From: Calditrichales bacterium MX18-03
GTDB lineage: Bacteria; Bacillota; Clostridia; Lutisporales; Lutisporaceae
Assembly: GCA_021083345.1 (NCBI GenBank)
Contig: JAJGRE010000001.1
Coordinates: 1,302,001 to 1,366,000, forward strand
DNA length: 64,000 nucleotides
Direction of reading: 5' to 3'
Numbering within the stretch: the stretch's first letter is position 1; each line of letters opens with the position of its first letter. Made by a program: the position numbers and the translations under genes. This document shows, piece after piece, positions 1 through 64,000 of the stretch. Below the pieces are notes generated by a model, which ran no database searches, was not told the origin of the DNA, and was given only the letters and a program-made list of their open reading frames with translations.

Positions 1-1
1 C

Positions 2-571
2 TGTACGCCGCTGTCCATGGATATCATCACGGATGTAGCCCGGGTATTTGCTGCCATCATCGACAAAAAAAGCGCCTTTACCCATGAGCATTCCATCGGG
101 CTGACCAATTTGACGGAGCGGTTTGCCAGGCTTTACGGCTTTGATGAGAAAAAGTCCAGGGAGTTTAAGATTGCGGCATTGCTGCACGACCTGGGAAAGC
201 TGGCTATACCTAATGATATACTGGACAAGCCGGGGAAGCTTACCAAAGAAGAGTATATCATTATCAAGTCCCATACTTACTATACCAAGCTGATTTTGAG
301 CAAAATCGACGGCATGAAGGAAATAGCCGAGTGGGCTGCCAATCATCATGAGACCCTGAGAGGAACAGGCTATCCCGAAATGTTGGATGGGAGCAGGCTT
401 TCCCTGGAATCCCGGATCATGACTGTCTGCGATATCTACCAGGCACTGACCGAGAACAGGCCTTACCGGAGCGGACTCAGCCGGGACCGGGCGCTCCAGA
501 TCATCGAATCCATGCGGGACCGCGGCGATATAGATGCCGACATCATAAAAGATCTGAAAGATATTGTATAA
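2..571 (+). CDS. HD-GYP domain phosphodiesterase, C-terminal part (5' end outside window)
   Basis: The reading frame is open to the window edge, so the N-terminus is missing. The visible part is an HD-GYP domain: the HD pair in LLHDLGK, then NHHE and the GTGYP signature, with the late DIYQALTENRPYR stretch. HD-GYP proteins usually hydrolyse cyclic di-GMP (or cGAMP) with a di- or trinuclear metal centre. A sensor or receiver domain probably lies upstream. A strong hairpin terminator follows the stop at once, so this is the last gene of its unit. Family assignment is firm; the signal sensed cannot be seen. Confidence 0.9.
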   Translation, partial: CTPLSMDIITDVARVFAAIIDKKSAFTHEHSIGLTNLTERFARLYGFDEKKSREFKIAALLHDLGKLAIPNDILDKPGKLTKEEYIIIKSHTYYTKLILSKIDGMKEIAEWAANHHETLRGTGYPEMLDGSRLSLESRIMTVCDIYQALTENRPYRSGLSRDRALQIIESMRDRGDIDADIIKDLKDIV

Positions 572-575
572 AAAG

Positions 576-600
576 CGGCAGGTCAATAAAATACCTGCCG
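576..600. terminator. Bidirectional intrinsic terminator
   Basis: A perfect 8-bp stem (576-583 with 593-600) with a 9-nt loop separates the convergent HD-GYP and MocR genes. A-runs on the left and T-rich sequence on the right give U-tracts in both directions. Confidence 0.8.
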
Positions 601-604
601 TTAT

Positions 605-2026
605 TTATTCCTTCAATTTCAGCCGTTCCATCACTTCACCTATCACGGTAACGCCTGCTGTGATTCTTTCTATTGTCTCTCCGGCAAAGCTGAGCCTGAA
701 GTACCTTTCTCCCTCTTCCCCTTTTAGGAAGACAGTCCCAGGCGTAATCAGCACCCCTCTGGCTTTGCACCCTTCCGCCAATGCCGTTGCATAGACGCCT
801 TCAGGCAGCCTTATCCATAGGTTCAGACCACCGTAGGGCTGTTGAAAGCTGGCACCCCTTAAAGCTTTTTTTGCAATCCTTATGGTCTCAATATACCGGA
901 GGCTGTATTCCCGCTTCATGCTCTCGATATGCTTCTCCCAGAAGCTGCTTCTCAGATAGACCGACAAGACGCGCTGCATGAAACCGGAGGTGGAAATGTC
1001 CGTCATGTATTTGACACTCATGACACGCTCCCGGATATTATCCGGTATCACCAGATAACCCACACGCAAGCCCGGCATGAAAATCTTGGAGAAGCTCTTG
1101 ATGTATATGACCCTGTCCTCTCGGTCATAGGCTTTCAATGGCTTGATGCCGTCTTCCAAATAACTCAGTTCGCTGAGGTAGTCGTCCTCCAGCACCAGCA
1201 CATCGTATTTCCTGCACAGCAGAAGCAGATGCTTCCGTTTACGTTCGGAGTAAGTACAGCCTGTGGGATTCTGAAAGCTTGGCATGACATAAATGCACTT
1301 TGGCTTCATCAGCTTGAGCATTTTCTCCAGCGCTTTCACGTCCAGCCCATCAGCCATCAGGGGTATTTCCACAATTTTTGCACCTCTTGACTTGAAAGCA
1401 GCGACAGCACCATTATAGGTAGGGCTCTCAACAAACACATAATCCCCATTTGCAAGCAGGACTCTGGAAATGATATCAATACCCTGCTGTGCACCGGAAA
1501 TGATATAGATGTCTTCCAAATTCACCGTCATCTGCAGCTTCTGCATATAGGCGTGTATCGCTTCCCGCAGCGGACGGTAGCCCTTGCTTTCCAGATATAG
1601 GAATGCGTTGCCGCCGTCCCGCTCCAGCACTTCATTGACAACACGCTTGAAATCCGCAACTGGAAACAGCTTCGGATCCGGATTGGCTGTAGCAAGGTTG
1701 ATCAGCTCCCCGTCCTCCCCGGCAGCCAGTTCCGGCTCAAGCTCTTCCTCATCGCTGCTGGCATCCAGGTTTATTTTCTCTCTGAGCGGCATAACATAGC
1801 TGCCGCTTCCAACCTTTTTGTAGATCAGCTTGTTCTCTTCCAGCAGCTTATATGCATTCACCACTGTCACGCTGTTGACATCAAGCTGCGCCGCCAGCTG
1901 TCTGATGGGAGGCAGCTTTTCATCCTCCTGGATCAGTCCGTCTTGGATACAGTCTCTGAGCTGTTCATAAAGCTGAATATATAAGGGTGTTCCCCCATCC
2001 CTGAGCAACTTGATATCCGCCAGCAT
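605..2026 (-). CDS. MocR-type GntR/aminotransferase transcriptional regulator
   Basis: The N-terminus is a GntR winged helix (PLYIQLYEQLRDCI, LPPIRQLAAQLDVNSVTVVNAYKLLE). It is followed by a complete fold-type I aminotransferase domain with SFQNPTGCTYS, LEDDYLSE and the PLP-lysine motif SFSKIFMPGLRVGY near residue 315-320. Such MocR/PdxR proteins are regulators that bind PLP; some also keep aminotransferase activity. The ATG at 2026 has an AGGCAGG-like Shine-Dalgarno site; an ATG seven codons upstream (2047) is possible but has a weaker site. The gene is single, convergent with the HD-GYP gene, and has a palindrome over its own promoter that suggests autoregulation. Its target is unknown because no PLP-synthesis or GABA gene is adjacent. 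Confidence 0.88.
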   Translation of the reverse strand: MLADIKLLRDGGTPLYIQLYEQLRDCIQDGLIQEDEKLPPIRQLAAQLDVNSVTVVNAYKLLEENKLIYKKVGSGSYVMPLREKINLDASSDEEELEPELAAGEDGELINLATANPDPKLFPVADFKRVVNEVLERDGGNAFLYLESKGYRPLREAIHAYMQKLQMTVNLEDIYIISGAQQGIDIISRVLLANGDYVFVESPTYNGAVAAFKSRGAKIVEIPLMADGLDVKALEKMLKLMKPKCIYVMPSFQNPTGCTYSERKRKHLLLLCRKYDVLVLEDDYLSELSYLEDGIKPLKAYDREDRVIYIKSFSKIFMPGLRVGYLVIPDNIRERVMSVKYMTDISTSGFMQRVLSVYLRSSFWEKHIESMKREYSLRYIETIRIAKKALRGASFQQPYGGLNLWIRLPEGVYATALAEGCKARGVLITPGTVFLKGEEGERYFRLSFAGETIERITAGVTVIGEVMERLKLKE

Positions 2027-2056
2027 TAAAAAAACCTGCCTTTTCATTCTTCATTC

Positions 2057-2072
2057 ATTGTATCGATACAAT
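2057..2072. promoter_or_regulatory. 16-bp perfect palindrome over the MocR-gene promoter
   Basis: ATTGTATCGATACAAT is a perfect dyad. It starts inside the -10 element and covers the expected transcription start, the usual place for a repressor site. The nearest candidate ligand is the MocR protein itself. MocR sites are often direct repeats, so this assignment is inference. Confidence 0.55.
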
Positions 2073-2100
2073 TATAACATATTCTTTCGCCGCTCTGCAA
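2071..2100 (-). promoter_or_regulatory. Sigma-A-like promoter of the MocR gene
   Basis: On the minus strand TTGCAG (2095-2100) and TATAAT (2071-2076) are separated by 18 bp, 45 bp upstream of the chosen start codon. Confidence 0.6.
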
Positions 2101-2320
2101 GGAACCTGTTTCGTCACGAAAAATCCGTCTCACACCCTTATTATTTCTCCAATTTTTTCCGATAAATACGATAAGCGGAAAAAACGCAAAACAAAGGATT
2201 GTTTGCGTCCGCTGTTTTCTATGGATAACGCAGGCGTTATCCAAAAAACTTAGAAACTCTTGACCTGCAGATGTACCCATTACTTAGTGTTTCTTAGTTT
2301 TAAGCAAGGAGGTGCAACCA

Positions 2321-3367
2321 ATGAAAATCGCAAGCTCTGCAATTGCGATGGAAAGCCGCCACACCCAGATTGAGCTGCATTACAGGAATGAAAGCATGCA
2401 GTTCTGGGTGGGGGAAGAACCAAACCCCGAAGGCACCGGAATGCCTCAGGATACCCTGGCTATTTCGGATGCCGCCAAGGAAATGCAGGAGAAGCTGAGC
2501 AAAGCCACAGGGACCGAAAAGGAGTGTTGTCTGGATGATGCACTCAGCGAGAAGGACAAGACCAAGCTCAGGCTTTTGGAAATGCTGTGCGAGCAATTCC
2601 TTGGAAAAAAGATCAAGTTCCATTTGCCCAAAAAGATCAAACTGGATCCCGGGATGGACGGGCTTAACCTGTCGGTTGGCATCCCGGCACAGCGGGCAGG
2701 CTGGGGACTGATCTACAAAAGGCAGGAGCTCCGGTATGAAAGCGAAAGGGTTGATTTCAACGCTCAAGGCATTGTCACAACCGCAGACGGCAGGGAGATC
2801 CGACTGGATCTGCAGCTTGGCATGAGCCGTGAGTTCATCTCGCAGACGGACCTGCAAATCCGCGCAGGAGACGCCGTAAAAATCGACCCGCTGGTTATCA
2901 ATTTCAACGCACCGGCTGCCCGGCTGACCGATGCAAAATTCAGCTTCGACCTTGATCTTGACGGCAAGCCGGAGCAGATTTCCTTCCTGGAGACCGGAAG
3001 CGGATTCCTGTCGCTGGATCTGAACCAGGACGGCAAAATCAACGACGGCAGTGAGCTCTTCGGACCCCAAAGCGGCAATGGCTTTGATGACCTGGCGCAG
3101 TATGACCAGGACCAAAACGGCTGGCTGGATGAAAACGATGCTGTATATGACAAGCTCCGGATCTGGACCAAGGATGAAGCAGGGAATGATTACCTGTATG
3201 CTTTGGGGCAGAAAGGTATCGGCGCCATTTATCTGGGCAGTGCAGCCACAGCGTTCAGTCTGAACGGCAGCGGTAACAGTCAAAACGGCATGCTTCAGCG
3301 CACCGGCCTCTTCCTCAGAGAAAGCGGCAGTGCAGGAACAGTACAACATGTGGATTTCGTGATTTAA
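2321..3367 (+). CDS. Hypothetical protein with C-terminal calcium-loop (EF-hand/VCBS-like) region
   Basis: The protein has 348 residues from the ATG at 2321, preceded by AAGGAGG at 2306-2312; a GTG at 2312 overlaps that site and is unlikely. There is no signal peptide or membrane segment. Residues 1-200 are unrecognised and amphipathic. The last third carries Asp-rich loops of dockerin/EF-hand type (DLDLDGKPEQ, DLNQDGKINDGSE, YDQDQNGWLDENDAVYD), as in large calcium-binding adhesins and RTX-like proteins, where they bind calcium. The SELFGPQSGNGFDDLAQYD pattern is common in bacterial proteins of unknown function. A long antisense frame over the same bases has no such features. Function unknown. 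Confidence 0.8.
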   Translation: MKIASSAIAMESRHTQIELHYRNESMQFWVGEEPNPEGTGMPQDTLAISDAAKEMQEKLSKATGTEKECCLDDALSEKDKTKLRLLEMLCEQFLGKKIKFHLPKKIKLDPGMDGLNLSVGIPAQRAGWGLIYKRQELRYESERVDFNAQGIVTTADGREIRLDLQLGMSREFISQTDLQIRAGDAVKIDPLVINFNAPAARLTDAKFSFDLDLDGKPEQISFLETGSGFLSLDLNQDGKINDGSELFGPQSGNGFDDLAQYDQDQNGWLDENDAVYDKLRIWTKDEAGNDYLYALGQKGIGAIYLGSAATAFSLNGSGNSQNGMLQRTGLFLRESGSAGTVQHVDFVI

Positions 3368-3368
3368 A

Positions 3369-3395
3369 AAAGGTAGGATTTGCAATCCTACCTTT
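3369..3395. terminator. Bidirectional intrinsic terminator
   Basis: A 12-bp perfect stem with a 3-nt loop is followed on the plus strand by a T-run after CGG and flanked by A-rich sequence on the left. The stop codon of the minus-strand lipoprotein gene (3388-3390) lies inside the right arm. Confidence 0.85.
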
Positions 3396-4374
3396 CGGTT
3401 TTTTCTACCGGTTGCAGCTTCGTCCCGTCGGTCTTGATCCGATACAACCGGTTGGAGGCCATCTCATTGATGAAAAAGATCCAATCATCGGAAATATTCA
3501 GGAACTTGGCACTTTCATAATTCAGAATGCTCTTTTCCTTTCCATCTTTTCTGATCCTGTAGATGCGGTTTCCGCTAAACCCGTTGCAGTAATAGATCCA
3601 TTCCCCGGATGTATTGAGATATTGGGCTTCATCCACGCCGTATACCAGCTTTTCCGTTCCGTCGGTCTTGATTCTGTAAATCTTATTTCCATCCAGCTCA
3701 TGGCAGTAATAAATCCATTCGCCTTCAACATTGATATAGGTTGCGGGATCCTTTGCCAGAAGCGTTCTTTCCGTGCCGTCGGGCTTGATCTTGTACAGCC
3801 TTTTCTTATCTGTCCCGTTACTGTAGTATATCCAGTCTCCTTCCACATTGATATAGGAGCAGAAATCGTCATTGAGCTTTTCCCGCATGGTACCGTCGGT
3901 TCGGATGCGGTATAGCTTTCTATCGTCTGATCCATTACTGTAATAGATCCATTCTCCTTTGAGATGCACGAAGCTTGCCGAATCGTCACTCAACTTGACC
4001 CTGCCGGTGCCGTCGGTCTTGATCTTGTACAGCCGTCCGCTTTCCGAAGGATTGATATTGCTATAATAGATCCAATCCCCTGCCACGTTCAGGAACATGG
4101 ACCTGTCATCGTTGACCTTGGTCTTTTCCTGGCCGCTCACCGTCATTTTATAAATGCTGACATTGTCGGCACCGTTGCAGTAATAAATCCATCCGCCCTG
4201 CTGCGCTGTAATACCGCCGTTGGATATATTGCCGCCCGTATTGCCGTATAAATTGCCCGGCGTTTTGGGAGCCGGCTTTTCTCCACCATCCGTTTTGTTC
4301 TGCAGCCTTGTACAACCGGAGAGTGTTAAGGCCAGCAAGCAGAGCAGCAATATGCCTTTATACCGGATTTTCAT
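3388..4374 (-). CDS. DUF5050-type repeat lipoprotein
   Basis: The 328-residue protein starts with a lipoprotein signal peptide (MKIRYKGILLL, lipobox LSGC, acylated Cys at about 21). Seven tandem units of about 40 residues follow, each beginning WIYY or WIFF and containing a (L/I)Y(K/R)I(K/R)TDGT turn. This is the DUF5050/beta-propeller-like pattern of clostridial surface lipoproteins; seven units would close a seven-bladed propeller. The ATG at 4374 has AAGGTG upstream; a TTG five codons earlier sits on a purine run and is less likely. It should be exposed on the outer face of the membrane. No enzymatic residues are evident; ligand unknown. Confidence 0.85.
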   Translation of the reverse strand: MKIRYKGILLLCLLALTLSGCTRLQNKTDGGEKPAPKTPGNLYGNTGGNISNGGITAQQGGWIYYCNGADNVSIYKMTVSGQEKTKVNDDRSMFLNVAGDWIYYSNINPSESGRLYKIKTDGTGRVKLSDDSASFVHLKGEWIYYSNGSDDRKLYRIRTDGTMREKLNDDFCSYINVEGDWIYYSNGTDKKRLYKIKPDGTERTLLAKDPATYINVEGEWIYYCHELDGNKIYRIKTDGTEKLVYGVDEAQYLNTSGEWIYYCNGFSGNRIYRIRKDGKEKSILNYESAKFLNISDDWIFFINEMASNRLYRIKTDGTKLQPVEKTER

Positions 4375-4467
4375 GCCTTTCACCTTCAACTTCCTTCATT
4401 CAGACTGGTTGTAATATCACTATCTCTCTTAATATTCAACATGAAAGTCATAATTCCTCCACAAATC

Positions 4468-4496
4468 TTGTTTTGCGTGCCATGAATACGTATAAT
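4468..4496 (+). promoter_or_regulatory. Sigma-A promoter of the CCA-adding enzyme gene
   Basis: TTGTTT (4468-4473), a 17-bp spacer and TATAAT (4491-4496) lie about 135 bp upstream of the start codon and give a leader of roughly 130 nt. Confidence 0.65.
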
Positions 4497-4631
4497 GTAA
4501 TTTAAGAATATACGACAATAAAGCATTGGCTTGATGGAAACACTAGTACTACGGAATTTCAACCGGCGATAACATATAGAATCAGTGTTGAAAGAGTACT
4601 GGAGGATAAGCTGCCGGAAGGGGGAAGACAG

Positions 4632-5984
4632 GTGGTCACAGAAAGTCAAATCAAAATCCCGCAGGATGTTCATTCCTTGATTGAGATTCTCAATGTCCAC
4701 GGCTTCGAGGCCTATACAGTGGGCGGCTGCGTCCGGGACAGCCTTCTGGGCAGGGTTCCGGAGGATTGGGATATTGCTACCAATGCCAAGCCCGAAGCTG
4801 TCAAAGGCCTGTTTGATAAAACCGTGGATACGGGAATCCGGCACGGTACTGTGACAGTCCTTTTTAAGGATGCAAGCTATGAGATCACCACATACCGGAT
4901 CGACGGTGAGTATACCGACAGCCGGCATCCTCAATGGGTCCTGTATACCGATTCACTGGAGTCTGACTTGTCCCGAAGGGATTTTACCATAAATGCTATG
5001 GCTTATCATCCTTCCCTGGGCTTGGTCGATCCTTTCCATGGACGCCTGGCTCTGGATAAGCAAATGATAGCAGCTGTCGGGAATCCTGGTTCCCGTTTTC
5101 AGGAGGATGCACTGCGCATGCTGCGTGCTGTCCGCTTTTCGGCACAGCTGGGTTTTGATATAGAAACAAAGACCTTCCAGGCTATCCGTAACAACAGTGA
5201 AGGCATTCGGCAGATAAGCTGCGAAAGAGTCCGTGACGAGCTGACCAAACTCTTGCTTTCCCCCAATCCCATGAAATGGACGCTGCTCCGTGATGCCGGA
5301 ATCCTGCATCACATTATGCCCGAGTTTGACGCTTGCTATGAAACGCCGCAAAACCATCCTTATCATGTCCATGACGTAGCTTTTCATACCTTGTATGCCG
5401 TCAGCCAGGTGGAAAAAGATCGTATCCTCTGCTGGGCAATGCTGCTGCACGATATCGGCAAGCCCACCGTCAGGACCACCGACCGGCACCAGATAGACCA
5501 TTTTTATAATCACCAGGCTCACAGCGTCATGCTGGCCAGGAATATCCTTAAGCGGCTGCGTTTTGATGCCAAGTCCATGGAAAAAATATGCCGCCTTATC
5601 AAGCACCACGATCTGCGGATCAAACCGGAGCTCAGATCGGTGAAGAAAGCCGTCATTTATGCCGGAGACGATATCTTCCTGGATTTATTAAAAATCATGG
5701 AGGCTGACATGAAGGCACAAAACCCCAGATTCCTTCATGAGAGACTGGATTCCCTCATGCAGATCAGAAAGCTATATGCACAAATAAAGCACGAAGGCCA
5801 CTGTCTCAGCATCAAAGACCTCGCTTTGAACGGCGATGATCTCCTAAGGCTTGGCGTCAAGCCGGGCAAGGCCGTGGGAAAAATGCTGGATGAGCTCCTG
5901 AAAGCGGTGTTGGAAAATCCCGAGTTAAACAACAGCGCGGCTCTTTCAGCATTGGTACACAAACAGAATTGGAGTAAAGCGTAA
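4632..5984 (+). CDS. cca: CCA tRNA nucleotidyltransferase with HD domain
   Basis: This class II nucleotidyltransferase adds or repairs the 3' CCA of tRNAs in the cytoplasm. The head has GGCVRD followed by the catalytic pair in EDWDIAT (Asp45 and Asp47), then SRRDFTINAMAYHP and EDALRMLRAVRF, which shape the nucleotide-selecting neck. An HD motif, LLHDIGKPTVR, follows near residue 272; in some homologues this adds phosphatase or phosphodiesterase activity. The length of 450 residues is usual for clostridial forms. The GTG start at 4632 follows an AAGGGGGAAG site. The last codons form one arm of a hairpin shared with the convergent glycosyltransferase gene. Confidence 0.93.
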   Translation: MVTESQIKIPQDVHSLIEILNVHGFEAYTVGGCVRDSLLGRVPEDWDIATNAKPEAVKGLFDKTVDTGIRHGTVTVLFKDASYEITTYRIDGEYTDSRHPQWVLYTDSLESDLSRRDFTINAMAYHPSLGLVDPFHGRLALDKQMIAAVGNPGSRFQEDALRMLRAVRFSAQLGFDIETKTFQAIRNNSEGIRQISCERVRDELTKLLLSPNPMKWTLLRDAGILHHIMPEFDACYETPQNHPYHVHDVAFHTLYAVSQVEKDRILCWAMLLHDIGKPTVRTTDRHQIDHFYNHQAHSVMLARNILKRLRFDAKSMEKICRLIKHHDLRIKPELRSVKKAVIYAGDDIFLDLLKIMEADMKAQNPRFLHERLDSLMQIRKLYAQIKHEGHCLSIKDLALNGDDLLRLGVKPGKAVGKMLDELLKAVLENPELNNSAALSALVHKQNWSKA

Positions 5985-6000
5985 GCTTTACTCCAATTCT
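5965..6000. terminator. Hairpin shared by the 3' ends of cca and the GT2 gene
   Basis: A perfect 16-bp stem (5965-5980 with 5985-6000) has a 4-nt loop. The cca stop codon is in the loop and the stop of the opposing gene is in the right arm. No long T-run follows on either side, so it may act mainly by protecting 3' ends. Confidence 0.65.
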
Positions 6001-7235
6001 TGTATGGATACCTTTCGGGTATGCAGCGTATGGCTCCACTCCTTATTCTTCATCATCACGATTCCCTGAAGGGATATGGGAATCCAGGTCAGACAATAAA
6101 GAATATACGTCGGATAATATAAAAAGAGCTTGTAAGTCAATTTTTTATCGTAATAAAGACTTAATGGAATCATCAGGAACTGCGTGATGCCATAAAGCTG
6201 AAAAAACATAGGTGCTACCTTGGCAGAGATGATATACATGTCTCCATCCATATAGGTCGCATTGATTAGCGGTATGCAGAGCATCACGGCACCCAGCAGA
6301 ATCACATAGGGCTGTGTTGTATAGACAGCGCAGTCGATCAGAGCTAGGTTGCGCTCTTTGATGCCTTTTATAAAGAGCTTCCAGAAATACCTGGCGTTCA
6401 CGTCAGCAAAGCCTTGCATCCATCTTCTTCTCTGATTCCATGATTGCCCCAACGTCAGGGGCTTTTCGTCATATACCACGGCTTCATGAGCCCAGCCAAC
6501 CTTTATCCCATTCAGCATCAGCTTCATGGTGAACTCCAGGTCCTCCACCAGGCAGGTTGCCTGCCAGCCGATCTGCTTCAGCACTTGTACGTCAACGCAG
6601 AAGCCGGTTCCGCCGATCTCGCAGCTCATACCCAGATAAGACCTGGCGCACTGGAAAAGCCGGTTGGCCGACCAGAAAGCAATGGAGTAGCTGGCTGTGA
6701 TCCAGGAATCATTGGGGTTCTTGCTGTCGATGTAGCCCTGCAGCACCTTGCTGCCGTCACAGAGCTTGTTGTTCATTTCCTTCAGAAAATTACGGGAAAC
6801 CAGGTTGTCTGCATCAAAAATCACAGCTGCATCATACTCTGAGTCTTCCCCATAAAGAACCTGCTCAAATGCCCATTGAAGTGCAAAGCCCTTGCCCCTC
6901 TTCTTGCTGTCGTAGCGCTCCAGCACACTGGCCCCGGCGTTCCGGGCAATCTCTGCCGTTTGGTCGCTGCAATTGTCCGCAATGACATATATATCATAGG
7001 AATCCTTTGGATAATTCACTTCCTTCAGGTTTTCCACGATGTTTTCAATCACAATCTGCTCGTTATGAGCCGGAATAAAAATGGCAAACCGTTTTAACGG
7101 CAGGTAGTTGCGTACCTTTTTCCCATATAGCTTTTCTGCCAGCCCATAAACAGACGTTGCGAAATAGAACAGACCAAATGAAAAGAATAAAACCTGTAAA
7201 ATGACAAATAGGATGTTGATCATATCTTTTAGCAT
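5988..7235 (-). CDS. Membrane GT2-family glycosyltransferase (processive-synthase type)
   Basis: An N-terminal membrane segment precedes a GT-A domain (FIPAHNEQ, VIADNCSDQT, the DAD metal-binding triad, EDLEFT). The QRRRWMQG motif typical of processive synthases such as cellulose, hyaluronan and poly-N-acetylglucosamine synthases follows, then about four C-terminal membrane helices. It should transfer sugar from a nucleotide-sugar at the cytoplasmic face and may extrude the product. The ATG at 7235 has a GGGGG site six bases upstream; in-frame starts at 7253 (ATG) and 7262 (GTG) lack a good site. It stands alone, so product and sugar are unknown. Confidence 0.85.
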   Translation of the reverse strand: MLKDMINILFVILQVLFFSFGLFYFATSVYGLAEKLYGKKVRNYLPLKRFAIFIPAHNEQIVIENIVENLKEVNYPKDSYDIYVIADNCSDQTAEIARNAGASVLERYDSKKRGKGFALQWAFEQVLYGEDSEYDAAVIFDADNLVSRNFLKEMNNKLCDGSKVLQGYIDSKNPNDSWITASYSIAFWSANRLFQCARSYLGMSCEIGGTGFCVDVQVLKQIGWQATCLVEDLEFTMKLMLNGIKVGWAHEAVVYDEKPLTLGQSWNQRRRWMQGFADVNARYFWKLFIKGIKERNLALIDCAVYTTQPYVILLGAVMLCIPLINATYMDGDMYIISAKVAPMFFQLYGITQFLMIPLSLYYDKKLTYKLFLYYPTYILYCLTWIPISLQGIVMMKNKEWSHTLHTRKVSIQELE

Positions 7236-7431
7236 ACTATGCCCCCAGTGCATTTTTTTCACACATATACCATCATAACACTTTTGTTCTCATTGATAAA
7301 TCCGGTCAAACCATTCCATTCTCCTGTGTCTCTTACTCTCGCCATGAATTTCGCCATTAACTTGCTGTCTTGCATTAAAGCTCATTATTGTTCACTATTG
7401 CTTCAGCTTACTCCTATTATTCCTCAAAACA

Positions 7432-7815
7432 TCAGTTATTACCCTGCAATAGTGCAATGGCTTTGGAGCTGAGATAGGTGATATGGTTCTGGGGCATGGC
7501 AAATTCCTTCTCCACGAAGGCTTTTCCATCAGCGTCCCTGTCCAGCCACACCATATAATAAATTAGATAATCCTCCTTCAGGGTGCTCATCCTGTTGTAG
7601 ACCATGTCCGGGCTTCTTCCAAGGCAGTCGGAAATAGCCATAATGATATCGTTCATCATGGAAGGTATTTTGCTCAGGGAAACCACAATCTCACCCTCTG
7701 TGGCTGTTATGACGATAATACAGTTATTGTCATTGTTCTTGATTGTAACAACGGTCTTTTTTATAATCGCTTCCGTCAGCGCATCCAGAATTATTCTATG
7801 AAATTCATTTTCCAT
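7432..7815 (-). CDS. Hypothetical protein, 127 aa
   Basis: I do not recognise this protein. It is soluble with mixed alpha/beta character, no Cys pattern and no signal peptide. The ATG at 7815 has AAGGTG upstream; a GTG three codons earlier overlaps that site. It begins 30 bp after the stop of the upstream CPBP protease gene on the same strand, so the two are probably co-transcribed. Confidence 0.6.
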   Translation of the reverse strand: MENEFHRIILDALTEAIIKKTVVTIKNNDNNCIIVITATEGEIVVSLSKIPSMMNDIIMAISDCLGRSPDMVYNRMSTLKEDYLIYYMVWLDRDADGKAFVEKEFAMPQNHITYLSSKAIALLQGNN

Positions 7816-7845
7816 ATAGCACACACCTTTATCAGAAGTTGTGAA

Positions 7846-8550
7846 TCAAATTAAGAGCAGTGCCGTTACCAGGTTCGAAATCCCGTGAGCGGCAACAGCC
7901 CCATAATAGCCGTATCTTTCATAAATATAAGCGCAGAAAAGACCTAAACCAAAGAAGGTCGGGACACCACCGATATTATAGTGCAGCAGGGTAAAAAGAG
8001 CAGCTGAAATGACTGCGGCCGACAAGGCAGGCATCCGCGGCAGCAGCAGCCTGTCGTAGATGAAATACCTGAAGACATATTCCTCAACGACTGGGGCTAA
8101 TACTACAGCCAACATAAAAAGGACAGTCTTGTAAAAAAGCTCGCTTTGCATAAACTCACTGACAATTTCCTGAGGTTTGGGATCAATGGCAAGCATTCTT
8201 TCCAGCAGCAGCCTGTAGCCCTCATTCACAATACCTACAGCTGCTTTGAAGAGCAGGGAAAAAAGAGCAACCGGCAGCAGCGACGATTTGTCAAAAGTCC
8301 AGATATTGATTTCCCGAAGTCCTGTATAGGGCATCTCTTCCCTCCTGTGAATCCGGCTGATCAGAACCAATACGCCGATGAAGGGCGCAAGCTCGTAGGC
8401 ATAATAAGCTGAGGCCCAATAGGCAGCGGCAAAGGCAACCCTGATGAAAATGCCTGAATTTTGCAGGATGCGCCTGTCCAATGTCCAGTAGATAGGTACA
8501 TTGATCAGTAAAAATGTAAATAGGTATAGGAACACCTCATACCAAAACAT
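7846..8550 (-). CDS. CPBP-family intramembrane metalloprotease
   Basis: This membrane protein of 234 residues has about six to seven hydrophobic segments. It carries the CPBP (Abi/CAAX-protease) motifs in order: EEYVFR (EExxxR), FTLLH (FxxxH) and HGISN, which supply the glutamate and histidines of the intramembrane metal site. Bacterial members act as proteases or maturation factors for small peptides. A GGGGGTC site precedes the ATG. The downstream partner of 127 residues gives no clue to substrate. Confidence 0.85.
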   Translation of the reverse strand: MFWYEVFLYLFTFLLINVPIYWTLDRRILQNSGIFIRVAFAAAYWASAYYAYELAPFIGVLVLISRIHRREEMPYTGLREINIWTFDKSSLLPVALFSLLFKAAVGIVNEGYRLLLERMLAIDPKPQEIVSEFMQSELFYKTVLFMLAVVLAPVVEEYVFRYFIYDRLLLPRMPALSAAVISAALFTLLHYNIGGVPTFFGLGLFCAYIYERYGYYGAVAAHGISNLVTALLLI

Positions 8551-8670
8551 GTCTGACCCCCATTTCCGCCATGCCGATTATCTCTCTGTCACACCATGGC
8601 CGAACCTCACAATACCCATATTAAAAAACGGATGATACAGCAGCACTTCACTTGCCGTATATCCGTAACT

Positions 8671-9249
8671 CTATTCATGCTTTAGAAGCTCCCACAGCTC
8701 ATCCCGGCCCGCGTGGGTTTCTGATGAATAAGGTATGATCCTGTCTCTCTCATCTGTCTGCAGCGTATCCCGAATCAAAGACAGGCTGCCTTGAACCGCA
8801 GTCTTGGTGATTTTATCCAGTTTTGTCGCCACAATGATGACGGATTCCCTGTAATACTTGATAAAGTCATACATCAGCTTGTCATCCCCTGTGGGCTTAT
8901 GCCGGATATCCACCAACAGCACCACATTGGCCAGATTATCCCGGGACTTGAGATAGCTTTCGATCATTCTGCCCCAGCTGGCCTTCTCCTGCTTGGATAC
9001 TGCCGCATAGCCGTATCCGGGCAAGTCCACCAATATAAACTGCTCATTGATCAGGAAGAAGTTGATTGTGCGGGTTTTACCGGGACTTGAACTGACCTTG
9101 ACCATTTTCTTGCGGTTAAGCAGGGAGTTGATCAAAGAAGATTTGCCCACATTGGATCTGCCGGAAAAAGCAATTTCCGGCAGATCCAAATCGGGATATT
9201 GATCCGGTGTTACTGCGCTTTTTATAAATTCACATTGCCTGATTATCAT
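8671..9249 (-). CDS. engB: Ribosome biogenesis GTPase EngB/YsxC
   Basis: This 192-residue GTPase has all G motifs: GRSNVGKSS (G1), the TRTINFF region (G2), DLPGYG (G3), TKLDK (G4) and SSETHAG (G5). EngB assists late 50S assembly. Its start codon overlaps the lon stop in ATGA (9246-9249), so translation is coupled. The order lon-engB matches the Bacillus lonA-ysxC arrangement. Confidence 0.97.
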
Positions 9250-11582
9250 TTCTTTTCATCCTTTACAAGGGCATGGGCAAGCACTTCGTCCATGCTGCTG
9301 ACCAGTACAAATTCCAGTGCCTTTTTGACATTGTCCGGAATTTCCTCCAGGTCCTTTTCGTTTTCAAAGGGGACAATGACCTTCCTGATTCCCGCCCGGT
9401 TTGCCGCCAGCACCTTTTCCTTCAGACCGCCGATAGGCAATACCCTCCCCCGCAGCGTTACTTCACCGGTCATTGCTATATCACGGTAAACCGGCGTATG
9501 GGTTAGAGCAGAGACCAACGCTGTTGTCATGGTTATTCCGGCTGACGGACCATCCTTGGGTGTTGCACCCTCCGGTACATGGATATGAATATCCAGTGTT
9601 TTGGTGAACTCCTTGTCGATACCGAACTCCTCACACTTGGACCGGATATAGCTCAATCCTGCCCTTGCGGACTCCTTCATGACATCGCCCAAGGAGCCTG
9701 TCAGCTCCAGCTTTCCTGTGCCGGGCATCGTGGAAACCTCAATAAATAACGTATCCCCGCCGACGGAGGTCCATGCAAGCCCGGTCACCACACCGATTTC
9801 ATGCTTGACACCCACTTTGTCGTAGCGGTATCTCAAAATGCCCAGGTATTTTTTCAGGTTTGCGGGTGTGATCTTGACACGCTTCTTGTTAACCTCCACT
9901 ATCTGTGTTGCAGATTTCCTGACAACATTGGCAATCTCACGTTCCAGGCTTCTGACGCCGGATTCTCTTGTATAGCCGTTTATGATTGCCCTGACTGTCT
10001 GCTCGGACATTGCTATGTTTTCCTGTTTCAGGGAATGTTCCTTTATCTGTTTTGGGATAAGATAGTCCAATGCAATGCGTACCTTTTCCTCCTCCGTATA
10101 GCCGGAGATGGGAATGATCTCCATCCTGTCCAGAAGCGGTGCTGGAATGGTATCCGTCGCATTTGCCGTTGTTACGAACATTACCTTGGACAAATCGAAG
10201 GGCAGCTCCAGGTAATGGTCCCTGAAATCCTTATTCTGCTCGGCATCCAAGACTTCCAACATGGCAGACGCAGGGTCCCCTCTGAAATCATGTGCCATCT
10301 TATCGATTTCATCGAACAGGAAAAGCGGATTTTTGGAACCTGCCTGCTTGATGGAATAGATGATCCTTCCTGGAATTGCACCGATGTAAGTCCTCCGATG
10401 TCCCCTGATTTCTGCCTCATCCCGCACGCCGCCCAGAGACATCCTGACAAACTTGCGCCCCATGGCTCTGGCGATGGATTTGGCGATAGAGGTTTTGCCT
10501 ACGCCGGGAGGGCCCACCAGGCAGAGGATCGGGCCTTTCATATTGTTGGAAAGCTGCCGGATTGCAAGATACTCCAGAACGCGTTCCTTTACTTTCTTAA
10601 GCCCGTAATGGTCCTCGTCCAATACCTTTCTGGCATGCTTTATGTCCAGATTGTCTTCTGATTCCGTATTCCACGGCAAGTCAAATATCCAGTCCAGATA
10701 AGTCCTTGCAACCCCAACCTCGGGTGATCCGGGCGATATCTTCGACAACCGGTCCAGTTCTTTTTCTACTTTTTCCCTGACTTCCTCGGGCACATCAAGC
10801 TTTGCAAGCTTTTCCCTGTAGATATCGATCTCTTCCGTTTGACCGTCTCTTTCTCCCAGTTCTTTCTGTATGGCCTTCAGCTGCTCTCTCAGGTAATACT
10901 CCTTCTGTGATTTGTCAATCTGCTTTCTTACCCGGGAATTGATCTTTCTTTCAATCTCCAGGATCTCCAGCTCTCTGGACAAAATTTCGTATAGCTTCTC
11001 CAGCCTTGCTTTGGCATCAAAAAGAGACAGGATCTCCTGCTTTTCCTCGATCTTGATGGTCAGATTGGAGGCTATAACATCTGCAAACCGGGATGCGTTT
11101 TCAATATCCGAAACGGTAATAAGCGTCTCAGGCGCAACCTTGGGATTCGCCTTTATATACTCATCAAAAACGCCCAACACACTCCGCTTGAGTGCCTCTA
11201 TCTCCAGGTCCGGCCTGCTGCTTTCCTCTTCATGCTCTGTTACTTCCACCAGGAAGTAGGCTTCTTCCGGCAGGATCCTGTCTATGCTGGCTCTTGTAAT
11301 GCCTTCAACCAGCACCCGTATGGTGTCGCCTGGCAGCTTCAGCAGCTGCTTTATTTTTGAAATGGTGCCGACTTCATAAAAATCCTCCACATTGGGCAGA
11401 TCGGTATGGGCATCCTTTTGTGTCACCAGAAAAATCAGCTGATCATTGATCATTGCCTCTTCCAATGCCTTGATGGATTTCTCCCTGCCTACATCAAAAT
11501 GCAGCACCATATACGGAAAAATGCTTAATCCCCTTAAAGGCAGCAGCGGTAATTCCCTGACTGCCGGTTTCTTTTTCTGCAT
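9246..11582 (-). CDS. lon: ATP-dependent protease Lon (LonA type)
   Basis: The order is a LON substrate-binding domain ([18 protein letters not shown]), a long coiled-coil region, an AAA+ domain (GPPGVGKTS near residue 360, LFLFDEIDK), and an S16 serine-lysine protease domain (Ser in DGPSAGIT near 680, Lys in [14 protein letters not shown] near 722). It degrades misfolded and regulatory proteins in the cytoplasm. The frame can extend to 11627, but GGGAG near 11597 fits the ATG at 11582 best; the ATG at 11588 is also possible. It is coupled to engB and follows lonB. Confidence 0.97.
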
Positions 11583-11703
11583 GCTCATCAACTCCCGTAA
11601 TTCTATATAAAAGGATAACTTCACCATTAGTCTAATTTATTATATCTTTCTAATAGTAAATTATCAATATGTGATTTTCTCACGTGCAGGGATCGGCCAA
11701 TCA

Positions 11704-13416
11704 TCAGTTGATATCGCCCTGAGCCTGCACAGTCTGAGAACCTACCATGCCCTTAGCCGTCAGCACGTTAAATTCCAACGGTTGCGCTGCCAACGGCTTG
11801 ATATCGTTCTGGATGCAGGCCGAATGCTTGATTGCATCTTGTATATCCTCAACCGGTATCACATCAATATCATAAGTTTTGAAAATCTCTTGCCAATTGT
11901 CTTTCGGTATGATGACCCTATTGGCCCCCGCGTGCTTTGCAGCCTCCACCTTTGCAATGATGCCGCCAACAGGCTTGATTTTCCCGCGGATGGACACTTC
12001 ACCCGTCATGGCTACCTTGTTATCCACCATCGTACCGGTAATGGCCGAATGAATGGCAACAGCCATTGTCACACCGGCTGACGGTCCGTCCACAGGAATC
12101 CCGCCCGGAAAGTTGAGGTGGATATCAAAATTGGCAGGTTCAATGTCCAAGTAACGTTTGATGACCGTCATGACATTATCAATGGAGTTTTTTGCCATAC
12201 TCTTGCGCTTGATGGTCCTGCCATCCCGTGATCCGATTTCTTCCTCATCCACGATTCCGGTTACCAGGATATGGCCGGTTCCTTTCTGGACCTCACTGGC
12301 TGTGGCCTCAATCTCCAGGATGGTTCCCATATTGGGTCCGTAAACAGCCAGACCATTGACATAGCCTATCTGGGGCTCATCATTGATTTTTTTCTCGGGT
12401 CTTGGGCTATATTGTCCGTTGTTGAGCACCCACTCGATGTCGCCAACCGTTATCCTGTTTCTACCCTCATTGATATTGACGCCTACGGCCGTTTGAATGA
12501 TGTTGACGGCTTCCCTGCCATTGGTAGCATATTTGGCAATGATATCGGTGACCCCTTCTTCGGCATCAAACTTGATTTTGCGGATGGCGTTTTCTGATAC
12601 CGTCTTGATCTCATCCGGCGTCAAGGCTCTGAAATACACCTCGAGGCACCGTGACCTTAAAGCCGGAGGAATGCTTTCAGAACCCCTGGTTGTGGCGCCG
12701 ATCAGCCGAAAATCAGCCGGTAGACCGTTCTGAAAAATATCATGGATATGGAATGGAATGTTCATATCCTCCGAGTTATAATAAGCACTTTCCAGGAATA
12801 CCTTCCGGTCCTCCAGGATCTTCAGCAGCTTGTTCAGCTGTATCGGATGAAGCTCACCGATCTCATCAATGAACAGGATACCGCCGTGGGCTTTCGTGAC
12901 AGCCCCCAGCTTGGGCTGGGGTATGCCGGCCACGCCCATGGCGCCTGCCCCCTGATAGATAGGGTCATGTACCGAACCGATAAGGGGGTCGGCTATGCCT
13001 CTCTCATCAAACCGCACCGTTGTAGCATCTACCTCTATGAATTTGGCATCTTGTCTGAAGGGGCAGTTGAACATTTTTTTTGCATCCTCCAGGATCAGTC
13101 TGGCAGCAGCCGTCTTGCCCACGCCGGGCGGTCCGTATATGATGACATGCTGGGGATTCGGACTGCAAATGGCAGCCTTCAAAGCTTTAATCCCGTTTTC
13201 CTGTCCGATGATCTCACTGAAGTCCGAAGGCCTGGTCAGTTCCGATAAAGGCTTGGTCAATTGAATATCCCGCATCCGCTGGAGCTTTTCCAGTTCCTTT
13301 TTGGATTCCCTCTCTATCGCCACCTTGTTTCCCTGCTGGCCTTTGAGCAGGTTCAGGAAATACAGCCCGATTACGACTGCAAAAAAGAATTGTATCAGCA
13401 AAATTAGTTGTGACAT
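11704..13416 (-). CDS. lonB: Lon-like protease LonB with N-terminal membrane segment
   Basis: A single N-terminal membrane helix is followed by an AAA+ domain ([10 protein letters not shown] near residue 100, ILFIDEIGEL) and an S16 protease domain (Ser in DGPSAGVT near 444, Lys in GGIIAKVEAAKHAG). The LonA substrate domain is absent, as in Bacillus LonB, a membrane protease of the forespore. The lonB-lon order matches Bacillus. The start has an excellent AAGGAGG site. An intrinsic-terminator-like hairpin lies 75-125 bp upstream in the leader. Confidence 0.95.
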   Translation of the reverse strand: MSQLILLIQFFFAVVIGLYFLNLLKGQQGNKVAIERESKKELEKLQRMRDIQLTKPLSELTRPSDFSEIIGQENGIKALKAAICSPNPQHVIIYGPPGVGKTAAARLILEDAKKMFNCPFRQDAKFIEVDATTVRFDERGIADPLIGSVHDPIYQGAGAMGVAGIPQPKLGAVTKAHGGILFIDEIGELHPIQLNKLLKILEDRKVFLESAYYNSEDMNIPFHIHDIFQNGLPADFRLIGATTRGSESIPPALRSRCLEVYFRALTPDEIKTVSENAIRKIKFDAEEGVTDIIAKYATNGREAVNIIQTAVGVNINEGRNRITVGDIEWVLNNGQYSPRPEKKINDEPQIGYVNGLAVYGPNMGTILEIEATASEVQKGTGHILVTGIVDEEEIGSRDGRTIKRKSMAKNSIDNVMTVIKRYLDIEPANFDIHLNFPGGIPVDGPSAGVTMAVAIHSAITGTMVDNKVAMTGEVSIRGKIKPVGGIIAKVEAAKHAGANRVIIPKDNWQEIFKTYDIDVIPVEDIQDAIKHSACIQNDIKPLAAQPLEFNVLTAKGMVGSQTVQAQGDIN

Positions 13417-13491
13417 CCGTCTACCTCCTTCAAGCTAATCAATGCAATACTATTATTTGCTTACGGCATTATTTTATCCTGTAGAAATAAA

Positions 13492-13540
13492 AAACCAGGC
13501 ATGGTTGGATTACAACATAAGCTGAAAATCATCCTGGTTT
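13492..13540 (-). terminator. Terminator-like hairpin in the lonB leader
   Basis: Arms 13492-13499 and 13533-13540 (AAACCAGG with CCTGGTTT) enclose an inner GTTG/CAAC pair. On the minus strand the hairpin is followed by a T-rich tract, the pattern of an intrinsic terminator, but no minus-strand gene lies upstream of it. Candidate attenuator or end of a small RNA. Confidence 0.4.
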
Positions 13541-13567
13541 GCAGTGTCTTATATATATAAAGCATAT

Positions 13568-13596
13568 TTGTACACTTTTTTGAATAATGTTATACA
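13568..13596 (+). promoter_or_regulatory. Sigma-A promoter of the tautomerase gene
   Basis: TTGTAC (13568-13573) and TATACA (13591-13596) are 17 bp apart and lie 57 bp before the start codon. Confidence 0.6.
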
Positions 13597-13653
13597 GACA
13601 GGTTTGAAAATCCATGGGAATTTCTATATAATCAATAGAAGAGAGGTGGTTTC

Positions 13654-14010
13654 ATGCCTATTGTCAAAATACATATTTCTTCAACGGTACTGCCGTTCCA
13701 GAAACCCATTCTGGTAAAGGAGATCCGGAAGGCATTGGTCGAGGTACTCAAGATTGATGAACGCATCGGACAGGTCATCCTGTATGAGTCTTTGCCGCAG
13801 CTCAGAAGCGCTCATGAAAGCCGAAGCAGCAGCTTTGTGCTTATTGAGGTCAGCATGTATCCTGGCAGAAGTCCGGAGTTGAAAAAAGATTTGATGAAAA
13901 AAATCTGCAGTCTGACTTCACGGTATTTGGAAGTAGAAGAAAAGGATATCAATTGCTGCATTCTTGAGATTTCTCAGGAGAACTGGTACGGAGGCATCAC
14001 CCACGAATGA
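13654..14010 (+). CDS. Tautomerase (4-oxalocrotonate tautomerase/MIF superfamily) protein
   Basis: The protein of 118 residues begins Met-Pro. In this superfamily the amino-terminal Pro exposed after Met removal is the catalytic base. The sequence has two beta-alpha units, as expected for the longer MIF or cis-CaaD-like members rather than the 60-residue 4-OT form. Substrate unknown; many are promiscuous. AGAGGTGG precedes the start. It is divergent from lonB. Confidence 0.8.
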   Translation: MPIVKIHISSTVLPFQKPILVKEIRKALVEVLKIDERIGQVILYESLPQLRSAHESRSSSFVLIEVSMYPGRSPELKKDLMKKICSLTSRYLEVEEKDINCCILEISQENWYGGITHE

Positions 14011-14130
14011 TTCATACAGATTTTCCACAATTGCCTTGATTTTTTCTCATAAACATTTTTTATGATGGAATCACAGCAGGGGAAAACAATAGAAAAGTCA
14101 CCTGCAAAATAACGATAAGGAGTGTTTCAT

Positions 14131-14622
14131 ATGAGAAAGCTGATAATCTTTGCAGTAACCCTGGTATTCCTGTTCTCATTGTCCATTGGCGTATTTGCTG
14201 AAGAACCGGCAGCGGGCGGAGGTCAGGATCCTGCCACTGAACAGTTGAAGGCGGAGCTGAAAGCTCTGCGGGATGAACTGAAGGGTTTGCGTGAAGAGCA
14301 CAAGGAACTCGGCATCCAGGTAAAGGAAAAACGAGAGTCGCTCAAGATCATTGTGAAGGAAGCCAAGGAAAGCGGCGATGGGGAAAAGCTGGAAGTACGT
14401 AAAGCCTTCAGAGAGCAGGCAAAGGAATTGAAGCTGGAACTGAAGGAACTGAGAGAAGCAAAGAAGGCGCTTTGGGCAGAAGTCAAAGCTGCCAGAAGCC
14501 AAAAGGATTTTGAGACCATCAAGACGAAATTAGCGGAGATAATCGACTATAAAGGTCAGATTATTGAGAAGGTAAATGAAAAAATCGAAATCCTGGATGA
14601 GATGCTTGAAGCATTGGAATAA
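14131..14622 (+). CDS. Secreted Lys/Glu-rich coiled-coil protein
   Basis: A signal peptide (MRKLIIFAVTLVFLF, cleavage after VFA near residue 21) precedes about 140 residues of charged heptads (LKAELKALRDELKGLREEHKELG and onward) predicted to form long helices, with no Cys. The start is the ATG at 14131 behind AAGGAG (14117-14122); the GTG at 14122 overlaps that site. It resembles small exported helical or Spy/CpxP-like proteins in composition only, and no motif allows assignment. It is a single gene with its own terminator. Confidence 0.75.
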   Translation: MRKLIIFAVTLVFLFSLSIGVFAEEPAAGGGQDPATEQLKAELKALRDELKGLREEHKELGIQVKEKRESLKIIVKEAKESGDGEKLEVRKAFREQAKELKLELKELREAKKALWAEVKAARSQKDFETIKTKLAEIIDYKGQIIEKVNEKIEILDEMLEALE

Positions 14623-14626
14623 TTAT

Positions 14627-14662
14627 AAAGTGACTGTCCTTTCTAAACTGGACAGTCACTTT
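14627..14662. terminator. Bidirectional intrinsic terminator
   Basis: A perfect 13-bp stem (14627-14639 with 14650-14662) with AAA and TTT at its ends separates the convergent coiled-coil and chemoreceptor genes. Confidence 0.85.
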
Positions 14663-14666
14663 ATTA

Positions 14667-16721
14667 TTACAGCTTAAACCTGCTGGTATCCTTCTGCAGC
14701 TTGTTTGCCAATCCGGCCAACGAATCGGCCATTTTGCATATTTTCTCTACGGAGTCTGCCTGTTTCTCAGTCGAAGCGGCCACCTCCTCCGTACCTGCCG
14801 CGTTTTCTTCGGATATGCTGGCCAACCCTTCAATAATACCTGCTACTTCATAGCTGGTCTTGCTCAGCACACCGGTCACGCCAAATACCTCGTTGATCTT
14901 GCTGCCGACATCTTCAACGGATATTTTGATCCTTTCAAAAGCATTGTCCGTTTCATCAACTGCTTTTTCCTGTTGTTCAACAATGATTTGGGTTTTCTTC
15001 GTTTCATTAACTGCATGGGATATGCCGCTCTGGATTTCTCCAATCAGGACACTGATTTTCTGAGTCGCGCCGGCTGACTGTTCAGCCAGCTTCCTGACTT
15101 CATCGGCGACAACTGCAAAGCCTCTTCCCTGTTCCCCGGCTCTTGCAGCTTCTATCGCTGCATTTAAAGCCAGCAGGTTGGTTTGTTCGGCAATGCCATT
15201 TATCACATCAACGATTTGACCGATTTGCTTCGATTTATCCGACAAAGAGCTGATGGCAGTGCCCACATTATTGGCAGCCTCCTTGCTTTCGAGCATTCTT
15301 CTCTTTTGATATCTTACTTTCTCAGCGCCCTCCTCCATAATGCGGACAGCACCTTCGGTAATCTGCTCGGACTGCTTGGTGTTTTCAACAACCAAATCCA
15401 ATTGTTTAATGATATCCGTAATCATATGATGTCCCTTTTGGGTTGTCTCAGCCTGATCCGTGGCGCCCCTTGCCAGCTCATCGACTGTTGCAGCAATATG
15501 CTCCGATTCCGCAAGCGTTTCCTTGGTATTGTGCTCGATTTCCTTGGTTCCTTTAGCGATGGCATTACTCGTCTCAATAACGTCAGCTATCAGGCTCTGC
15601 ATGCTCTGGGACATTTCATTGAAAGCATTGGCCAGCTTTCCTATTTCATCCTTGGTCTTTATTTTTTTTGTCAGAATATCGGAGGCTGTCAGATCTCCGG
15701 AAGACAGCCTTTGTGCCTCTCCGGCCACCAGCTTTAAGGGCGCTGCAATTCGTCTGTTTATAAAAAAGGATATTAGGAGTATAAATACAATAATAGAAGT
15801 AACTGATACAATAATATTCAAGACTTTGACGTTATCTGCAAATGCATAAGCTTCGGACATGGGATACATCAATACCAGCATTAGCCCCGTATCTCCGATT
15901 GGTGCATAGCCCGCTATCTCTTTTGCCGTATTCAGTATCATATGTTCGGCTTTCGTTGAACTGACGACAGCCTCCCCTAACTTCTTCAGGTCAAGGTTTT
16001 TTTCTTCAGTAATCTTGATCTTCAGGTCATTTGCCGGGTCCTTGTCTTTTGCCCAATAGTAACCGTCGTTGGTGATAATATAGGCTGTTCCTTTTTCTCC
16101 GACCTTAATACCGGAAACATAATCCCTTATTTCCTTGAGGGTCATGTCTGCTGTTGTCACCCCGACAACCCCTCCATCCTTTCGGATGGGTGTTGTGCAT
16201 GTCATAAAAGTCGTTTTCATAACGTCGTCATAATAGGGCGTACTGTAAACGACATTTTGATTAGTGCTGAGGCCTGTCTTGTACCAGTCCTGACTGTGAT
16301 AGTCATACTCTGCATTGCTGTAATCCCACGTTAGGACGGGGTTATTCGAATCATCCTTATAGATATAAGGACCGTAATATTGCATATCCGGCTTATATCG
16401 ACTCGGCTCAAACCAGAAGCCGGCTCCAAAAAGCAAGGAATCCTTTTTTAGATTCTGATTGATGACATTAAATGCTATATTATCATCATATACCGGCATC
16501 GCAGACAGCATGCCTGAAATGGTTTCGGCAACATTTGCCACATTCGTTATTCTGCTGTTCAACACAGAAGCTTCCTTTTCCACCTGAGCAATCAAATGCC
16601 TCTCCACCTGCTGCTCTGTAACCTTTGCAAACTGATTGATACTCAGATAAGCTTGTACACTGAAAATTACCAAGGTCGTCATCACAACAATCACAATGAA
16701 TACTGTTCTAATGCTCCTCAC
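14667..16721 (-). CDS. Methyl-accepting chemotaxis protein with Cache domain
   Basis: The layout is membrane helix 1 ([16 protein letters not shown]), an extracellular dCache-type sensor of about 260 residues ([41 protein letters not shown]), helix 2, HAMP, and a signalling domain with the hairpin tip [38 protein letters not shown]. It senses extracellular ligand, probably an amino or organic acid, and controls CheA. The GTG at 16721 follows GGGAG; a TTG ten codons upstream has no site. No chemotaxis genes adjoin. Confidence 0.92.
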
Positions 16722-16895
16722 AACAATCGCACTCCCATCATATGCATTCAAATTAATGTTTAGATATATAAGATAATACTACTATTTTCGACATGTTTCG
16801 TCAAACTATATTTTGTTAACTCATAATATTCTGATTATTTAGTCCCATATCTACTGTGTGAGGTTTGTCCTTAACTTGATATGCGGTAAAAATAA

Positions 16896-16925
16896 ATTGA
16901 CAACAGAGAAAACTCTGTTGTCAAT
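16896..16925. terminator. Intrinsic terminator after clpX
   Basis: A perfect 13-bp stem with an AAAA/TTTT loop (16896-16908 with 16913-16925) is followed on the minus strand by TTATTTTTA. Confidence 0.85.
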
Positions 16926-16928
16926 CTT

Positions 16929-18227
16929 TTAAGAGGCTGTGCCTCTCTTGGGCTTTTGATTTTTACGGGTCTGCTTCTTGACTGCCTTCTTGGCTCCGGG
17001 CTCCAGATAGACAATCGCCGGTTCCTTGTGCTCCGTGATGGTTTCCTTGGTTACCATGCATTTGTCGATATCTTCACGTGAAGGAATATCATACATAACA
17101 TTCAGCATGATTTCCTCGAATATGGCACGAAGCCCTCTTGCACCGGTCTTTCTGTCCAATGCCTTCTGGGCAATGGCCTCAACGGCTTCCTGGTCAAACT
17201 CCAGTTCCACATTATCCATCTCAAACAGCTTCTGATACTGTTTGACCAATGCATTTTTCGGCTGGGTCAGTATCTGCATCAGCGCACTCTTATCCAGCGG
17301 ATTCAATGTAACCAGGATGGGCAGTCTGCCTACGAACTCCGGGATCAAACCAAACTTCAAAAGGTCTTCCGGCATGATTTTCTTGAGTATCTCGCCGATA
17401 TCCTGCTTTTCCTTGGACTGAATGTCCGCCACAAAGCCCATGGTCTTTTTCCCGGTGCGGTTCATGATGATCTTCTCAAGCCCGTCAAAAGCCCCGCCAC
17501 ATATGAAAAGGATATTGGTGGTGTCGATCTGGATAAATTCCTGGTGGGGATGCTTCCTTCCACCCTGAGGCGGCACACTGGCAACTGTACCCTCCAGAAT
17601 CTTCAACAAAGCTTGCTGTACGCCTTCACCGGAAACGTCCCTTGTAATGGACGGGTTCTCGGACTTTCTTGCAATCTTGTCGACTTCATCGATATATACA
17701 ATACCCTTCTGGGCTTTTTCTATATCATAATCCGCACTCTGTATAAGCTTCAAGAGAATATTTTCTACATCCTCGCCTACATAACCGGCTTCCGTCAGCG
17801 ATGTGGCATCTGCTATGGCGAAAGGTACGTTTAGCATTTTCGCCAGCGTCTGTGCAAGCAGCGTCTTACCGGAGCCTGTCGGTCCGATCAGAACGATATT
17901 GCTCTTTTGAAGCTCAACATCATCAATCTTGTAATCGGTGTTGATCCTTTTATAGTGATTGTAAACCGCTACTGCCAGGGATTTCTTCGCTTCTTCCTGG
18001 CCGATGACATACTGGTCCAGAAATTCCTTGATCTGCTTTGGCTTCGGTATGTCCTGCAGCTCGGTGTCCAGCTCCTCGTCGAATTCCTCGTCGATGATTT
18101 CCTGGCACAGTTCGATACACTCGTCGCAAATGTACACCCCCGGGCCGGCAATCAGCCTTCGCACCTGTTCCTGATTTTTACCGCAAAAAGAGCATTTAAG
18201 CTGCTTTTTATCATCAAATTTAGCCAT
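16929..18227 (-). CDS. clpX: ATP-dependent Clp protease ATPase subunit ClpX
   Basis: The N-terminal zinc-binding domain has Cys12, Cys15, Cys34 and Cys37. The AAA+ module has [17 protein letters not shown] and the sensor regions, and GFVADI and [11 protein letters not shown] mark the ClpX family. It unfolds substrates and feeds them to ClpP. The C-terminus ends in a Lys/Arg-rich tail. It lies 15 bp downstream of clpP on the same strand, with a hairpin terminator after it, and is almost certainly co-transcribed with clpP. Confidence 0.98.
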
Positions 18228-18241
18228 TCTTACACCTCTCT

Positions 18242-18826
18242 CTACCTTCTCTTAACGAGGATCTCATCAACCAATCCGTACCCCTTGGCCTCCTCCGCTG
18301 ACATAAAGTAGTCTCTTTCAACATCTCTTTCTACTTTCTCTATGGGCTGCCCTGTCTTCTCACTGAGGATCTCGTTCAATTTCTTTCTGGTCTTGATCAA
18401 CCTTTCGGCATAGATGCCCACATCTGTTGCTTTACCCTGAGCACCTCCGGAGGGCTGGTGGATCATGATCTCGCTGTTGGGAAGGCAGAATCGTTTTCCT
18501 TTTGCACCTGCTGCCAGCAGGAAGGCACCCATACTGGCGGCCATTCCAATGCATATGGTGGAAACATCTGCCTTGATGTACTGCATGGTGTCATAAATGG
18601 CCATACCTGCCGTTATGGAACCGCCGGGACTGTTGATGTAAAAATGGATATCCTTATCAGGGTCTTCTGCCTCAAGGAACAGCAGCTGTGCGACAATCAA
18701 GCTGGCTGTAACATCATTGACTTCATCACCCAGGAATACAATTCTATCTTTCAGCAGGCGGGAATAAATGTCGTAAGACCTTTCACCCCTGTTAGTCTGC
18801 TCTACTACTATCGGTACTAAACTCAT
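18242..18826 (-). CDS. clpP: ATP-dependent Clp protease proteolytic subunit ClpP
   Basis: The 194-residue serine protease has the catalytic triad Ser98 (GMAASMGAF), His123 (IMIHQPSGG) and Asp172 ([11 protein letters not shown]), numbered from the ATG at 18826. The frame can start at a GTG at 18841, but that region is the GAGGAGG Shine-Dalgarno site for 18826. It forms the tetradecameric chamber used by ClpX. It lies between tig and clpX. Confidence 0.98.
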
Positions 18827-18868
18827 ACGTATCCTCCTCACTCATGTAAGATTTTCTGCTTACGACAA

Positions 18869-18899
18869 CGGATTGTAAACGCCTACTGCTTACAATCCG
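18869..18899. other. Hairpin between tig and clpP
   Basis: A 10-bp perfect stem (18869-18878 with 18890-18899) with an 11-nt loop sits between tig and clpP. No T-run follows on the minus strand, so it looks like an RNA-processing or partial-attenuation element rather than a full terminator. Confidence 0.5.
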
Positions 18900-18919
18900 C
18901 TGTTTCCTTCATTTAACTG

Positions 18920-20206
18920 TTATTTTTCAACACTGTTTTTCACAAGGAAATCTATTGTCTTCTGTACGACGATACCATCTTTGATATAATCCAGTTCATC
19001 TTCTTTCAAAGTACTCTTGAACTTTTCTATGTCCTGTTTATACTGCTTCGCAGTCTTTTCTATCTCAGCATCCACATCCGCTTCGTCAGCATCGATGACT
19101 TCCGCCTTGGCGATTTCCTCCAGGACCAGCTGGCTCTTCACCCTGTTCAGTGCCATGGGCTTGTAGGATTCCTTCAGCCTGTCGGCGTCCATGTTCATAT
19201 ACTTCATATAGGTTTCAAGGTTCAGGCCCTGATACCGCAGCTGGTAGTCGAAGTCACGGAGCATGACCTTCACTTGAGCTTCCACCATGACATCCGGTAT
19301 TTCTACCGTCGCATTTTCAACGACTTTGGCGATCACGTCATCTTCGTACTGCTGCTTTGCCATCCGCTTGCTTTCTTCTTCACGCTTTGCCCGGATATCC
19401 GCCTTCAATTCGTCCAACGAGTTAAATTCGCTGACATCCTTTGCAAACTCATCATCCAGATCCAGCAGCTGCTTTTCCTTCAGTTCCTTGACGGTTACCT
19501 TGAATAATGCCGGCTTGCCTGCGAGCTCAGCGCTGTGATAGTTTTCCGGGAAGGTAACATTGACATCCACTTCATTGCCGATTTCAGCACCGATCAGCTG
19601 CTCCTCAAAGCCAGGAATGAATTTCCCGGAGCCAATCTCCAGCTGGTGGTTCTCTGCAGTACCGCCCTCAAACTGATGATCGCCTACAAAGCCTTTGAAG
19701 TCGATAACGGACATATCTCCTGCCTTTACAGGCCGATCCGTTACTTCAACGATCCTGGCGTTTTTCTGTCTCATGGTTTCCAGTTCTTTGTTGATGTCTT
19801 CGTCAGTAACATTATACTCTTTTTTAGGTACTTCTATTCCTTTATACTGTCCCAGCGTCACCTGAGGCTTTACAGTCACTTCCGCCTTAAAAATCAGACC
19901 CTTGCCGCTTTCCATTTCAACAATATCGATGTCCGGTCTGTCAACCGGATCCAGGTTATGTACCTTTACGGCCTCTTCATACGCATCGGGGCAGATGATA
20001 TTGATGGCTTCCTCATAGAAAACGCCTTCGCCGTAATGCCTTTCAATCATCTTTCTGGGTGCTTTTCCTTTTCTGAAGCCTGGGATGTTGAATTTCTTGG
20101 CACTCTTCAAATAGGCCTTCATGATCCCTTCTTCCAGCTTCTCTGCGGACACGGTAATTTCCAGTGTCGCAATATTGTTTTCTATTTTCTCCAACTTTGA
20201 GTTCAT
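18920..20206 (-). CDS. tig: Trigger factor
   Basis: This ribosome-bound chaperone has 428 residues. The N-terminal ribosome-binding domain carries the signature GFRKGKAPRKMIE (usual form GFRxGK). The central FKBP-type prolyl isomerase domain contains DFKGFVGDHQFEGG and FIPGFEEQLIGAE, and a long helical C-terminal domain follows. The ATG at 20206 has an ideal AAGGAGG; the open frame to 20422 has no other good start. It has its own promoter and heads tig-clpP-clpX. Confidence 0.97.
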   Translation of the reverse strand: MNSKLEKIENNIATLEITVSAEKLEEGIMKAYLKSAKKFNIPGFRKGKAPRKMIERHYGEGVFYEEAINIICPDAYEEAVKVHNLDPVDRPDIDIVEMESGKGLIFKAEVTVKPQVTLGQYKGIEVPKKEYNVTDEDINKELETMRQKNARIVEVTDRPVKAGDMSVIDFKGFVGDHQFEGGTAENHQLEIGSGKFIPGFEEQLIGAEIGNEVDVNVTFPENYHSAELAGKPALFKVTVKELKEKQLLDLDDEFAKDVSEFNSLDELKADIRAKREEESKRMAKQQYEDDVIAKVVENATVEIPDVMVEAQVKVMLRDFDYQLRYQGLNLETYMKYMNMDADRLKESYKPMALNRVKSQLVLEEIAKAEVIDADEADVDAEIEKTAKQYKQDIEKFKSTLKEDELDYIKDGIVVQKTIDFLVKNSVEK

Positions 20207-20300
20207 TTGTTTCCTCCTTAAATATGTATTGATGCATCTGTCTTCTGTTTTCAAATGCTTCGTTATAAACACCATAAAAATATATACTTTAACCCTATAT

Positions 20301-20328
20301 ATTATATCATACATTAACCCAATATCAA
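20301..20328 (-). promoter_or_regulatory. Sigma-A promoter of tig
   Basis: On the minus strand TTGATA (20323-20328), a 16-bp spacer and TATAAT (20301-20306) lie about 95 bp upstream of the tig start codon. Confidence 0.65.
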
Positions 20329-20378
20329 CATTTTTTTGCAACATTACCGCTATGAGCTGCCCTTCAGGACTGCTGGTT

Positions 20379-21305
20379 TCAGGCAACAACCGGTTCAAGT
20401 ATCTTAATCGCCATCTCTTCACTGTCCAACCGCACTTTGGCTCCCACAGGCACTGTCAGAAGCGGCTGACAATGGCCGATATTGTATCCGCGCAAAACAG
20501 GCTTGCCGCAGTCAAGGACCAGCTCTGCAAAAATCTCTGAAAGAGCAAGGCTTTCTTCCGGCTCCTTCGCATGACAGCTGTTCCAGTCGCACAGCAGGAT
20601 TCCGGCTGCATCTTTGAGTTTCCCTGCAAGCCGCAGCTGTGTCAGCATTCTGTCAATGCGGTACGGTTCTTCGCCTATATCCTCAAGGAACAGGATCCTG
20701 TCTTTGGTTTCCACCTCGAAGGGTGTTCCCATCAAAGCTGTGATCAGGGAAAGGTTCCCGCCTACAAGACGCCCCTCTGCACGCCCTTCTCGAAGCACTT
20801 CTACAGGCAAACCGGCAGGATTGCACAGAAAGCCTGGCCTGATGCCGCATTCCAGTTGCTGCTTCATGGCAAGCAGGGTGAAGCTGTCCGGCTCCCCGCT
20901 AAGGTCCGATGCGGCCATCGGGCCGTGGAAGGTGATAAGGCCGGAGCGCTGGTAAATGGTGTTGAGCAATGCTGTGATATCGCTGTAGCCCATGAATATC
21001 TTGGGATGCCTCCTGATCTGCTTGTAATCCAGTCGGTTCAGAAGCCGCATGCTGCCGTATCCACCTCTGAGGCAAAGGATTGCATCCACTTCTTCATCCT
21101 CAAACATTTCCATCAGGTCTTCGGCACGCTGTGCATCGTCGCCTGCCAGATATCCCCGGGACAATCCCACAGAACGGCCCAGCTTGACCTTGTAGCCAAA
21201 TGTCGTCAGGTTAAGGATGGCCGAACAGGTTTTTCCCTCGGTGGAGGGGCTTGCCGGTGCAACAATACCGATGGTGTCGCCATATCGAAGCCTTTTAGCC
21301 TTCAT
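20379..21305 (-). CDS. LD-carboxypeptidase (LdcA/MccF family)
   Basis: The 308-residue serine peptidase of family S66 has the nucleophile in MGYSDIT (Ser108), the VGGNLSLI region and the C-terminal His in GYNIGHCQPLLTVPVG. LdcA cleaves the L,D bond of murein tetrapeptides during recycling in the cytoplasm; MccF relatives cleave microcin C. Lacking other clues, peptidoglycan recycling is the default. The leader on this strand contains copy A of the dispersed structured repeat (21406-21504). Confidence 0.88.
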   Translation of the reverse strand: MKAKRLRYGDTIGIVAPASPSTEGKTCSAILNLTTFGYKVKLGRSVGLSRGYLAGDDAQRAEDLMEMFEDEEVDAILCLRGGYGSMRLLNRLDYKQIRRHPKIFMGYSDITALLNTIYQRSGLITFHGPMAASDLSGEPDSFTLLAMKQQLECGIRPGFLCNPAGLPVEVLREGRAEGRLVGGNLSLITALMGTPFEVETKDRILFLEDIGEEPYRIDRMLTQLRLAGKLKDAAGILLCDWNSCHAKEPEESLALSEIFAELVLDCGKPVLRGYNIGHCQPLLTVPVGAKVRLDSEEMAIKILEPVVA

Positions 21306-21405
21306 CAGCTGCCTCCTGTATGAGATGCGGTAGTGATAGCAAACCTTATTGAAAAAACTAACGGCTCAAAACGCTCATCCATGAGCTACGACAAGCTGTT
21401 GATCC

Positions 21406-21504
21406 TAGCCCGGCGTCCATGCCGGTCTTACGCTTTTTAAATAAGCCTTCACAAAGACCTGTTGGCTGAACGGCTAAAGATACATCATTATACATGCCAC
21501 CGTT
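21406..21504. repeat. Dispersed structured repeat, copy A
   Basis: This 99-bp element matches copy B at 54788-54884 at roughly four bases in five. It contains the hairpin CCGGC-GTCCAT-GCCGG, the blocks GTCTTACGC, CAAAGACCTG and TAAAGATAC, and the shared block ATTATACAT. Weaker similarity continues to about 21570. It fills most of a 285-bp space between two minus-strand genes; I see no other gene there. Confidence 0.65.
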
Positions 21505-21590
21505 TGAGATGAAGGTTTACCATCATACTGTGCAAACATATCGCGTTTTATTTATTATATGCTTCATGAAGCTAAAGCTTGAGATGTCTC

Positions 21591-22631
21591 CTACTTTTTC
21601 TGCAGATAAAGCGTTATTTCATCTCTATTGTGGAACAGCTGCCTGGCAGTCACGATATCGAACTGCTCCATATAGATTTCTTCAACTTCTTTAATGGTCT
21701 TCCTTACTCTGTCACCCATCAGCTTCAGGGTGACAACCGCCGTACCGCGATTCTGCAGGTTCCCCGCCAGGTTATTGATCAATCTGGCCGTATTCTTGGG
21801 ATTCCAGCTGATATCGGATGTAAGCAGGTCGAATCTGTCATCCAGCTTCAGTTCGGACACGTTACATTTTATGATCCGGTACTTAGGGTAACGATTGAGC
21901 CTGGGGTCCATATCCCCGGTGTCCACTGCCGTTACATGAAGCCCGTGCTCCAGCAGTACGGAGGTCCAGCCGCCGGGTGCTGCGCCCAGGTCCAGGGCAT
22001 TCGCAAAGCGCTTCATATCGATCCCAAACACATCGATAGCTTCCATAAGTTTGAACTTGGCCCGGGATATGTCGTCCTCACTTTTTCTGTAGTGCAGCAT
22101 CCCGCCGGTCCAGCCCGACAGGTTGTCTTCCGGCGTTCCCAACCCCATATGGCATTGCAGGCCATCCAGAAAAACCGAAATGATCTTCTCAGGCCTTTTA
22201 ATTTCGGGGATTGCCTTTTTCTGCTCCGATAACCATGCATCTCCGGCAATCTTAAAATCAATGGGGTTAAAGCTCATCCGACAATCGCCCTTCCGTATCT
22301 GAATGGCTACCTTTTCACCCGCCGCGATATCGCCTGAAAAACGTTCCAGTGCTGCTGTAAGCTCATCTATGCCGGTACCGCTCTCTATGGGTATCGAGCA
22401 AGCCACGTGATGGATGTGCCTGGTGAATACCGGCTTGGCCGCTTTTATCCTATCTAAAAATTCTGCTTTGAGAAGTCCGGTATGTATCAGCAGTATTCCC
22501 GGCTCCAGCACTTTTTTCACCGTAAGTCCCTTCTCAAGCTCCCTAAGCTCGTCAAGCGCCTGATTCATGTAGTTCGATGAAGAGGTTGCAATAAAATCCG
22601 ATCCGTTTGATGTCGCTTCCCTATCTGGCAT
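21591..22631 (-). CDS. FtsJ-like RNA 2'-O-methyltransferase (RlmM-like)
   Basis: The C-terminal half is an FtsJ-type Rossmann methyltransferase: SAM motif LDLGAAPGGWT, VTAVDTGDMD, LTSDISWNPK and the catalytic-lysine stretch VVTLKLMG. The N-terminal half, with VFTRHIHHVACSIP and VAIQIRKGDC, resembles the THUMP-like domain of RlmM, the enzyme for C2498 of 23S rRNA. RlmM itself is mainly proteobacterial, so rRNA modification is likely but the site is not. AAGGAGG precedes the ATG. It lies 15 bp downstream of the DUF2500 gene. Confidence 0.82.
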   Translation of the reverse strand: MPDREATSNGSDFIATSSSNYMNQALDELRELEKGLTVKKVLEPGILLIHTGLLKAEFLDRIKAAKPVFTRHIHHVACSIPIESGTGIDELTAALERFSGDIAAGEKVAIQIRKGDCRMSFNPIDFKIAGDAWLSEQKKAIPEIKRPEKIISVFLDGLQCHMGLGTPEDNLSGWTGGMLHYRKSEDDISRAKFKLMEAIDVFGIDMKRFANALDLGAAPGGWTSVLLEHGLHVTAVDTGDMDPRLNRYPKYRIIKCNVSELKLDDRFDLLTSDISWNPKNTARLINNLAGNLQNRGTAVVTLKLMGDRVRKTIKEVEEIYMEQFDIVTARQLFHNRDEITLYLQKK

Positions 22632-22646
22632 TAAGCGTATCCTCCT

Positions 22647-23018
22647 TCATATCTTCTCACGTTCAAAGCCGATGAACCGGGTTCCCTGATGGTTCAGGAT
22701 TCCGGTATCCCCTTCGGCATTCAGTCCGTAGAACTGCTCCCTTACCGGCAATTCCAGCCGCTCCCCGTCCTCATATTCAAAGGTCACATAGTAGCTGGTA
22801 TGGGAAGCCAGACTTCCGCTGCCACCCCACACATGGGTTCGCCTGCTGACGATTCTCGCCGGCACCTGTCTTATAGGTTTGCTGTTGTTCTTAAAGAAAA
22901 GCGCAAGTCCCTTTACCAGGGACGTCACAAAAACCATGATGACAATTGCAAAGATCGTGAAAACCAGAAAAGGCATCATATTGAACATCAGGTTATCAAT
23001 GGGGTTGGAAAAACTCAT
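22647..23018 (-). CDS. DUF2500 family membrane protein
   Basis: One membrane helix near residues 15-40 is followed by a soluble domain with PARIVSRRTHVWGGSGSLASHTSYYVTFEYEDGERLELPV, the DUF2500 pattern. Length of 123 residues is typical. Function unknown. An AGGAGGAA site precedes the ATG. It sits between an EamA transporter and the methyltransferase gene with short gaps, suggesting one transcript. Confidence 0.8.
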   Translation of the reverse strand: MSFSNPIDNLMFNMMPFLVFTIFAIVIMVFVTSLVKGLALFFKNNSKPIRQVPARIVSRRTHVWGGSGSLASHTSYYVTFEYEDGERLELPVREQFYGLNAEGDTGILNHQGTRFIGFEREKI

Positions 23019-23036
23019 GCTTTATTCCTCCTGAAT

Positions 23037-23972
23037 TCAGTTTCCCTGGTCCCTGCTGAGGCTTGCCCCAAATTCGGCAGCCGCACCTTGAACAAAGTGC
23101 TTCTTTTCGGTTTGTATCAGAATGACGGCTGCGATGACAAGCGCACCGCCCAGCCCTTGCAGCAGCGACATAAGCTCCCCCAAAACAAGATAAGCGGACA
23201 CTGACGCAACTACGGGCTCCAGCATTGCGATAATGCTGCCGGTGGTCGGTGATAAATATCTCAATCCCCAAAGGTAAAATCCAAACGGAAGGATAGTGGC
23301 AAAAATAGTGATATACACCACAAACCCCAACTGGGTCAGGCCAATACCGGACCAGACCCGCCACGGCGGCGAGATGAACCAGTAAAAGACCGCCCCGGCA
23401 CCCAGGCAATAGAGAAGGACCGTCCATGAATTATATCTATCGGTACACTTTTTGCTGTAAATGTAATAGAAGGCACAGAAAACCGCTGATGCAAAACCAC
23501 TGATTAACCCGGTCACGTTGAGGGGCACAGCAACCTTTGCCCTGCCGAAGATGATGAAGAAGCTGCCAGCTAAAGCAAAAGCCAATGCGGCCAGTTTGGA
23601 GGCACCCAGCTTCTCTCTCTGAAAAAGCGCACAATATGCCGCCACAAGAATGGGTGCAAGAAACTGCAGAAAGATTGCCATGGAAACATTCAGGGCTGAG
23701 ACCGTATAGTAATAAGCTGATTGTACTCCGGTAATTCCAAATATGCCAAGGATGGCAAAATTGAGCATGTCTGCTCTCTTGATTTTGATAACCGATCTGT
23801 CCATCAGAAGAAAATAAGCAAACAGAATCAGGAACGACAGGTTCAGCCGCATATTGACCAGCCGAAAAGGATCTAAATTCTGGTTAAAGAGTATTTTGAT
23901 GACGGTTCCTGAGACACCCCAGAAAAAAGCTGCCACTGCAACCAAAACACCGCCTTTAACTTCACCGGACAC
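23037..23972 (-). CDS. EamA/DMT-superfamily permease
   Basis: Ten hydrophobic segments in two EamA repeats are visible: the first begins VAVAAFFWGVSGTVIK, the second is seen in LRYLSPTTGSIIAMLEPVVASVSAYLVLGE. Members export or import amino acids, metabolites or nucleotide precursors; the substrate cannot be read from sequence. The start is GTG, preceded by GAGGAGAGG. It heads the string EamA-DUF2500-methyltransferase. Confidence 0.88.
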   Translation of the reverse strand: MSGEVKGGVLVAVAAFFWGVSGTVIKILFNQNLDPFRLVNMRLNLSFLILFAYFLLMDRSVIKIKRADMLNFAILGIFGITGVQSAYYYTVSALNVSMAIFLQFLAPILVAAYCALFQREKLGASKLAALAFALAGSFFIIFGRAKVAVPLNVTGLISGFASAVFCAFYYIYSKKCTDRYNSWTVLLYCLGAGAVFYWFISPPWRVWSGIGLTQLGFVVYITIFATILPFGFYLWGLRYLSPTTGSIIAMLEPVVASVSAYLVLGELMSLLQGLGGALVIAAVILIQTEKKHFVQGAAAEFGASLSRDQGN

Positions 23973-24062
23973 TGCATCCTCTCCTCTTAGTATTCCTATC
24001 TTAAACAGCCTTCAAACAACTGACGCCTCTATAGACGCCATATATAATTAATAACACAAAAT

Positions 24063-24092
24063 ACAGCGCTCCGCAACAAGGCGGAACGCTGT
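24063..24092 (-). terminator. Intrinsic terminator after the spore lipoprotein gene
   Basis: A 12-bp stem (24063-24074 with 24081-24092) has a 6-nt loop. The one mismatch becomes a G-U pair only when read on the minus strand, which supports that direction; ATTTTGTG follows. Confidence 0.7.
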
Positions 24093-24110
24093 ACACTGTT
24101 AAAGCTCTGG

Positions 24111-24827
24111 CTATTGCCTTTCAGGAGTCAGCCTTCTTACCAACTCCGTCAGTTCTGTTCTGAAGCCGTCTACCGGCCTGCCTTCCCTGATACCGTTGCC
24201 AACCCGCCGCAACCGATCCATGAAGTTTGCGTCAGCACTGACATAAACGGTATTGATATTGTTCCCGGTGTTCCTGCAGGTCTGAGCGACCCGACGCTTC
24301 ACATCATTCAAATTGGCATTATTCGTACCCATCCTGTTTCCTTCCAGATCGATGCCGACATATGCCGTATCGCCGGCTACGACCACCGTTGCATTTTCAA
24401 CACCTGCCACATTCTCACACGCTCTTGCGATGCTGTCCGTTTGTGTCATAGGAGTCCCCAGTCCTGGGATCCTGTAGTTTGCTGCATTATTGCCTGCACC
24501 GGTGTTGTTGCCTATGCCGGTATTGCCTCCCATACCGGTGTTGTTGCCCAAACCATAATTATTGCCCATGTCGTTGTTGTTCACACCGTAGTTGTTGCCT
24601 AGTCCACGGTAATCCCCCATGTTGTTCCGGTTGCCGAGATTTGTTCTGGTACCGTAAGGAGAACCGTATTCGGTATCCTGATAGTCATTGTAGTTGTATC
24701 CTGTTTGCTGCCCCCCGATTTCATCGGTTCGGTCCGTTGTCATGGGACCTTGCGGGGCACAGCCTACGGCTGCCAGCGATATAATCAGAACGGCAAGCAA
24801 TACAAAACCGGATTTCTTCATTATCAT
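24111..24827 (-). CDS. YhcN/YlaJ-family sporulation lipoprotein
   Basis: A lipoprotein signal (MIMKKSGFVLLAVLII, lipobox AVGC) leads into an Asn/Gly-rich low-complexity stretch (repeats of the NNxGxGNN type, about residues 45-125). The conserved YhcN/YlaJ domain follows (ARACENVAGVENATVVVAGDTAYVGIDLEG, LRRVGNGIREGRP). In Bacillus these are inner spore membrane or cortex proteins made in the forespore. GGAGGAG lies six bases before the ATG at 24827; the upstream ATG at 24842 overlaps that site. The Asn/Gly repeat is likely variable in length between strains. Confidence 0.88.
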   Translation of the reverse strand: MIMKKSGFVLLAVLIISLAAVGCAPQGPMTTDRTDEIGGQQTGYNYNDYQDTEYGSPYGTRTNLGNRNNMGDYRGLGNNYGVNNNDMGNNYGLGNNTGMGGNTGIGNNTGAGNNAANYRIPGLGTPMTQTDSIARACENVAGVENATVVVAGDTAYVGIDLEGNRMGTNNANLNDVKRRVAQTCRNTGNNINTVYVSADANFMDRLRRVGNGIREGRPVDGFRTELTELVRRLTPERQ

Positions 24828-24980
24828 ATGATACTCCTCCATTTCTGTGGTGTGACTTTTACTTCAGTTCAGCTCAAAGCAATGAAAATTGAATTGGATT
24901 GGCACTCATATTTTTTGTATTTTAAAAAAAACTATGAAATCAAATTTTTGCTCTGCTGACATTCCGTACAAATTAAAAAA

Positions 24981-25008
24981 GCAGCAGGTGGATTTTTCCA
25001 TCTGCTGC
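24981..25008. terminator. Bidirectional intrinsic terminator
   Basis: A 12-bp stem with one G-U pair (24981-24992 with 24997-25008) is flanked by six A and six T residues. It ends the kinase gene on the minus strand. Confidence 0.85.
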
Positions 25009-25024
25009 TTTTTTCAATAACCAC

Positions 25025-26695
25025 TTATTTCTCAAAGAAACAACTTTTTCCTACAAACTCCCGTAAAATAGAGTTGGTGGGTATCGTATCGATATCCAAT
25101 TCAAGGAAATAATGTAAAAACTTCGTTAAACGCTTGGCTTCAATATACTCCGGCACCTTGTTGTCGATCTTCTCCAGCTGAGGCAGGGCAATTCTTTTCA
25201 AGACCGCCAGCTCATAGACAAGTGAGGAGTTGAACATGATGTCGGCCTCTTCCTGGAAAGGATAAATATACCGGTCCTCGCCCCGCCTGACGGATTCCCA
25301 CCGCTTGATGGTAGACAGCGCATCCTGTGATCTGAACTGAAAGTCCCTGACGATCCGGCGGATCAGTCTCAGGTCCGAGGTGGGAATGCGGTTATGGTCA
25401 TCGATACTGAGGTGCGTCAATGCGCTGATGTAGATCTTGAACTTCTTCTCCTTGGGAATGCATTCCGTCAGCCTTTCGTTCAGGCCATGGATGCCCTCTA
25501 CCACCAGTACGTGCTCCTCGGTAATCTGAAGCTTTCTGCCCTTCCATTCCCTCATGCCGGTATGAAAGTTAAATACCGGCAGCTCGACTTCTTCACCTTT
25601 GATCAGCCGGCTTAAAACATCATTGAATGTTGCGATATCAATTGCATCGATTGTCTCAAAATCATAATCGCCGTCCTCATCAATGGGTGTATCCTCCCGG
25701 TTTTTGAAAAAATCATCAATGGAGATGGGCACCGGCTTAAGCCCGTTGACTCTAAGCTGTACCGACAGACGCTGTGCGAAGGTTGTTTTGCCTGAAGAGG
25801 AAGGCCCCGCAATGAGGATCAGTTTTTTGGGCTCTTCCGACTGAGAGATCATGTCGGCAATCTGCGCAATTTTCTTTTCATGAAGCCCTTCAGCTACGCT
25901 GATCAACTCGGCGCATCTGCCGTTTTTGACAGCATCGTTCAGCTGGCTGATATTGGTCAGCTCCAATATCTCGCCCCATTTTTCAAATTCCCTGAATATA
26001 TTGAAAAGCTTGTTCTGCTCGCAGAATTCAGGCAGCTTATCGGGATTTGCCTTTTCCGGAAATCTTAAGATCAGTCCGGGGCTGCAGTACTTCAGCTCGA
26101 ATACCTTCAGATAACCTGTTGACGGCACCATATAACCATAGAAATAGTCATGGTAGCCGTAACAGCTGTAAACATTGATATATTTCTTCTGCCGGTACTT
26201 CAAAAGGCTGACCTTATCCATCTGTCCCGTCCTGGTAAAGAGCTTGACGGCTTCGGTACTGGGAATCTTACGCTTTTCGATGGGTACATCCATGCTGACC
26301 AGTTCCCGCATTTTCTCTTCTATTCTGGCCAGTTCCGCCTCTGTCAGCGGTGTCTCCTTATGAATTTCACAGTAGAGCCCTTTGCTGAGCGAATGCTCCA
26401 CTGTTACTCTGCTGTCCGTAAAAACCTCACCGGCTGCAACAATGAGAAGAAAAGCCAGGCTTCTGGAATAGAACCTGTTGCCATAAGTGGTCGTTACATC
26501 GATGAACCGGATGTGGCAATCCTGCTCCAGTGAAACCCACAGCTCCTTCAGCTCATTATTGACCACAGCCCCCACGATATCCGCCTTAAAATCCTTCTGA
26601 AATTCCTTTGCAACGTCACGAAGCTTTATACCTTTTGGATACTCTTTCACCCGGTGGTCGGAGAATGTAAGCTTGATTCTCTCCTGCAAAGTCAT
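25025..26695 (-). CDS. Nucleoside (uridine-type) kinase with threonyl-tRNA-synthetase-like N-terminus
   Basis: The N-terminal part resembles the TGS and second additional domains of threonyl-tRNA synthetase (SDHRVKEYPKGIKLRDVAKEF; RSLAFLLIVAAGEVF). The C-terminal half is a phosphoribulokinase/uridine kinase domain: P-loop GPSSSGKTT near residue 298, ISIDDFF, VLVVEGIHGLN, RLIRRIVRDFQFR. This fusion is common in Clostridia and Thermotogae; the kinase phosphorylates uridine or a related nucleoside. The ATG at 26695 has GGAGG only two bases upstream; the TTG at 26704 lacks a site. A short hairpin followed by T-residues at about 26809-26823 lies in its leader. Confidence 0.88.
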   Translation of the reverse strand: MTLQERIKLTFSDHRVKEYPKGIKLRDVAKEFQKDFKADIVGAVVNNELKELWVSLEQDCHIRFIDVTTTYGNRFYSRSLAFLLIVAAGEVFTDSRVTVEHSLSKGLYCEIHKETPLTEAELARIEEKMRELVSMDVPIEKRKIPSTEAVKLFTRTGQMDKVSLLKYRQKKYINVYSCYGYHDYFYGYMVPSTGYLKVFELKYCSPGLILRFPEKANPDKLPEFCEQNKLFNIFREFEKWGEILELTNISQLNDAVKNGRCAELISVAEGLHEKKIAQIADMISQSEEPKKLILIAGPSSSGKTTFAQRLSVQLRVNGLKPVPISIDDFFKNREDTPIDEDGDYDFETIDAIDIATFNDVLSRLIKGEEVELPVFNFHTGMREWKGRKLQITEEHVLVVEGIHGLNERLTECIPKEKKFKIYISALTHLSIDDHNRIPTSDLRLIRRIVRDFQFRSQDALSTIKRWESVRRGEDRYIYPFQEEADIMFNSSLVYELAVLKRIALPQLEKIDNKVPEYIEAKRLTKFLHYFLELDIDTIPTNSILREFVGKSCFFEK

Positions 26696-26970
26696 CGCCT
26701 CCAATCAATCAGTTTTTTCAGGTTTGTTCTGCATATCTGTTTGCTCTACATTATATTCAATATTTTCAGAATTTTTCATATCATTAGTTCGCTGTCGATA
26801 ACAAAAAATCCTGCACAGGATTCAACATGTTTCACCAAATATCTCTCTTAGTTTTGTTAATTGTCAGAGAAAATATAATGCGGCGTGTATGAAATCAAAA
26901 GAAGTGCTCTTCAAATCTTTTCCAATTTGTTATACAATAGAAATATATTAAAAGCAAAGGTGGGATTGGG

Positions 26971-27810
26971 ATGCTGAATTACAAAATTGTTGGCAATGCC
27001 ATGCAGCAGCTGGTAGTCGAACTGAGTGCGGGACAAACCATGTACAGTGAGGCAGGCAAGTTCCTATGGAAAACTGACAACATACAGTTTGAGACCTCCT
27101 TTAATGTCAGCGACAAAAAAGGCTATTTTGAACAAAAAGGCGGCAGCGGCATGCTGGGCAAATTCATGGATACTGCCGTCAATGTAGGCAAAAGAAAGCT
27201 GGCCGGCGAGTCAGCAGCCTTCCAGGTTTTTAACATTACACACGGCAACAGCGGGCTTGTCACTTTTGCCCAAACCATTCCGGGCGAAATCAAAGCACTG
27301 AACATCGAAGAGTTCGGAGAGTTTTATGTTCAGAGAGACGGCTTCCTGGCAGCAGAGAATACGGTGGATTTCGATATTGCACTGACAAAGAAGGTGGGTG
27401 CCGGCATATTCGGAGGCGAAGGCTTCATCCTGGAGAAATTCAGTGATGTGGGCACTTTGTTTATCGGAGCCTGCGGGAACTTTATTGAGCTGAACCCGGC
27501 AGATTATGGCGGCCGGATCCAGATTGACACCGGTGCCATCGTCGGCTTTGACCGCAACATTTCCTATGATGTGGAGTGGGTCGGTAAAAGTGTGGGTCAA
27601 GTGGCAAAAAACATGCTGTTCGGCGGTGAGGGCTTGTTCCTTGCAACTCTTTCCGGAAACGGAAAGGTCATACTCCAAAGCATGAATATCAATTCCCTGG
27701 CCAAGACCCTGTTCAGAAGCGCAACCAAGAGCTCTCCTGAAGATCGAAGCAACGGCAATCTGCTTGGCGGTCTGGGCAGCCTTTTGGGTGAATTCGGAGA
27801 CAAATACTGA
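26971..27810 (+). CDS. AIM24 family protein (TIGR00266)
   Basis: This 279-residue cytosolic beta-rich protein has the typical AIM24 course: LVVELSAGQTMYSEAGKFLW, GSGMLGKFMDTA, GGEGFILEKFSDVGTLFIGACGNF, GEGLFLATLSGNGKVILQSM. The family, related to mitochondrial AIM24, has no firmly assigned biochemical role in bacteria. AAAGGTGGG precedes the ATG. It is transcribed alone and divergently from the kinase; a TATACA element near 26931 could be its -10. Confidence 0.85.
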   Translation: MLNYKIVGNAMQQLVVELSAGQTMYSEAGKFLWKTDNIQFETSFNVSDKKGYFEQKGGSGMLGKFMDTAVNVGKRKLAGESAAFQVFNITHGNSGLVTFAQTIPGEIKALNIEEFGEFYVQRDGFLAAENTVDFDIALTKKVGAGIFGGEGFILEKFSDVGTLFIGACGNFIELNPADYGGRIQIDTGAIVGFDRNISYDVEWVGKSVGQVAKNMLFGGEGLFLATLSGNGKVILQSMNINSLAKTLFRSATKSSPEDRSNGNLLGGLGSLLGEFGDKY

Positions 27811-27992
27811 TAAGTTTCAAGATGTCTGTTTCGACATGAAAATACAGTTTTCCCCTGAAACAGCGAGATGTAAACATTTTGTAACAACTACCCGTATCCT
27901 CTATATTTATTGAAAACAATGTAATATAATAATATCAAGAACAAGATCAAGTGCTAATACTCTTTTATTCCTCCCCCTCATTTTATAAGCTT

Positions 27993-28024
27993 GCGGCATT
28001 TACAACAACTGTTGTAAATGCCGC
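27993..28024. terminator. Terminator hairpin between AIM24 and histidine kinase genes
   Basis: A perfect 14-bp stem (27993-28006 with 28011-28024) with a 4-nt loop lies between the convergent genes; the T-rich tail on the plus strand is short. Confidence 0.75.
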
Positions 28025-28039
28025 ATTATTGTTTACCGC

Positions 28040-30196
28040 TTATTTTTTTTTGCTGCTGCACGGAAGCATTATGACAAATCTGGTGCCTTTATCCGGCTCA
28101 CTGGTGAATTCCATGAAGCCATTGTGCTTGCTGATGATCTGCTTGCAAACGGAGAGACCCAGCCCCGTCCCTTTCTCCTTTGTCGTGAAGAAAGGTGTTC
28201 CCAGCTTGGCTTTAACTGCCGGTGTCATTCCCTTTCCGTTATCATCTATGATGATGTGCATCTCCATTGCTGATTCATCATACAAGGTCATAATGGTTAA
28301 CTGCGGTTCCTTGGTCTCTGCCAGCGCATCTATGGCGTTTTCACACAAATTGAGGATCACCTGTTTGATTTGATTCTCATCGCCCATAACCGGCTTTTCC
28401 TGTTCACTGAAAACAAAGCTGGTCCGGATGCCCTTTGAGAAAGTATGGCTGCAGACCATCATCTGCATGGACTCGACAAGTCGGTTCAGCAGTACCTCTC
28501 CCTCCATCCTTTGCTTGGGTTTGGCAAAATTGAGGAATTCATTTGCCACCTTGCTCAGATCATTAATGGCATTTTCTACAGTCTGAGTATATTTTTGAAT
28601 CCGCTCGTCCTGTATTTTCAGCTTGATCATCTGGTTGAATCCTTTTATGGTGGCAAGCGGGTTCTTTATCTCGTGGACGATGCCGGCAGCCATTTGACCG
28701 ATCAGAGCCAGCTTCTCCTGCTGCTGCATGCGGTGCTGCTCTTCCTGCAGTCTCGACATATCCGTACCGACCACAATCCAGCCGATGGTCTCCTCCTCGA
28801 TGTCAAATATGGGATACGCCCTGACCTTTACTTCCAGACAGGCACCCTCCGGTTTTTCCAGCTTGATATCATATTCCGAATACTGCAGATCCAGTCCGGT
28901 GTACTTTTTTGTCTTGTTGAATTCCATTAGCTTGAGCCGTTTCAAGCAATCCATTATCTCCAGGTTCAGGTAAGCTGAACCGTCAATTTCAATCATTTCC
29001 TCAAGGCACTTGTTGATCAGGGTTGTGTTCTTGTTTTTATCCAGGAGCACAAGGGGTTGGTTTATGGCGTTCAGGATAGCCTTCGTTTGGAGCTGTATGT
29101 TCTTCAGGTCCTGTTCCTTTTTTGCATCTCTGAAAACGGCCAGCATACCGCCTTCAAAAGCCTGCACATTCATGAAGATCTTTTTCCCAATACCACAGGC
29201 TACAGCGCATTCCTGCGCCGCATCACAAGCCTCTGCACCGGTAGCATCCTTCAGAGACTGACCATAAATCTCCTCTTTGTCCATGCCCAATAAGGCAGCG
29301 GCAGCGTCGTTCACAAAATTCGCCCTCCTATCCCTGTCGTAAGTGATCAAGCCGATGGGAAGGCTGTTCAGTACCCGCTCTATACGTTCATTCGTCTCCG
29401 CCAACCGGTCGTAAGGATAGTGAGCCATACTGACGAATACGCCCTTGTAAATATAATAATAGCTGATTACTTTCACAAAGTGGGCATACAGGAAAACATA
29501 CGAAAAAAAGATGGCAGAAAGGGTCGTGGCAATCTCAACAACTGCTGATGCGATTAAAGCCATGAACAGATATTTGTATGCAATGACATCCTTTACATTG
29601 ATCCGTCTGCTGAAACGGTATAGTGCAATAGAAGTATTCGTCAGGATGAGCAGGCTGCATATTATCATGATTCTGCCTGCTGCTTCACTGTGAAACATTC
29701 CCGGATCCAATGCTGCAAAAAAAAGCAGAGTCAACATTACACCTAGCGTCAAGGTCAAAGCCGCGGCCATTCCCGACCATTTGCCGGCTTTCAGCCTTGG
29801 CATTCTTACAGCGGCAAGCAGGAACGCTGAAGACTCTGCTAACCGGCCTGCATAAGCGAACCAGCTGGACAAACCTTGGTATCTGGCTGTAATGCTGCCC
29901 ATGTGGGCAAAATAAAAGATGTGAAGCAAGCCCAATAAAGCGGCTGCCAAAAGACCGTAGGATAACAGGATCGCCTCACGGCTGCTTCGCTCATGGCTGT
30001 TCCAAACAATCAGGAACGCTGAAAAAGCAATAATGACACAGACCATCTCTGAAACAGCGTGCAATATGCCGCAGTGTGCCTTCCAGAGTGTGGTAAATAA
30101 TGCTACTGTGAGTATCAGGCCGAAGACCGATATGAAAATAAATCCGGTCAGCAGATTGCCGACCGGGTGCTTGAGCGCATTGTCGCGAGCTGCCAT
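28040..30196 (-). CDS. MASE3-PAS sensor histidine kinase
   Basis: The N-terminal 250 residues form a multi-helix MASE3 sensor (SEMVCVIIAFSAFLIVWNS, LLGLLHIFYFAHMG). Two PAS-like segments follow (IGLITYDRDRRANFVNDAAAALLGM; NQPLVLLDKNKNTTLINKCLEEM), then HisKA (the phosphorylated His in VHEIKNPLATIKGF) and HATPase_c (NLCENAIDAL, DDNGKGM, GTPFFTTKEKGTGLGLSVCK). No response regulator adjoins. Orphan PAS kinases of this build in spore formers often feed Spo0A; that is inference. The ATG at 30196 is favoured by GGGGGGG nine bases upstream; 30214 overlaps that run. Confidence 0.9.
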   Translation of the reverse strand: MAARDNALKHPVGNLLTGFIFISVFGLILTVALFTTLWKAHCGILHAVSEMVCVIIAFSAFLIVWNSHERSSREAILLSYGLLAAALLGLLHIFYFAHMGSITARYQGLSSWFAYAGRLAESSAFLLAAVRMPRLKAGKWSGMAAALTLTLGVMLTLLFFAALDPGMFHSEAAGRIMIICSLLILTNTSIALYRFSRRINVKDVIAYKYLFMALIASAVVEIATTLSAIFFSYVFLYAHFVKVISYYYIYKGVFVSMAHYPYDRLAETNERIERVLNSLPIGLITYDRDRRANFVNDAAAALLGMDKEEIYGQSLKDATGAEACDAAQECAVACGIGKKIFMNVQAFEGGMLAVFRDAKKEQDLKNIQLQTKAILNAINQPLVLLDKNKNTTLINKCLEEMIEIDGSAYLNLEIMDCLKRLKLMEFNKTKKYTGLDLQYSEYDIKLEKPEGACLEVKVRAYPIFDIEEETIGWIVVGTDMSRLQEEQHRMQQQEKLALIGQMAAGIVHEIKNPLATIKGFNQMIKLKIQDERIQKYTQTVENAINDLSKVANEFLNFAKPKQRMEGEVLLNRLVESMQMMVCSHTFSKGIRTSFVFSEQEKPVMGDENQIKQVILNLCENAIDALAETKEPQLTIMTLYDESAMEMHIIIDDNGKGMTPAVKAKLGTPFFTTKEKGTGLGLSVCKQIISKHNGFMEFTSEPDKGTRFVIMLPCSSKKK

Positions 30197-30348
30197 ATTA
30201 GAAATCCCCCCCATAGAACTTTTAATACGGAAAGCTTGTCCTTAAGGCCTATCCTCTTATATACTACCTTAATTCCCCGAAAAAATCCCTATAATCCATT
30301 CGTAATATTTCGACACAAAATGCATACATCGCATCATGACAGCGCAAA

Positions 30349-30376
30349 TTGTACATTCCGGGGTTTGTGGTATAAT
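30349..30376 (+). promoter_or_regulatory. Sigma-A promoter of the HAD gene
   Basis: TTGTAC (30349-30354), a 16-bp spacer and TATAAT (30371-30376) lie 33 bp before the start codon. Confidence 0.65.
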
Positions 30377-30408
30377 AAGAAGGGACATCATGCAAAGGAG
30401 GATTTGGA

Positions 30409-31161
30409 ATGATTGATACTGTAATGTTTGATTTGGACGGGACATTGCTTCCGCTGGACATGAAGCAGTTTATGAACATTTACTTCAGAGAACTGGGAGC
30501 TGCTTTTCAGGATTTGATTGAGCCGCAGCAGCTGGTCAGGCATGTATGGTCGGCAACGGCCTGCATGGTTGAAAATGTTGAGCACCGGACAAACCAGGAG
30601 GTTTTTATGGAACGCTTTCAACAACTGATCAACGATGATGCAAAAAAATACACCGACCGGTTTGACGCCTTCTATGATACCGCTTTCCACAAAACACGGG
30701 AATCGGTTGTGGATCAGACCATCACCCGCGACTGCATCCATATGCTGAAGGAAAAGAACTACAGGCTAATCCTGGCAACCAATCCGCTTTTTCCGAGAAA
30801 GGCGATCCATACCAGAATGGCTTGGGCCGGCCTGACCGTGTCGGATTTCTGCTATATCACCTCCTACGAAGACAACCACTACTGCAAGCCGCATCCGGTC
30901 TTTTTCGAAGAAATCCTTGCAGAAACCGAAACAGCACCGGAACAATGCATGATGGTGGGGAATGATGTGCAGGAGGATTTGGTGGCATCAAGGCTTGGGA
31001 TAAAAACTTACTTGATAACGGATCATATGATCCATCGCACATCACAGCCCGTTGAAAGCGATTTTTCCGGCACCTATGAGGATTTTTACACTTTTGTAAA
31101 AGCCTTGCCCGCCGTCAGCACCAATGCAGCGAGAGCCAAGACAGCCAATATGAAGCCATAA
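30409..31161 (+). CDS. HAD-superfamily hydrolase
   Basis: Motif I is FDLDGTLLP (nucleophile Asp and general acid Asp), motif II LATNP, motif III Lys in YCKPHP, and motif IV GNDVQEDL. A helical cap lies between motifs I and II (residues about 15-110). It is a cytoplasmic phosphatase or phosphohydrolase; the substrate is unknown. AAGGAGG precedes the ATG. The last 76 bp overlap the convergent CPBP-like gene, and the C-terminal 20 residues look non-conserved. Confidence 0.88.
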   Translation: MIDTVMFDLDGTLLPLDMKQFMNIYFRELGAAFQDLIEPQQLVRHVWSATACMVENVEHRTNQEVFMERFQQLINDDAKKYTDRFDAFYDTAFHKTRESVVDQTITRDCIHMLKEKNYRLILATNPLFPRKAIHTRMAWAGLTVSDFCYITSYEDNHYCKPHPVFFEEILAETETAPEQCMMVGNDVQEDLVASRLGIKTYLITDHMIHRTSQPVESDFSGTYEDFYTFVKALPAVSTNAARAKTANMKP

Positions 31162-31745
31162 GCCTCAAGCGAATAAAGCCTGGCACTGGTCAATAGATCA
31201 AGGTACATATGGGCAAACACGCTTGTCCAAATTTTCCCTGAATACAGCGTCACAGCAATGACAGGCACAAAGGTCATGCTAAGGGCAGCCGAAGCTGCCG
31301 TTCCCCAGCTGAAAACATGCAAAAGGCCAAAGGCCATGGATGCCGCTATAACGCTGATAATAAACCGAAGATTTTTCGGGAGGTGCAAATGCTTGTATAT
31401 TGTAAGCACAAGCGTAAGATTAAAAAGCTCCTCTATGAGGGCTATGAAAGGAATGGCTGCACACCTGAGAATAAAACCCGTAAAAGTAATGTGTATCACG
31501 GCAAGCTTTTGCGGATCTTCCGGAATGATTCCGGTCAATACGGCGGCATAGCCAATGCTGCTTATGGCTGCTACCAGAAAAAGCGGATAAATCAGCAGCA
31601 TGTCAACAAGCCGGTTCACAAAAACCGGCAGTCTGTCACTGCTGAAAGGCGGCATGACAAAAGGCTCAAGCCGATGCCTGTTGATGAAAACAATTATAAT
31701 AATGGGCATATATATCAGTCCTGCTGCAAACCGGCTTAAGTCCAT
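31086..31745 (-). CDS. CPBP-like membrane protein with incomplete motif
   Basis: The protein has 219 residues and about six hydrophobic helices. It has an EE pair (LIEELFN), GLLHVFSWG and FAHMYLDL, in the positions of the CPBP/Abi protease motifs, but the Arg of EExxxR is missing. It is either a divergent member or an inactive one. The ATG at 31745 has a GGAGGTG site; the longer frame upstream to 31886 runs into the tRNA-Lys gene and is spurious. The 3' end overlaps the HAD gene. Confidence 0.72.
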   Translation of the reverse strand: MDLSRFAAGLIYMPIIIIVFINRHRLEPFVMPPFSSDRLPVFVNRLVDMLLIYPLFLVAAISSIGYAAVLTGIIPEDPQKLAVIHITFTGFILRCAAIPFIALIEELFNLTLVLTIYKHLHLPKNLRFIISVIAASMAFGLLHVFSWGTAASAALSMTFVPVIAVTLYSGKIWTSVFAHMYLDLLTSARLYSLEAYGFILAVLALAALVLTAGKAFTKV

Positions 31746-31820
31746 TTCGCACCTCCGTAGTAAGCAAAAGCGTTTTTGGAATATTATAACATTTCTGCAG
31801 GCATCCTGCAAAAAATAAAA

Positions 31821-31842
31821 AAACCTTGAAAATTCAAGGTTT
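31821..31842 (-). terminator. Terminator of tRNA-Lys
   Basis: A 10-bp stem with a 2-nt loop (31821-31830 with 31833-31842) is followed on the minus strand by a run of T residues. Confidence 0.8.
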
Positions 31843-31851
31843 GTTCTCATA

Positions 31852-31927
31852 TGGTGCGCCATCGGGGACTCGAACCCAGGACCCATTGATTAAGAGTCAA
31901 TTGCTCTACCAACTGAGCTAATGGCGC
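31852..31927 (-). tRNA. tRNA-Lys (CUU)
   Basis: A 76-nt cloverleaf with encoded CCA, acceptor GCGCCAT/ATGGCGC and anticodon loop CTCTTAA (anticodon CTT). The T-stem has one U-C mismatch at its second pair. It has its own consensus promoter and terminator. Confidence 0.95.
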
Positions 31928-31957
31928 ATTTTTTGTTTGCGGCTAACCGACTTTCTC

Positions 31958-31986
31958 ATTATACAATAGACCCGAAATGATGTCAA
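31958..31986 (-). promoter_or_regulatory. Consensus promoter of tRNA-Lys
   Basis: TTGACA (31981-31986) and TATAAT (31958-31963) are separated by 17 bp on the minus strand, a perfect sigma-A match. Confidence 0.9.
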
Positions 31987-32031
31987 CAGGATTTCATATC
32001 AATATGGTCCATTAAACGCAGTATAAAAGAA

Positions 32032-32745
32032 TTATCCCTTTCGTTTTAGCTCTACCACGCGAAAACCGTCTTTTTTTGCTTTTTCCGAATCAAAACCCTC
32101 ATCCAGATGCATGCAGTACACACGGCTGCGAAAGGGCGTCTGGACGGTTTGGCAAAGTTGCTCATAAGAAAGGTGCGGTATGAATTCTCTTTCCAAGTTG
32201 CAGGTATCCTGATACAGGAGGTCCACTTGATTCTGGTAAAGCATTTCCAAAATATCAGCATTGATTGTTTTTGCGTCACCGCTATAGTAAACCGTACCCG
32301 CTTCCCCTCGGAGCAAATAGCCGAAGCAGGCCATTTCCGCCACGTGGCTTGCTGGATAAGCCTCAATTTCCAGATCAATCTCATGGTTTTTCAGCTGGTA
32401 TCGGTCTTCCAAACGTACTAGTTCAAAGTAGTTTCCTGCCACGCCCATCAGCTTGAGCAGTTCAGCTACGCGTCCTATATCCGGTGAAAGGACCGTGATC
32501 CTGCTGTGGTTGATGAAATGCGAATAAAAAATCAAATCGCCTAAAGAGCCGATGTGATCCGGATGCAAGTGTGTCACCAGTACGTAAATATGGCGGATGC
32601 CGGTCAGCAGGCTGCTCCTTGTCAAGCCGGCAAAGGTGGTGCTGCCGCAGTCAATAAGAAGCAGCGTATCGCCCTTCTTGTAGTAAGCGCAGTTGTTGCC
32701 CAATGCGGTATTGAACGCGCTGCCGCAGCCGATAAAATCCAGCAT
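32032..32745 (-). CDS. Metallo-beta-lactamase-fold hydrolase (RNase Z-like)
   Basis: The metal-binding signature THLHPDH is at about residues 59-65. Further ligands are expected from PASHVAEM, YSGDAKT and a C-terminal His in CMHLDEGF. The opening FIGCGSAFNTALGNNCAYY is typical of small RNase Z/phosphodiesterase-like MBL proteins. Substrate unknown. GGGGGTAGG precedes the ATG. A separate unit upstream of tRNA-Lys. Confidence 0.85.
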   Translation of the reverse strand: MLDFIGCGSAFNTALGNNCAYYKKGDTLLLIDCGSTTFAGLTRSSLLTGIRHIYVLVTHLHPDHIGSLGDLIFYSHFINHSRITVLSPDIGRVAELLKLMGVAGNYFELVRLEDRYQLKNHEIDLEIEAYPASHVAEMACFGYLLRGEAGTVYYSGDAKTINADILEMLYQNQVDLLYQDTCNLEREFIPHLSYEQLCQTVQTPFRSRVYCMHLDEGFDSEKAKKDGFRVVELKRKG

Positions 32746-32876
32746 GGTCCTACCCCCGTCCAGTCATACTTTCTGAATTATTCCAATATAAAATCAATGA
32801 CATAATAATTCGCCGGATTTGGAAAAACTCCTGCCTGTCCAGGATAAAATAGGACCTGCTGCACTTTCATGGCACC

Positions 32877-34397
32877 TTACCTCTCCATGGCTTCTTTTAC
32901 ACGGCTCAACAGCACGCCTGAGCGAATCAGCGAATAGGCTTTACGGATATCCTCCGAAAGGTTCCTGTCCTTTTCATAATAGGGCACAACTTCTCTGATT
33001 GCCTGATACGCAGCTCTGGTCCCTTTTCCTGTATGGATGTCGCTTCGCAGATCAATGGCTTGCGCAGCATGAATCGCTTCAATCCCCAGAATGTATATCA
33101 GGTCATCTATGATTTTGCGCGTCTTTTGTATGATATAGGGCGTATTGTTGGCGTGATCTTCAATGTCGCCGGCCAGTGAGAAGAAATCCGAAACAGCCGG
33201 GTTGGAAAGGTGCCGAATCTCAGTATCCAAGGCAGTGAAGGTCTTTTGTATCGTAGCAAAACCCAGTACGTTGTCGGCCGGCGCGAGAAACCTGGATAGC
33301 CGGGTAAAGGTCGGATTGCCCAGTTTGATAATGCGGTGGCAAATGAGCTTTGAAAGCTGGCTCAGCGCCAACCCAAGCATTTCGAAGCCCAAAGCCCAGT
33401 TGGTGACCTCAAAGTTGGAGCAGGAGATAATCCTTCTCTCATCCAGTACGATACAGGGATTGTCATCTGAGGAATTAAGCTGGACCGTCAGTAATGCTTC
33501 TATGTACGATACCGAATCCCTGACTGCGCCGTGTACGTGGGCTGACCCTCTGAAGCTCAATGGATCTTGCACCGGCTTTTTCCAGTCAGGCTCCCATAGG
33601 TAACTGCCCTCCAGGTACTCTGTAATCCTGGCCGCGCTCCATGCCTGTCCCGGATAAGGCCTTAACTGATGGGTCTTGGGATCCAACGGGGAAACATTGC
33701 CGTTAAGTCCTTCAAGGGACAAAGCATAGATGATGTCGCAAAGGTCTAGAAGATCCTTGGCATCCTGAAGCACCAAAGCGCCTTGCCCAGCTGCCAGAGC
33801 ATTGGAGCTGACGATGGCAAGCCCATCCTTGGGTCCCAGGATCACCGGTTCAAGTCCCGCCATTTCCAATGCTTCCTTAGCAGGAACCCTTTTCCCCTGG
33901 TAGTATACTTCGCCTTCTCCCAGCATGGCAAGCCCGATATGGGATAGGCATGTGATATCCGCCTCCCCTACCGATCCTCTCTCCGGGATGAGCGGATGCA
34001 CCCCTGCGTTCAGCATTGATTTATACATGACGGCTATTTCCGGCTGAATCCCAGTAGCCCCTACAAGCAGCGTATTAAGCCTTGCCAGCATGATTGCCCT
34101 GACTTCATCTTCAGAGGCAAAGGGCTCTACACCAAGGCAATGGGAATAAATGAGGTTACGGTTGTATTCCTGAAAGAATTCCTTAAAAACACGCTTATCC
34201 TTATTCCAGCCTACGCCTGTATTGAATCCGTATACTGGTACATTTCCGTCCACGAGATCAAATACCAGCTGCCGGGAGTCCCTCAGCAGCGCCATGGCTT
34301 CAGGCTCTATTTCCACGCTGACCCGCTCCCGGGCCACCTTTACTACCTGAGCAATGGTCAGATCCTTACCGTTCAGCTTTACAACGGACATCATCAT
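32877..34397 (-). CDS. Histidine ammonia-lyase homologue without MIO triad; candidate ergothionase-like trimethylamine lyase
   Basis: The protein has 506 residues and HAL/PAL fold features: VYGFNTGVG (Tyr56), NLIYSHCLG (His86), GLAIVSSNALAAG, VQDPLSFRG and IEDH, matching HAL residues Tyr53, His83, Asn195, Gln277/Arg283 and Glu414. The Ala-Ser-Gly that cyclises to the MIO electrophile is absent: GSVG is followed by Glu-Ala-Asp (145-147, bases 33957-33965) and ITCLSH, one residue shorter than HAL; the Tyr280 position is Leu. HAL-family enzymes need MIO to expel ammonia, whereas ergothionase expels trimethylamine without it. Its reading frame overlaps the molybdopterin-subunit gene by 4 bp. Three consecutive ATGs (34397, 34394, 34391) follow AAGGTGAGGGGGAG and any could be used. 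Confidence 0.8.
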   Translation of the reverse strand: MMMSVVKLNGKDLTIAQVVKVARERVSVEIEPEAMALLRDSRQLVFDLVDGNVPVYGFNTGVGWNKDKRVFKEFFQEYNRNLIYSHCLGVEPFASEDEVRAIMLARLNTLLVGATGIQPEIAVMYKSMLNAGVHPLIPERGSVGEADITCLSHIGLAMLGEGEVYYQGKRVPAKEALEMAGLEPVILGPKDGLAIVSSNALAAGQGALVLQDAKDLLDLCDIIYALSLEGLNGNVSPLDPKTHQLRPYPGQAWSAARITEYLEGSYLWEPDWKKPVQDPLSFRGSAHVHGAVRDSVSYIEALLTVQLNSSDDNPCIVLDERRIISCSNFEVTNWALGFEMLGLALSQLSKLICHRIIKLGNPTFTRLSRFLAPADNVLGFATIQKTFTALDTEIRHLSNPAVSDFFSLAGDIEDHANNTPYIIQKTRKIIDDLIYILGIEAIHAAQAIDLRSDIHTGKGTRAAYQAIREVVPYYEKDRNLSEDIRKAYSLIRSGVLLSRVKEAMER

Positions 34398-36655
34398 CTC
34401 CCCCTCACCTTCATTTTTTCCATGATCCTTTCCGGCGTCGCCGGCAGCTTGTCAATATTGATTCCCACCGCATGATTGATTGCATTGATGACAGCAGGCG
34501 CTGTAGCAACTGTAGCAACCTCTCCCACGCTTTTTGCACCATATGGACCTGATTCTTCAAGTTCCTCCACCAGCAGCACCTTTATTTCCGGCATATCCGG
34601 AGCGTTTATCACATGGTACTTGCCAAAATTCATTGTCTGCACCCTTCCTTGAGTATCAAATGTAATTTCTTCGGATAATGCCATACCGAGACCCATCTGA
34701 ACAGCGCCTTGCACCTGTCCTTCCACGAATCCCTTGTTGATGGCTTTTCCTACATCGTGCACCGCTAAGAGCTCCAGTACCTTCACCCTGCCGGTAACGG
34801 TGTCTACCTCTACCTCTGCAAAGTTGGCCCCGTAGCTGGTGGGGTTTCCCGGTGACTGGTATGTGATCGTTTCACCTGCTTCGTCGCTATAAGTCTTCTG
34901 AATGATTGCTGCCAGCTCACCATAAGAAAGCGTCGCTGAGGGCTTGTCACTGATTCGCACCCTTCCGTTTTCCATCACCACTGCTTCCACATCGCAGCTG
35001 AAATATCTGGCAGCATAGCGGCGCATTTTTTCTCTGACCTTCTGTGCTGCTTGCATTGCCGCACCGCCGCATACATAGGTCACTCTGCTGGCCTGCGTAC
35101 CTGCAGAATCAAAAGGGCTTACCAGAGTATCGGCTTCCGGAACATAGATTTTACTAATGTCCATGTCCAGGGTTTCAGCTACAATCTGCATCATTGTCGT
35201 GTTTGTTCCGCAGCCCAGATCATGAAATGCGCCCTTGAGTATGGCAAAGCCGTCTGCTGCAATCCTCAGGGATAGAGTTATAAAGTCGGGGTAAGCACCG
35301 TAGTATCCATTTCCGTGGGCGCAACACGCCATTCCCACTCCGCGGACATACCTCCCTTGATCTTTTGGCCGGAAATATCGCTCTTTCCAGTTGAAGGCCG
35401 CCGCCCCTTGCCGGACACAATCAAGGATTCTCGCATTGCCAAGCTCCGGTCCCCCCAGCGGATCCTTGTCATAGGGATGAACAAGATTCTTGAGGCGGAA
35501 TTCTACCGGGTCCATACCCAGCTGTCGGGCAGTATTCTCAAGGTTGATTTCCGTTATGGCATGGATCTGCGGAGAGCCGTAGCCTCTGGCAGCTCCGCCT
35601 ATGGGCGTGTTGGTATAGACGCCGGCGGCTGTATAGCGCTGATTCTCTATCCTGTATAGCTTGAAGGCTTTCTTGCCCATAGCCATAGCGACTGCATCAC
35701 CGTTGGTGAAGTATCCGCCTGCGTCGACCAATACGTCAATATCCCTTGCCATTATCATCCCATTATGGTCTACCGCAGTACGTACGGTGCCGATGGTTTT
35801 GGTCCTGGTTCTGGTTCCCGCAATGGCCTGCCCCCTATCCATCACCAGCTTTACCGGCCGGTTGAGCTTCTGCGCCAGAAATGCGCATACCGGTTCCAGA
35901 ACCGGCTGCCCCTTTCCCCCAAAAGAGCCGCCGATGGCAGATTTGATGACCCTCACCTTGCTTCCCGGGATTCCCAAAGCTTCTGCTATGATCAGCTGCG
36001 CCTGGAAAATGACCTGGCAAGGCGTCCAAACCGTCAGATTCCCGGCAGGATCCACATCTGCCAGACAGGCATGGGTTTCCATTGCAGCATGGTGTATCTT
36101 GGGTGTTTCAACCCGGTCTTCAACGATTCTGCAGGCTGCCTGCATCGCTGTTTCTACGTTTCCGCATTCCAATGTTTTTCTATAGAGAAGATTGACATTC
36201 TCATGGATTCTTTCAGCATTGGGCCGTAGCGCTTCCACCGGATCGATGACGGCAGGAAGCATCTCATACTCGACCTCGATCAACCCAACCGCGCGCTCCG
36301 CGGTCTGACGGTCAACGGCTACAACAGCCGCCACTCTGTCTCCGTAAAAACGCACCTTCTCTGTGAAGATCCGCTCATCTTTGACCACCTCCATGCCGTC
36401 TATCCATTTATGGGAGTTGTAACGGTTGACCGGCGCGTCCATATGGGTAAAAACGGCAACAACGCCTGGCAGCGCTTTTGCTTTGGCAGCATCGATACGT
36501 TTGATATTGCCATGGGCAACATTGCTCAGGAGCAGCTTCCCATGCAGCATATCCGGCAGAACCATATCATCCAGATACCGCAGCTTGCCTGTCACCTTTT
36601 GCTCTGCATCATGAATGGGAACAGAGGCCCCGACATATTTCAAACTTTCTCGCAT
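34394..36655 (-). CDS. Xanthine dehydrogenase-family molybdopterin-binding subunit
   Basis: The 753-residue large subunit of a molybdenum hydroxylase has an a/b hammerhead domain at the N-terminus, GGSFGGKG near residue 243 (cofactor binding) and the catalytic glutamate in GAKSVGEVA near 710. Such enzymes hydroxylate N-heterocycles or aldehydes with water-derived oxygen. It starts at TAATG with the FAD subunit (36655) and overlaps the lyase start by 4 bp, so all three are translationally coupled. The natural proposal is ring oxidation of the lyase product, for example an imidazole acrylate. No 2Fe-2S subunit or XdhC chaperone is present in the cluster. Confidence 0.92.
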   Translation of the reverse strand: MRESLKYVGASVPIHDAEQKVTGKLRYLDDMVLPDMLHGKLLLSNVAHGNIKRIDAAKAKALPGVVAVFTHMDAPVNRYNSHKWIDGMEVVKDERIFTEKVRFYGDRVAAVVAVDRQTAERAVGLIEVEYEMLPAVIDPVEALRPNAERIHENVNLLYRKTLECGNVETAMQAACRIVEDRVETPKIHHAAMETHACLADVDPAGNLTVWTPCQVIFQAQLIIAEALGIPGSKVRVIKSAIGGSFGGKGQPVLEPVCAFLAQKLNRPVKLVMDRGQAIAGTRTRTKTIGTVRTAVDHNGMIMARDIDVLVDAGGYFTNGDAVAMAMGKKAFKLYRIENQRYTAAGVYTNTPIGGAARGYGSPQIHAITEINLENTARQLGMDPVEFRLKNLVHPYDKDPLGGPELGNARILDCVRQGAAAFNWKERYFRPKDQGRYVRGVGMACCAHGNGYYGAYPDFITLSLRIAADGFAILKGAFHDLGCGTNTTMMQIVAETLDMDISKIYVPEADTLVSPFDSAGTQASRVTYVCGGAAMQAAQKVREKMRRYAARYFSCDVEAVVMENGRVRISDKPSATLSYGELAAIIQKTYSDEAGETITYQSPGNPTSYGANFAEVEVDTVTGRVKVLELLAVHDVGKAINKGFVEGQVQGAVQMGLGMALSEEITFDTQGRVQTMNFGKYHVINAPDMPEIKVLLVEELEESGPYGAKSVGEVATVATAPAVINAINHAVGINIDKLPATPERIMEKMKVRGR

Positions 36656-37548
36656 TATTCTGCACCTCCGGCCGGCTGGCTGGTGAATAACCTATCGTAA
36701 ACGGAATAGCCCAGTCCCGCTATCCCATCGATTTTATTCTCATATCGCTTGTTCCCGTGGATGGATTCTATGACATGTTTCTGAAGTGCATCTACAAATG
36801 CATTCAGGCGAGCAAGTCCCGCAGCGTTGTCTGTCAAGGCCTTCTCAGCCGCCTCTGCTCGATAGGGCACCGGTGCTGCAGACCCGATGACGACGCGTGC
36901 TGATTTTACCAGGGTGCCTTGCTTATCCAATATAATAACGGCAGCAATATTGATGTGGGAAATCACCACAGACGTCCTATGGCTTTCCCTTCCGAATTTT
37001 CCAAAGGTGCTTCTATGGCTTTCATCCGGACACGGAATGAGAAATTCCACGATGGCTTCATCCTTCTGAAGGGTATTTTTCCCGATTCCCACCACCAGTT
37101 CATCCATCTTCTTGTAAGTGATTTCTCCCTTCCCATTCAGGATACCTGCCTTGGCATCCAATGCCAGCAGCGCAGGGATGGAATCTCCTCTCGGAGAGCT
37201 GTTTGCGACATTGCCTGCCATTCTGGCCGTATTCCTGATCTGCTGGGATCCCACCTGTGCGGCAGCTTCTGCCAGGCAAGTCGCATACCTTCTTAGTTCT
37301 TCATTGCGGCTTATGTCTGCAAAGGTGGTATTGGCTCCTATTCTGATACAGCCGTCTTCTATCTTAATGTAGTTCAGCGCTTCAAGCCGCGTCATATCAA
37401 TGATTCTGCCGGCGTGGACCCCAAGTTTTCTGAGTTTTATCACCAAGTCAGTTCCCCCGCTTAAAAGATAGGTGTTCTGATCTGCATTTCTCAAACAATA
37501 TGCCAGTTCATGCACACTTCTGGGGCTTTCATATACAAGCTGCTCCAT
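36655..37548 (-). CDS. Xanthine dehydrogenase-family FAD-binding subunit
   Basis: The 297-residue medium subunit binds FAD through LLSGGTDLVIKLR and TARMAGNVANSSPRGDSIPALLALDA, followed by the CO-dehydrogenase-flavoprotein C-terminal domain (VVIGSAAPVPYRAEAAEKAL). It passes electrons between the iron-sulfur subunit and NAD or another acceptor. It is the first gene of the coupled trio FAD-Mo-lyase; GGGAGGT precedes its ATG, and the shared promoter box (37615-37648) lies upstream. Confidence 0.93.
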   Translation of the reverse strand: MEQLVYESPRSVHELAYCLRNADQNTYLLSGGTDLVIKLRKLGVHAGRIIDMTRLEALNYIKIEDGCIRIGANTTFADISRNEELRRYATCLAEAAAQVGSQQIRNTARMAGNVANSSPRGDSIPALLALDAKAGILNGKGEITYKKMDELVVGIGKNTLQKDEAIVEFLIPCPDESHRSTFGKFGRESHRTSVVISHINIAAVIILDKQGTLVKSARVVIGSAAPVPYRAEAAEKALTDNAAGLARLNAFVDALQKHVIESIHGNKRYENKIDGIAGLGYSVYDRLFTSQPAGGAE

Positions 37549-37614
37549 TCTGTACCTCCCGTTGGAAAATCAAAATACACATTCGTGCTTTATTCATACT
37601 GCAACCTAATTAAC

Positions 37615-37648
37615 ATATTACCACTTTTGCGTCAAAAGATAGTCTAAA
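37615..37648 (-). promoter_or_regulatory. Cluster promoter box 3 (before the FAD-Mo-lyase operon)
   Basis: On the minus strand TTTAGACTATCTTTTGACG (37630-37648) is followed after 9 bp by TAATAT (37615-37620). It matches the box before the BCCT gene at 17 of 19 bases, with the same spacing to the -10. The box overlaps the stop codon of the chemoreceptor gene. Confidence 0.65.
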
Positions 37649-39617
37649 GGTTTTCCGCCTTGATCAGCTCCAAAGCGGCCTGTTGATGACTCATCCCATT
37701 GTGTACCTTGTTTATTGCATGATTCATGCTCTTTATATCCAGCTTGAATTCAGTGAAGGCTTTATATAATTCAGGGTATTCCGCCTTAAGGTCTTTTCTT
37801 ACCAGGGTTGCGGTGTATTCCGCTTCTCCAATGACTTTTTGCGGGTCGTCCAGGAATTTCAGCTTATAGGTTCCGAACTTCCAATGAGGCTGCCAACCCG
37901 TAATGGCTATCCATTTTCCTTGCTTATAATGTTCATCAAGTTTTTCAAGCATCGTTTTTTCATTGCCGTACGCGACATCAAAGCCGTTCAGTTCATATTT
38001 CCTGATGGTTTCAACTGCAAAAGAACCAACGAAGGTTTTTCTTTCAACCGAATATATTTTACCTTCGAACGCATCGGCATGCTTTTTCATTTCATGAATA
38101 CCCTTGATCGGCACATATTCCGGTACAATGATACCATACCTGCAGCCGTACATATTGGCTCCCAGATACTCAAGCTGGGGCTGGTACGCCTCGAAAATTG
38201 CCTTGCCTGAGTATGGCATCCAGGGTGCCAGCGTTCCGTCAGCACTTCCTTCAGCCACGCATTTGAAAAGGTCGGCGGCAGAAACCTGAAGTCCTTCCAC
38301 AGCGATCCCCAATCGTTGCCTGACCAACTCCCTGAAGACTTCGAACTGTATGACCGAATCATCATAGTCCCGAAGTGCCACCTTAATGAACTTGATTTTT
38401 TTCATTTCCTGTGACATTCTGCTTACTTTAGAGCTGAATTCCAAGACACGCTCATTAATCAGTCCCAGCGAGAAAGCCTGCTCCTGAACGCTGGCATTGA
38501 CCTCCTGGGCACTGGCTGCCGTCTGCTGTGTAATGGCAGAGATGCTTTCCACGATACCGCTCAGGCTGCTGCTATTGGATGAAAGAAGGTCAATTTTACC
38601 ATATATGCTGTTGATCTCATCACTTACAGTACTTATGGAATCGTATATACTCCGGAAGCCTCTCTCGGCTTCTTCAATGGATCCCCTTTGCTCTTCAATC
38701 GTTCCGCTGCCTCTGTCTACCAGCTTAACAATCGTATCTGTCTCACTGGTGATGTCGTCAATCAACCCTCTTATTTTAACGGTTGAGTTCTTGGTATCTT
38801 CGGCAAGCCTTCTGATTTCCCCGGCTACGACACCGAAGCCTTTCCCGGCCTCGCCTGCTCTGGCAGCCTCAATTGCGGCATTCAGCGCCAGCAGATTCGT
38901 CTGTTCGGAAATACCCGATATGGCCGTGATGATCTCACGGATGTTCAATGATACCTTGCTCAGTTTTACCATTTCATTCTGAATGACGTTAAATCTCTGA
39001 ATGGTATCCAGGGCTGCTTGTTTCTGAAGTCTGACAGCCATGCCGCCCTGCTCGGCAATGCTTACAGACTGCCCGATGTCGGATCTGATCGTCTTTATAT
39101 CGTCATGTATACCCTTGATCAATCCACCAGTTTCCGATACACAGGCAGCTGCTTGCTGCACCATTTCAGCGATATGCGTATTGCCTTCCGCCACCTCGTT
39201 AACAGCCGCAGACACTTGGCTGGCGGACTCTCCTATAGCCTTTGAATCGGTATAGAGCAAATGCCCCGAGGATTCTGCTGTTTTTGCAGTTTCAAGGGTG
39301 TTTGCCATGAATCCCCTCAGCGCCGCAAGGGTGTCCAGGATCTTCTTTTCCTCTTGCGAGGCATACTTGATGCTCTTTTCATCTGCAACAAAATCAAAGC
39401 TGCTAAGTTTTTCAATGGCCTTCCCTACCGAGCTTTCACTGCGGTTAGAGTTCAGTACGGCCGCAAGTATACAGCTAATTGTCTGCGCTGCAATAGCTGC
39501 GACGTACGTATTGACATGCAGGGCAAATGTAAGTAAATAGAAAACCGCAAAGCCTGCAGCGATCCCTTGACAATAAACCAATATTGCTTTATGATGCCTT
39601 TTCTTATTGCGTTTCAT
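37644..39617 (-). CDS. Chemoreceptor with C-terminal OpuAC betaine-binding domain
   Basis: The protein has 657 residues. Two membrane helices (about 11-33 and 37-56) form a hairpin with no external sensor domain. A cytoplasmic MCP signalling domain follows, with its tip [37 protein letters not shown]. From about residue 400 comes an OpuAC-type substrate-binding domain ([41 protein letters not shown]); the Trp residues match the aromatic box for quaternary ammonium groups. With no helix before OpuAC, the binding domain should lie in the cytoplasm and report internal betaine. AAGGAGTGG precedes the ATG. It follows the BCCT gene, separated by a hairpin. Confidence 0.9.
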
Positions 39618-39672
39618 TTGTAATCCACTCCTTTTTGACAGACAATCCTTCTACCTTTTTATATTCAGGGCA

Positions 39673-39718
39673 TGAAAATTATAAACCAGGCCGCTCAGGC
39701 TCTGGTTTATAATTTTCA
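39673..39718. terminator. Long hairpin between BCCT and chemoreceptor genes
   Basis: A perfect 17-bp stem (39673-39689 with 39702-39718) with a 12-nt loop. Without a strong T-run it may only partly stop transcription from the BCCT gene into the chemoreceptor gene, for which no separate promoter box was found. Confidence 0.65.
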
Positions 39719-39757
39719 AACAGATTATCAACTCAAACGATTATTGACCAGTCTTTA

Positions 39758-41365
39758 TTACGCCTCAACCGTAGCCTTCTCCTGCTTGTGCTTGGAGGTC
39801 ATGGCCGGCTGTGTGACGGATTTGATCGGTGTCCCGTCTGCCGTGTAGTCTTCCTTGAAGACGTCATAATGCTTCGGGTTTGCTGCTACCTTCACCAGGC
39901 ATACCGTCATCAAAAGTTCCAGGATCAGTGCCGGTCCGCCTCCCAGGTTGGAAAGCATCTTGACACCGTTGATACCCCCGGCAAAGGAGATCATGATCCA
40001 TGATACCGTACCGATGATGGCGCCCCAGAATACCTTCATCAGCATCGGCGGCTCCGGATCCTCCTGCGTCAAGCCTTCCATGCTCATGCCGCCCAGGGTG
40101 GTGGTGTATGCATCAGCGCCTGTTGCAAAGGACAGGAACATGGCCAATACAAATACCGGTATGGTGAGCATGGCCAATGGGTATTGTGAGAAGAATGCAT
40201 ATACGGCAAACTCCGTTCCCTGCTTCATGGCCTCGGCTATGCCCGCGCCTGCCAGCTCCAGCTGCAGCGCTGCGCCGCCGAATATCATCATCCACACGAT
40301 GTCAAACAGTGCCGGAAGCAGGAAGGTGACCACCAGTGCCTTGCGGATGGTCTGACCATAGGAGATTCTGCCCAGGAACATACCGGAGATCGGTGCCCAG
40401 GCCAGCCAGTTGCACCAGTAGAATATCGTCCACCAGCCGCCCCACGGGTCGTTGGCTGCTGCGCCGGTAAACAAGCTCTTGGTAAAGAAGTTCTTCATAT
40501 AGTCGCCGAAGGCTTCTGTTCCAACGTTCAGAATGAATACTGTCGGTCCTACGATAAATATGAACAGGGTCAATCCGAAGAACACCCATGTGTTGATCTC
40601 AGACAGCTTCTTGATTCCGTTGAATAAGCCGGTGATGGAGGATATGACGAAAGTCGCCACAACCGCTATGTCAACCAACATCCACAGGAATGCACCTACC
40701 TGTACGCCTGTCAGGTAATTCAAGCCCCCTGCAATGGACAGGATGCCGCCGCCCAGTGAAGCCGCCATTCCGGCTACCAGGGCATACATGCAGATTGCGT
40801 CAATGGTTTGGCCGTAGGAGCCAATGGCTTTGTTGCCGAATATGGGAAACAGGGTAGAGCCAAGGCTGTAGGGCTTCTTCATATTGTAATAAGCGAATGC
40901 GAACATGATGGTGGGTATTGCATAGATGGCCAACGGTGTGAAGCCCCAGTGGAGGAACAGGGTGGACATGGAGAAGATGACGGCTTCAGGACTGTTGGGG
41001 GTAAGATGCAGGGACTCCGGAGGTGCGGTCAAATGGTAAATGGGTTCTGCAGTACCCCACAGCAGGATGCCTACTGCGATGATACTCGTCAATGTAATCG
41101 AGAAGTACCTGAAATTGTCAAACATCGGTACGGCTTTTGAACCGCCTATTCTGACATCGCCGAATTTAGAAAACATAAGATAAATAACGACGAGAAGCAT
41201 CAGTGTAACGCCCAGGTTGAAGGCCCATGCGAAGGATCCCATCAGCCAGTTGTTGGCTGCATTGATGACGGTTCCGAAAGCATCCTTGTTGGCAAAGTTC
41301 AGCACGATGGCTGCCAGGAAAAGGATTACCGGTGCCCAAAACGCGATAGGTTTCAGTTTTTTCAT
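39758..41365 (-). CDS. BCCT-family betaine/carnitine/choline transporter
   Basis: The protein has 535 residues, twelve membrane segments and the family core WTIFYWCNWLAWAPISGMFLGRISYGQTIRKAL. BCCT carriers move trimethylammonium compounds driven by sodium or protons, or by exchange. In BetP the equivalent stretch reads YWAWWISW; here the first Trp of the WW pair is Asn, which points to altered substrate or gating. AAGGAGGG precedes the ATG, and a cluster promoter box lies 60-80 bp upstream. It is the likely uptake route for the lyase substrate. Confidence 0.95.
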   Translation of the reverse strand: MKKLKPIAFWAPVILFLAAIVLNFANKDAFGTVINAANNWLMGSFAWAFNLGVTLMLLVVIYLMFSKFGDVRIGGSKAVPMFDNFRYFSITLTSIIAVGILLWGTAEPIYHLTAPPESLHLTPNSPEAVIFSMSTLFLHWGFTPLAIYAIPTIMFAFAYYNMKKPYSLGSTLFPIFGNKAIGSYGQTIDAICMYALVAGMAASLGGGILSIAGGLNYLTGVQVGAFLWMLVDIAVVATFVISSITGLFNGIKKLSEINTWVFFGLTLFIFIVGPTVFILNVGTEAFGDYMKNFFTKSLFTGAAANDPWGGWWTIFYWCNWLAWAPISGMFLGRISYGQTIRKALVVTFLLPALFDIVWMMIFGGAALQLELAGAGIAEAMKQGTEFAVYAFFSQYPLAMLTIPVFVLAMFLSFATGADAYTTTLGGMSMEGLTQEDPEPPMLMKVFWGAIIGTVSWIMISFAGGINGVKMLSNLGGGPALILELLMTVCLVKVAANPKHYDVFKEDYTADGTPIKSVTQPAMTSKHKQEKATVEA

Positions 41366-41411
41366 TTGATACCCTCCTTAAATACAATTTTGGGATCATT
41401 GCTTATCACCC

Positions 41412-41445
41412 ATTATATTCCTGATACGTCAACAAATAGTCTAAA
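41412..41445 (-). promoter_or_regulatory. Cluster promoter box 2 (before the BCCT gene)
   Basis: On the minus strand TTTAGACTATTTGTTGACG (41427-41445) is followed after 9 bp by TATAAT (41412-41417). GACTATTT is repeated just upstream in tandem with a 9-bp period. The -35 position is covered by the box and is non-consensus, as expected for an activator-dependent promoter. Confidence 0.7.
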
Positions 41446-41522
41446 TAGTCAATAAAATCAGGCCGAAAGCCCCTTATTCTAAAAATACTTTCATTTTTTT
41501 CCTTCAGAGGATGCTTTTATCA

Positions 41523-44500
41523 TCATGCCTTTAAGCTTTCCAGTATTTTCAGTTCATAGCAATTGCCGATATCTTTCAAGAGTGAAATGCCTTCCTCGCA
41601 ATAATCAGCTGTGGACTGAATCAGGTAATGCCTGAACTGCTCATATATTTTGCTGCTCTGCTCCATTTTTTTTCGGACTTCTGCTTTTACACGGCAGATA
41701 AGCGCCATTTCATAAGGATTCTGAATCACCTTCGCATAGGCTTCGGCTTTCGTAATATATGCCAATCCCTCGTCTAACTTCAATTCCCCGATCAGCAGCA
41801 TAGCCATATAGCCATAGGCTGTGGAGCAGCCCCATAGCGGACTCAGCCGTTTATATGCATCAATGGCATTTTGAAAGTATTCCCTGGCTTTGGCGTAATC
41901 ACCCATATCATAAGCTGCTTGCCCTGCATTTGTGTTGAATATCGGAATACCCCGCGTCAAGGCCTTCCCCTTGCAAAGTGAAATTGCCCTGTCATAATAA
42001 TCGAACGCGCTGCAAAATGCCTTACTGCGCCGTTTGCTTTCCCCAATAAAATTATAGGCAGCAGCAATATTCAGTGCATATTTTTCCTTGTTTTCATGGG
42101 ATTCCAGCATGGATATGGCCTCAAGCAGCAGCTCCTCCCCCTCCGCGAAAGAGCCTGCCATGATGCGCTGCATTCCCTTGAGCCGCAGCAGGATGCCTTT
42201 TTCTTCCTGAAGGCCGCACTGCTCTGCAATCGCTATCGCTTCTTCAATATAACTTTCCATCAGCTTGGTATTATAGGTGTTGATGCAGAAATAAGTCATC
42301 TGCTTGTACCCTTTCAGTGCAAAACCGCTTTCACCCGCTTTGACGGCACTGCGTATCATATGTTCGATGATGAAAAGACCCTTCCGATAATCTCCTGACC
42401 GTATGAAGCCTCTGCCTACCATGTGCATAAAAGACAACTCTAAACACTCAAGCTCCTTGCAGATGCCTTCCGCTTCCTTGATCTCATTAATCAGCTGGCT
42501 GATGCTGTTAAAATCCGTCACGATCTGCTCTTCACTGATTTCCACAAACCCATTTTCCGTTACACTGTCCTCATATGCTACTGGAAAAATTTCATGATTG
42601 ATGCTTAAAAACTGCTCAAGGTTCTTTATTTTGTATTTAAGGGTCGAAAGCCGATGGCCTCCGTTTTCAAAATGATAAATCAACTTGGAAAACAGAAGCA
42701 GATCATGCTTGCTTCCCCGAAGCCGGCTTTCTAAAAGTCTTGCTATCTTGATATGCAATATCTTCTTTTTGGAAGCCGTCAACTGTGAATAAACAAATTC
42801 TCTTAGTTTCTGATGGGTAAATGCAAAACCCACATCCTTTGTATCTCCGTCTTCCTTAATGAGGTTTTTCTCCTCCAATTCGCTGATCACATCCATAAGC
42901 TCCAGCTCACTTTTTCCACTGATTTCCAACAGCTCCTCCAATGTAATCCTGTCAAAAAAAACGGAAATGATGTTAAGCAGCTTTTTCCCTTCCTCTGAAA
43001 TGTGCAGAAACCGGCTGTTCAGAATATCCTGCATTCTCGGGGTAAAGGCCTGGGGTTTATCTAGATACTTCATACTGTTCACTAACTCGACGATGAAGAA
43101 AGTGTTCCCTTCCGTTTCCTTATATATAGAGCTTCCTAGCGCTTCATCTATATCATGCCCGGGCAGCATTCCGGATGCCAATTCGATAGTCTCGCTTTTA
43201 TTAAACCGGTTGAGTTCTATGATTTTGAGAAGTCCATAGGCTTTCATATCTGCAATGAACCGCTCAATACGGCAGCTGTACCCTGCTCTTGAAGTAACAA
43301 TAAAGCTGATTGCCTGGTTTCTGCTCTCAAGCATCAGCTCCCGCATCAGTGAGAGGCTCATTGCGTCAATCCATTGAATATCTTCAAACATGATGAGCGT
43401 TTTCTTCTGGTTTGCTACTTTCTTGAAAATATCTACAATTGCCTTTTCAGCAATCTGGTATTTTAAAATATCCACCTGCTCCATCGGGCTGCTGTCTATA
43501 TTATTGTCTTTTATCGTAAAACCGGGAAAAACGTGGTTGACAATCCGCTGCAGCCCAGTAGGCAGCTCGATATTTTCCCTATCAATTGCCTGTGACAATT
43601 GATACAGTATTTCATTCCATGGCTTTAGCAGATAGTTTTCCTCAACCTGATAGCAATTGGATTTCAGCATTATGACGCTGTCCGTATCAATACACTTCAA
43701 ATGCCTCTCCACTAAGGTTGTCTTTCCCAGACCTGCTTCACCCAAGACGAGTATAGACTTGCCCCTTTTTCCTATGATAAAGTTATGAAAGCTCTCGTTT
43801 AATGCATAAAGCTCCTGCCGTCTTCCATAGAAGTATTCCCCTTCGTCTGTTTTTGCATCGGCCTGACGGGCAGCTTTCTCCTTTATGATTTCCGCAAAAA
43901 GCTCATCGGTTTTTCTGTCCGGTGTGATAAACAGCTCATTCCGTAAAAGATTTGACAGGCAGTTGTATATCTCAATGCATTTATCAAGCTGCCCCATCTT
44001 CCTATAAACGTTCATCAGCAGCCGGTAGGCTTTTTCATTGAACTCGTCCACTGCAACAAGCTCTTTGCACAGCAGCGCTACCCGTTCCGGCTGCTTGTCT
44101 CTTATGCAGCCTTGAATCTGCTTCTGCAGCTTGCCGATATAAATATCCCGGTATTGGTTTCTTGATGTGATCATCCACTTGTCAAAACCTTCTGCGTCCT
44201 TGACAAAAAAACCGTCCAGGAAATCTCCGGAATAATGACCGAGCTCAGCACCCTCCGCATCACCGGCAAGCATATCCACATCAGTATTATACCGGTGTAA
44301 GGGATTCAGCATGATGACCGAACGCTTTGGCGATACCAGCACATCACAGGATAATGACTTATTGATGACATAGACAGCATTTCTAAGGCTTTTCTTTGCC
44401 ACCTCTTCCTCCGCCGCTCCCCACAGCAGGCCCACCAGGGTGTCCCTGAAAGCTTGTTTTTTTATCAGGAGGTAATAAAAAAGCGCTTCGGCTTTCTTGT

Positions 44501-44573
44501 ACGGAAAAGTGATTTCTTCTTCATTGCAGCTTACTGTGGGTGCTCCAAAAAGTTTGCCCCATATGACGGTCAT
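41523..44573 (-). CDS. SARP-type transcriptional regulator with BTAD, AAA+ and TPR domains
   Basis: The protein has 1016 residues. An OmpR-like winged helix (about 1-95: FPYKKAEALFYYLLIKKQAFRDTLVGLLW) leads into a bacterial transcriptional activation domain (about 100-240). Next is a STAND/AAA ATPase with GEAGLGKTT and TLIMFEDIQWID, and helical TPR-like repeats run to the end. SARP-type activators bind direct repeats near the -35 site. GAGGAGG precedes the ATG at 44573; the frame extends to 44636 without a site. Its position and the shared boxes make it the probable activator of the BCCT and FAD-Mo-lyase units and of itself. Its ligand is unknown. Confidence 0.88.
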   Translation of the reverse strand: MTVIWGKLFGAPTVSCNEEEITFPYKKAEALFYYLLIKKQAFRDTLVGLLWGAAEEEVAKKSLRNAVYVINKSLSCDVLVSPKRSVIMLNPLHRYNTDVDMLAGDAEGAELGHYSGDFLDGFFVKDAEGFDKWMITSRNQYRDIYIGKLQKQIQGCIRDKQPERVALLCKELVAVDEFNEKAYRLLMNVYRKMGQLDKCIEIYNCLSNLLRNELFITPDRKTDELFAEIIKEKAARQADAKTDEGEYFYGRRQELYALNESFHNFIIGKRGKSILVLGEAGLGKTTLVERHLKCIDTDSVIMLKSNCYQVEENYLLKPWNEILYQLSQAIDRENIELPTGLQRIVNHVFPGFTIKDNNIDSSPMEQVDILKYQIAEKAIVDIFKKVANQKKTLIMFEDIQWIDAMSLSLMRELMLESRNQAISFIVTSRAGYSCRIERFIADMKAYGLLKIIELNRFNKSETIELASGMLPGHDIDEALGSSIYKETEGNTFFIVELVNSMKYLDKPQAFTPRMQDILNSRFLHISEEGKKLLNIISVFFDRITLEELLEISGKSELELMDVISELEEKNLIKEDGDTKDVGFAFTHQKLREFVYSQLTASKKKILHIKIARLLESRLRGSKHDLLLFSKLIYHFENGGHRLSTLKYKIKNLEQFLSINHEIFPVAYEDSVTENGFVEISEEQIVTDFNSISQLINEIKEAEGICKELECLELSFMHMVGRGFIRSGDYRKGLFIIEHMIRSAVKAGESGFALKGYKQMTYFCINTYNTKLMESYIEEAIAIAEQCGLQEEKGILLRLKGMQRIMAGSFAEGEELLLEAISMLESHENKEKYALNIAAAYNFIGESKRRSKAFCSAFDYYDRAISLCKGKALTRGIPIFNTNAGQAAYDMGDYAKAREYFQNAIDAYKRLSPLWGCSTAYGYMAMLLIGELKLDEGLAYITKAEAYAKVIQNPYEMALICRVKAEVRKKMEQSSKIYEQFRHYLIQSTADYCEEGISLLKDIGNCYELKILESLKA

Positions 44574-44606
44574 GGTATTACCTCCTCTTTTCCAATATGT
44601 AATTTC

Positions 44607-44639
44607 ATTATAAATGAAAACGTCAACAAAAAGCAAAAT
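44607..44639 (-). promoter_or_regulatory. Cluster promoter box 1 (before the regulator gene)
   Basis: On the minus strand ATTTTGCTTTTTGTTGACG (44621-44639) is followed after 8 bp by TATAAT (44607-44612). The TTTGTTGACG end and the spacing match boxes 2 and 3; the other end is less similar. Confidence 0.6.
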
Positions 44640-44668
44640 AACATCCTATTTTGCTAAAATTGTTGACG
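44621..44668. promoter_or_regulatory. Large interrupted dyad upstream of the regulator gene
   Basis: Outer arms CGTCAACA (44621-44628) and TGTTGACG (44661-44668) and inner arms AGCAAAATA (44632-44640) and TATTTTGCT (44647-44655) form a two-part inverted repeat. The palindrome CGATATCG (44667-44674) adjoins it. Likely two regulator sites in opposite orientation. Confidence 0.6.
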
Positions 44669-44726
44669 ATATCGACAAATTATTTAATTTTTAACCACTG
44701 CTGAAGGCCTATGCCCTTAAGAATTA

Positions 44727-45002
44727 TTAATCCCGATCTACAACAATCAAGGGAACCAGCTTGAGGTTCATGATGGTTGCAGCAACCACCCCCAATAGCA
44801 TCAGGATCGCCCTGTTCAAGGGATCTTCAATGAAATAAATCAGCAATAAAACCACAAAGTAGGGTGTGGCACTGAGAAACGTACGCCTGAAGGATACACC
44901 GATTTTTCTATTGCACGCTTTACATTTCGTCGGAAAAGCAGGACCCAGCGACAGCCTTCTCAACAGGCTGATACTGTCTGCTCCGCAGTTGGGACATTTC
45001 AT
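44727..45002 (-). CDS. Small zinc-ribbon membrane protein
   Basis: The protein has 91 residues. A four-Cys ribbon (CPNC at 3-6 and CKAC near 27-30) is followed by two membrane helices (about 46-62 and 65-83). Such proteins are common and uncharacterised; a metal-binding or structural role is likely. TAGGAGGAA precedes the ATG. It is separate from the regulator gene, though on the same strand. Confidence 0.72.
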   Translation of the reverse strand: MKCPNCGADSISLLRRLSLGPAFPTKCKACNRKIGVSFRRTFLSATPYFVVLLLIYFIEDPLNRAILMLLGVVAATIMNLKLVPLIVVDRD

Positions 45003-45185
45003 ATTGCATTCCTCCTAAATAAGATATTGCATGACCGCTTTCTTCCTCTTTTATTATAACGCAAATCGGATTCGCCCCATACAATTTGAGTACTATAATA
45101 TTCAAGTTCTGAAATCACCCTCATTAATTCCTGAGTTTTGGTTAAAATAAGACCGGTCCTATTATATGGTGACGAGGTATATCAA

Positions 45186-46274
45186 ATGAAAGTTGCTATA
45201 ATCGGAGCAGGCTTGGCTGGCTTGGCCTGTGGCCATGAGCTTCTGCGAAACGGAATCATACCGGATATATTCGAAGAAAACGATTATGTTGGGGAAGTAC
45301 TTGACTTTCCGGTCATAAACATTCGATTGTTTAACAGCCTGGTCTTCAATCCCTTCAAGTACTTGAGTCAGAATTTTCAAATCAATATAACGCCGCATTA
45401 CAAATTGACTGAGCTAGTGACTGTTACGCCAACCAGAACACATATCATACAAGGCAATCTGGGCACTATCCTAAGAAGAGGCATTGACGACGATACCTTA
45501 GCTAACCAAATTCTTAAAGATATCAATATTCAGATTCAGTATAATACGCCGGTCAACTTTGAAGATATCCAGGACCGCTACGACCATGTGGTCATATCAA
45601 CAGGAAATCTCATTGCCGCAAAAAAACTAAACGTCTTCAAGCCACTTTTTGATGCTTATGTAAGAATCGCAACGCTGAAAGGGAGTTTCAGAACCAATGC
45701 CATCACTATATGGCTGAATACAAAGTATGCAAGGCATGGCTTTGCCTATTGCGTGCCTAATAGCGAATCCGAGGCATACTTGATTTTGATTGTCACAAAT
45801 GCCAACTATGATGAGTTTGAGTATTTCTGGAACCTTTTTATCAAGGATAATATACGGGACCAAATCGTCAATGCCAAGGATCTGCGGCATTCGGTAGGGG
45901 TTGTGGAACCGGTTAAGGTCGGAAACCTCTATCTGGCAGGTTTTTCTGGTGGGTTTATCGACAGCTTCATCGGCTTTGGCGCCATGCAGTCCATTCTCAG
46001 CGGAGCTGCCGCAGGTTACTGTATTTCCCACAACAAGGACTATCCGGCCTATATAAAAAAGATAGTTGATTCAAATATGAAGAAATATGAGTTTCGAAAG
46101 GCTTTTGACCGGTTGGATAATAAGGCGCTTGACCGCACAACCCGCTTTGTGACCCTGCCTGGTGTCAGGCAGCTAATTTACAATAACCCCCTGGCGCGAA
46201 TCACGCAGGGAGCACCCTTAGCCAGGCTCTACAATAAGCTTAGCGATTACCGCTATAAGCATGATCATCATTAA
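45186..46274 (+). CDS. FAD-dependent oxidoreductase (NAD(P)/FAD Rossmann family)
   Basis: The 362-residue protein opens with the dinucleotide-binding motif VAIIGAGLAGLACGHELL and an acidic end of the second strand (IFEEN). A second FAD contact, GNLYLAGFSGGFIDSFIGFGAMQSILSG, resembles the geranylgeranyl-reductase/monooxygenase group. The substrate cannot be told. The ATG at 45186 has GAGGT upstream; the longer frame from 45138 has no site. It ends at a bidirectional terminator shared with tRNA-Arg. Confidence 0.78.
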   Translation: MKVAIIGAGLAGLACGHELLRNGIIPDIFEENDYVGEVLDFPVINIRLFNSLVFNPFKYLSQNFQINITPHYKLTELVTVTPTRTHIIQGNLGTILRRGIDDDTLANQILKDINIQIQYNTPVNFEDIQDRYDHVVISTGNLIAAKKLNVFKPLFDAYVRIATLKGSFRTNAITIWLNTKYARHGFAYCVPNSESEAYLILIVTNANYDEFEYFWNLFIKDNIRDQIVNAKDLRHSVGVVEPVKVGNLYLAGFSGGFIDSFIGFGAMQSILSGAAAGYCISHNKDYPAYIKKIVDSNMKKYEFRKAFDRLDNKALDRTTRFVTLPGVRQLIYNNPLARITQGAPLARLYNKLSDYRYKHDHH

Positions 46275-46280
46275 AACAAA

Positions 46281-46302
46281 AAACCTTGGATTTCCAAGGT
46301 TT
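46281..46302. terminator. Bidirectional terminator (tRNA-Arg and oxidoreductase)
   Basis: A 10-bp stem with a 2-nt loop (46281-46290 with 46293-46302); the minus-strand side continues into a T-run, and TTTTATC follows on the plus side. It is close in sequence to the terminator after tRNA-Lys. Confidence 0.8.
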
Positions 46303-46320
46303 TATCATTATCAATATAAA

Positions 46321-46397
46321 TGGTGCGCCCAGAGGGATTCGAACCCCCGACCCACAGATTCGAAGTCTGGTACTCTATCCGGCTGAGCTATAGGCGC
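46321..46397 (-). tRNA. tRNA-Arg (UCG)
   Basis: A 77-nt cloverleaf with encoded CCA and anticodon loop CTTCGAA (anticodon TCG); acceptor GCGCCTA/TGGGCGC. Confidence 0.95.
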
Positions 46398-46416
46398 ACT
46401 AAAAAACACACTATCT

Positions 46417-46445
46417 ATTATATGAAACCACCCTATAATAGTCAA
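46417..46445 (-). promoter_or_regulatory. Promoter of tRNA-Arg (UCG)
   Basis: TTGACT (46440-46445) and TATAAT (46417-46422) with a 17-bp spacer, placed between the hesB-like selenoprotein gene and the tRNA. Confidence 0.85.
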
Positions 46446-46480
46446 GGGTTATATCTGCGTCCGGAGGGCAATTCAGACAA

Positions 46481-46762
46481 TCAGCACCTGCTTACGACGC
46501 CATTTGCCCGGACGACAAAACCCTTCTGCAGCCAGCCTTTATGGTAATCGATCTCAAAGAAATCAATCACGGCTGCCAAATCTTCTTCAACAGAGAAACT
46601 CATATCTCCTGTCTTGACGACAACATCCCCATTCTCTGACTCACCCTGAGTCAATCCGAAAACCGGGCCGCCTCAGCCATAGCCGTTCAGTACAACCTTC
46701 AGATTCTTGATGCCGGTCTTGACTAATTCCTCCAATGCCTTTTCTGTCAGCTTTATATTCAT
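46481..46762 (-). CDS. HesB/IscA-like selenoprotein (in-frame TGA read as Sec)
   Basis: The frame from the ATG at 46762 (GGAGG 9-10 bases upstream) is open for 93 codons apart from TGA at codon 30 (46673-46675). The context is NGYG-TGA-GGPVFGLTQGE, where IscA/HesB proteins have Cys (GYGCGGPVFG). The sequence after the TGA continues as a normal family member (GDMSFSVEEDLAAVIDFFEIDY) and ends SRC. A hairpin with a GGG loop begins 19 nt after the TGA and fits bacterial SECIS rules. HesB-like selenoproteins are a known group. IscA-type proteins bind iron-sulfur clusters or iron; the Sec form has no settled function. It has its own promoter and a CsoR-like operator. No selA, selB, selC or selD is in the window. 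Confidence 0.85.
46637..46653 (-). promoter_or_regulatory. SECIS-like hairpin of the HesB-like selenoprotein mRNA
   Basis: On the minus strand TGACTCA-GGG-TGAGTCA forms a perfect 7-bp stem with a G-rich loop. The loop begins 27 nt after the TGA, within the usual bacterial SECIS window. Confidence 0.7.
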
Positions 46763-46790
46763 ATAAATACCTCCATTTCCTATCTACCCT

Positions 46791-46805
46791 TACCCCCTTG
46801 GGGTA
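46791..46805. promoter_or_regulatory. CsoR/CstR-like operator before the selenoprotein gene
   Basis: TACCCCCTTGGGGTA is a perfect 6+3+6 dyad located just downstream of the -10 element. It resembles GC-rich operators bound by CsoR/CstR-type copper or persulfide sensors. The regulator is not in the window. Confidence 0.5.
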
Positions 46806-46810
46806 CCTTT

Positions 46811-46839
46811 ATTATATAATAGTTTTACAGAAGATGCAA
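46811..46839 (-). promoter_or_regulatory. Promoter of the HesB-like selenoprotein gene
   Basis: TTGCAT (46834-46839) and TATAAT (46811-46816) with a 17-bp spacer on the minus strand. Confidence 0.75.
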
Positions 46840-46872
46840 CAGGTTTTTACGGCTGCCATTATATAAATGATA

Positions 46873-46902
46873 AAAGCCCTCCGATCTTTACCGGAAGGGC
46901 TT
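46873..46902 (-). terminator. Terminator of the tRNA operon
   Basis: On the minus strand an 11/10-nt stem with one bulge (46891-46902 with 46873-46882) is followed by TTATC, just after the last tRNA-Arg. Confidence 0.7.
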
Positions 46903-46920
46903 ACTCTGCCAAAAAATGAA

Positions 46921-46997
46921 TGGTGCGCCTGAAGGGAGTCGAACCCCTGGCACACGGATTAGAAGTCCGTTGCTCTATCCAACTGAGCTACAGGCGC
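46921..46997 (-). tRNA. tRNA-Arg (UCU), copy 1
   Basis: A 77-nt cloverleaf with encoded CCA, anticodon loop CTTCTAA (TCT) and acceptor GCGCCTG/CAGGCGC. Last gene of the operon. Confidence 0.95.
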
Positions 46998-47024
46998 ATG
47001 TGATATATCTTTATTATGTTTTTA

Positions 47025-47098
47025 TGGAGCGGGTGATGGGAATCGAACCCACGCGGTCAGCTTGGAAGGCTGAAGTTCTACCATTGAACTACACCCGC
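47025..47098 (-). tRNA. tRNA-Gly (UCC), copy 1
   Basis: A 74-nt cloverleaf with encoded CCA, acceptor GCGGGTG/CACCCGC and anticodon loop CTTCCAA (TCC). Confidence 0.95.
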
Positions 47099-47170
47099 AT
47101 GTTCACCTCAAAAAAGCCACTAAAAAAACGAAAAATATATAGGAGCAATTCAACATATCAAATATGTTGA

Positions 47171-47245
47171 TGGAGCGGGTGACGAGATTCGAACTCGCGA
47201 CTTTCACCTTGGCAAGGTGACACTCTACCACTGAGTTACACCCGC
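47171..47245 (-). tRNA. tRNA-Gly (GCC)
   Basis: A 75-nt cloverleaf with encoded CCA and anticodon loop TTGCCAA (GCC). Confidence 0.95.
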
Positions 47246-47275
47246 ATGTCATTTGCTCATATATACTTATTTTAT

Positions 47276-47360
47276 TGGTGCGGGAAAAGGGACTCGAACC
47301 CCCACGTCGTTTGACACTAGATCCTAAGTCTAGCGCGTCTGCCAATTCCGCCATTCCCGC
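47276..47360 (-). tRNA. tRNA-Leu (UAG)
   Basis: An 85-nt class II tRNA with a long variable arm, encoded CCA and anticodon loop CTTAGGA (TAG). Confidence 0.95.
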
Positions 47361-47442
47361 ATTTTATAACCCATTCATCGGATCAGATTGTAATGACTCC
47401 CGTCTTTACCCTGATCTTCAACTCGTGAGCCTTTTGTCTGAC

Positions 47443-47517
47443 TGGCTGGGGTGGCTGGATTTGAACCAACGAATGCCAGAGTCAAAGTCTGGTGCCTTAC
47501 CGCTTGGCGACACCCCA
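47443..47517 (-). tRNA. tRNA-Gln (UUG)
   Basis: A 75-nt cloverleaf starting TGGGGTG, with encoded CCA and anticodon loop CTTTGAC (TTG). Confidence 0.95.
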
Positions 47518-47534
47518 TCAATTATTAGAGTTAT

Positions 47535-47611
<77 letters not shown>

Positions 47612-47617
47612 CGTGAA

Positions 47618-47694
47618 TGGTGCGCCTGAAGGGAGTCGAACCCCTGGCACACGGATTAGAAGTCCGTTGCTCTATCCAACTGAGCTACAGGCGC
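47618..47694 (-). tRNA. tRNA-Arg (UCU), copy 2
   Basis: A 77-nt cloverleaf identical to the gene at 46921-46997, anticodon TCT. Confidence 0.95.
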
Positions 47695-47720
47695 ATGTGA
47701 CATATCTGCAATTGTTTTTA

Positions 47721-47794
47721 TGGAGCGGGTGATGGGAATCGAACCCACGCGGTCAGCTTGGAAGGCTGAAGTTCTACCATTGAACTACACCCGC
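47721..47794 (-). tRNA. tRNA-Gly (UCC), copy 2
   Basis: A 74-nt cloverleaf identical to the gene at 47025-47098, anticodon TCC. First gene of the operon. Confidence 0.95.
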
Positions 47795-47821
47795 ATCGAT
47801 AACTATCGCCGACATTTATAG

Positions 47822-47850
47822 ATTATAACAAAATAAATTGAGCGTGTCAA
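47822..47850 (-). promoter_or_regulatory. Consensus promoter of the eight-tRNA operon
   Basis: TTGACA (47845-47850) and TATAAT (47822-47827) with a 17-bp spacer, a perfect sigma-A match about 20 bp before the first tRNA. Confidence 0.9.
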
Positions 47851-47994
47851 CAGTTATGAGCCCCGTTTTCAGCTGTTATTTGTTGCATTTATATCTTGAA
47901 ACCAGCCCGCTTCGGCGCAGGGCTGTTTCCCTTATTCTTTGCCGATTTGTCATTCTTATTCACTGAATAAGGTCAATTGGATTAAAAAGACGCT

Positions 47995-48606
47995 TTATCC
48001 TAACTCTTCCTTCAGCTTCATCACGAATTGGTTAAGTGCGTTGGCACGATGACTGATTCGGTTCTTTTCCTCGGGAGTCAGCTCCGCCATGGTCCTTCCA
48101 TATCCGTCTACGATAAAGAGCGGATCATAACCAAAACCATTTTCGCCTGCCTCCTGATAGCCTATCTTCCCATATACAAAACCTTCAGCAACGATTTCCT
48201 TCCCATCGGGAAAAACAGCAGCAATGGTACTGCAGAAACGCGCGTTGCGTCTGCTTGTGGGTATGTTTGCCATAGCCTCCAGAAGCTTTTCATTGTTTTT
48301 CTTATCCTTGTCGGGACCTTCCTCTCCGGAGTAGCGGGCAGAACGCACGCCCGGCTCACCGAACAATGCCTCCACTTCCAAGCCCGAATCATCTGCTATT
48401 ACCGCTTTGCCGGTAATGCAATTGATCCCTCTTGCCTTTATCAGCGCATTTTCCCGGAAGGTATTTCCATTTTCTTCAATTTCAATGTCCAGCCCTACTT
48501 CTGCCAGAGAAACGATATCTATTCCCATTTCTTTGAGAATGGCATGCATTTCTTCCAGTTTATGCTTGTTGTTTGTCGCAGCGATCATCTTCAACGATGG
48601 GCTCAC
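47995..48606 (-). CDS. rdgB: XTP/dITP diphosphatase (RdgB/HAM1)
   Basis: This enzyme hydrolyses non-canonical purine triphosphates (XTP, dITP, ITP) to monophosphates. Signatures are MIAATNNKHKLEEM, TFRENALIKA, ADDSGLEVEAL, GVRSARYSG, NGFGYDPLF and SHRANAL. The GTG start at 48606 lies directly after the rph stop. The order gerM-rph-rdgB is conserved with Bacillus, which supports co-transcription. Confidence 0.96.
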   Translation of the reverse strand: MSPSLKMIAATNNKHKLEEMHAILKEMGIDIVSLAEVGLDIEIEENGNTFRENALIKARGINCITGKAVIADDSGLEVEALFGEPGVRSARYSGEEGPDKDKKNNEKLLEAMANIPTSRRNARFCSTIAAVFPDGKEIVAEGFVYGKIGYQEAGENGFGYDPLFIVDGYGRTMAELTPEEKNRISHRANALNQFVMKLKEELG

Positions 48607-49350
48607 CTACCTTGTTACTATTTTTTCTGTCAGGGCACCCAATGCCTGCTTCTGCAGCATTATAAGCTCCAATATCCCCTTCTCGCCCAGCCGCATCATC
48701 TCAGCCAATTCTTCCTTATTAAATGGGCTCTCTTCCCCTGTGCCTTGTATCTCTATAATCTGTCCCTTATCCGTCATCACAAGGTTCATATCCACTTGGC
48801 AGGTTGAATCCTCTGCATAATTCAAGTCCAACAGCGTCTGGCCATCCTTGATCCCTACACTGATTGCTGCTGTATAGCCGTTTACCGGGATTTCCTGCAG
48901 CTTTCCTGACTCTATCAGCTTGCCGAATGCATCTACCAGGGCGACGAAGGCGCCTGTTATGGACGCAGTCCTGGTTCCGCCGTCTGCTTGAATCACGTCG
49001 CAATCAAGATAAACCGTTATCTCTCCCATTTTTTCCAGATTGACAATAGAGCGAAGCGCTCTTCCAATCAGCCTTTGGATTTCCATAGTCCGCCCATCTA
49101 CTTTTCCTTTGACAGACTCTCTGGGCTTGCGGGTCTCCGTCGATCTGGGCAGCATGCCGTATTCACTGGTTATCCAACCCTTTCCGGTCCCTTTAACAAA
49201 GGGCGGCACTTTTTCGTCAACGGTTGCCGTACAGATGACCTTAGTATCTCCCATTTCAATCAGAACCGATCCCTCTGGATGTTTAAGATAGTTCCGTATC
49301 ATTTTGACCGGCCTCATTTGATCATAGCTTCTACCGTCTACTCTCGTCAT
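48607..49350 (-). CDS. rph: Ribonuclease PH
   Basis: This phosphorolytic 3'-5' exoribonuclease trims tRNA 3' ends. It starts [15 protein letters not shown] and has [49 protein letters not shown] and the C-terminal EIQGTGEE. The ATG at 49350 has AAAGGATG at a good distance; the ATG at 49359 overlaps that site. Its tRNA-processing role fits its position close to a tRNA cluster, but the order with gerM and rdgB is the conserved feature. Confidence 0.97.
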
Positions 49351-49587
49351 ATATATCATCCTTTCTTAAAGCCCCAACAGTGCAAGCAATCTAATATTTT
49401 AAAAAATTACTTGCTATTATTTTTACTCGTTTTGCTTTGTCCTATAACAAGCATGCAATGGCTTGTCAGCTTTGCAGGGATTTAAATCCACTTTCACGGT
49501 ATCTGCCGCAAAAGTGGATCTTGTTTTTTCCTTCATATTATTTAATATTAGCAGCAAAATTTGCCTATGTAAATATGGGCACCCTCT

Positions 49588-50637
49588 TTATTCATAGAAA
49601 TTTACAAACACCGGAACGTCGGTATAATTGTCCGCGCCGATTTCTTGTGCATTTTCAACAACTTTACCGTCAACAAAAAATTTGACTTTGGAAATCTGAT
49701 CGTACTCCTTCAGCGTCAGTGTAACAGCTCTGACCATGGCATGCTCAGCAACCTTGCTTTCTGAGGTAAGTATCTCCTGGGAAAAATTAACATATGCCAC
49801 GCCGTCCTTTACCTGAACGCCCAACAGCTTTGTTCCTGCCGGGAAGGGGTTTGCCAGGCTGCTGCCATCGGTGGGCCCATCCAGCAATGCATTCAATGAT
49901 GCCTCAACGCTGTTCTTGAAACCGGAGACAAGCTTCGTCACCGGTACGAAATAGGAATATATGCCGCTTCCCTTCTTCTGATAGTATGCAACCACCTTGG
50001 AAAGGGCTTCCCCTTGGCCTTCTGCTGCCTGCAGGTTGATTTCCGTCCGTTTCAGACTTTTCCCTACCTTGGTTCCCTGCGGCATCTCTTCTACAGCAGT
50101 ACCTTCCACTCTGATTTCAACGGAGGTGATATTTGGAAACTCCGTCAGCGTGTAGACAATCGCCTTTATGCCCAAATCTTCAGCTTTTGCGCTGCTGAAA
50201 TACAGGAATTCCTCCGAAAAGTCAACAATAGCCAATCCGTTTTCTTTAACAACGGCACCTTTAATGGTTGTTCCCATGGGGAGCGTTGGGGTCAACCCTG
50301 CCGGCCTCAGATCAGCTGCTTTTTCGGGCGTATAGATCAAGGCCGTAAGCGCTGCCTTCGCAATGCCCAGGTCTCCCTTCGGTATATATCGCATGACCGG
50401 CACAAGGAAGCTTTCATCATCTTTATAGTAAAGGACAGTCGCTCTGGTATTTTCCGGCTGCGAAGCGTTCACTTCGCTTAGGCTTTGCACTTCCTCCTGT
50501 ACAGGTTCATTCTCTGTTGCCACTTCCGTCTTTTTGTTGAAAAAGTCGCGCAAGGCTGTTAATGGGTTGCTGCAGCTGGTTAGTATCAATGTGCAACATA
50601 TCAGTACGGCAATCAGTATTGCAAGCCTTCTTTTCAT
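49588..50637 (-). CDS. gerM: GerM-like germination/sporulation lipoprotein
   Basis: A lipoprotein signal (MKRRLAILIAVLICCTLIL, lipobox LTSC) precedes two GerMN domains, at about 65-200 (LVPVMRYIPKGDLGIAKAALTALIYTP) and 215-345 (LVPVTKLVSGFKNSVEASLNALLDGP). GerM of Bacillus is made in the mother cell and is needed for forespore engulfment complex stability and cortex assembly. AAGGGGTGA precedes the ATG. It is upstream of rph with a gap of 237 bp that contains an inverted repeat (49486-49494 with 49511-49519). Confidence 0.9.
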   Translation of the reverse strand: MKRRLAILIAVLICCTLILTSCSNPLTALRDFFNKKTEVATENEPVQEEVQSLSEVNASQPENTRATVLYYKDDESFLVPVMRYIPKGDLGIAKAALTALIYTPEKAADLRPAGLTPTLPMGTTIKGAVVKENGLAIVDFSEEFLYFSSAKAEDLGIKAIVYTLTEFPNITSVEIRVEGTAVEEMPQGTKVGKSLKRTEINLQAAEGQGEALSKVVAYYQKKGSGIYSYFVPVTKLVSGFKNSVEASLNALLDGPTDGSSLANPFPAGTKLLGVQVKDGVAYVNFSQEILTSESKVAEHAMVRAVTLTLKEYDQISKVKFFVDGKVVENAQEIGADNYTDVPVFVNFYE

Positions 50638-50775
50638 TCAATTCACCCCTTCTTTATTCTATCAGTATATTATATTAGACAAAAAAGAGGGATATTCATC
50701 AATTTGACCGGCAAGCACCGTCATATGCAGACAGAACCCTACAAGCCATGGCGATGCTTATATCCTCAAATAAAA

Positions 50776-50803
50776 AACGTGATAGGTTTGAGCCTATCAC
50801 GTT
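50776..50803 (-). terminator. Terminator after the cell-wall amidase gene
   Basis: An 11-bp stem (50776-50786 with 50793-50803) with a 6-nt loop, followed on the minus strand by TTTTATTTG. Confidence 0.8.
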
Positions 50804-50817
50804 ATATTAGCTTCCAG

Positions 50818-53418
50818 CTACTGCCCGTTGGTCTGAACTGCGTCCTGCCCTGTTCCGGGCTCCTCATCAGCAGCTATCTCCCCTTGCTCCTCTGCAAGCA
50901 CTTCAGTACTGTCCTGCACTTCTCCGGCAGCAGCCGTGTCCGTATTGACCGATACCGCTGCGTTCATGGGCATAGCTGCATAAACAGCACTATAGTCAAT
51001 ATCCAGGTTCATATTCTGGATTTCTTCAAAATATTTGACGATGGAGACAGCAAGGGCTCTGGCAGCCATATCCCGGTACTGGGCTTTCTTCATTTGAGCC
51101 AGCTCCTCCGGATTGGTCATAAACCCTAACTCAGCAAGTATCGCAGGCATCTTGGTCTTATTGAGGACATAAAGATTGGGTCTCGGTGTTATTCCCCGTG
51201 ACGGCCGCTTTAATGCCTGCAGCAGCTCTGAATGAAATATCTGTGCCACACTTCTGTTGGAGAAGTTATATTCTTCAGAAACAGTGTTTGGGTAGTATAA
51301 GGTCTCGATCCCTTGGGTACGTTGATTGAATGCGTTAAAATGTATGCTCATGAAGAAGTTGGCGTATTGGGTGTTGGCCAGCGTGGTTCTGCTTGCCAGA
51401 TCCACATAGCTGTCATCCGTCCGCGTCATAATTGTTTTGAAGCCCAGGTCCTTCATGATCTTTTCAAGTCTTTTTGCCACATCCAGGTTAAGCGATTTTT
51501 CCGTAGTTCCGTCTTTGGCCATTGCGCCCGGGTCCTTGCCGCCATGTCCTGCATCAATGACAACAGTCAAGTCCTGAGGACGCTTGGGCATATATTGGAA
51601 TTTCAGCTGAACCATTTTAGTTTTTTCCGGTGATAGCAGTTCATAATGAACCAGGTTCTTCATTTTGAAGGCTGCCGTGGTATAGAGCTGTCCGCCGTGT
51701 TTCTCCTTGGTAACCTCTATATACTCCACTACATTGTCATTGATCTCATATTTTTTCAACTCAATATCCAGATCTTCGGGTATCAGGACCTTCAGGATCT
51801 TTTTCTCGTTGTCTACAACAGCCTGGTAGTCTATGTCCTTCCCAGGGTTCAGCCCGATGTAGGCGGAATCGTAGTACTTTTCATATTGCACAAAGGAAAA
51901 GGGCAGGCTTGATAAATATACTCTGGTTGTCTTGCCGTCGTTCCGCACATCATAATACGTTCCCGGCTCCAGATCCATCACGATCCTGGCGGTCCCCACA
52001 TCCACTTGCCCCGACCTGACATTTTTCACATAAGGGGTTGCTGCCGGCCATAACTGCTCACCCTGGGCCAGAACGGCTTGCTGTACATCGATAACCAGCC
52101 GTTCGGGATTCTCCAGCTTGAAAGCCGTACTGTCAATGGTTTCGCTGCCCTTGATCAGGTATACCTCCCGGATTCCTTCCTTGAGGGCTGTAACCGGCTC
52201 AAGGATATTGGCATAGATAAGAGCAACGGATTTCTGATCACTGGATTGCACCAGCTTGCAGGTTTTGGGGTCCTCCAGATCTATGACGACCCTGACTACC
52301 TTGCGTTCCAGGCTGAATTGACCGATTCTGACCCGGAGGATACCGGCTTTTCCGATTTCCTTGCTGTCAAAGTCGGTATCCATTAGAGCGTTTTCTATAT
52401 CGATGACCAGACGGTGGGGATTGACCATAGAAAAGCTTTTATATTTGAAAGGCCCATCTGCGATAATATTCAGCTGTGGAAAGCTTGCGTGGGCATCATA
52501 GGCAATGTCCTCGATATTGACGGTTTTGTAATCGAATTCCGGTTTCTTAGGCTCCTCTTTCACTGTTTCAACCGGCTTCTTCACCTTGATCTGCGTTATG
52601 TTTTTCGCTTTATCATATGCCGTATCATATCCGAATTGTTTTTGCAGGAAGCTCAGCGGTACATAAACCTTGCTATTGTACATAATAGGCGCCGCATCCA
52701 GCTTGACTGCCTTGCCGTTATACAGCGCATTCACATTGCCGACAGTCACTCTCACCACCTGGTTATCCTTCTTTAACTCCATCACTTTTGTACCGACATT
52801 CCAAAAAACCTTGTATCCCAGACCTTCTCCAGTCGATCTGCAAGGGATGAACACCTTCCCGTTCTTTTCCACGGAGAAATCGGTACTGCTGATTTTTTTC
52901 CCAAGTACGTAAACGCCTTTTGTGGTGGGACTGCTGTTTGTCGTATCGTTTGCAGGTTTTGCAGCAGCACTTTTGGTACTGATGACCACCTGATTCTTGG
53001 CTTTGTCATAGGTTGTGCTGTAGTCAAAGTTCTTCTGAAGGAATGACAAGGGGACATAAGCCTTCTCATTGATCATGACAGGTACCGCATCGATTTTGAC
53101 ATTTTTCCCGTTAATCACGCTGTAATTGTAGTTGAGCGTAATCTTGACAAAATGCTTGTCCTTCCGGAGCTCCATGGTTTTTATGCCGGCATACCAGCTG
53201 ACCTTGTAACCCAAAGCCTCTCCCACCGTCCGCAGCGGCAGGTAGTATATGTTGTTTTTCAGTACAGGCACACCCTTGGCGGTATCGATTTTCTTACCAA
53301 GTATCTGCAGGGTCAGCGGAGGCTTGTTGGTGCTGCTGGCGGCTTGTACGACTACCGTATCTGCCAGGATACCAAAAAACAGGCAGAGTACAGCGATAAC
53401 TGCAATCGTTCTTTTCAT
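50818..53418 (-). CDS. N-acetylmuramoyl-L-alanine amidase with copper-amine-oxidase-like and AMIN domains
   Basis: The protein has 866 residues. The order is a signal peptide (MKRTIAVIAVLCLFFGIL), two copper-amine-oxidase N1-like repeats (about 40-150 and 165-280: YLPLRTVGEALGYKVSW and YVPLSFLQKQFGYD), two AMIN-type beta domains (about 300-550), and a zinc-dependent Amidase_3 domain (about 620-800). The catalytic domain has VVIDAGHGGKDPGA, EKSLNLDVAK, FMSIHFNAF and LAELGFMTN, holding the His and Glu zinc ligands and catalytic Glu. A Glu/Ala-rich tail ends the protein. It cleaves the amide between MurNAc and L-Ala outside the membrane and is kept at the wall by the AMIN and CAO domains. GGGAGGA precedes the ATG; a single-gene unit. 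Confidence 0.93.
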   Translation of the reverse strand: MKRTIAVIAVLCLFFGILADTVVVQAASSTNKPPLTLQILGKKIDTAKGVPVLKNNIYYLPLRTVGEALGYKVSWYAGIKTMELRKDKHFVKITLNYNYSVINGKNVKIDAVPVMINEKAYVPLSFLQKNFDYSTTYDKAKNQVVISTKSAAAKPANDTTNSSPTTKGVYVLGKKISSTDFSVEKNGKVFIPCRSTGEGLGYKVFWNVGTKVMELKKDNQVVRVTVGNVNALYNGKAVKLDAAPIMYNSKVYVPLSFLQKQFGYDTAYDKAKNITQIKVKKPVETVKEEPKKPEFDYKTVNIEDIAYDAHASFPQLNIIADGPFKYKSFSMVNPHRLVIDIENALMDTDFDSKEIGKAGILRVRIGQFSLERKVVRVVIDLEDPKTCKLVQSSDQKSVALIYANILEPVTALKEGIREVYLIKGSETIDSTAFKLENPERLVIDVQQAVLAQGEQLWPAATPYVKNVRSGQVDVGTARIVMDLEPGTYYDVRNDGKTTRVYLSSLPFSFVQYEKYYDSAYIGLNPGKDIDYQAVVDNEKKILKVLIPEDLDIELKKYEINDNVVEYIEVTKEKHGGQLYTTAAFKMKNLVHYELLSPEKTKMVQLKFQYMPKRPQDLTVVIDAGHGGKDPGAMAKDGTTEKSLNLDVAKRLEKIMKDLGFKTIMTRTDDSYVDLASRTTLANTQYANFFMSIHFNAFNQRTQGIETLYYPNTVSEEYNFSNRSVAQIFHSELLQALKRPSRGITPRPNLYVLNKTKMPAILAELGFMTNPEELAQMKKAQYRDMAARALAVSIVKYFEEIQNMNLDIDYSAVYAAMPMNAAVSVNTDTAAAGEVQDSTEVLAEEQGEIAADEEPGTGQDAVQTNGQ

Positions 53419-53557
53419 CTAATTCCTCCCTCTTCCGCTAAAATTTCCATGATGGGTCAAATTTATTGGCTATGTTATATATTTCGACCAAAAATGGCAA
53501 ATACCTTTGCCCTAATATTATAAATACTTTACTGGAATGTTTCAATTCTGTTTCAAA

Positions 53558-53590
53558 ATATAAAAGACCAGCAAATCTGGTCTTTTATAT
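53558..53590. terminator. Intrinsic terminator of the AIR-synthase-family gene
   Basis: A perfect 14-bp stem (53558-53571 with 53577-53590) with AAAA and TTTT at the base of the hairpin and a 5-nt loop. Confidence 0.85.
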
Positions 53591-53629
53591 TCAAGGGTTT
53601 GCTCCCAAACTCTACGAAAACTATTTGCG

Positions 53630-54613
53630 CTATTGCGCATTGATTTTGAACAATTCGTCCGTTTCGGGCGGCGGCAGTTCTTCCCGGCCGTTTTTGCCTA
53701 CGAAATATTTCCCTTTTTCGATCATCTTTCCGATTACGGCAGCAGGGATCCCTGCGTCAGACAGCTTCGATACCAATTCGTCACCCTTCCTGCATGAAAT
53801 CAGCATACAGCCGCTTGAGATCAGCTTATAAGGATTGATTCCATAGTGCCGGCATATCTTGTTCGTTACAGGGTGTACCGGTATTTTATCCACTTCCAGC
53901 TCCACGCCGATGCCTGAGCTTTCGGCAACCTCCCAGGCCGCTCCAAAAACCCCGCCTTCCGTAACGTCGTGCATGCTGTTTACTCCAAAGTCACCGGCCA
54001 GAACACCTTCCCTGACCACACTGATATGATCGCTAAAACCTTGAGCAGTTTCCATTTCTTCTTTTGTCAGCTTATCCTGAAGCTCCGGTTCCCTGTCAGC
54101 GGATAGGATCGCTGTTCCTTCAAGGCCTGCCCATTTTGTCATCACCAGATCATCCCCTGCCTTTGCACCCGAGGTCTTGACCACTCGCTCCTTTTCAACT
54201 TTGCCTAAAGCGGTTGTCGAGATAATGATCCTGTTGACTGCTGATGTGACTTCCGTATGACCTCCGATGATTTCCACGCCCAGCGCAGCGGCAGCGTCTC
54301 CCGCCTCTTTCATGACACGTCCGATATCTTCTTCAGAAGCAGAGACGGGTGCCATGATGGTTATCATAAGGGCAAGGGGTGCGACACCGCTGGAAGCGAC
54401 ATCGTTGCAGGAGATATGTACTGCCAGTGCGCCAGCACCCTTTGAAGCCCCCGTAATGGGGTCTGTGGACAAAACGCAGGCGTATTTTCCAAAATCGATA
54501 GCAGCGCAGTCTTCCCCGATTTCCGGCCGCAGGATGACCGCTTCATTCCGAACCCCAATATGCTCAAAAACCAGTGATTCCAACAATTCCGACGGCAGCT
54601 TCCCTTCCTTCAT
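53630..54613 (-). CDS. AIR-synthase-family protein (HypE/ThiL-like)
   Basis: The 327-residue ATP-binding protein is of the PurM fold: GEDCAAIDFG and VLSTDPITGA near the N-terminus, HISCNDVASSGVAPLALMITIMAP, GGHTEVT and a C-terminal domain with HDVTEGGVFGAAWEVAE. This arrangement is closest to HypE-like proteins, but the C-terminal Cys-containing tail that HypE uses for cyanide transfer is absent (it ends FKINAQ), and the Sec/Cys loop of SelD is missing. It probably phosphorylates or activates a small substrate. The ATG at 54613 has GGGGG nine bases upstream; an ATG at 54652 is less likely. Its leader contains copy B of the structured repeat. Confidence 0.8.
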   Translation of the reverse strand: MKEGKLPSELLESLVFEHIGVRNEAVILRPEIGEDCAAIDFGKYACVLSTDPITGASKGAGALAVHISCNDVASSGVAPLALMITIMAPVSASEEDIGRVMKEAGDAAAALGVEIIGGHTEVTSAVNRIIISTTALGKVEKERVVKTSGAKAGDDLVMTKWAGLEGTAILSADREPELQDKLTKEEMETAQGFSDHISVVREGVLAGDFGVNSMHDVTEGGVFGAAWEVAESSGIGVELEVDKIPVHPVTNKICRHYGINPYKLISSGCMLISCRKGDELVSKLSDAGIPAAVIGKMIEKGKYFVGKNGREELPPPETDELFKINAQ

Positions 54614-55009
54614 CCTTCTATTCCCCCAATCAAATGGAATATGATACAGCATTCTCTATCAATAGGATTCAAACTATCCTTATTATAACATAAACTATAT
54701 AGAACACGACACTGATGACAAATCTCTATTGTAGCGGATAGTATGTATAAGCGCGTATTGTTATTCTTGTTAGCCAGGTCTAATTGCTAGCCTGGCGTCC
54801 GTGCCAGTCTTACGCTTTTAAATATGCCTTCGCAAAGACCTGGAACTAACCGGATAAAGATACGCTATTATACATACCACTGTTGTGGCAGCGTATTTGT
54901 CATCCTGAACTTCACGTGTCGCATTTATTTATAATGTTAGACATCGGTTTTACCACCTGTTTAAGCTGCATACATATATAAGGTAGAAAATTATTCGGGT
55001 GGTGTTTTG
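54614..55009. other. 396-bp divergent intergenic region
   Basis: It separates the AIR-synthase-family gene (minus) from the 455-residue gene (plus). It contains the structured repeat copy B with a flanking arm, a TATAAT on the plus strand near 54932, and a TTATAATAAGG element on the minus strand near 54680-54690 suited to the AIR-synthase gene. No coding frame is evident. Confidence 0.6.
54788..54884. repeat. Dispersed structured repeat, copy B
   Basis: This 97-bp element is homologous to copy A (21406-21504). It has hairpin CTGGC-GTCCGT-GCCAG (54792-54807), whose second pair differs from copy A by a compensating change. An 8-bp closing stem (54774-54781 with 54836-54843) and a stem ATACGCT/AGCGTAT (54860-54866 with 54890-54896) are found in this copy only. 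Confidence 0.65.
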
Positions 55010-56377
55010 ATGAATTACGATTTCTCATATTCGGATATTGTCAAACAATGTGACGCCATGGTGTTTCTCAACCTGATTTCCTTCACCCTGCTTTCCGGCT
55101 GCGGTAATATCGAAATGCCCCAGGAGGAGGAACTGACCAGGATATATGAGCTATTGAAGGGAACACCTGACGAAAAAATGCCGAAGAACATCATGTTCAT
55201 GTCTTCATTGTATCAGCGCTGCCTCCCCGAGTACACAGGCATGCCCGATTCCCCTTACGATTTCAGCTGCTTTCACTGGTCCGGAAAGAAGCAGAAACGT
55301 GAGATCCATCCGGATACCTTAAGCCATTCTATTTTCACTGCCGCTGCAATGATTCCAAAAATCAGAAGCGGTGAGCTGAAGCTTGATAATCCGGATTTCA
55401 TAGCCTATTGTCTGGCCGCCAATGCTGCCAAGCAAGCGCATTTTCTGATGGCATTTCTAAAGAACGGCGAGTTTTATTATCCCGGAAAAGATACCGGCAG
55501 CAATGCCTATGGCGAGTACTGCATTGACCGGCTGCCGGAAGAGCCTGATCTGAAGACCCAGTTTTCTGTCATGGAAGCTTTCTCGAGCCTGAACGAACTG
55601 GGTGAAAAGAACCCTGAATATGGCAGCGGTGTACAGGACTTGCTGAAAAGGGAGCTGGAGCTCATTCCAATGCTATGTGATAACCTGATTGAAGGTGTTA
55701 CCGAGATCAGTTCGCGGGATCTGGCTGTGATCGGTCTTTCCCTGAATCAGATGCATCGAAGCTGCGGCAACCACAGAAGCATACTGTTCACTGCCCTGAC
55801 AACAATAGGTTGTGAGCTGCATGAAAGGCTATTCAGTTCGGGGGATATAGGCCGAAGCATGTGGGATCACGAAGCCAGTTCTTTCTCCACGCTCTGCAAC
55901 TGTCTGAACCTTTTCATCCGCCTCTATGAGTTGACAGGCATGGACCAATACCATCGATCCGTTTTCCTGATCTATGACCGTATAGATTCCTTCTGGGACC
56001 CGCAGATAGGCTTATTTGTCCCTTCCAACCGGAACAAGCAGCGGTATTCCATCAAGGATATCGGGTTCACAACCGCTGCGCTTAAGGCTTTGAGAAGCAG
56101 CCTGACGGATCCTGACCTTTTCATGTATGCCGACAGGCAGTTTTCTGAGTTTTACAGCTCTGCTTTCATAAACAGTAAGATATTTAACTGTCAGCTTCAT
56201 CCCATTCTTCAACAGGGAAAGCTGGAGCAGCAGCTTCTGGGCAGCTCGGCTAAAAATGCGGCACCGGTGTTTTCCAAGTCCTTTGAGGTCAAGGTCAATA
56301 AGAAGAAATACTATTGTGAACCGGATATATTCCAGGCAGAATATGTCCTTCTGGGATGCAAATACTTGATGTACTGA
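55010..56377 (+). CDS. Hypothetical protein, 455 aa, probably helical
   Basis: I do not recognise this protein. It is soluble without a signal peptide and mostly alpha-helical by composition, with nine Cys but no ribbon pattern. Repeating pairs of helices (for example LKTQFSVMEAFSSLNELGEKNPEYGSGVQDLL and RDLAVIGLSLNQMHRSCGNHRSILFTALTTIG, split here by other sequence) and the late FWDPQIGLFVPSN would fit an alpha/alpha-barrel protein, which is a guess. The ATG at 55010 has GGGTGGTG upstream; the TTG at 55007 is less likely. The 3' end overlaps the convergent gene by 67 bp. Confidence 0.75.
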   Translation: MNYDFSYSDIVKQCDAMVFLNLISFTLLSGCGNIEMPQEEELTRIYELLKGTPDEKMPKNIMFMSSLYQRCLPEYTGMPDSPYDFSCFHWSGKKQKREIHPDTLSHSIFTAAAMIPKIRSGELKLDNPDFIAYCLAANAAKQAHFLMAFLKNGEFYYPGKDTGSNAYGEYCIDRLPEEPDLKTQFSVMEAFSSLNELGEKNPEYGSGVQDLLKRELELIPMLCDNLIEGVTEISSRDLAVIGLSLNQMHRSCGNHRSILFTALTTIGCELHERLFSSGDIGRSMWDHEASSFSTLCNCLNLFIRLYELTGMDQYHRSVFLIYDRIDSFWDPQIGLFVPSNRNKQRYSIKDIGFTTAALKALRSSLTDPDLFMYADRQFSEFYSSAFINSKIFNCQLHPILQQGKLEQQLLGSSAKNAAPVFSKSFEVKVNKKKYYCEPDIFQAEYVLLGCKYLMY

Positions 56378-56979
56378 GCTTCTCCTTCTGCGCTGCATTG
56401 CCTGAAAAAGTGCTGCCATTCTTCAAAGGACAGCGTCAGGTGGTCTGAGACAATATACAGGCATGTAATGTTCTCAGGAGGGATAGAATGCAGTATCAGC
56501 ACCTCTGCATCATATCCCTCTTGTCTGTCTTTCCTCTGCTCCAAGTTCTCCTGGTAGCTCAAGGAAGTATCCCAATAAATCTCTGCGATTTTTCTGCCGT
56601 GATGCATGAGAAAGTCCTTTGCATTTCGGCAATTCTGAAGCTTTTGCATTACAAAAGGTTCAAATAGGAAATTCGCAGTATTCTCATTGCATATCCAGCA
56701 TTTGCTTTTGTCTATCTTCAGCCGCAGGACTGCGGTATGGGAATGCCAACCATGTCCCTCCTTGAAGCCCAAGCTTCCAAAAACTGCTTTCTTCCTCTCC
56801 ACCCAGCCCGGTACCCTTGCCGTTTTGTTTTGATCGAAAAAGGTGTGAAACGCGTAATATTTTCCGGCATATGTCTTTTTATCATCATATTCGATGCCAT
56901 ATTCCAGGGCATGCTTGAGGTCGTTGATGCCGACCACATGATAGACATAACCTTGCTCTGTCAAATCCTCAAACCTCAA
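56311..56979 (-). CDS. Hypothetical protein, 222 aa, with distant DarT/ADP-ribosyltransferase-like features
   Basis: The N-terminus GYVYHVVGINDLKHALEYGI and the later YDAEVLILHSIPPENITCLYIV recall the Tyr-His and Glu regions of DarT-like ADP-ribosyltransferases (a YH motif before a helix, and an AEVLI strand near the end). The middle does not show other DarT motifs and no macrodomain antitoxin gene is next to it, so this is only a hint. The start is TTG at 56979, with GAGGG seven bases upstream. It overlaps the convergent 455-residue gene by 67 bp. Confidence 0.6.
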   Translation of the reverse strand: MRFEDLTEQGYVYHVVGINDLKHALEYGIEYDDKKTYAGKYYAFHTFFDQNKTARVPGWVERKKAVFGSLGFKEGHGWHSHTAVLRLKIDKSKCWICNENTANFLFEPFVMQKLQNCRNAKDFLMHHGRKIAEIYWDTSLSYQENLEQRKDRQEGYDAEVLILHSIPPENITCLYIVSDHLTLSFEEWQHFFRQCSAEGEAQYIKYLHPRRTYSAWNISGSQ

Positions 56980-57185
56980 AACCTTTCCCTCTTTTCTTGC
57001 AGCAGGCCTAGATTTTTTTGCCTGCTTTACTGTTACATTAGTTTTTGTTTTTTTGATAAAACTATTTATGAAATGCGGTACAGACGCGTTTCCGGCATAG
57101 CCTCAAAATGCTAAGCCTGAGGCTTATAACCTATCGCCCGTTGCAGTAAAATGCGCCTTTGCACATTTTATAAGGGGGGATTCAG

Positions 57186-57344
57186 TTGGTATTTATTAGC
57201 TGCACCGAGAACTGCATTCATCAAAACGACGGCATGTGCACCCTGTCATCAGCAGGCACCTTATCCAATACGACAGCAACCGGCTGTGAGTTTTTTATTG
57301 ACAAAAGGCAACAAGACAAAAAGCGCACTGCACACTTGAGCTAA
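57186..57344 (+). CDS. 52-residue cysteine-rich protein
   Basis: A TTG start at 57186 lies five bases after a strong AAGGGGGGA site (57172-57180). The product has Cys6, Cys10, Cys18 and Cys34 in the pattern ISCTENCIHQNDGMCTL and GCEFF. Small proteins with C-x3-C-x2-Q-x2-G-x-C and a late Cys are widespread in Clostridia; databases often mislabel them as hydroxymyristoyl-ACP dehydratase, or place them near DUF1540. A zinc or other metal site is plausible. It ends inside its own terminator. Confidence 0.72.
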   Translation: MVFISCTENCIHQNDGMCTLSSAGTLSNTTATGCEFFIDKRQQDKKRTAHLS

Positions 57345-57354
57345 TGCGCTTTTT
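57318..57354. terminator. Terminator overlapping the end of the Cys-rich gene
   Basis: A 10-bp stem (57318-57327 with 57345-57354) is flanked by A- and T-runs. The left arm is within the coding sequence and the stop codon (57342-57344) is in the loop. Confidence 0.75.
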
Positions 57355-57419
57355 TGCATATTTCAAAAAGATTTCCCGGGCAATATTCGACGGCAAACGG
57401 CTTGTATTGATGTAGCAGC

Positions 57420-59075
57420 TTAGAAACGCACCATATAAACCGAATATAGGAAATACATCAATGTATTATGGATCAGCAGAAACAGACCCAACTCAGGCAA
57501 AGGATGCATGTCACGGCTTCCTTTCCGGTAAAAATGCAGAATGCCGTATGTCGTGCCGAAGGTCAGAAGCAGATAGAAAAAAGGTGCTCCCGGAAACGTC
57601 AGTATGGCAGGCATAAAGGAAACGGATTCCGGATTTTTATAGATGTTCAGCATGCTGTATACCATAACCAGGCCCTCCAGTACAATCCCGATCCGGTAGG
57701 TCAAATTAGGCCTGTCAAAGAAGTATTTCCATTCAAAAAAGTCTACGCAGATAGGCCAAAACAGGATTGGAGCTGTTACAAGGAGGTTTATGAATACCGG
57801 AAAAAAGACAAACATATAGGCGGCTGCCACTTCCATAAGCGTATTTATTACATCTTCCTTGGTGGTTTTGTTGTATCTGTTCTTATACGTCTCCCCGCTA
57901 GAAGTGATGCCGACCTGGTATTTTGAGTCTCCCAAGGTCCTTAGGAAGGATGCGGCATACGTATCCCCTACCCTTTCAATTTGAGCATTGCTGCACCATC
58001 TCCTCGTATTGGTTGCCAACACCTCTTCCAAAACCACCCCTTTATCAATGGTAATATAAACCAGCTCCGAGCCTTCATCTTCGCCCAAACGTCTGGCCGG
58101 TGCTGCTACAATAGCAGTCAGGACTTCACCTTGCTCCTTTACCAGGCTCAATGTGGATAGGAAAGGCTCTGGCTCATCAGCCTGCATCTCCAGTTTTAGT
58201 CTCTCAAACTTCAGAGTCTGAACGCCGTCCAGATTCTGCGGCAATCTGCCCATGTAGGTCCTGGCTACCATGCCTTGTCCGCTCATTTTTCCAATCTCGT
58301 AGAAGATATAGATATCTTCATCATCCAGCGCTATTTTTAAGTTATTGATGGAATTGGAGCCTTCCCGGGTTGTATAGTTATTTTCTATGATAACCGGCTG
58401 TGTTCTTTCATATAGCTTTCCTGAGCGGCTATCATAACCCAAAACCCTCATTCCATACTCTGTCGGGCTCAATGCCGCTGCAGTGAGCAGGTAAACACCG
58501 CCTTTATTATCCCCACACCCGGTGACATACTTTAAGCTTTCATTGACGTTATACTCTGAAAGCGTTTCAATCACACCGTCTTTAATCTGATAGAGTTCCA
58601 GCTTTTCTTTCTCAGCAACGGCCAGATACAGCGCATTTCCCGACTTAAAAAGATGAAAGTCATTGATATTGGAAGCAACTTTTCTTCTGGTTTTTTCCTT
58701 ATCCCTATACGCTGAAGCATACAAATCATAATTTTCCGTCCACAGCAGCAGCTTCGAAGTACCTTGATACTTCACAAGCTTCTCCCGATTGTAGCCGCTG
58801 ATTCCAAGAGGTTCCGCAGCTGTCAGCTCACCTGCCTCATCTAGAACTGCGTGTTGAAAGTCAGCCTCATCGCCGTATAGAATATGGAGCATTCCATTTT
58901 CCGCAAATACAACAGGATCTTTTTTGAAGACTGTTATGCCCGCCTGCCCATGTCTCCCCCACATTTCCGAAGGCGGCGTGATGCGGTCAATCAAGTCGAA
59001 ACGGCTGTGAAAGCAAAGAATAGCAAGTAGTGCAACTAAAAAAAGAAACAATGACACCCATTTGAATTTTTTCAT
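57420..59075 (-). CDS. Membrane protein with external propeller-like domain and C-terminal helices
   Basis: The 551-residue protein begins with a signal-anchor helix (WVSLFLFLVALLAILCF). About 380 residues follow with recurrent beta motifs (FAENGMLHILYGDE, KLLLWTENYDLYASAY, YLAVAEKEKLELYQIKDG, IALDDEDIYIFYEIG), suggesting an extracytoplasmic beta-propeller. Five or so helices end the chain (YMFVFFPVFINLLVTAPILFWPI, GIVLEGLVMVYSML, FFYLLLTFGTTYGILHF, LGLFLLIHNTLMYFLY). I do not recognise a named family. GGGGGG precedes the ATG. A single gene. Confidence 0.72.
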   Translation of the reverse strand: MKKFKWVSLFLFLVALLAILCFHSRFDLIDRITPPSEMWGRHGQAGITVFKKDPVVFAENGMLHILYGDEADFQHAVLDEAGELTAAEPLGISGYNREKLVKYQGTSKLLLWTENYDLYASAYRDKEKTRRKVASNINDFHLFKSGNALYLAVAEKEKLELYQIKDGVIETLSEYNVNESLKYVTGCGDNKGGVYLLTAAALSPTEYGMRVLGYDSRSGKLYERTQPVIIENNYTTREGSNSINNLKIALDDEDIYIFYEIGKMSGQGMVARTYMGRLPQNLDGVQTLKFERLKLEMQADEPEPFLSTLSLVKEQGEVLTAIVAAPARRLGEDEGSELVYITIDKGVVLEEVLATNTRRWCSNAQIERVGDTYAASFLRTLGDSKYQVGITSSGETYKNRYNKTTKEDVINTLMEVAAAYMFVFFPVFINLLVTAPILFWPICVDFFEWKYFFDRPNLTYRIGIVLEGLVMVYSMLNIYKNPESVSFMPAILTFPGAPFFYLLLTFGTTYGILHFYRKGSRDMHPLPELGLFLLIHNTLMYFLYSVYMVRF

Positions 59076-59223
59076 GCTTTAACCCCCCACTCTTTTGACG
59101 ATGTGTAATTTTCATTTTATAGCAAATTTTTGCAATTTGAAACAGCTTTATGTGAATTTACTGTGAACTGTTAACGAATTATTTTCCATCTCCACCGATT
59201 TATTAGTTTTTGTGGACAGAACA

Positions 59224-59249
59224 AAACTGCCGGGCACCTCCGGCAGTTT
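59224..59249. terminator. Terminator after oppA
   Basis: A perfect 10-bp stem with a 6-nt loop (59224-59233 with 59240-59249) with TTTT-rich sequence on both sides. Confidence 0.8.
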
Positions 59250-59287
59250 CGTTTTATTGGGATGAATCAATTTAATGAAAAAACTTA

Positions 59288-60955
59288 TTAATTCTTGCCT
59301 TCAATATAGGCATAGATCAGGTTCATTTCCGGTGAGAATCCATGTCTTTCAAAGCCTTTGACATATTCTCTGACTGCATAGTCCCTGTATTGAGAATAAA
59401 CCGGACCGATGGGCATATCTTCCATGAGAATATCCTCTGCTCTACGCATCAGCTCGAACTTCTTTGTTTTGTCCGCCTCACCCTTTGCAGCCTTGATCAA
59501 CGCGTCATATTCAGGGTTGCTGTATGCAGGGTCATTGTTGCCGCCGCCTGTGATATATAGATCAAGATCCGTCATCGGATCCGGATAGTCAGGACCCCAG
59601 CCGCCAAGGGAGATGTCATAGTCATGGGCCTGCTGCCTGTCGATGCGGACTGAGGAAGGAACCGGTTCGATCTCCACTTCTATGCCTAAGTTTTTCTTCC
59701 ACATTTCCTGAAAAGCCTGTGCATACATTTGACCCTTTGCATTATCGTTTGTCAGGAACTTCAGCACCGGAACCTGAGTAATGCCAAGCTCCTTCATGCC
59801 TTGCTCCAAAAGCTTCTTTGCAGTTTCCACGTCATTATCCTTGAAATATGTTGGCTTCGCATTTCTCCATGGGGTTTTGCCGTTCACGTCAAGAATGATA
59901 TCCGGATGTACATAAGCCAGAGCCGGTTCCCAAGGTGCCTTGGCAACCTGTTCGATAAAGGTCTTTCTGTCCGTTGCATAAGTCAGTGCTTTTCTGATGT
60001 TCTTATTCTTAAGCACCGGATGTGTGCAGTTAAAATCAAAGAACCAGACACTTCCTCTGTTGTAGCGGTATACTCCTCCTTTTGTAAGAGCAGCCTTCTG
60101 ATCTGCATCCAATTGAATGGTATGATCCAGTTCACCGGCTTCATACATATTGAATTCTGTAGCATCTTCAGAAATCATTAATCCAATGATTTTTTCCAGC
60201 CTAATGGATGCGCTGTCCCAATATTCCGGGTTCTTTACAAATACGATCTCGGATTCGTGCTGCCAACTTTCCATCTTGAATGGACCGTTGACAAGGAAGA
60301 ATTCCGGATCAGTATGGAACTTTTCGCCGACTTTTTCATAAAAATCCTGCCTTACCGGTGCGTAGGTTGCGAATGAAACAAGATAATCAAAGTAAGTAAC
60401 AGGCTGCTTTAATTTGTATCTGATTGTCTTTTCATCCAGGACTTCGATTCCGACCTGATCAGCCGTACCCTTGCCCTGACTATATTCCTCAGCGCCTACG
60501 ATGTCATACAGGAAATATGTGTAATCTCTCGGTGTTTTGGGATCAATGGCCCGCATTGCCCCATACTTGAAGTCATGGGCTGTAACCGGTTTTCCATCAG
60601 ACCACTTAGCATCTCTCAGATGGAAGGTCCATTCCTTTGCATCCGGGCTGGACTCCCATTTTTCTGCAATACCGGGTTTGATTGTGCCGTCTCCCTTGCT
60701 TCTTGTCAAGCCTTCCATTATCCAGTTGAAAATATTCAGTTCACCCTCGGATGAACAGGCTTGAAAATCCAACGTGCTGTTTTCCTGGAAGAGGTTCACC
60801 CTCAGAACCTGCTCTTCCTTCGGCTGCTCAGCCGGTTCAGTTGCTGCCGGTTCAGCTGTCGCCGGTGCTGTCTCTGTCTTGGGCGCACAGGCTGCCAGTG
60901 TGATACTCAGAACAAATACCAGGACCAGTGCCAAAACAATTGACCTTTTTTTCAT
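59288..60955 (-). CDS. oppA: Oligopeptide ABC transporter substrate-binding lipoprotein
   Basis: A lipoprotein signal (MKKRSIVLALVLVFVLSI, lipobox LAAC) and an Ala/Thr/Pro/Glu linker precede the SBP_bac_5 domain (LDFQACSSEGELNIFNWIMEGLTR, WTFHLRDAKWSDGKPVTAHDF, LGGWGPDYPDPMTDLDLY). OppA binds peptides outside the membrane and delivers them to OppBCDF. The ATG at 60955 has an AAGGGGGAAG site. It has its own promoter about 130 bp upstream, so it can be made in excess over the permease. Confidence 0.93.
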   Translation of the reverse strand: MKKRSIVLALVLVFVLSITLAACAPKTETAPATAEPAATEPAEQPKEEQVLRVNLFQENSTLDFQACSSEGELNIFNWIMEGLTRSKGDGTIKPGIAEKWESSPDAKEWTFHLRDAKWSDGKPVTAHDFKYGAMRAIDPKTPRDYTYFLYDIVGAEEYSQGKGTADQVGIEVLDEKTIRYKLKQPVTYFDYLVSFATYAPVRQDFYEKVGEKFHTDPEFFLVNGPFKMESWQHESEIVFVKNPEYWDSASIRLEKIIGLMISEDATEFNMYEAGELDHTIQLDADQKAALTKGGVYRYNRGSVWFFDFNCTHPVLKNKNIRKALTYATDRKTFIEQVAKAPWEPALAYVHPDIILDVNGKTPWRNAKPTYFKDNDVETAKKLLEQGMKELGITQVPVLKFLTNDNAKGQMYAQAFQEMWKKNLGIEVEIEPVPSSVRIDRQQAHDYDISLGGWGPDYPDPMTDLDLYITGGGNNDPAYSNPEYDALIKAAKGEADKTKKFELMRRAEDILMEDMPIGPVYSQYRDYAVREYVKGFERHGFSPEMNLIYAYIEGKN

Positions 60956-61316
60956 TTTTTCTTCCCCCTTAAACAACAAAGCTTTCTGTTTGTTTCTAAT
61001 TTTCATAATAAATGAAATTTTTGAATTAAATGGGGAAAATGAATGAATTATGTTTGATGAATGTATGTAATTTTTTTTACATATATATTAAAATTTTGTA
61101 ATGCCTTTTTCAAAAACTCCTACAGGGTGTTGCCGTATTAGCATGCTATTGCTGCGAAAAGGTCTGATTTCCTGATTTCTGCCCCACATCAGGAGCTCTT
61201 TTCTTTAATAGTTGAACAAAATAAGGATTTTTTGTGAAGATAATATGAATCAAATGTGAATTATTGTAAACAACTTTCAACTTTTCGTGCAAAAAAGCTC
61301 TATTTCTCTCCTCTCC
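60956..61316. other. 361-bp region between oppC and oppA
   Basis: It holds the oppA promoter (61085-61113), a 7-bp dyad TATGTAA/TTACATA (61064-61070 with 61077-61083) just downstream of the -10, and a short hairpin TCCTGAT/ATCAGGA near 61170-61195. No coding frame is evident. Confidence 0.55.
61085..61113 (-). promoter_or_regulatory. Sigma-A-like promoter of oppA
   Basis: On the minus strand TTGAAA (61108-61113) and TAATAT (61085-61090) are 17 bp apart, giving a leader of about 120 nt. Confidence 0.6.
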
Positions 61317-62234
61317 CTACTTCCTCAATCCTGGGTCAAGTGCGTCTCTCAAGCCATCCCCCAGCATATTGAAGGACAGCATTGCAAGGCTGATTGCTAT
61401 TGATGGGAAAAGCAGCAGATGCGGATGTGCTATTAATTGCGTCTGCCCTGCTGCCGCCAGTGTTCCCCAACTGGCCAGCGGTTGCGGTACGCCCATACCT
61501 ATAAAGCTTAAGAAAGCTTCTAAGAAAATTGCACCCGGTATCGAGAAGGTCAAACGGACGATAATCGGTCCGATGACGTTGGGTATCAAATGTCTTGCTA
61601 TTATTCGTGTGTGACTTGCACCCAGTGTTCTCGCCGCTAATACGAATTCCTGCTCCTTCACCTGGAGGATCTGGCCTCTTACGATACGCGCCATCGGCAG
61701 CCAGTGCAGGGCGGATATTACTATGATTACCGTTAACAGCCCTGGTCCTATAACCATAATCAAAAGAATCATCATGACGATATCCGGTATAACGTACAGC
61801 ACATCAACAATTCGCATCATGATATTGTCGACATTTCCGCCTTTGTATCCGGAAATACCGCCATAAATAATGCCAATAACCAATTCAATCAGTGCACCTG
61901 TGATGCCGATGAGAAGCGATATTCTTGCTCCTACCCACACACGGACGAACAGGTCACGGCCTAAGTTATCTGTCCCGAATATATGCCCCTCTACACCCGG
62001 ACGTATCAAAGTCAGCATCAGGTTTTGATCGGAATAAGAATACCTGGAAAACATGGGCTGAAAAATTGCCATGAGGGATAATATCGTCAAAATGATAATT
62101 GCCGTTATTGCAGCAGGATTTTTCTTCAGCCTTCTTCAGGCGTCCTGCCAATAGGTTAAGCTTGGTCTGACAATCTTTTGAGCTGTGCTCAAGTCCTTGC
62201 CTATCATCTTAAATTGTTCCTGCTTCAATTCCAT
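61317..62234 (-). pseudogene. oppC: Oligopeptide ABC permease OppC interrupted by TGA at codon 33
   Basis: The frame begins at ATG 62234 (AAGGGGGAA upstream) and reads LTYWQDA-TGA-RRLKKNPAA; other OppC proteins have Trp at this place, in the DAWRRL-type motif before helix 1. The remaining 257 codons from about 62090 are intact, with five to six membrane helices and the EAA loop region VLAARTLGASHTRIIARHLIPN. So this looks like a TGG-to-TGA change, sequencing error, readthrough, or reinitiation after codon 33, which lies before the first helix. Sec is implausible at a Trp position. OppB is not seen; it is expected beyond the window, upstream of oppD. Confidence 0.8.
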
Positions 62235-62404
62235 CTTCCATTCCCCCTTGCTATTTACCTGATTTCATAATATACTAAAAATTTGAAAAATTCGGGTTGA
62301 AAGAATGAAATATCTTTGAACAAAATGTTTAGAATTATTTACATGTTTGCTTATGTATTGTAATGTATCGAATACACTGAATCGTCTACGCTGGGCGCAA
62401 AAAA

Positions 62405-62431
62405 AGAACAGGGTGCAAATCATCCTGTTCT
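62405..62431 (-). terminator. Terminator after oppF
   Basis: An 8-bp stem AGAACAGG/CCTGTTCT (62405-62412 with 62424-62431) is followed on the minus strand by seven T residues; it separates oppF from oppC. Confidence 0.75.
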
Positions 62432-62441
62432 CTCTATTTCA

Positions 62442-63401
62442 CTAGACAATATGACAAGCTACGAAATGGTCCGGTCCGACTTCCCTAAGCTCCGGCATCT
62501 GCTGGTGGCAGACATCCTTGGCATACCGGCAGCGGCCTTTAAAGCGGCAGCCTGCCGACGGATTGATGGGACTCGGTACATCCCCTTCAAGAAGGACTCT
62601 CTGCCTGCTTCTTTCGATATTGGGGTCCGGAATCGGGATTGCCGACAGCAGTGCCTGTGTATACGGGTGAAGGGGCTTGTCGTAAAGCTCTGTGCTGGAA
62701 GCCAGTTCTACCATTGTACCCAGGTACATGACGGCAACTCTGTCCGATATATGCTTAACCATACTAAGGTCATGAGCGATAAACAAGTAAGTCAGCTTCA
62801 TATCCCGCTGAAGCTCAATCAGCAAATTGACAACCTGCGCCTGGATGGAAACGTCAAGCGCCGAAATCGGTTCATCGCAGACGATAAACTTAGGCTCTAT
62901 AGCCAAGGCTCTTGCAATACCGATTCTCTGCCTTTGTCCGCCGCTGAATTCATGGGGGAAACGGCTGGCATGCTCTCTATTCAAGCCAACTGTCTCAAGA
63001 AGATTATAGATCCGCTCCATTCTTTCCTTGCCGCCCATTATCCTGTGAATGTCGATGCCCTCCCCGATGATGTCGCCAACTGTCATTCTGGGGTTCAGTG
63101 ATGCATATGGATCCTGGAATATCATCTGAGCGTGCCGGGTGAAGTCCTTGTGTTCTGCTCTTGACATCTTGTGTACATCTTTTCCTTCAAACAGCACCTC
63201 ACCGGCAGTGGCATCATATAACCGGATCATGGTTCTTCCGGTAGTAGACTTTCCACAGCCCGACTCTCCTACCAGACCCAGGGTCTCACCCTCGTAGATA
63301 TAGAAGTTTAGATCATCGACTGCTTTAAGTGTCAGTCCGGGGCCAACATTGAAGTATTTCTTCAGATTCTTGACCTCAATGACTTTTTTATTCTTATTCA
63401 T
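62442..63401 (-). CDS. oppF: Oligopeptide ABC transporter ATPase OppF
   Basis: The cytoplasmic ATPase has Walker [11 protein letters not shown]-loop [13 protein letters not shown], signature SGGQRQR, Walker [13 protein letters not shown] and the switch His (IAHDLSMV). The C-terminal oligopeptide-transporter domain has a Cys cluster ([14 protein letters not shown]) of the kind that binds an iron-sulfur cluster. The ATG at 63401 has GGAGGTGC inside the end of oppD; a GTG at 63413 falls on that site. It is one base after the oppD stop codon and co-translated. Confidence 0.95.
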
Positions 63402-63402
63402 A

Positions 63403-64000
63403 CTATCTAGCACCTCCTATCCCAGCAGGCCGTTCTACCTTGGGCGCATCGGGATGTGTCAGCCAGCAGGCTGCATGATGACCATTCTCAACCTGTACAA
63501 AATCAGGTTGACTGTCTTTACAGATCGACATGCAGTACTCGCATCGGGCAGCAAAACCGCATCCTTTGGGAGGTGCAAACAGATCCGGCGGTGTGCCGTC
63601 AATGGGCATCAACTCTTCCTTCTGCTTTGCATCCAATCTCGGAACAGATTTCAGGAGACCCCATGTATAAGGATGTCTGGGATTGTAGAAAATATCATCC
63701 AGCGTACCGGACTCCACAATCTTGCCTGCATACATAACGATGATTCTCTGAGCCATATCCGCTACGACACCCAGGTCATGGGTAATCAGGATAATCGCCG
63801 TATTCAATTCTCTCTGAAGCTCTTTCATCAGATCGATAATTTGTGCCTGTATGGTCACGTCCAGAGCCGTTGTCGGTTCATCGGCTATCAGAAGCTTTGG
63901 GTTGCAGGCCAGAGCGATTGCGATCATTGCCCTCTGTCTCATTCCGCCTGAAAACTCGTGAGGATACTGCTTCAACCGTTTCTCTGCATTGGGTATGTTA
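63403..64000 (-). CDS. oppD: Oligopeptide ABC transporter ATPase OppD, C-terminal part (start outside window)
   Basis: The frame is open to the window end, so the Walker A half is missing. Visible are SGGMRQR, Walker [23 protein letters not shown] and the C-terminal oligopeptide-transporter domain with Cys pattern [14 protein letters not shown]. It pairs with OppF to power the peptide permease. The order oppD-oppF-oppC-oppA on the minus strand implies that oppB lies further upstream. Confidence 0.92.

What the first reader, a model, noticed from the sequence alone, without database searches (positions are those of the whole stretch)
32877..44668. Candidate trimethylammonium-imidazole (ergothioneine/hercynine) uptake, sensing and breakdown cluster
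Six neighbouring minus-strand genes combine a SARP regulator, a BCCT betaine carrier, a chemoreceptor carrying an OpuAC betaine-binding domain, and a coupled FAD-Mo-lyase trio whose lyase is a HAL homologue without the MIO electrophile. Seen: gene order, overlaps, shared promoter boxes, motifs. Known: BCCT and OpuAC proteins bind trimethylammonium compounds; ergothionase is a HAL-family enzyme that removes trimethylamine from ergothioneine without MIO. Inferred: the lyase makes an imidazole acrylate plus trimethylamine, and the molybdenum enzyme oxidises the ring. The combination with a Mo hydroxylase and a dedicated chemoreceptor is not one I know as a described system.
Basis: partly seen in the sequence, partly recalled or inferred. 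Interest (0 to 1): 0.9.

Follow-up and report, generated by a model that had tools for sequence, protein, structure and literature searches.

The report
Anaerobic ergothioneine breakdown gene cluster
These genes let an anaerobic Clostridia-type bacterium import and break down the dietary antioxidant ergothioneine by a pathway whose two key enzyme types were recently described in gut bacteria; the new points are a conserved antibiotic-type (SARP) genetic switch that controls it and an iron-sulfur enzyme subunit that has moved elsewhere in the genome.

Summary
The six genes are real. The lyase belongs to the ergothionase family: 50% identical to the solved T. denticola enzyme, no MIO, family-specific Lys385. 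In 80 fetched ergothionase loci two designs alternate: loci with a Mo/FAD/Fe-S enzyme (mainly anaerobes; 45 of 55 also carry a BCCT carrier), and loci, largely Bacillaceae and Paenibacillaceae, with a separate urocanase-like clade (probably thiourocanate hydratase), hydantoinase and ABC importer. They never coincide (0/55 against 11/25, Fisher 4e-7). The pathway is therefore largely known. New here: (1) the regulator is an AfsR-type SARP, and a SARP-geometry operator (GAC-N8-GAC-N10-TANNNT) precedes 42/119 cluster promoters against 5/466 others; its stricter form occurs only twice in this genome, both in the cluster. (2) The Fe-S subunit is missing from the cluster; a related orphan gene lies elsewhere. 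(3) The chemoreceptor's betaine-binding domain is C-terminal and predicted cytoplasmic. Substrates and regulation are untested by experiment.

The parts
32877..34397 (-). Ergothionase-family TMA-lyase (506 aa), MIO-less HAL homologue
   Evidence: PF00221; best PDB hit 6s7j ergothionase 527 bits against 239 for the best histidine ammonia-lyase; 50% identity, loop GSVGEADIT, Tyr56, Lys385, EDHAN motif conserved in the family
34394..36655 (-). Xanthine oxidase-family molybdenum subunit, probable thiourocanate desulfhydrase catalytic subunit
   Evidence: Pfam MoCoBD_1/2 and Ald_Xan_dh_C; closest solved relative is the reductive enzyme 4-hydroxybenzoyl-CoA reductase alpha, 1rm6; 61-72% to cluster homologues, 34% to this genome's two other Mo subunits
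36655..37548 (-). FAD subunit of the molybdenum enzyme
   Evidence: FAD_binding_5 + CO_deh_flav_C; 40-56% identity to the closest cluster FAD subunits
37644..39617 (-). Chemoreceptor with two N-terminal membrane helices, MCP signalling domain and C-terminal OpuAC domain (predicted cytoplasmic)
   Evidence: Pfam; hydropathy and alignment, same architecture in L035, L055, L056, L062 only; OpuAC domain matches glycine-betaine-binding OpuA domain 3l6g
39758..41365 (-). BCCT carrier, proposed ergothioneine importer
   Evidence: PF02028; PDB relatives TmaT, BetP, CaiT; BCCT gene in 45 of 55 Mo-type ergothionase loci against 5 of 25 others
41523..44573 (-). Large SARP (AfsR-type) transcriptional activator: OmpR-like DNA-binding + BTAD + AAA + TPR
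   Evidence: Pfam BTAD/AAA_16/TPR; N-terminal AF2 model pLDDT 91.6 matches only AfsR and EmbR below E 1e-3; start ATG 44573 behind GAGGAGG
37615..37644 (-). SARP operator plus -10 of the FAD-Mo-lyase operon: GACTATCTTTTGACGCAAAAGTGGTAATAT
   Evidence: one of only two whole-genome matches to GACNNTNNNTTGAC-N10-TANNNT; conserved in relatives
41412..41441 (-). SARP operator plus -10 of the BCCT gene: GACTATTTGTTGACGTATCAGGAATATAAT
   Evidence: the other whole-genome match; conserved in relatives
39673..39714 (-). Long hairpin between BCCT and chemoreceptor genes (AAAATTATAAACCAG...CTGGTTTATAATTTT), probable terminator
   Evidence: read directly in the sequence; coordinates approximate; not listed by the consensus terminator scan

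Best explanation
An ergothioneine uptake and catabolism regulon. The BCCT carrier imports ergothioneine. The MIO-less lyase eliminates trimethylamine to give thiourocanate. The xanthine oxidase-family enzyme (Mo and FAD subunits from the cluster, 2Fe-2S subunit supplied in trans from a relocated orphan gene) reductively removes sulfur to give urocanate and H2S. The genome's ordinary Hut enzymes then degrade urocanate. An AfsR-type SARP activates the BCCT and FAD-Mo-lyase promoters by binding 11-bp-spaced GAC direct repeats just upstream of the -10 element; its inducing ligand (ergothioneine or thiourocanate?) is unknown. The chemoreceptor probably reports an internal quaternary amine to the chemotaxis machinery. 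Shown: gene content, homology, exclusivity, operator, orphan Fe-S gene. Inferred: substrates, reaction direction, ligand, subunit assembly in trans.
For: Lyase: 527 bits to ergothionase 6s7j against 239 to the next HAL; MIO triad absent, Lys385 conserved throughout the family. Mo step: 0 of 55 Mo loci but 11 of 25 Mo-less loci carry the separate HutU-like clade (Fisher 4e-7); urocanases in Mo loci group with the ordinary types; Mo loci with HutU-HutI-FtcD next door, L075 and L080; published reductive C-S cleavage by a gut xanthine-oxidase homologue in ergothioneine catabolism (PMC12771579) and thiourocanate desulfhydrase releasing H2S (PMC13405746). Own genome encodes HutU-HutI-HutH together. 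BCCT: 45/55 Mo loci. Regulation: SARP fold, operator 42/119 against 5/466 promoters, p 8e-27, shuffles mean 0.27, and absent from the six related genomes searched that gave no close ergothionase; SARP geometry from PMC10936776. Fe-S in trans: the orphan's best hit in three relatives is each time the cluster Fe-S gene, and it falls in a clade made mostly of cluster Fe-S subunits.
Against: No biochemical data for these proteins. The genome has three Mo/FAD pairs and only two Fe-S genes, so the orphan could serve the purine-type enzyme on contig C13 instead, and its promoter lacks the box. Loci are not phylogenetically independent, so Fisher p-values are too small. BCCTs of these loci are diverse (mostly 31-43% to this one) and their substrate is inferred from neighbourhood. 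Tree support for the orphan's clade is moderate (93/92, a few non-cluster rows inside).
Confidence: 0.8

Rival explanations
1. One reading: the lyase makes an imidazole acrylate and the molybdenum enzyme oxidises (hydroxylates) the ring.
For: Most xanthine oxidase-family enzymes are oxidative hydroxylases; best NCBIfam scores of the Mo subunit are to XdhA, though below cut-off.
Against: Loci with the Mo enzyme carry only ordinary urocanase types and sometimes HutI/FtcD, which need an unmodified urocanate ring; reductive C-S cleavage by such an enzyme is published for this pathway; closest solved relative is the reductive 4-hydroxybenzoyl-CoA reductase.
Confidence: 0.08
2. The lyase acts mainly on another histidine-type betaine such as hercynine, or on ergothioneine sulfonate, and the cluster serves that compound.
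For: Substrate-binding residues could not be compared with the ligand-bound structure here; a second MIO-less lyase family exists in the same genomes, so related substrates are plausible.
Against: Single family with the solved ergothionase, 50% identity, shared Lys385; partner enzyme expected to remove sulfur; the alternative partner in Mo-less loci is a urocanase-like clade with hydantoinase, matching a thiohydantoin route.
Confidence: 0.07
3. The FAD-Mo pair is non-functional or incomplete because the 2Fe-2S subunit was lost, and the cluster only releases trimethylamine and leaves thiourocanate to be excreted.
For: No Fe-S gene in the cluster, whereas relatives have one there; C. symbiosum locus L115 has lyase and BCCT without Mo genes nearby.
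Against: Orphan Fe-S gene related to the cluster type elsewhere in the genome; Mo and FAD genes are intact, overlapping and under the conserved operator.
Confidence: 0.1

Closest known systems
Ergothionase of Treponema denticola (PDB 6s7j/6s7q)
   Same: Same HAL-fold family without MIO; 50% identity over the whole chain; Tyr56, Lys385 and the EDHA region conserved
   Different: Divergent half of the sequence; substrate of the window enzyme untested
Gut bacterial ergothioneine catabolism with thiourocanate desulfhydrase (Feng et al., JACS 2025; paper not held, known through PMC12771579 and PMC13405746)
   Same: Ergothionase step plus a xanthine oxidase homologue in one pathway
   Different: Orthology not tested; here the Fe-S subunit is missing from the cluster, and SARP, BCCT and OpuAC-chemoreceptor genes are attached; whether the original report included them is unknown to me
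Aerobic ergothioneine pathway (ergothionase, thiourocanate hydratase, thiohydantoin hydrolysis; from own knowledge)
   Same: Same first enzyme
   Different: Urocanase-like hydratase and hydantoinase replace the Mo enzyme; seen here in Bacillaceae, Paenibacillaceae and a few others
AfsR / SARP activators of Streptomyces (PDB 8hvr, 8k60)
   Same: Same DNA-binding + BTAD fold, NTPase + TPR tail, 11-bp direct repeats just upstream of the -10
   Different: Outside actinomycetes, controls a catabolic pathway rather than an antibiotic; about 20% identity
EgtUV ergothioneine ABC importer (PMC9732360)
   Same: Uptake of ergothioneine in bacteria
   Different: Here a BCCT carrier is proposed; no BCCT is proven specific for ergothioneine in the papers I could read (C. 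glutamicum BetP is only suggested, PMC12689799)

Membership tests
Ergothionase | HAL-fold homology closest to a proven ergothionase | tested here: met
   6s7j 527 bits against 239 for the best HAL; 50% identity
Ergothionase | No MIO-forming Ala-Ser-Gly | tested here: met
   GSVGEADIT in the window enzyme, GSLGASGDL in own HutH
Ergothionase | Family-specific Lys (Gln-Lys, window 384-385) where HutH has Gln-Tyr | tested here: met
   aligned column in the fetched full-length ergothionase-type lyases and 6s7j; its catalytic role was not verified here
Ergothionase | Elimination of trimethylamine from ergothioneine | not testable with these tools
   needs an assay
Histidine ammonia-lyase (HutH) | MIO triad and score over the hutH cut-off | tested here: not met
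   394.9 bits against cut-off 539; no ASG
Thiourocanate desulfhydrase (xanthine oxidase family) | Mo, FAD and 2Fe-2S subunits | tested here: inconclusive
   Mo and FAD present; Fe-S only as an orphan gene elsewhere
Thiourocanate desulfhydrase (xanthine oxidase family) | Orthology to the characterised enzyme | not testable with these tools
   paper and sequence not held
Thiourocanate desulfhydrase (xanthine oxidase family) | Genomic partner of ergothionase, in place of thiourocanate hydratase | tested here: met
   0/55 against 11/25 loci; HutU tree
Xanthine dehydrogenase XdhA | Score over the curated cut-off | tested here: not met
   640.5 bits against cut-off 780
SARP | BTAD domain | tested here: met
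   PF03704 E 4e-10; 24 of 24 homologues
SARP | OmpR-type DNA-binding domain before BTAD | tested here: met
   not found by Pfam in the window protein, weakly in 2 of 24 relatives; met by fold: AF2 model aligned over its whole length to AfsR
SARP | Direct repeats 11 bp apart, 3' repeat about 8 bp from the -10 | tested here: met
   GAC-N8-GAC-N10-TA, spacer 10 in 34 of 42; definition from PMC10936776; binding by this regulator untested
Betaine-sensing chemoreceptor of the usual topology | Ligand-binding domain outside the membrane | tested here: not met
   OpuAC lies after the signalling domain with no later membrane helix; prediction only

The most novel reading that the evidence does not exclude
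A previously undescribed SARP regulon in Clostridia and relatives: an AfsR-type activator, otherwise known mainly from actinomycete antibiotic clusters, responds to ergothioneine or thiourocanate and switches on ergothioneine import and breakdown through a conserved 11-bp direct-repeat operator; in this genome it drives an enzyme whose Fe-S subunit is supplied in trans, next to a receptor that senses the internal pool.
Probability: 0.5. Interest if true: 0.62.

Novelty: new variant of a known kind. Interest (0 to 1): 0.5.

Why it matters
Ergothioneine is a dietary antioxidant; its breakdown yields trimethylamine and, with the Mo enzyme, H2S. The operator gives a simple DNA signature for finding which bacteria carry the anaerobic pathway and suggests how it is induced, and it extends SARP-type activation, with its exact promoter geometry, to catabolism in Clostridia. 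The presence or absence of the Mo genes predicts which bacteria finish the job and which would leave thiourocanate to others. The co-occurring second MIO-less lyase family is an uncharacterised set of probable betaine lyases.

Tried and rejected
The key papers (Feng 2025, Zhou 2025) are not held. AF2 of the chemoreceptor without an alignment was poor (pLDDT 49) and was not used. The OpuAC-chemoreceptor was first counted in nine loci; four are ordinary MCPs without a detected OpuAC (two of them cut by the locus end), so five remain. Literature searches for OpuAC chemoreceptors and for BTAD regulators in Clostridia gave nothing specific. Considered the box as an ordinary -35: rejected because it lies 9-10 bp, not 16-18 bp, from the -10. 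The 2-mismatch window scan of the box alone is not above chance (3 found, 3.26 expected); the evidence rests on exact genome-wide matches and conservation in relatives. Considered the FAD-Mo pair as a normal XDH: below the curated cut-offs and only 34% to own XDH-type subunits.
Full report
Observation. The six minus-strand genes are present with the domains claimed: lyase, Mo subunit, FAD subunit, chemoreceptor with OpuAC, BCCT carrier, and a BTAD/AAA/TPR regulator. Lyase, Mo and FAD genes overlap by 4 and 1 bases. The window lies in a 4.69-Mb genome in 15 contigs with four PF00221 genes.

Lyase. Its best solved relative is T. denticola ergothionase 6s7j at 527 bits, against 239 for the best histidine ammonia-lyase. 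It is 50% identical to it. It lacks the MIO triad and carries the Lys385 seen in the fetched full-length ergothionase-type lyases and in 6s7j; own HutH has ASG and Tyr there. It fails the hutH cut-off. So it is an ergothionase by family; the reaction itself is inferred.

Neighbourhood in other genomes. A scan with five ergothionases gave 80 named loci. ORF clustering shows repeated company: Mo, FAD and Fe-S subunits, BCCT, and the SARP-type regulator. Two designs alternate. Loci with the Mo enzyme are mainly Clostridia, Sporomusaceae, Peptoniphilaceae, Synergistota and Spirochaetota; 45 of 55 have a BCCT. Loci without it, largely Bacillaceae and Paenibacillaceae, often carry a urocanase-like gene, hydantoinase and an ABC importer. 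No locus has both the Mo enzyme and the separate urocanase-like clade: 0/55 against 11/25 (Fisher 4e-7; loci are not independent). In the urocanase tree these Mo-less genes form their own clade, while urocanases beside the Mo enzyme are of ordinary types.

Mo enzyme. The closest solved relative is 4-hydroxybenzoyl-CoA reductase, itself reductive. PMC12771579 states that a gut xanthine-oxidase homologue reductively cleaves an aromatic C-S bond in ergothioneine catabolism, citing Feng et al. 2025; PMC13405746 calls the enzyme thiourocanate desulfhydrase and says it releases H2S. I could not read the original, so orthology is untested. The genome evidence fits: product urocanate, further handled by HutU-HutI-HutH, which this genome has together on contig C13.

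Missing Fe-S subunit. Relatives carry it next to the FAD gene; here only about 95 bases separate FAD from the chemoreceptor gene. The genome has two Fe-S genes: one in a complete operon on C9, and an orphan on C8 without Mo or FAD genes nearby. The orphan's best match in three relatives is each time the cluster Fe-S gene, at 68-70%, and it falls in a clade made mostly of cluster Fe-S subunits with moderate support. Caution: a purine-type Mo/FAD pair on C13 also lacks a neighbouring Fe-S gene, so the orphan may serve that enzyme or both. Its own promoter lacks the cluster box.

Regulation. The regulator's N-terminal 250 residues, modelled from 24 homologues (pLDDT 91.6), match only AfsR and EmbR below E 1e-3: a SARP. 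SARPs bind direct repeats 11 or 22 bp apart with the 3' repeat 8 bp from the -10 (PMC10936776). Upstream of cluster operons I find GAC-N8-GAC followed at about 10 bp by TANNNT in 42 of 119 promoters against 5 of 466 other genes (p 8e-27; shuffles mean 0.27); the spacer is 10 in 34 of 42. In the window's genome the strict form occurs exactly twice, before FAD-Mo-lyase and before BCCT. Of 16 genomes searched with a broader form, six from the same family that gave no close ergothionase have none. This fits a cluster-specific activator; binding itself is not shown. The SARP promoter itself shows only a half-site; the chemoreceptor promoter shows none.

Chemoreceptor. Two N-terminal membrane helices, then the signalling domain, then OpuAC with no later helix: the binding domain should face the cytoplasm. 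Four other ergothionase loci share this architecture (L035, L055, L056, L062). OpuAC resembles glycine-betaine-binding OpuA domains. The ligand is unknown; sensing an internal quaternary amine is an inference.

BCCT. Closest solved relatives are TmaT, BetP and CaiT. The aromatic motif aligned to TmaT WTIFYWAWWIAW differs (WTIFYWCNWLAW), and BCCTs of these loci are diverse, so recruitment seems repeated. An ergothioneine importer role is inferred from neighbourhood. In C. glutamicum BetP is suggested, not proven, to import ergothioneine (PMC12689799).

Verdict. The pathway core is known; the window is a member with variant features. The SARP operator regulon, the Fe-S subunit in trans and the cytoplasmic betaine-domain receptor are the points I did not find described, within an open-access library that lacks the main pathway papers.

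Noticed in passing
G000:C7:937507-939075 (L041 9504-11075, minus): A second MIO-less HAL homologue (loop GSVGYLGVEGH) near its own BCCT carrier (533 bases away), an MttB-like methyltransferase and a sigma-54 activator. The same GSVGYL type occurs in ten ergothionase loci, including C. symbiosum L115, mostly within about 100 bases of a BCCT. Uncharacterised probable betaine lyase family.
   Followed up: partly
L052 8668-11463; L058 144-2463: Two adjacent divergent HAL-like genes, one with GSTGLSD in place of the MIO loop and one without the loop, near ergothionase: possible two-subunit lyase.
   Followed up: no
L144 (G000:C13:9001-29000): Purine-type Mo/FAD pair beside amidohydrolase, permease and adenine deaminase-like genes, also without a 2Fe-2S gene nearby.
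   Followed up: partly
L115 (Clostridium symbiosum ATCC 14940): Ergothionase with BCCT but no Mo genes nearby, consistent with thiourocanate being left over for other bacteria.
   Followed up: partly
own genome, contigs C7, C8 and C9: Seven MttB-family genes, four of them reported with one stop inside the matched frame (TAG, TGA or TAA), which may only reflect the match running past the gene end; trimethylamine might be used further.
   Followed up: no
window 46321-47794, minus: Cluster of nine tRNA genes.
   Followed up: no
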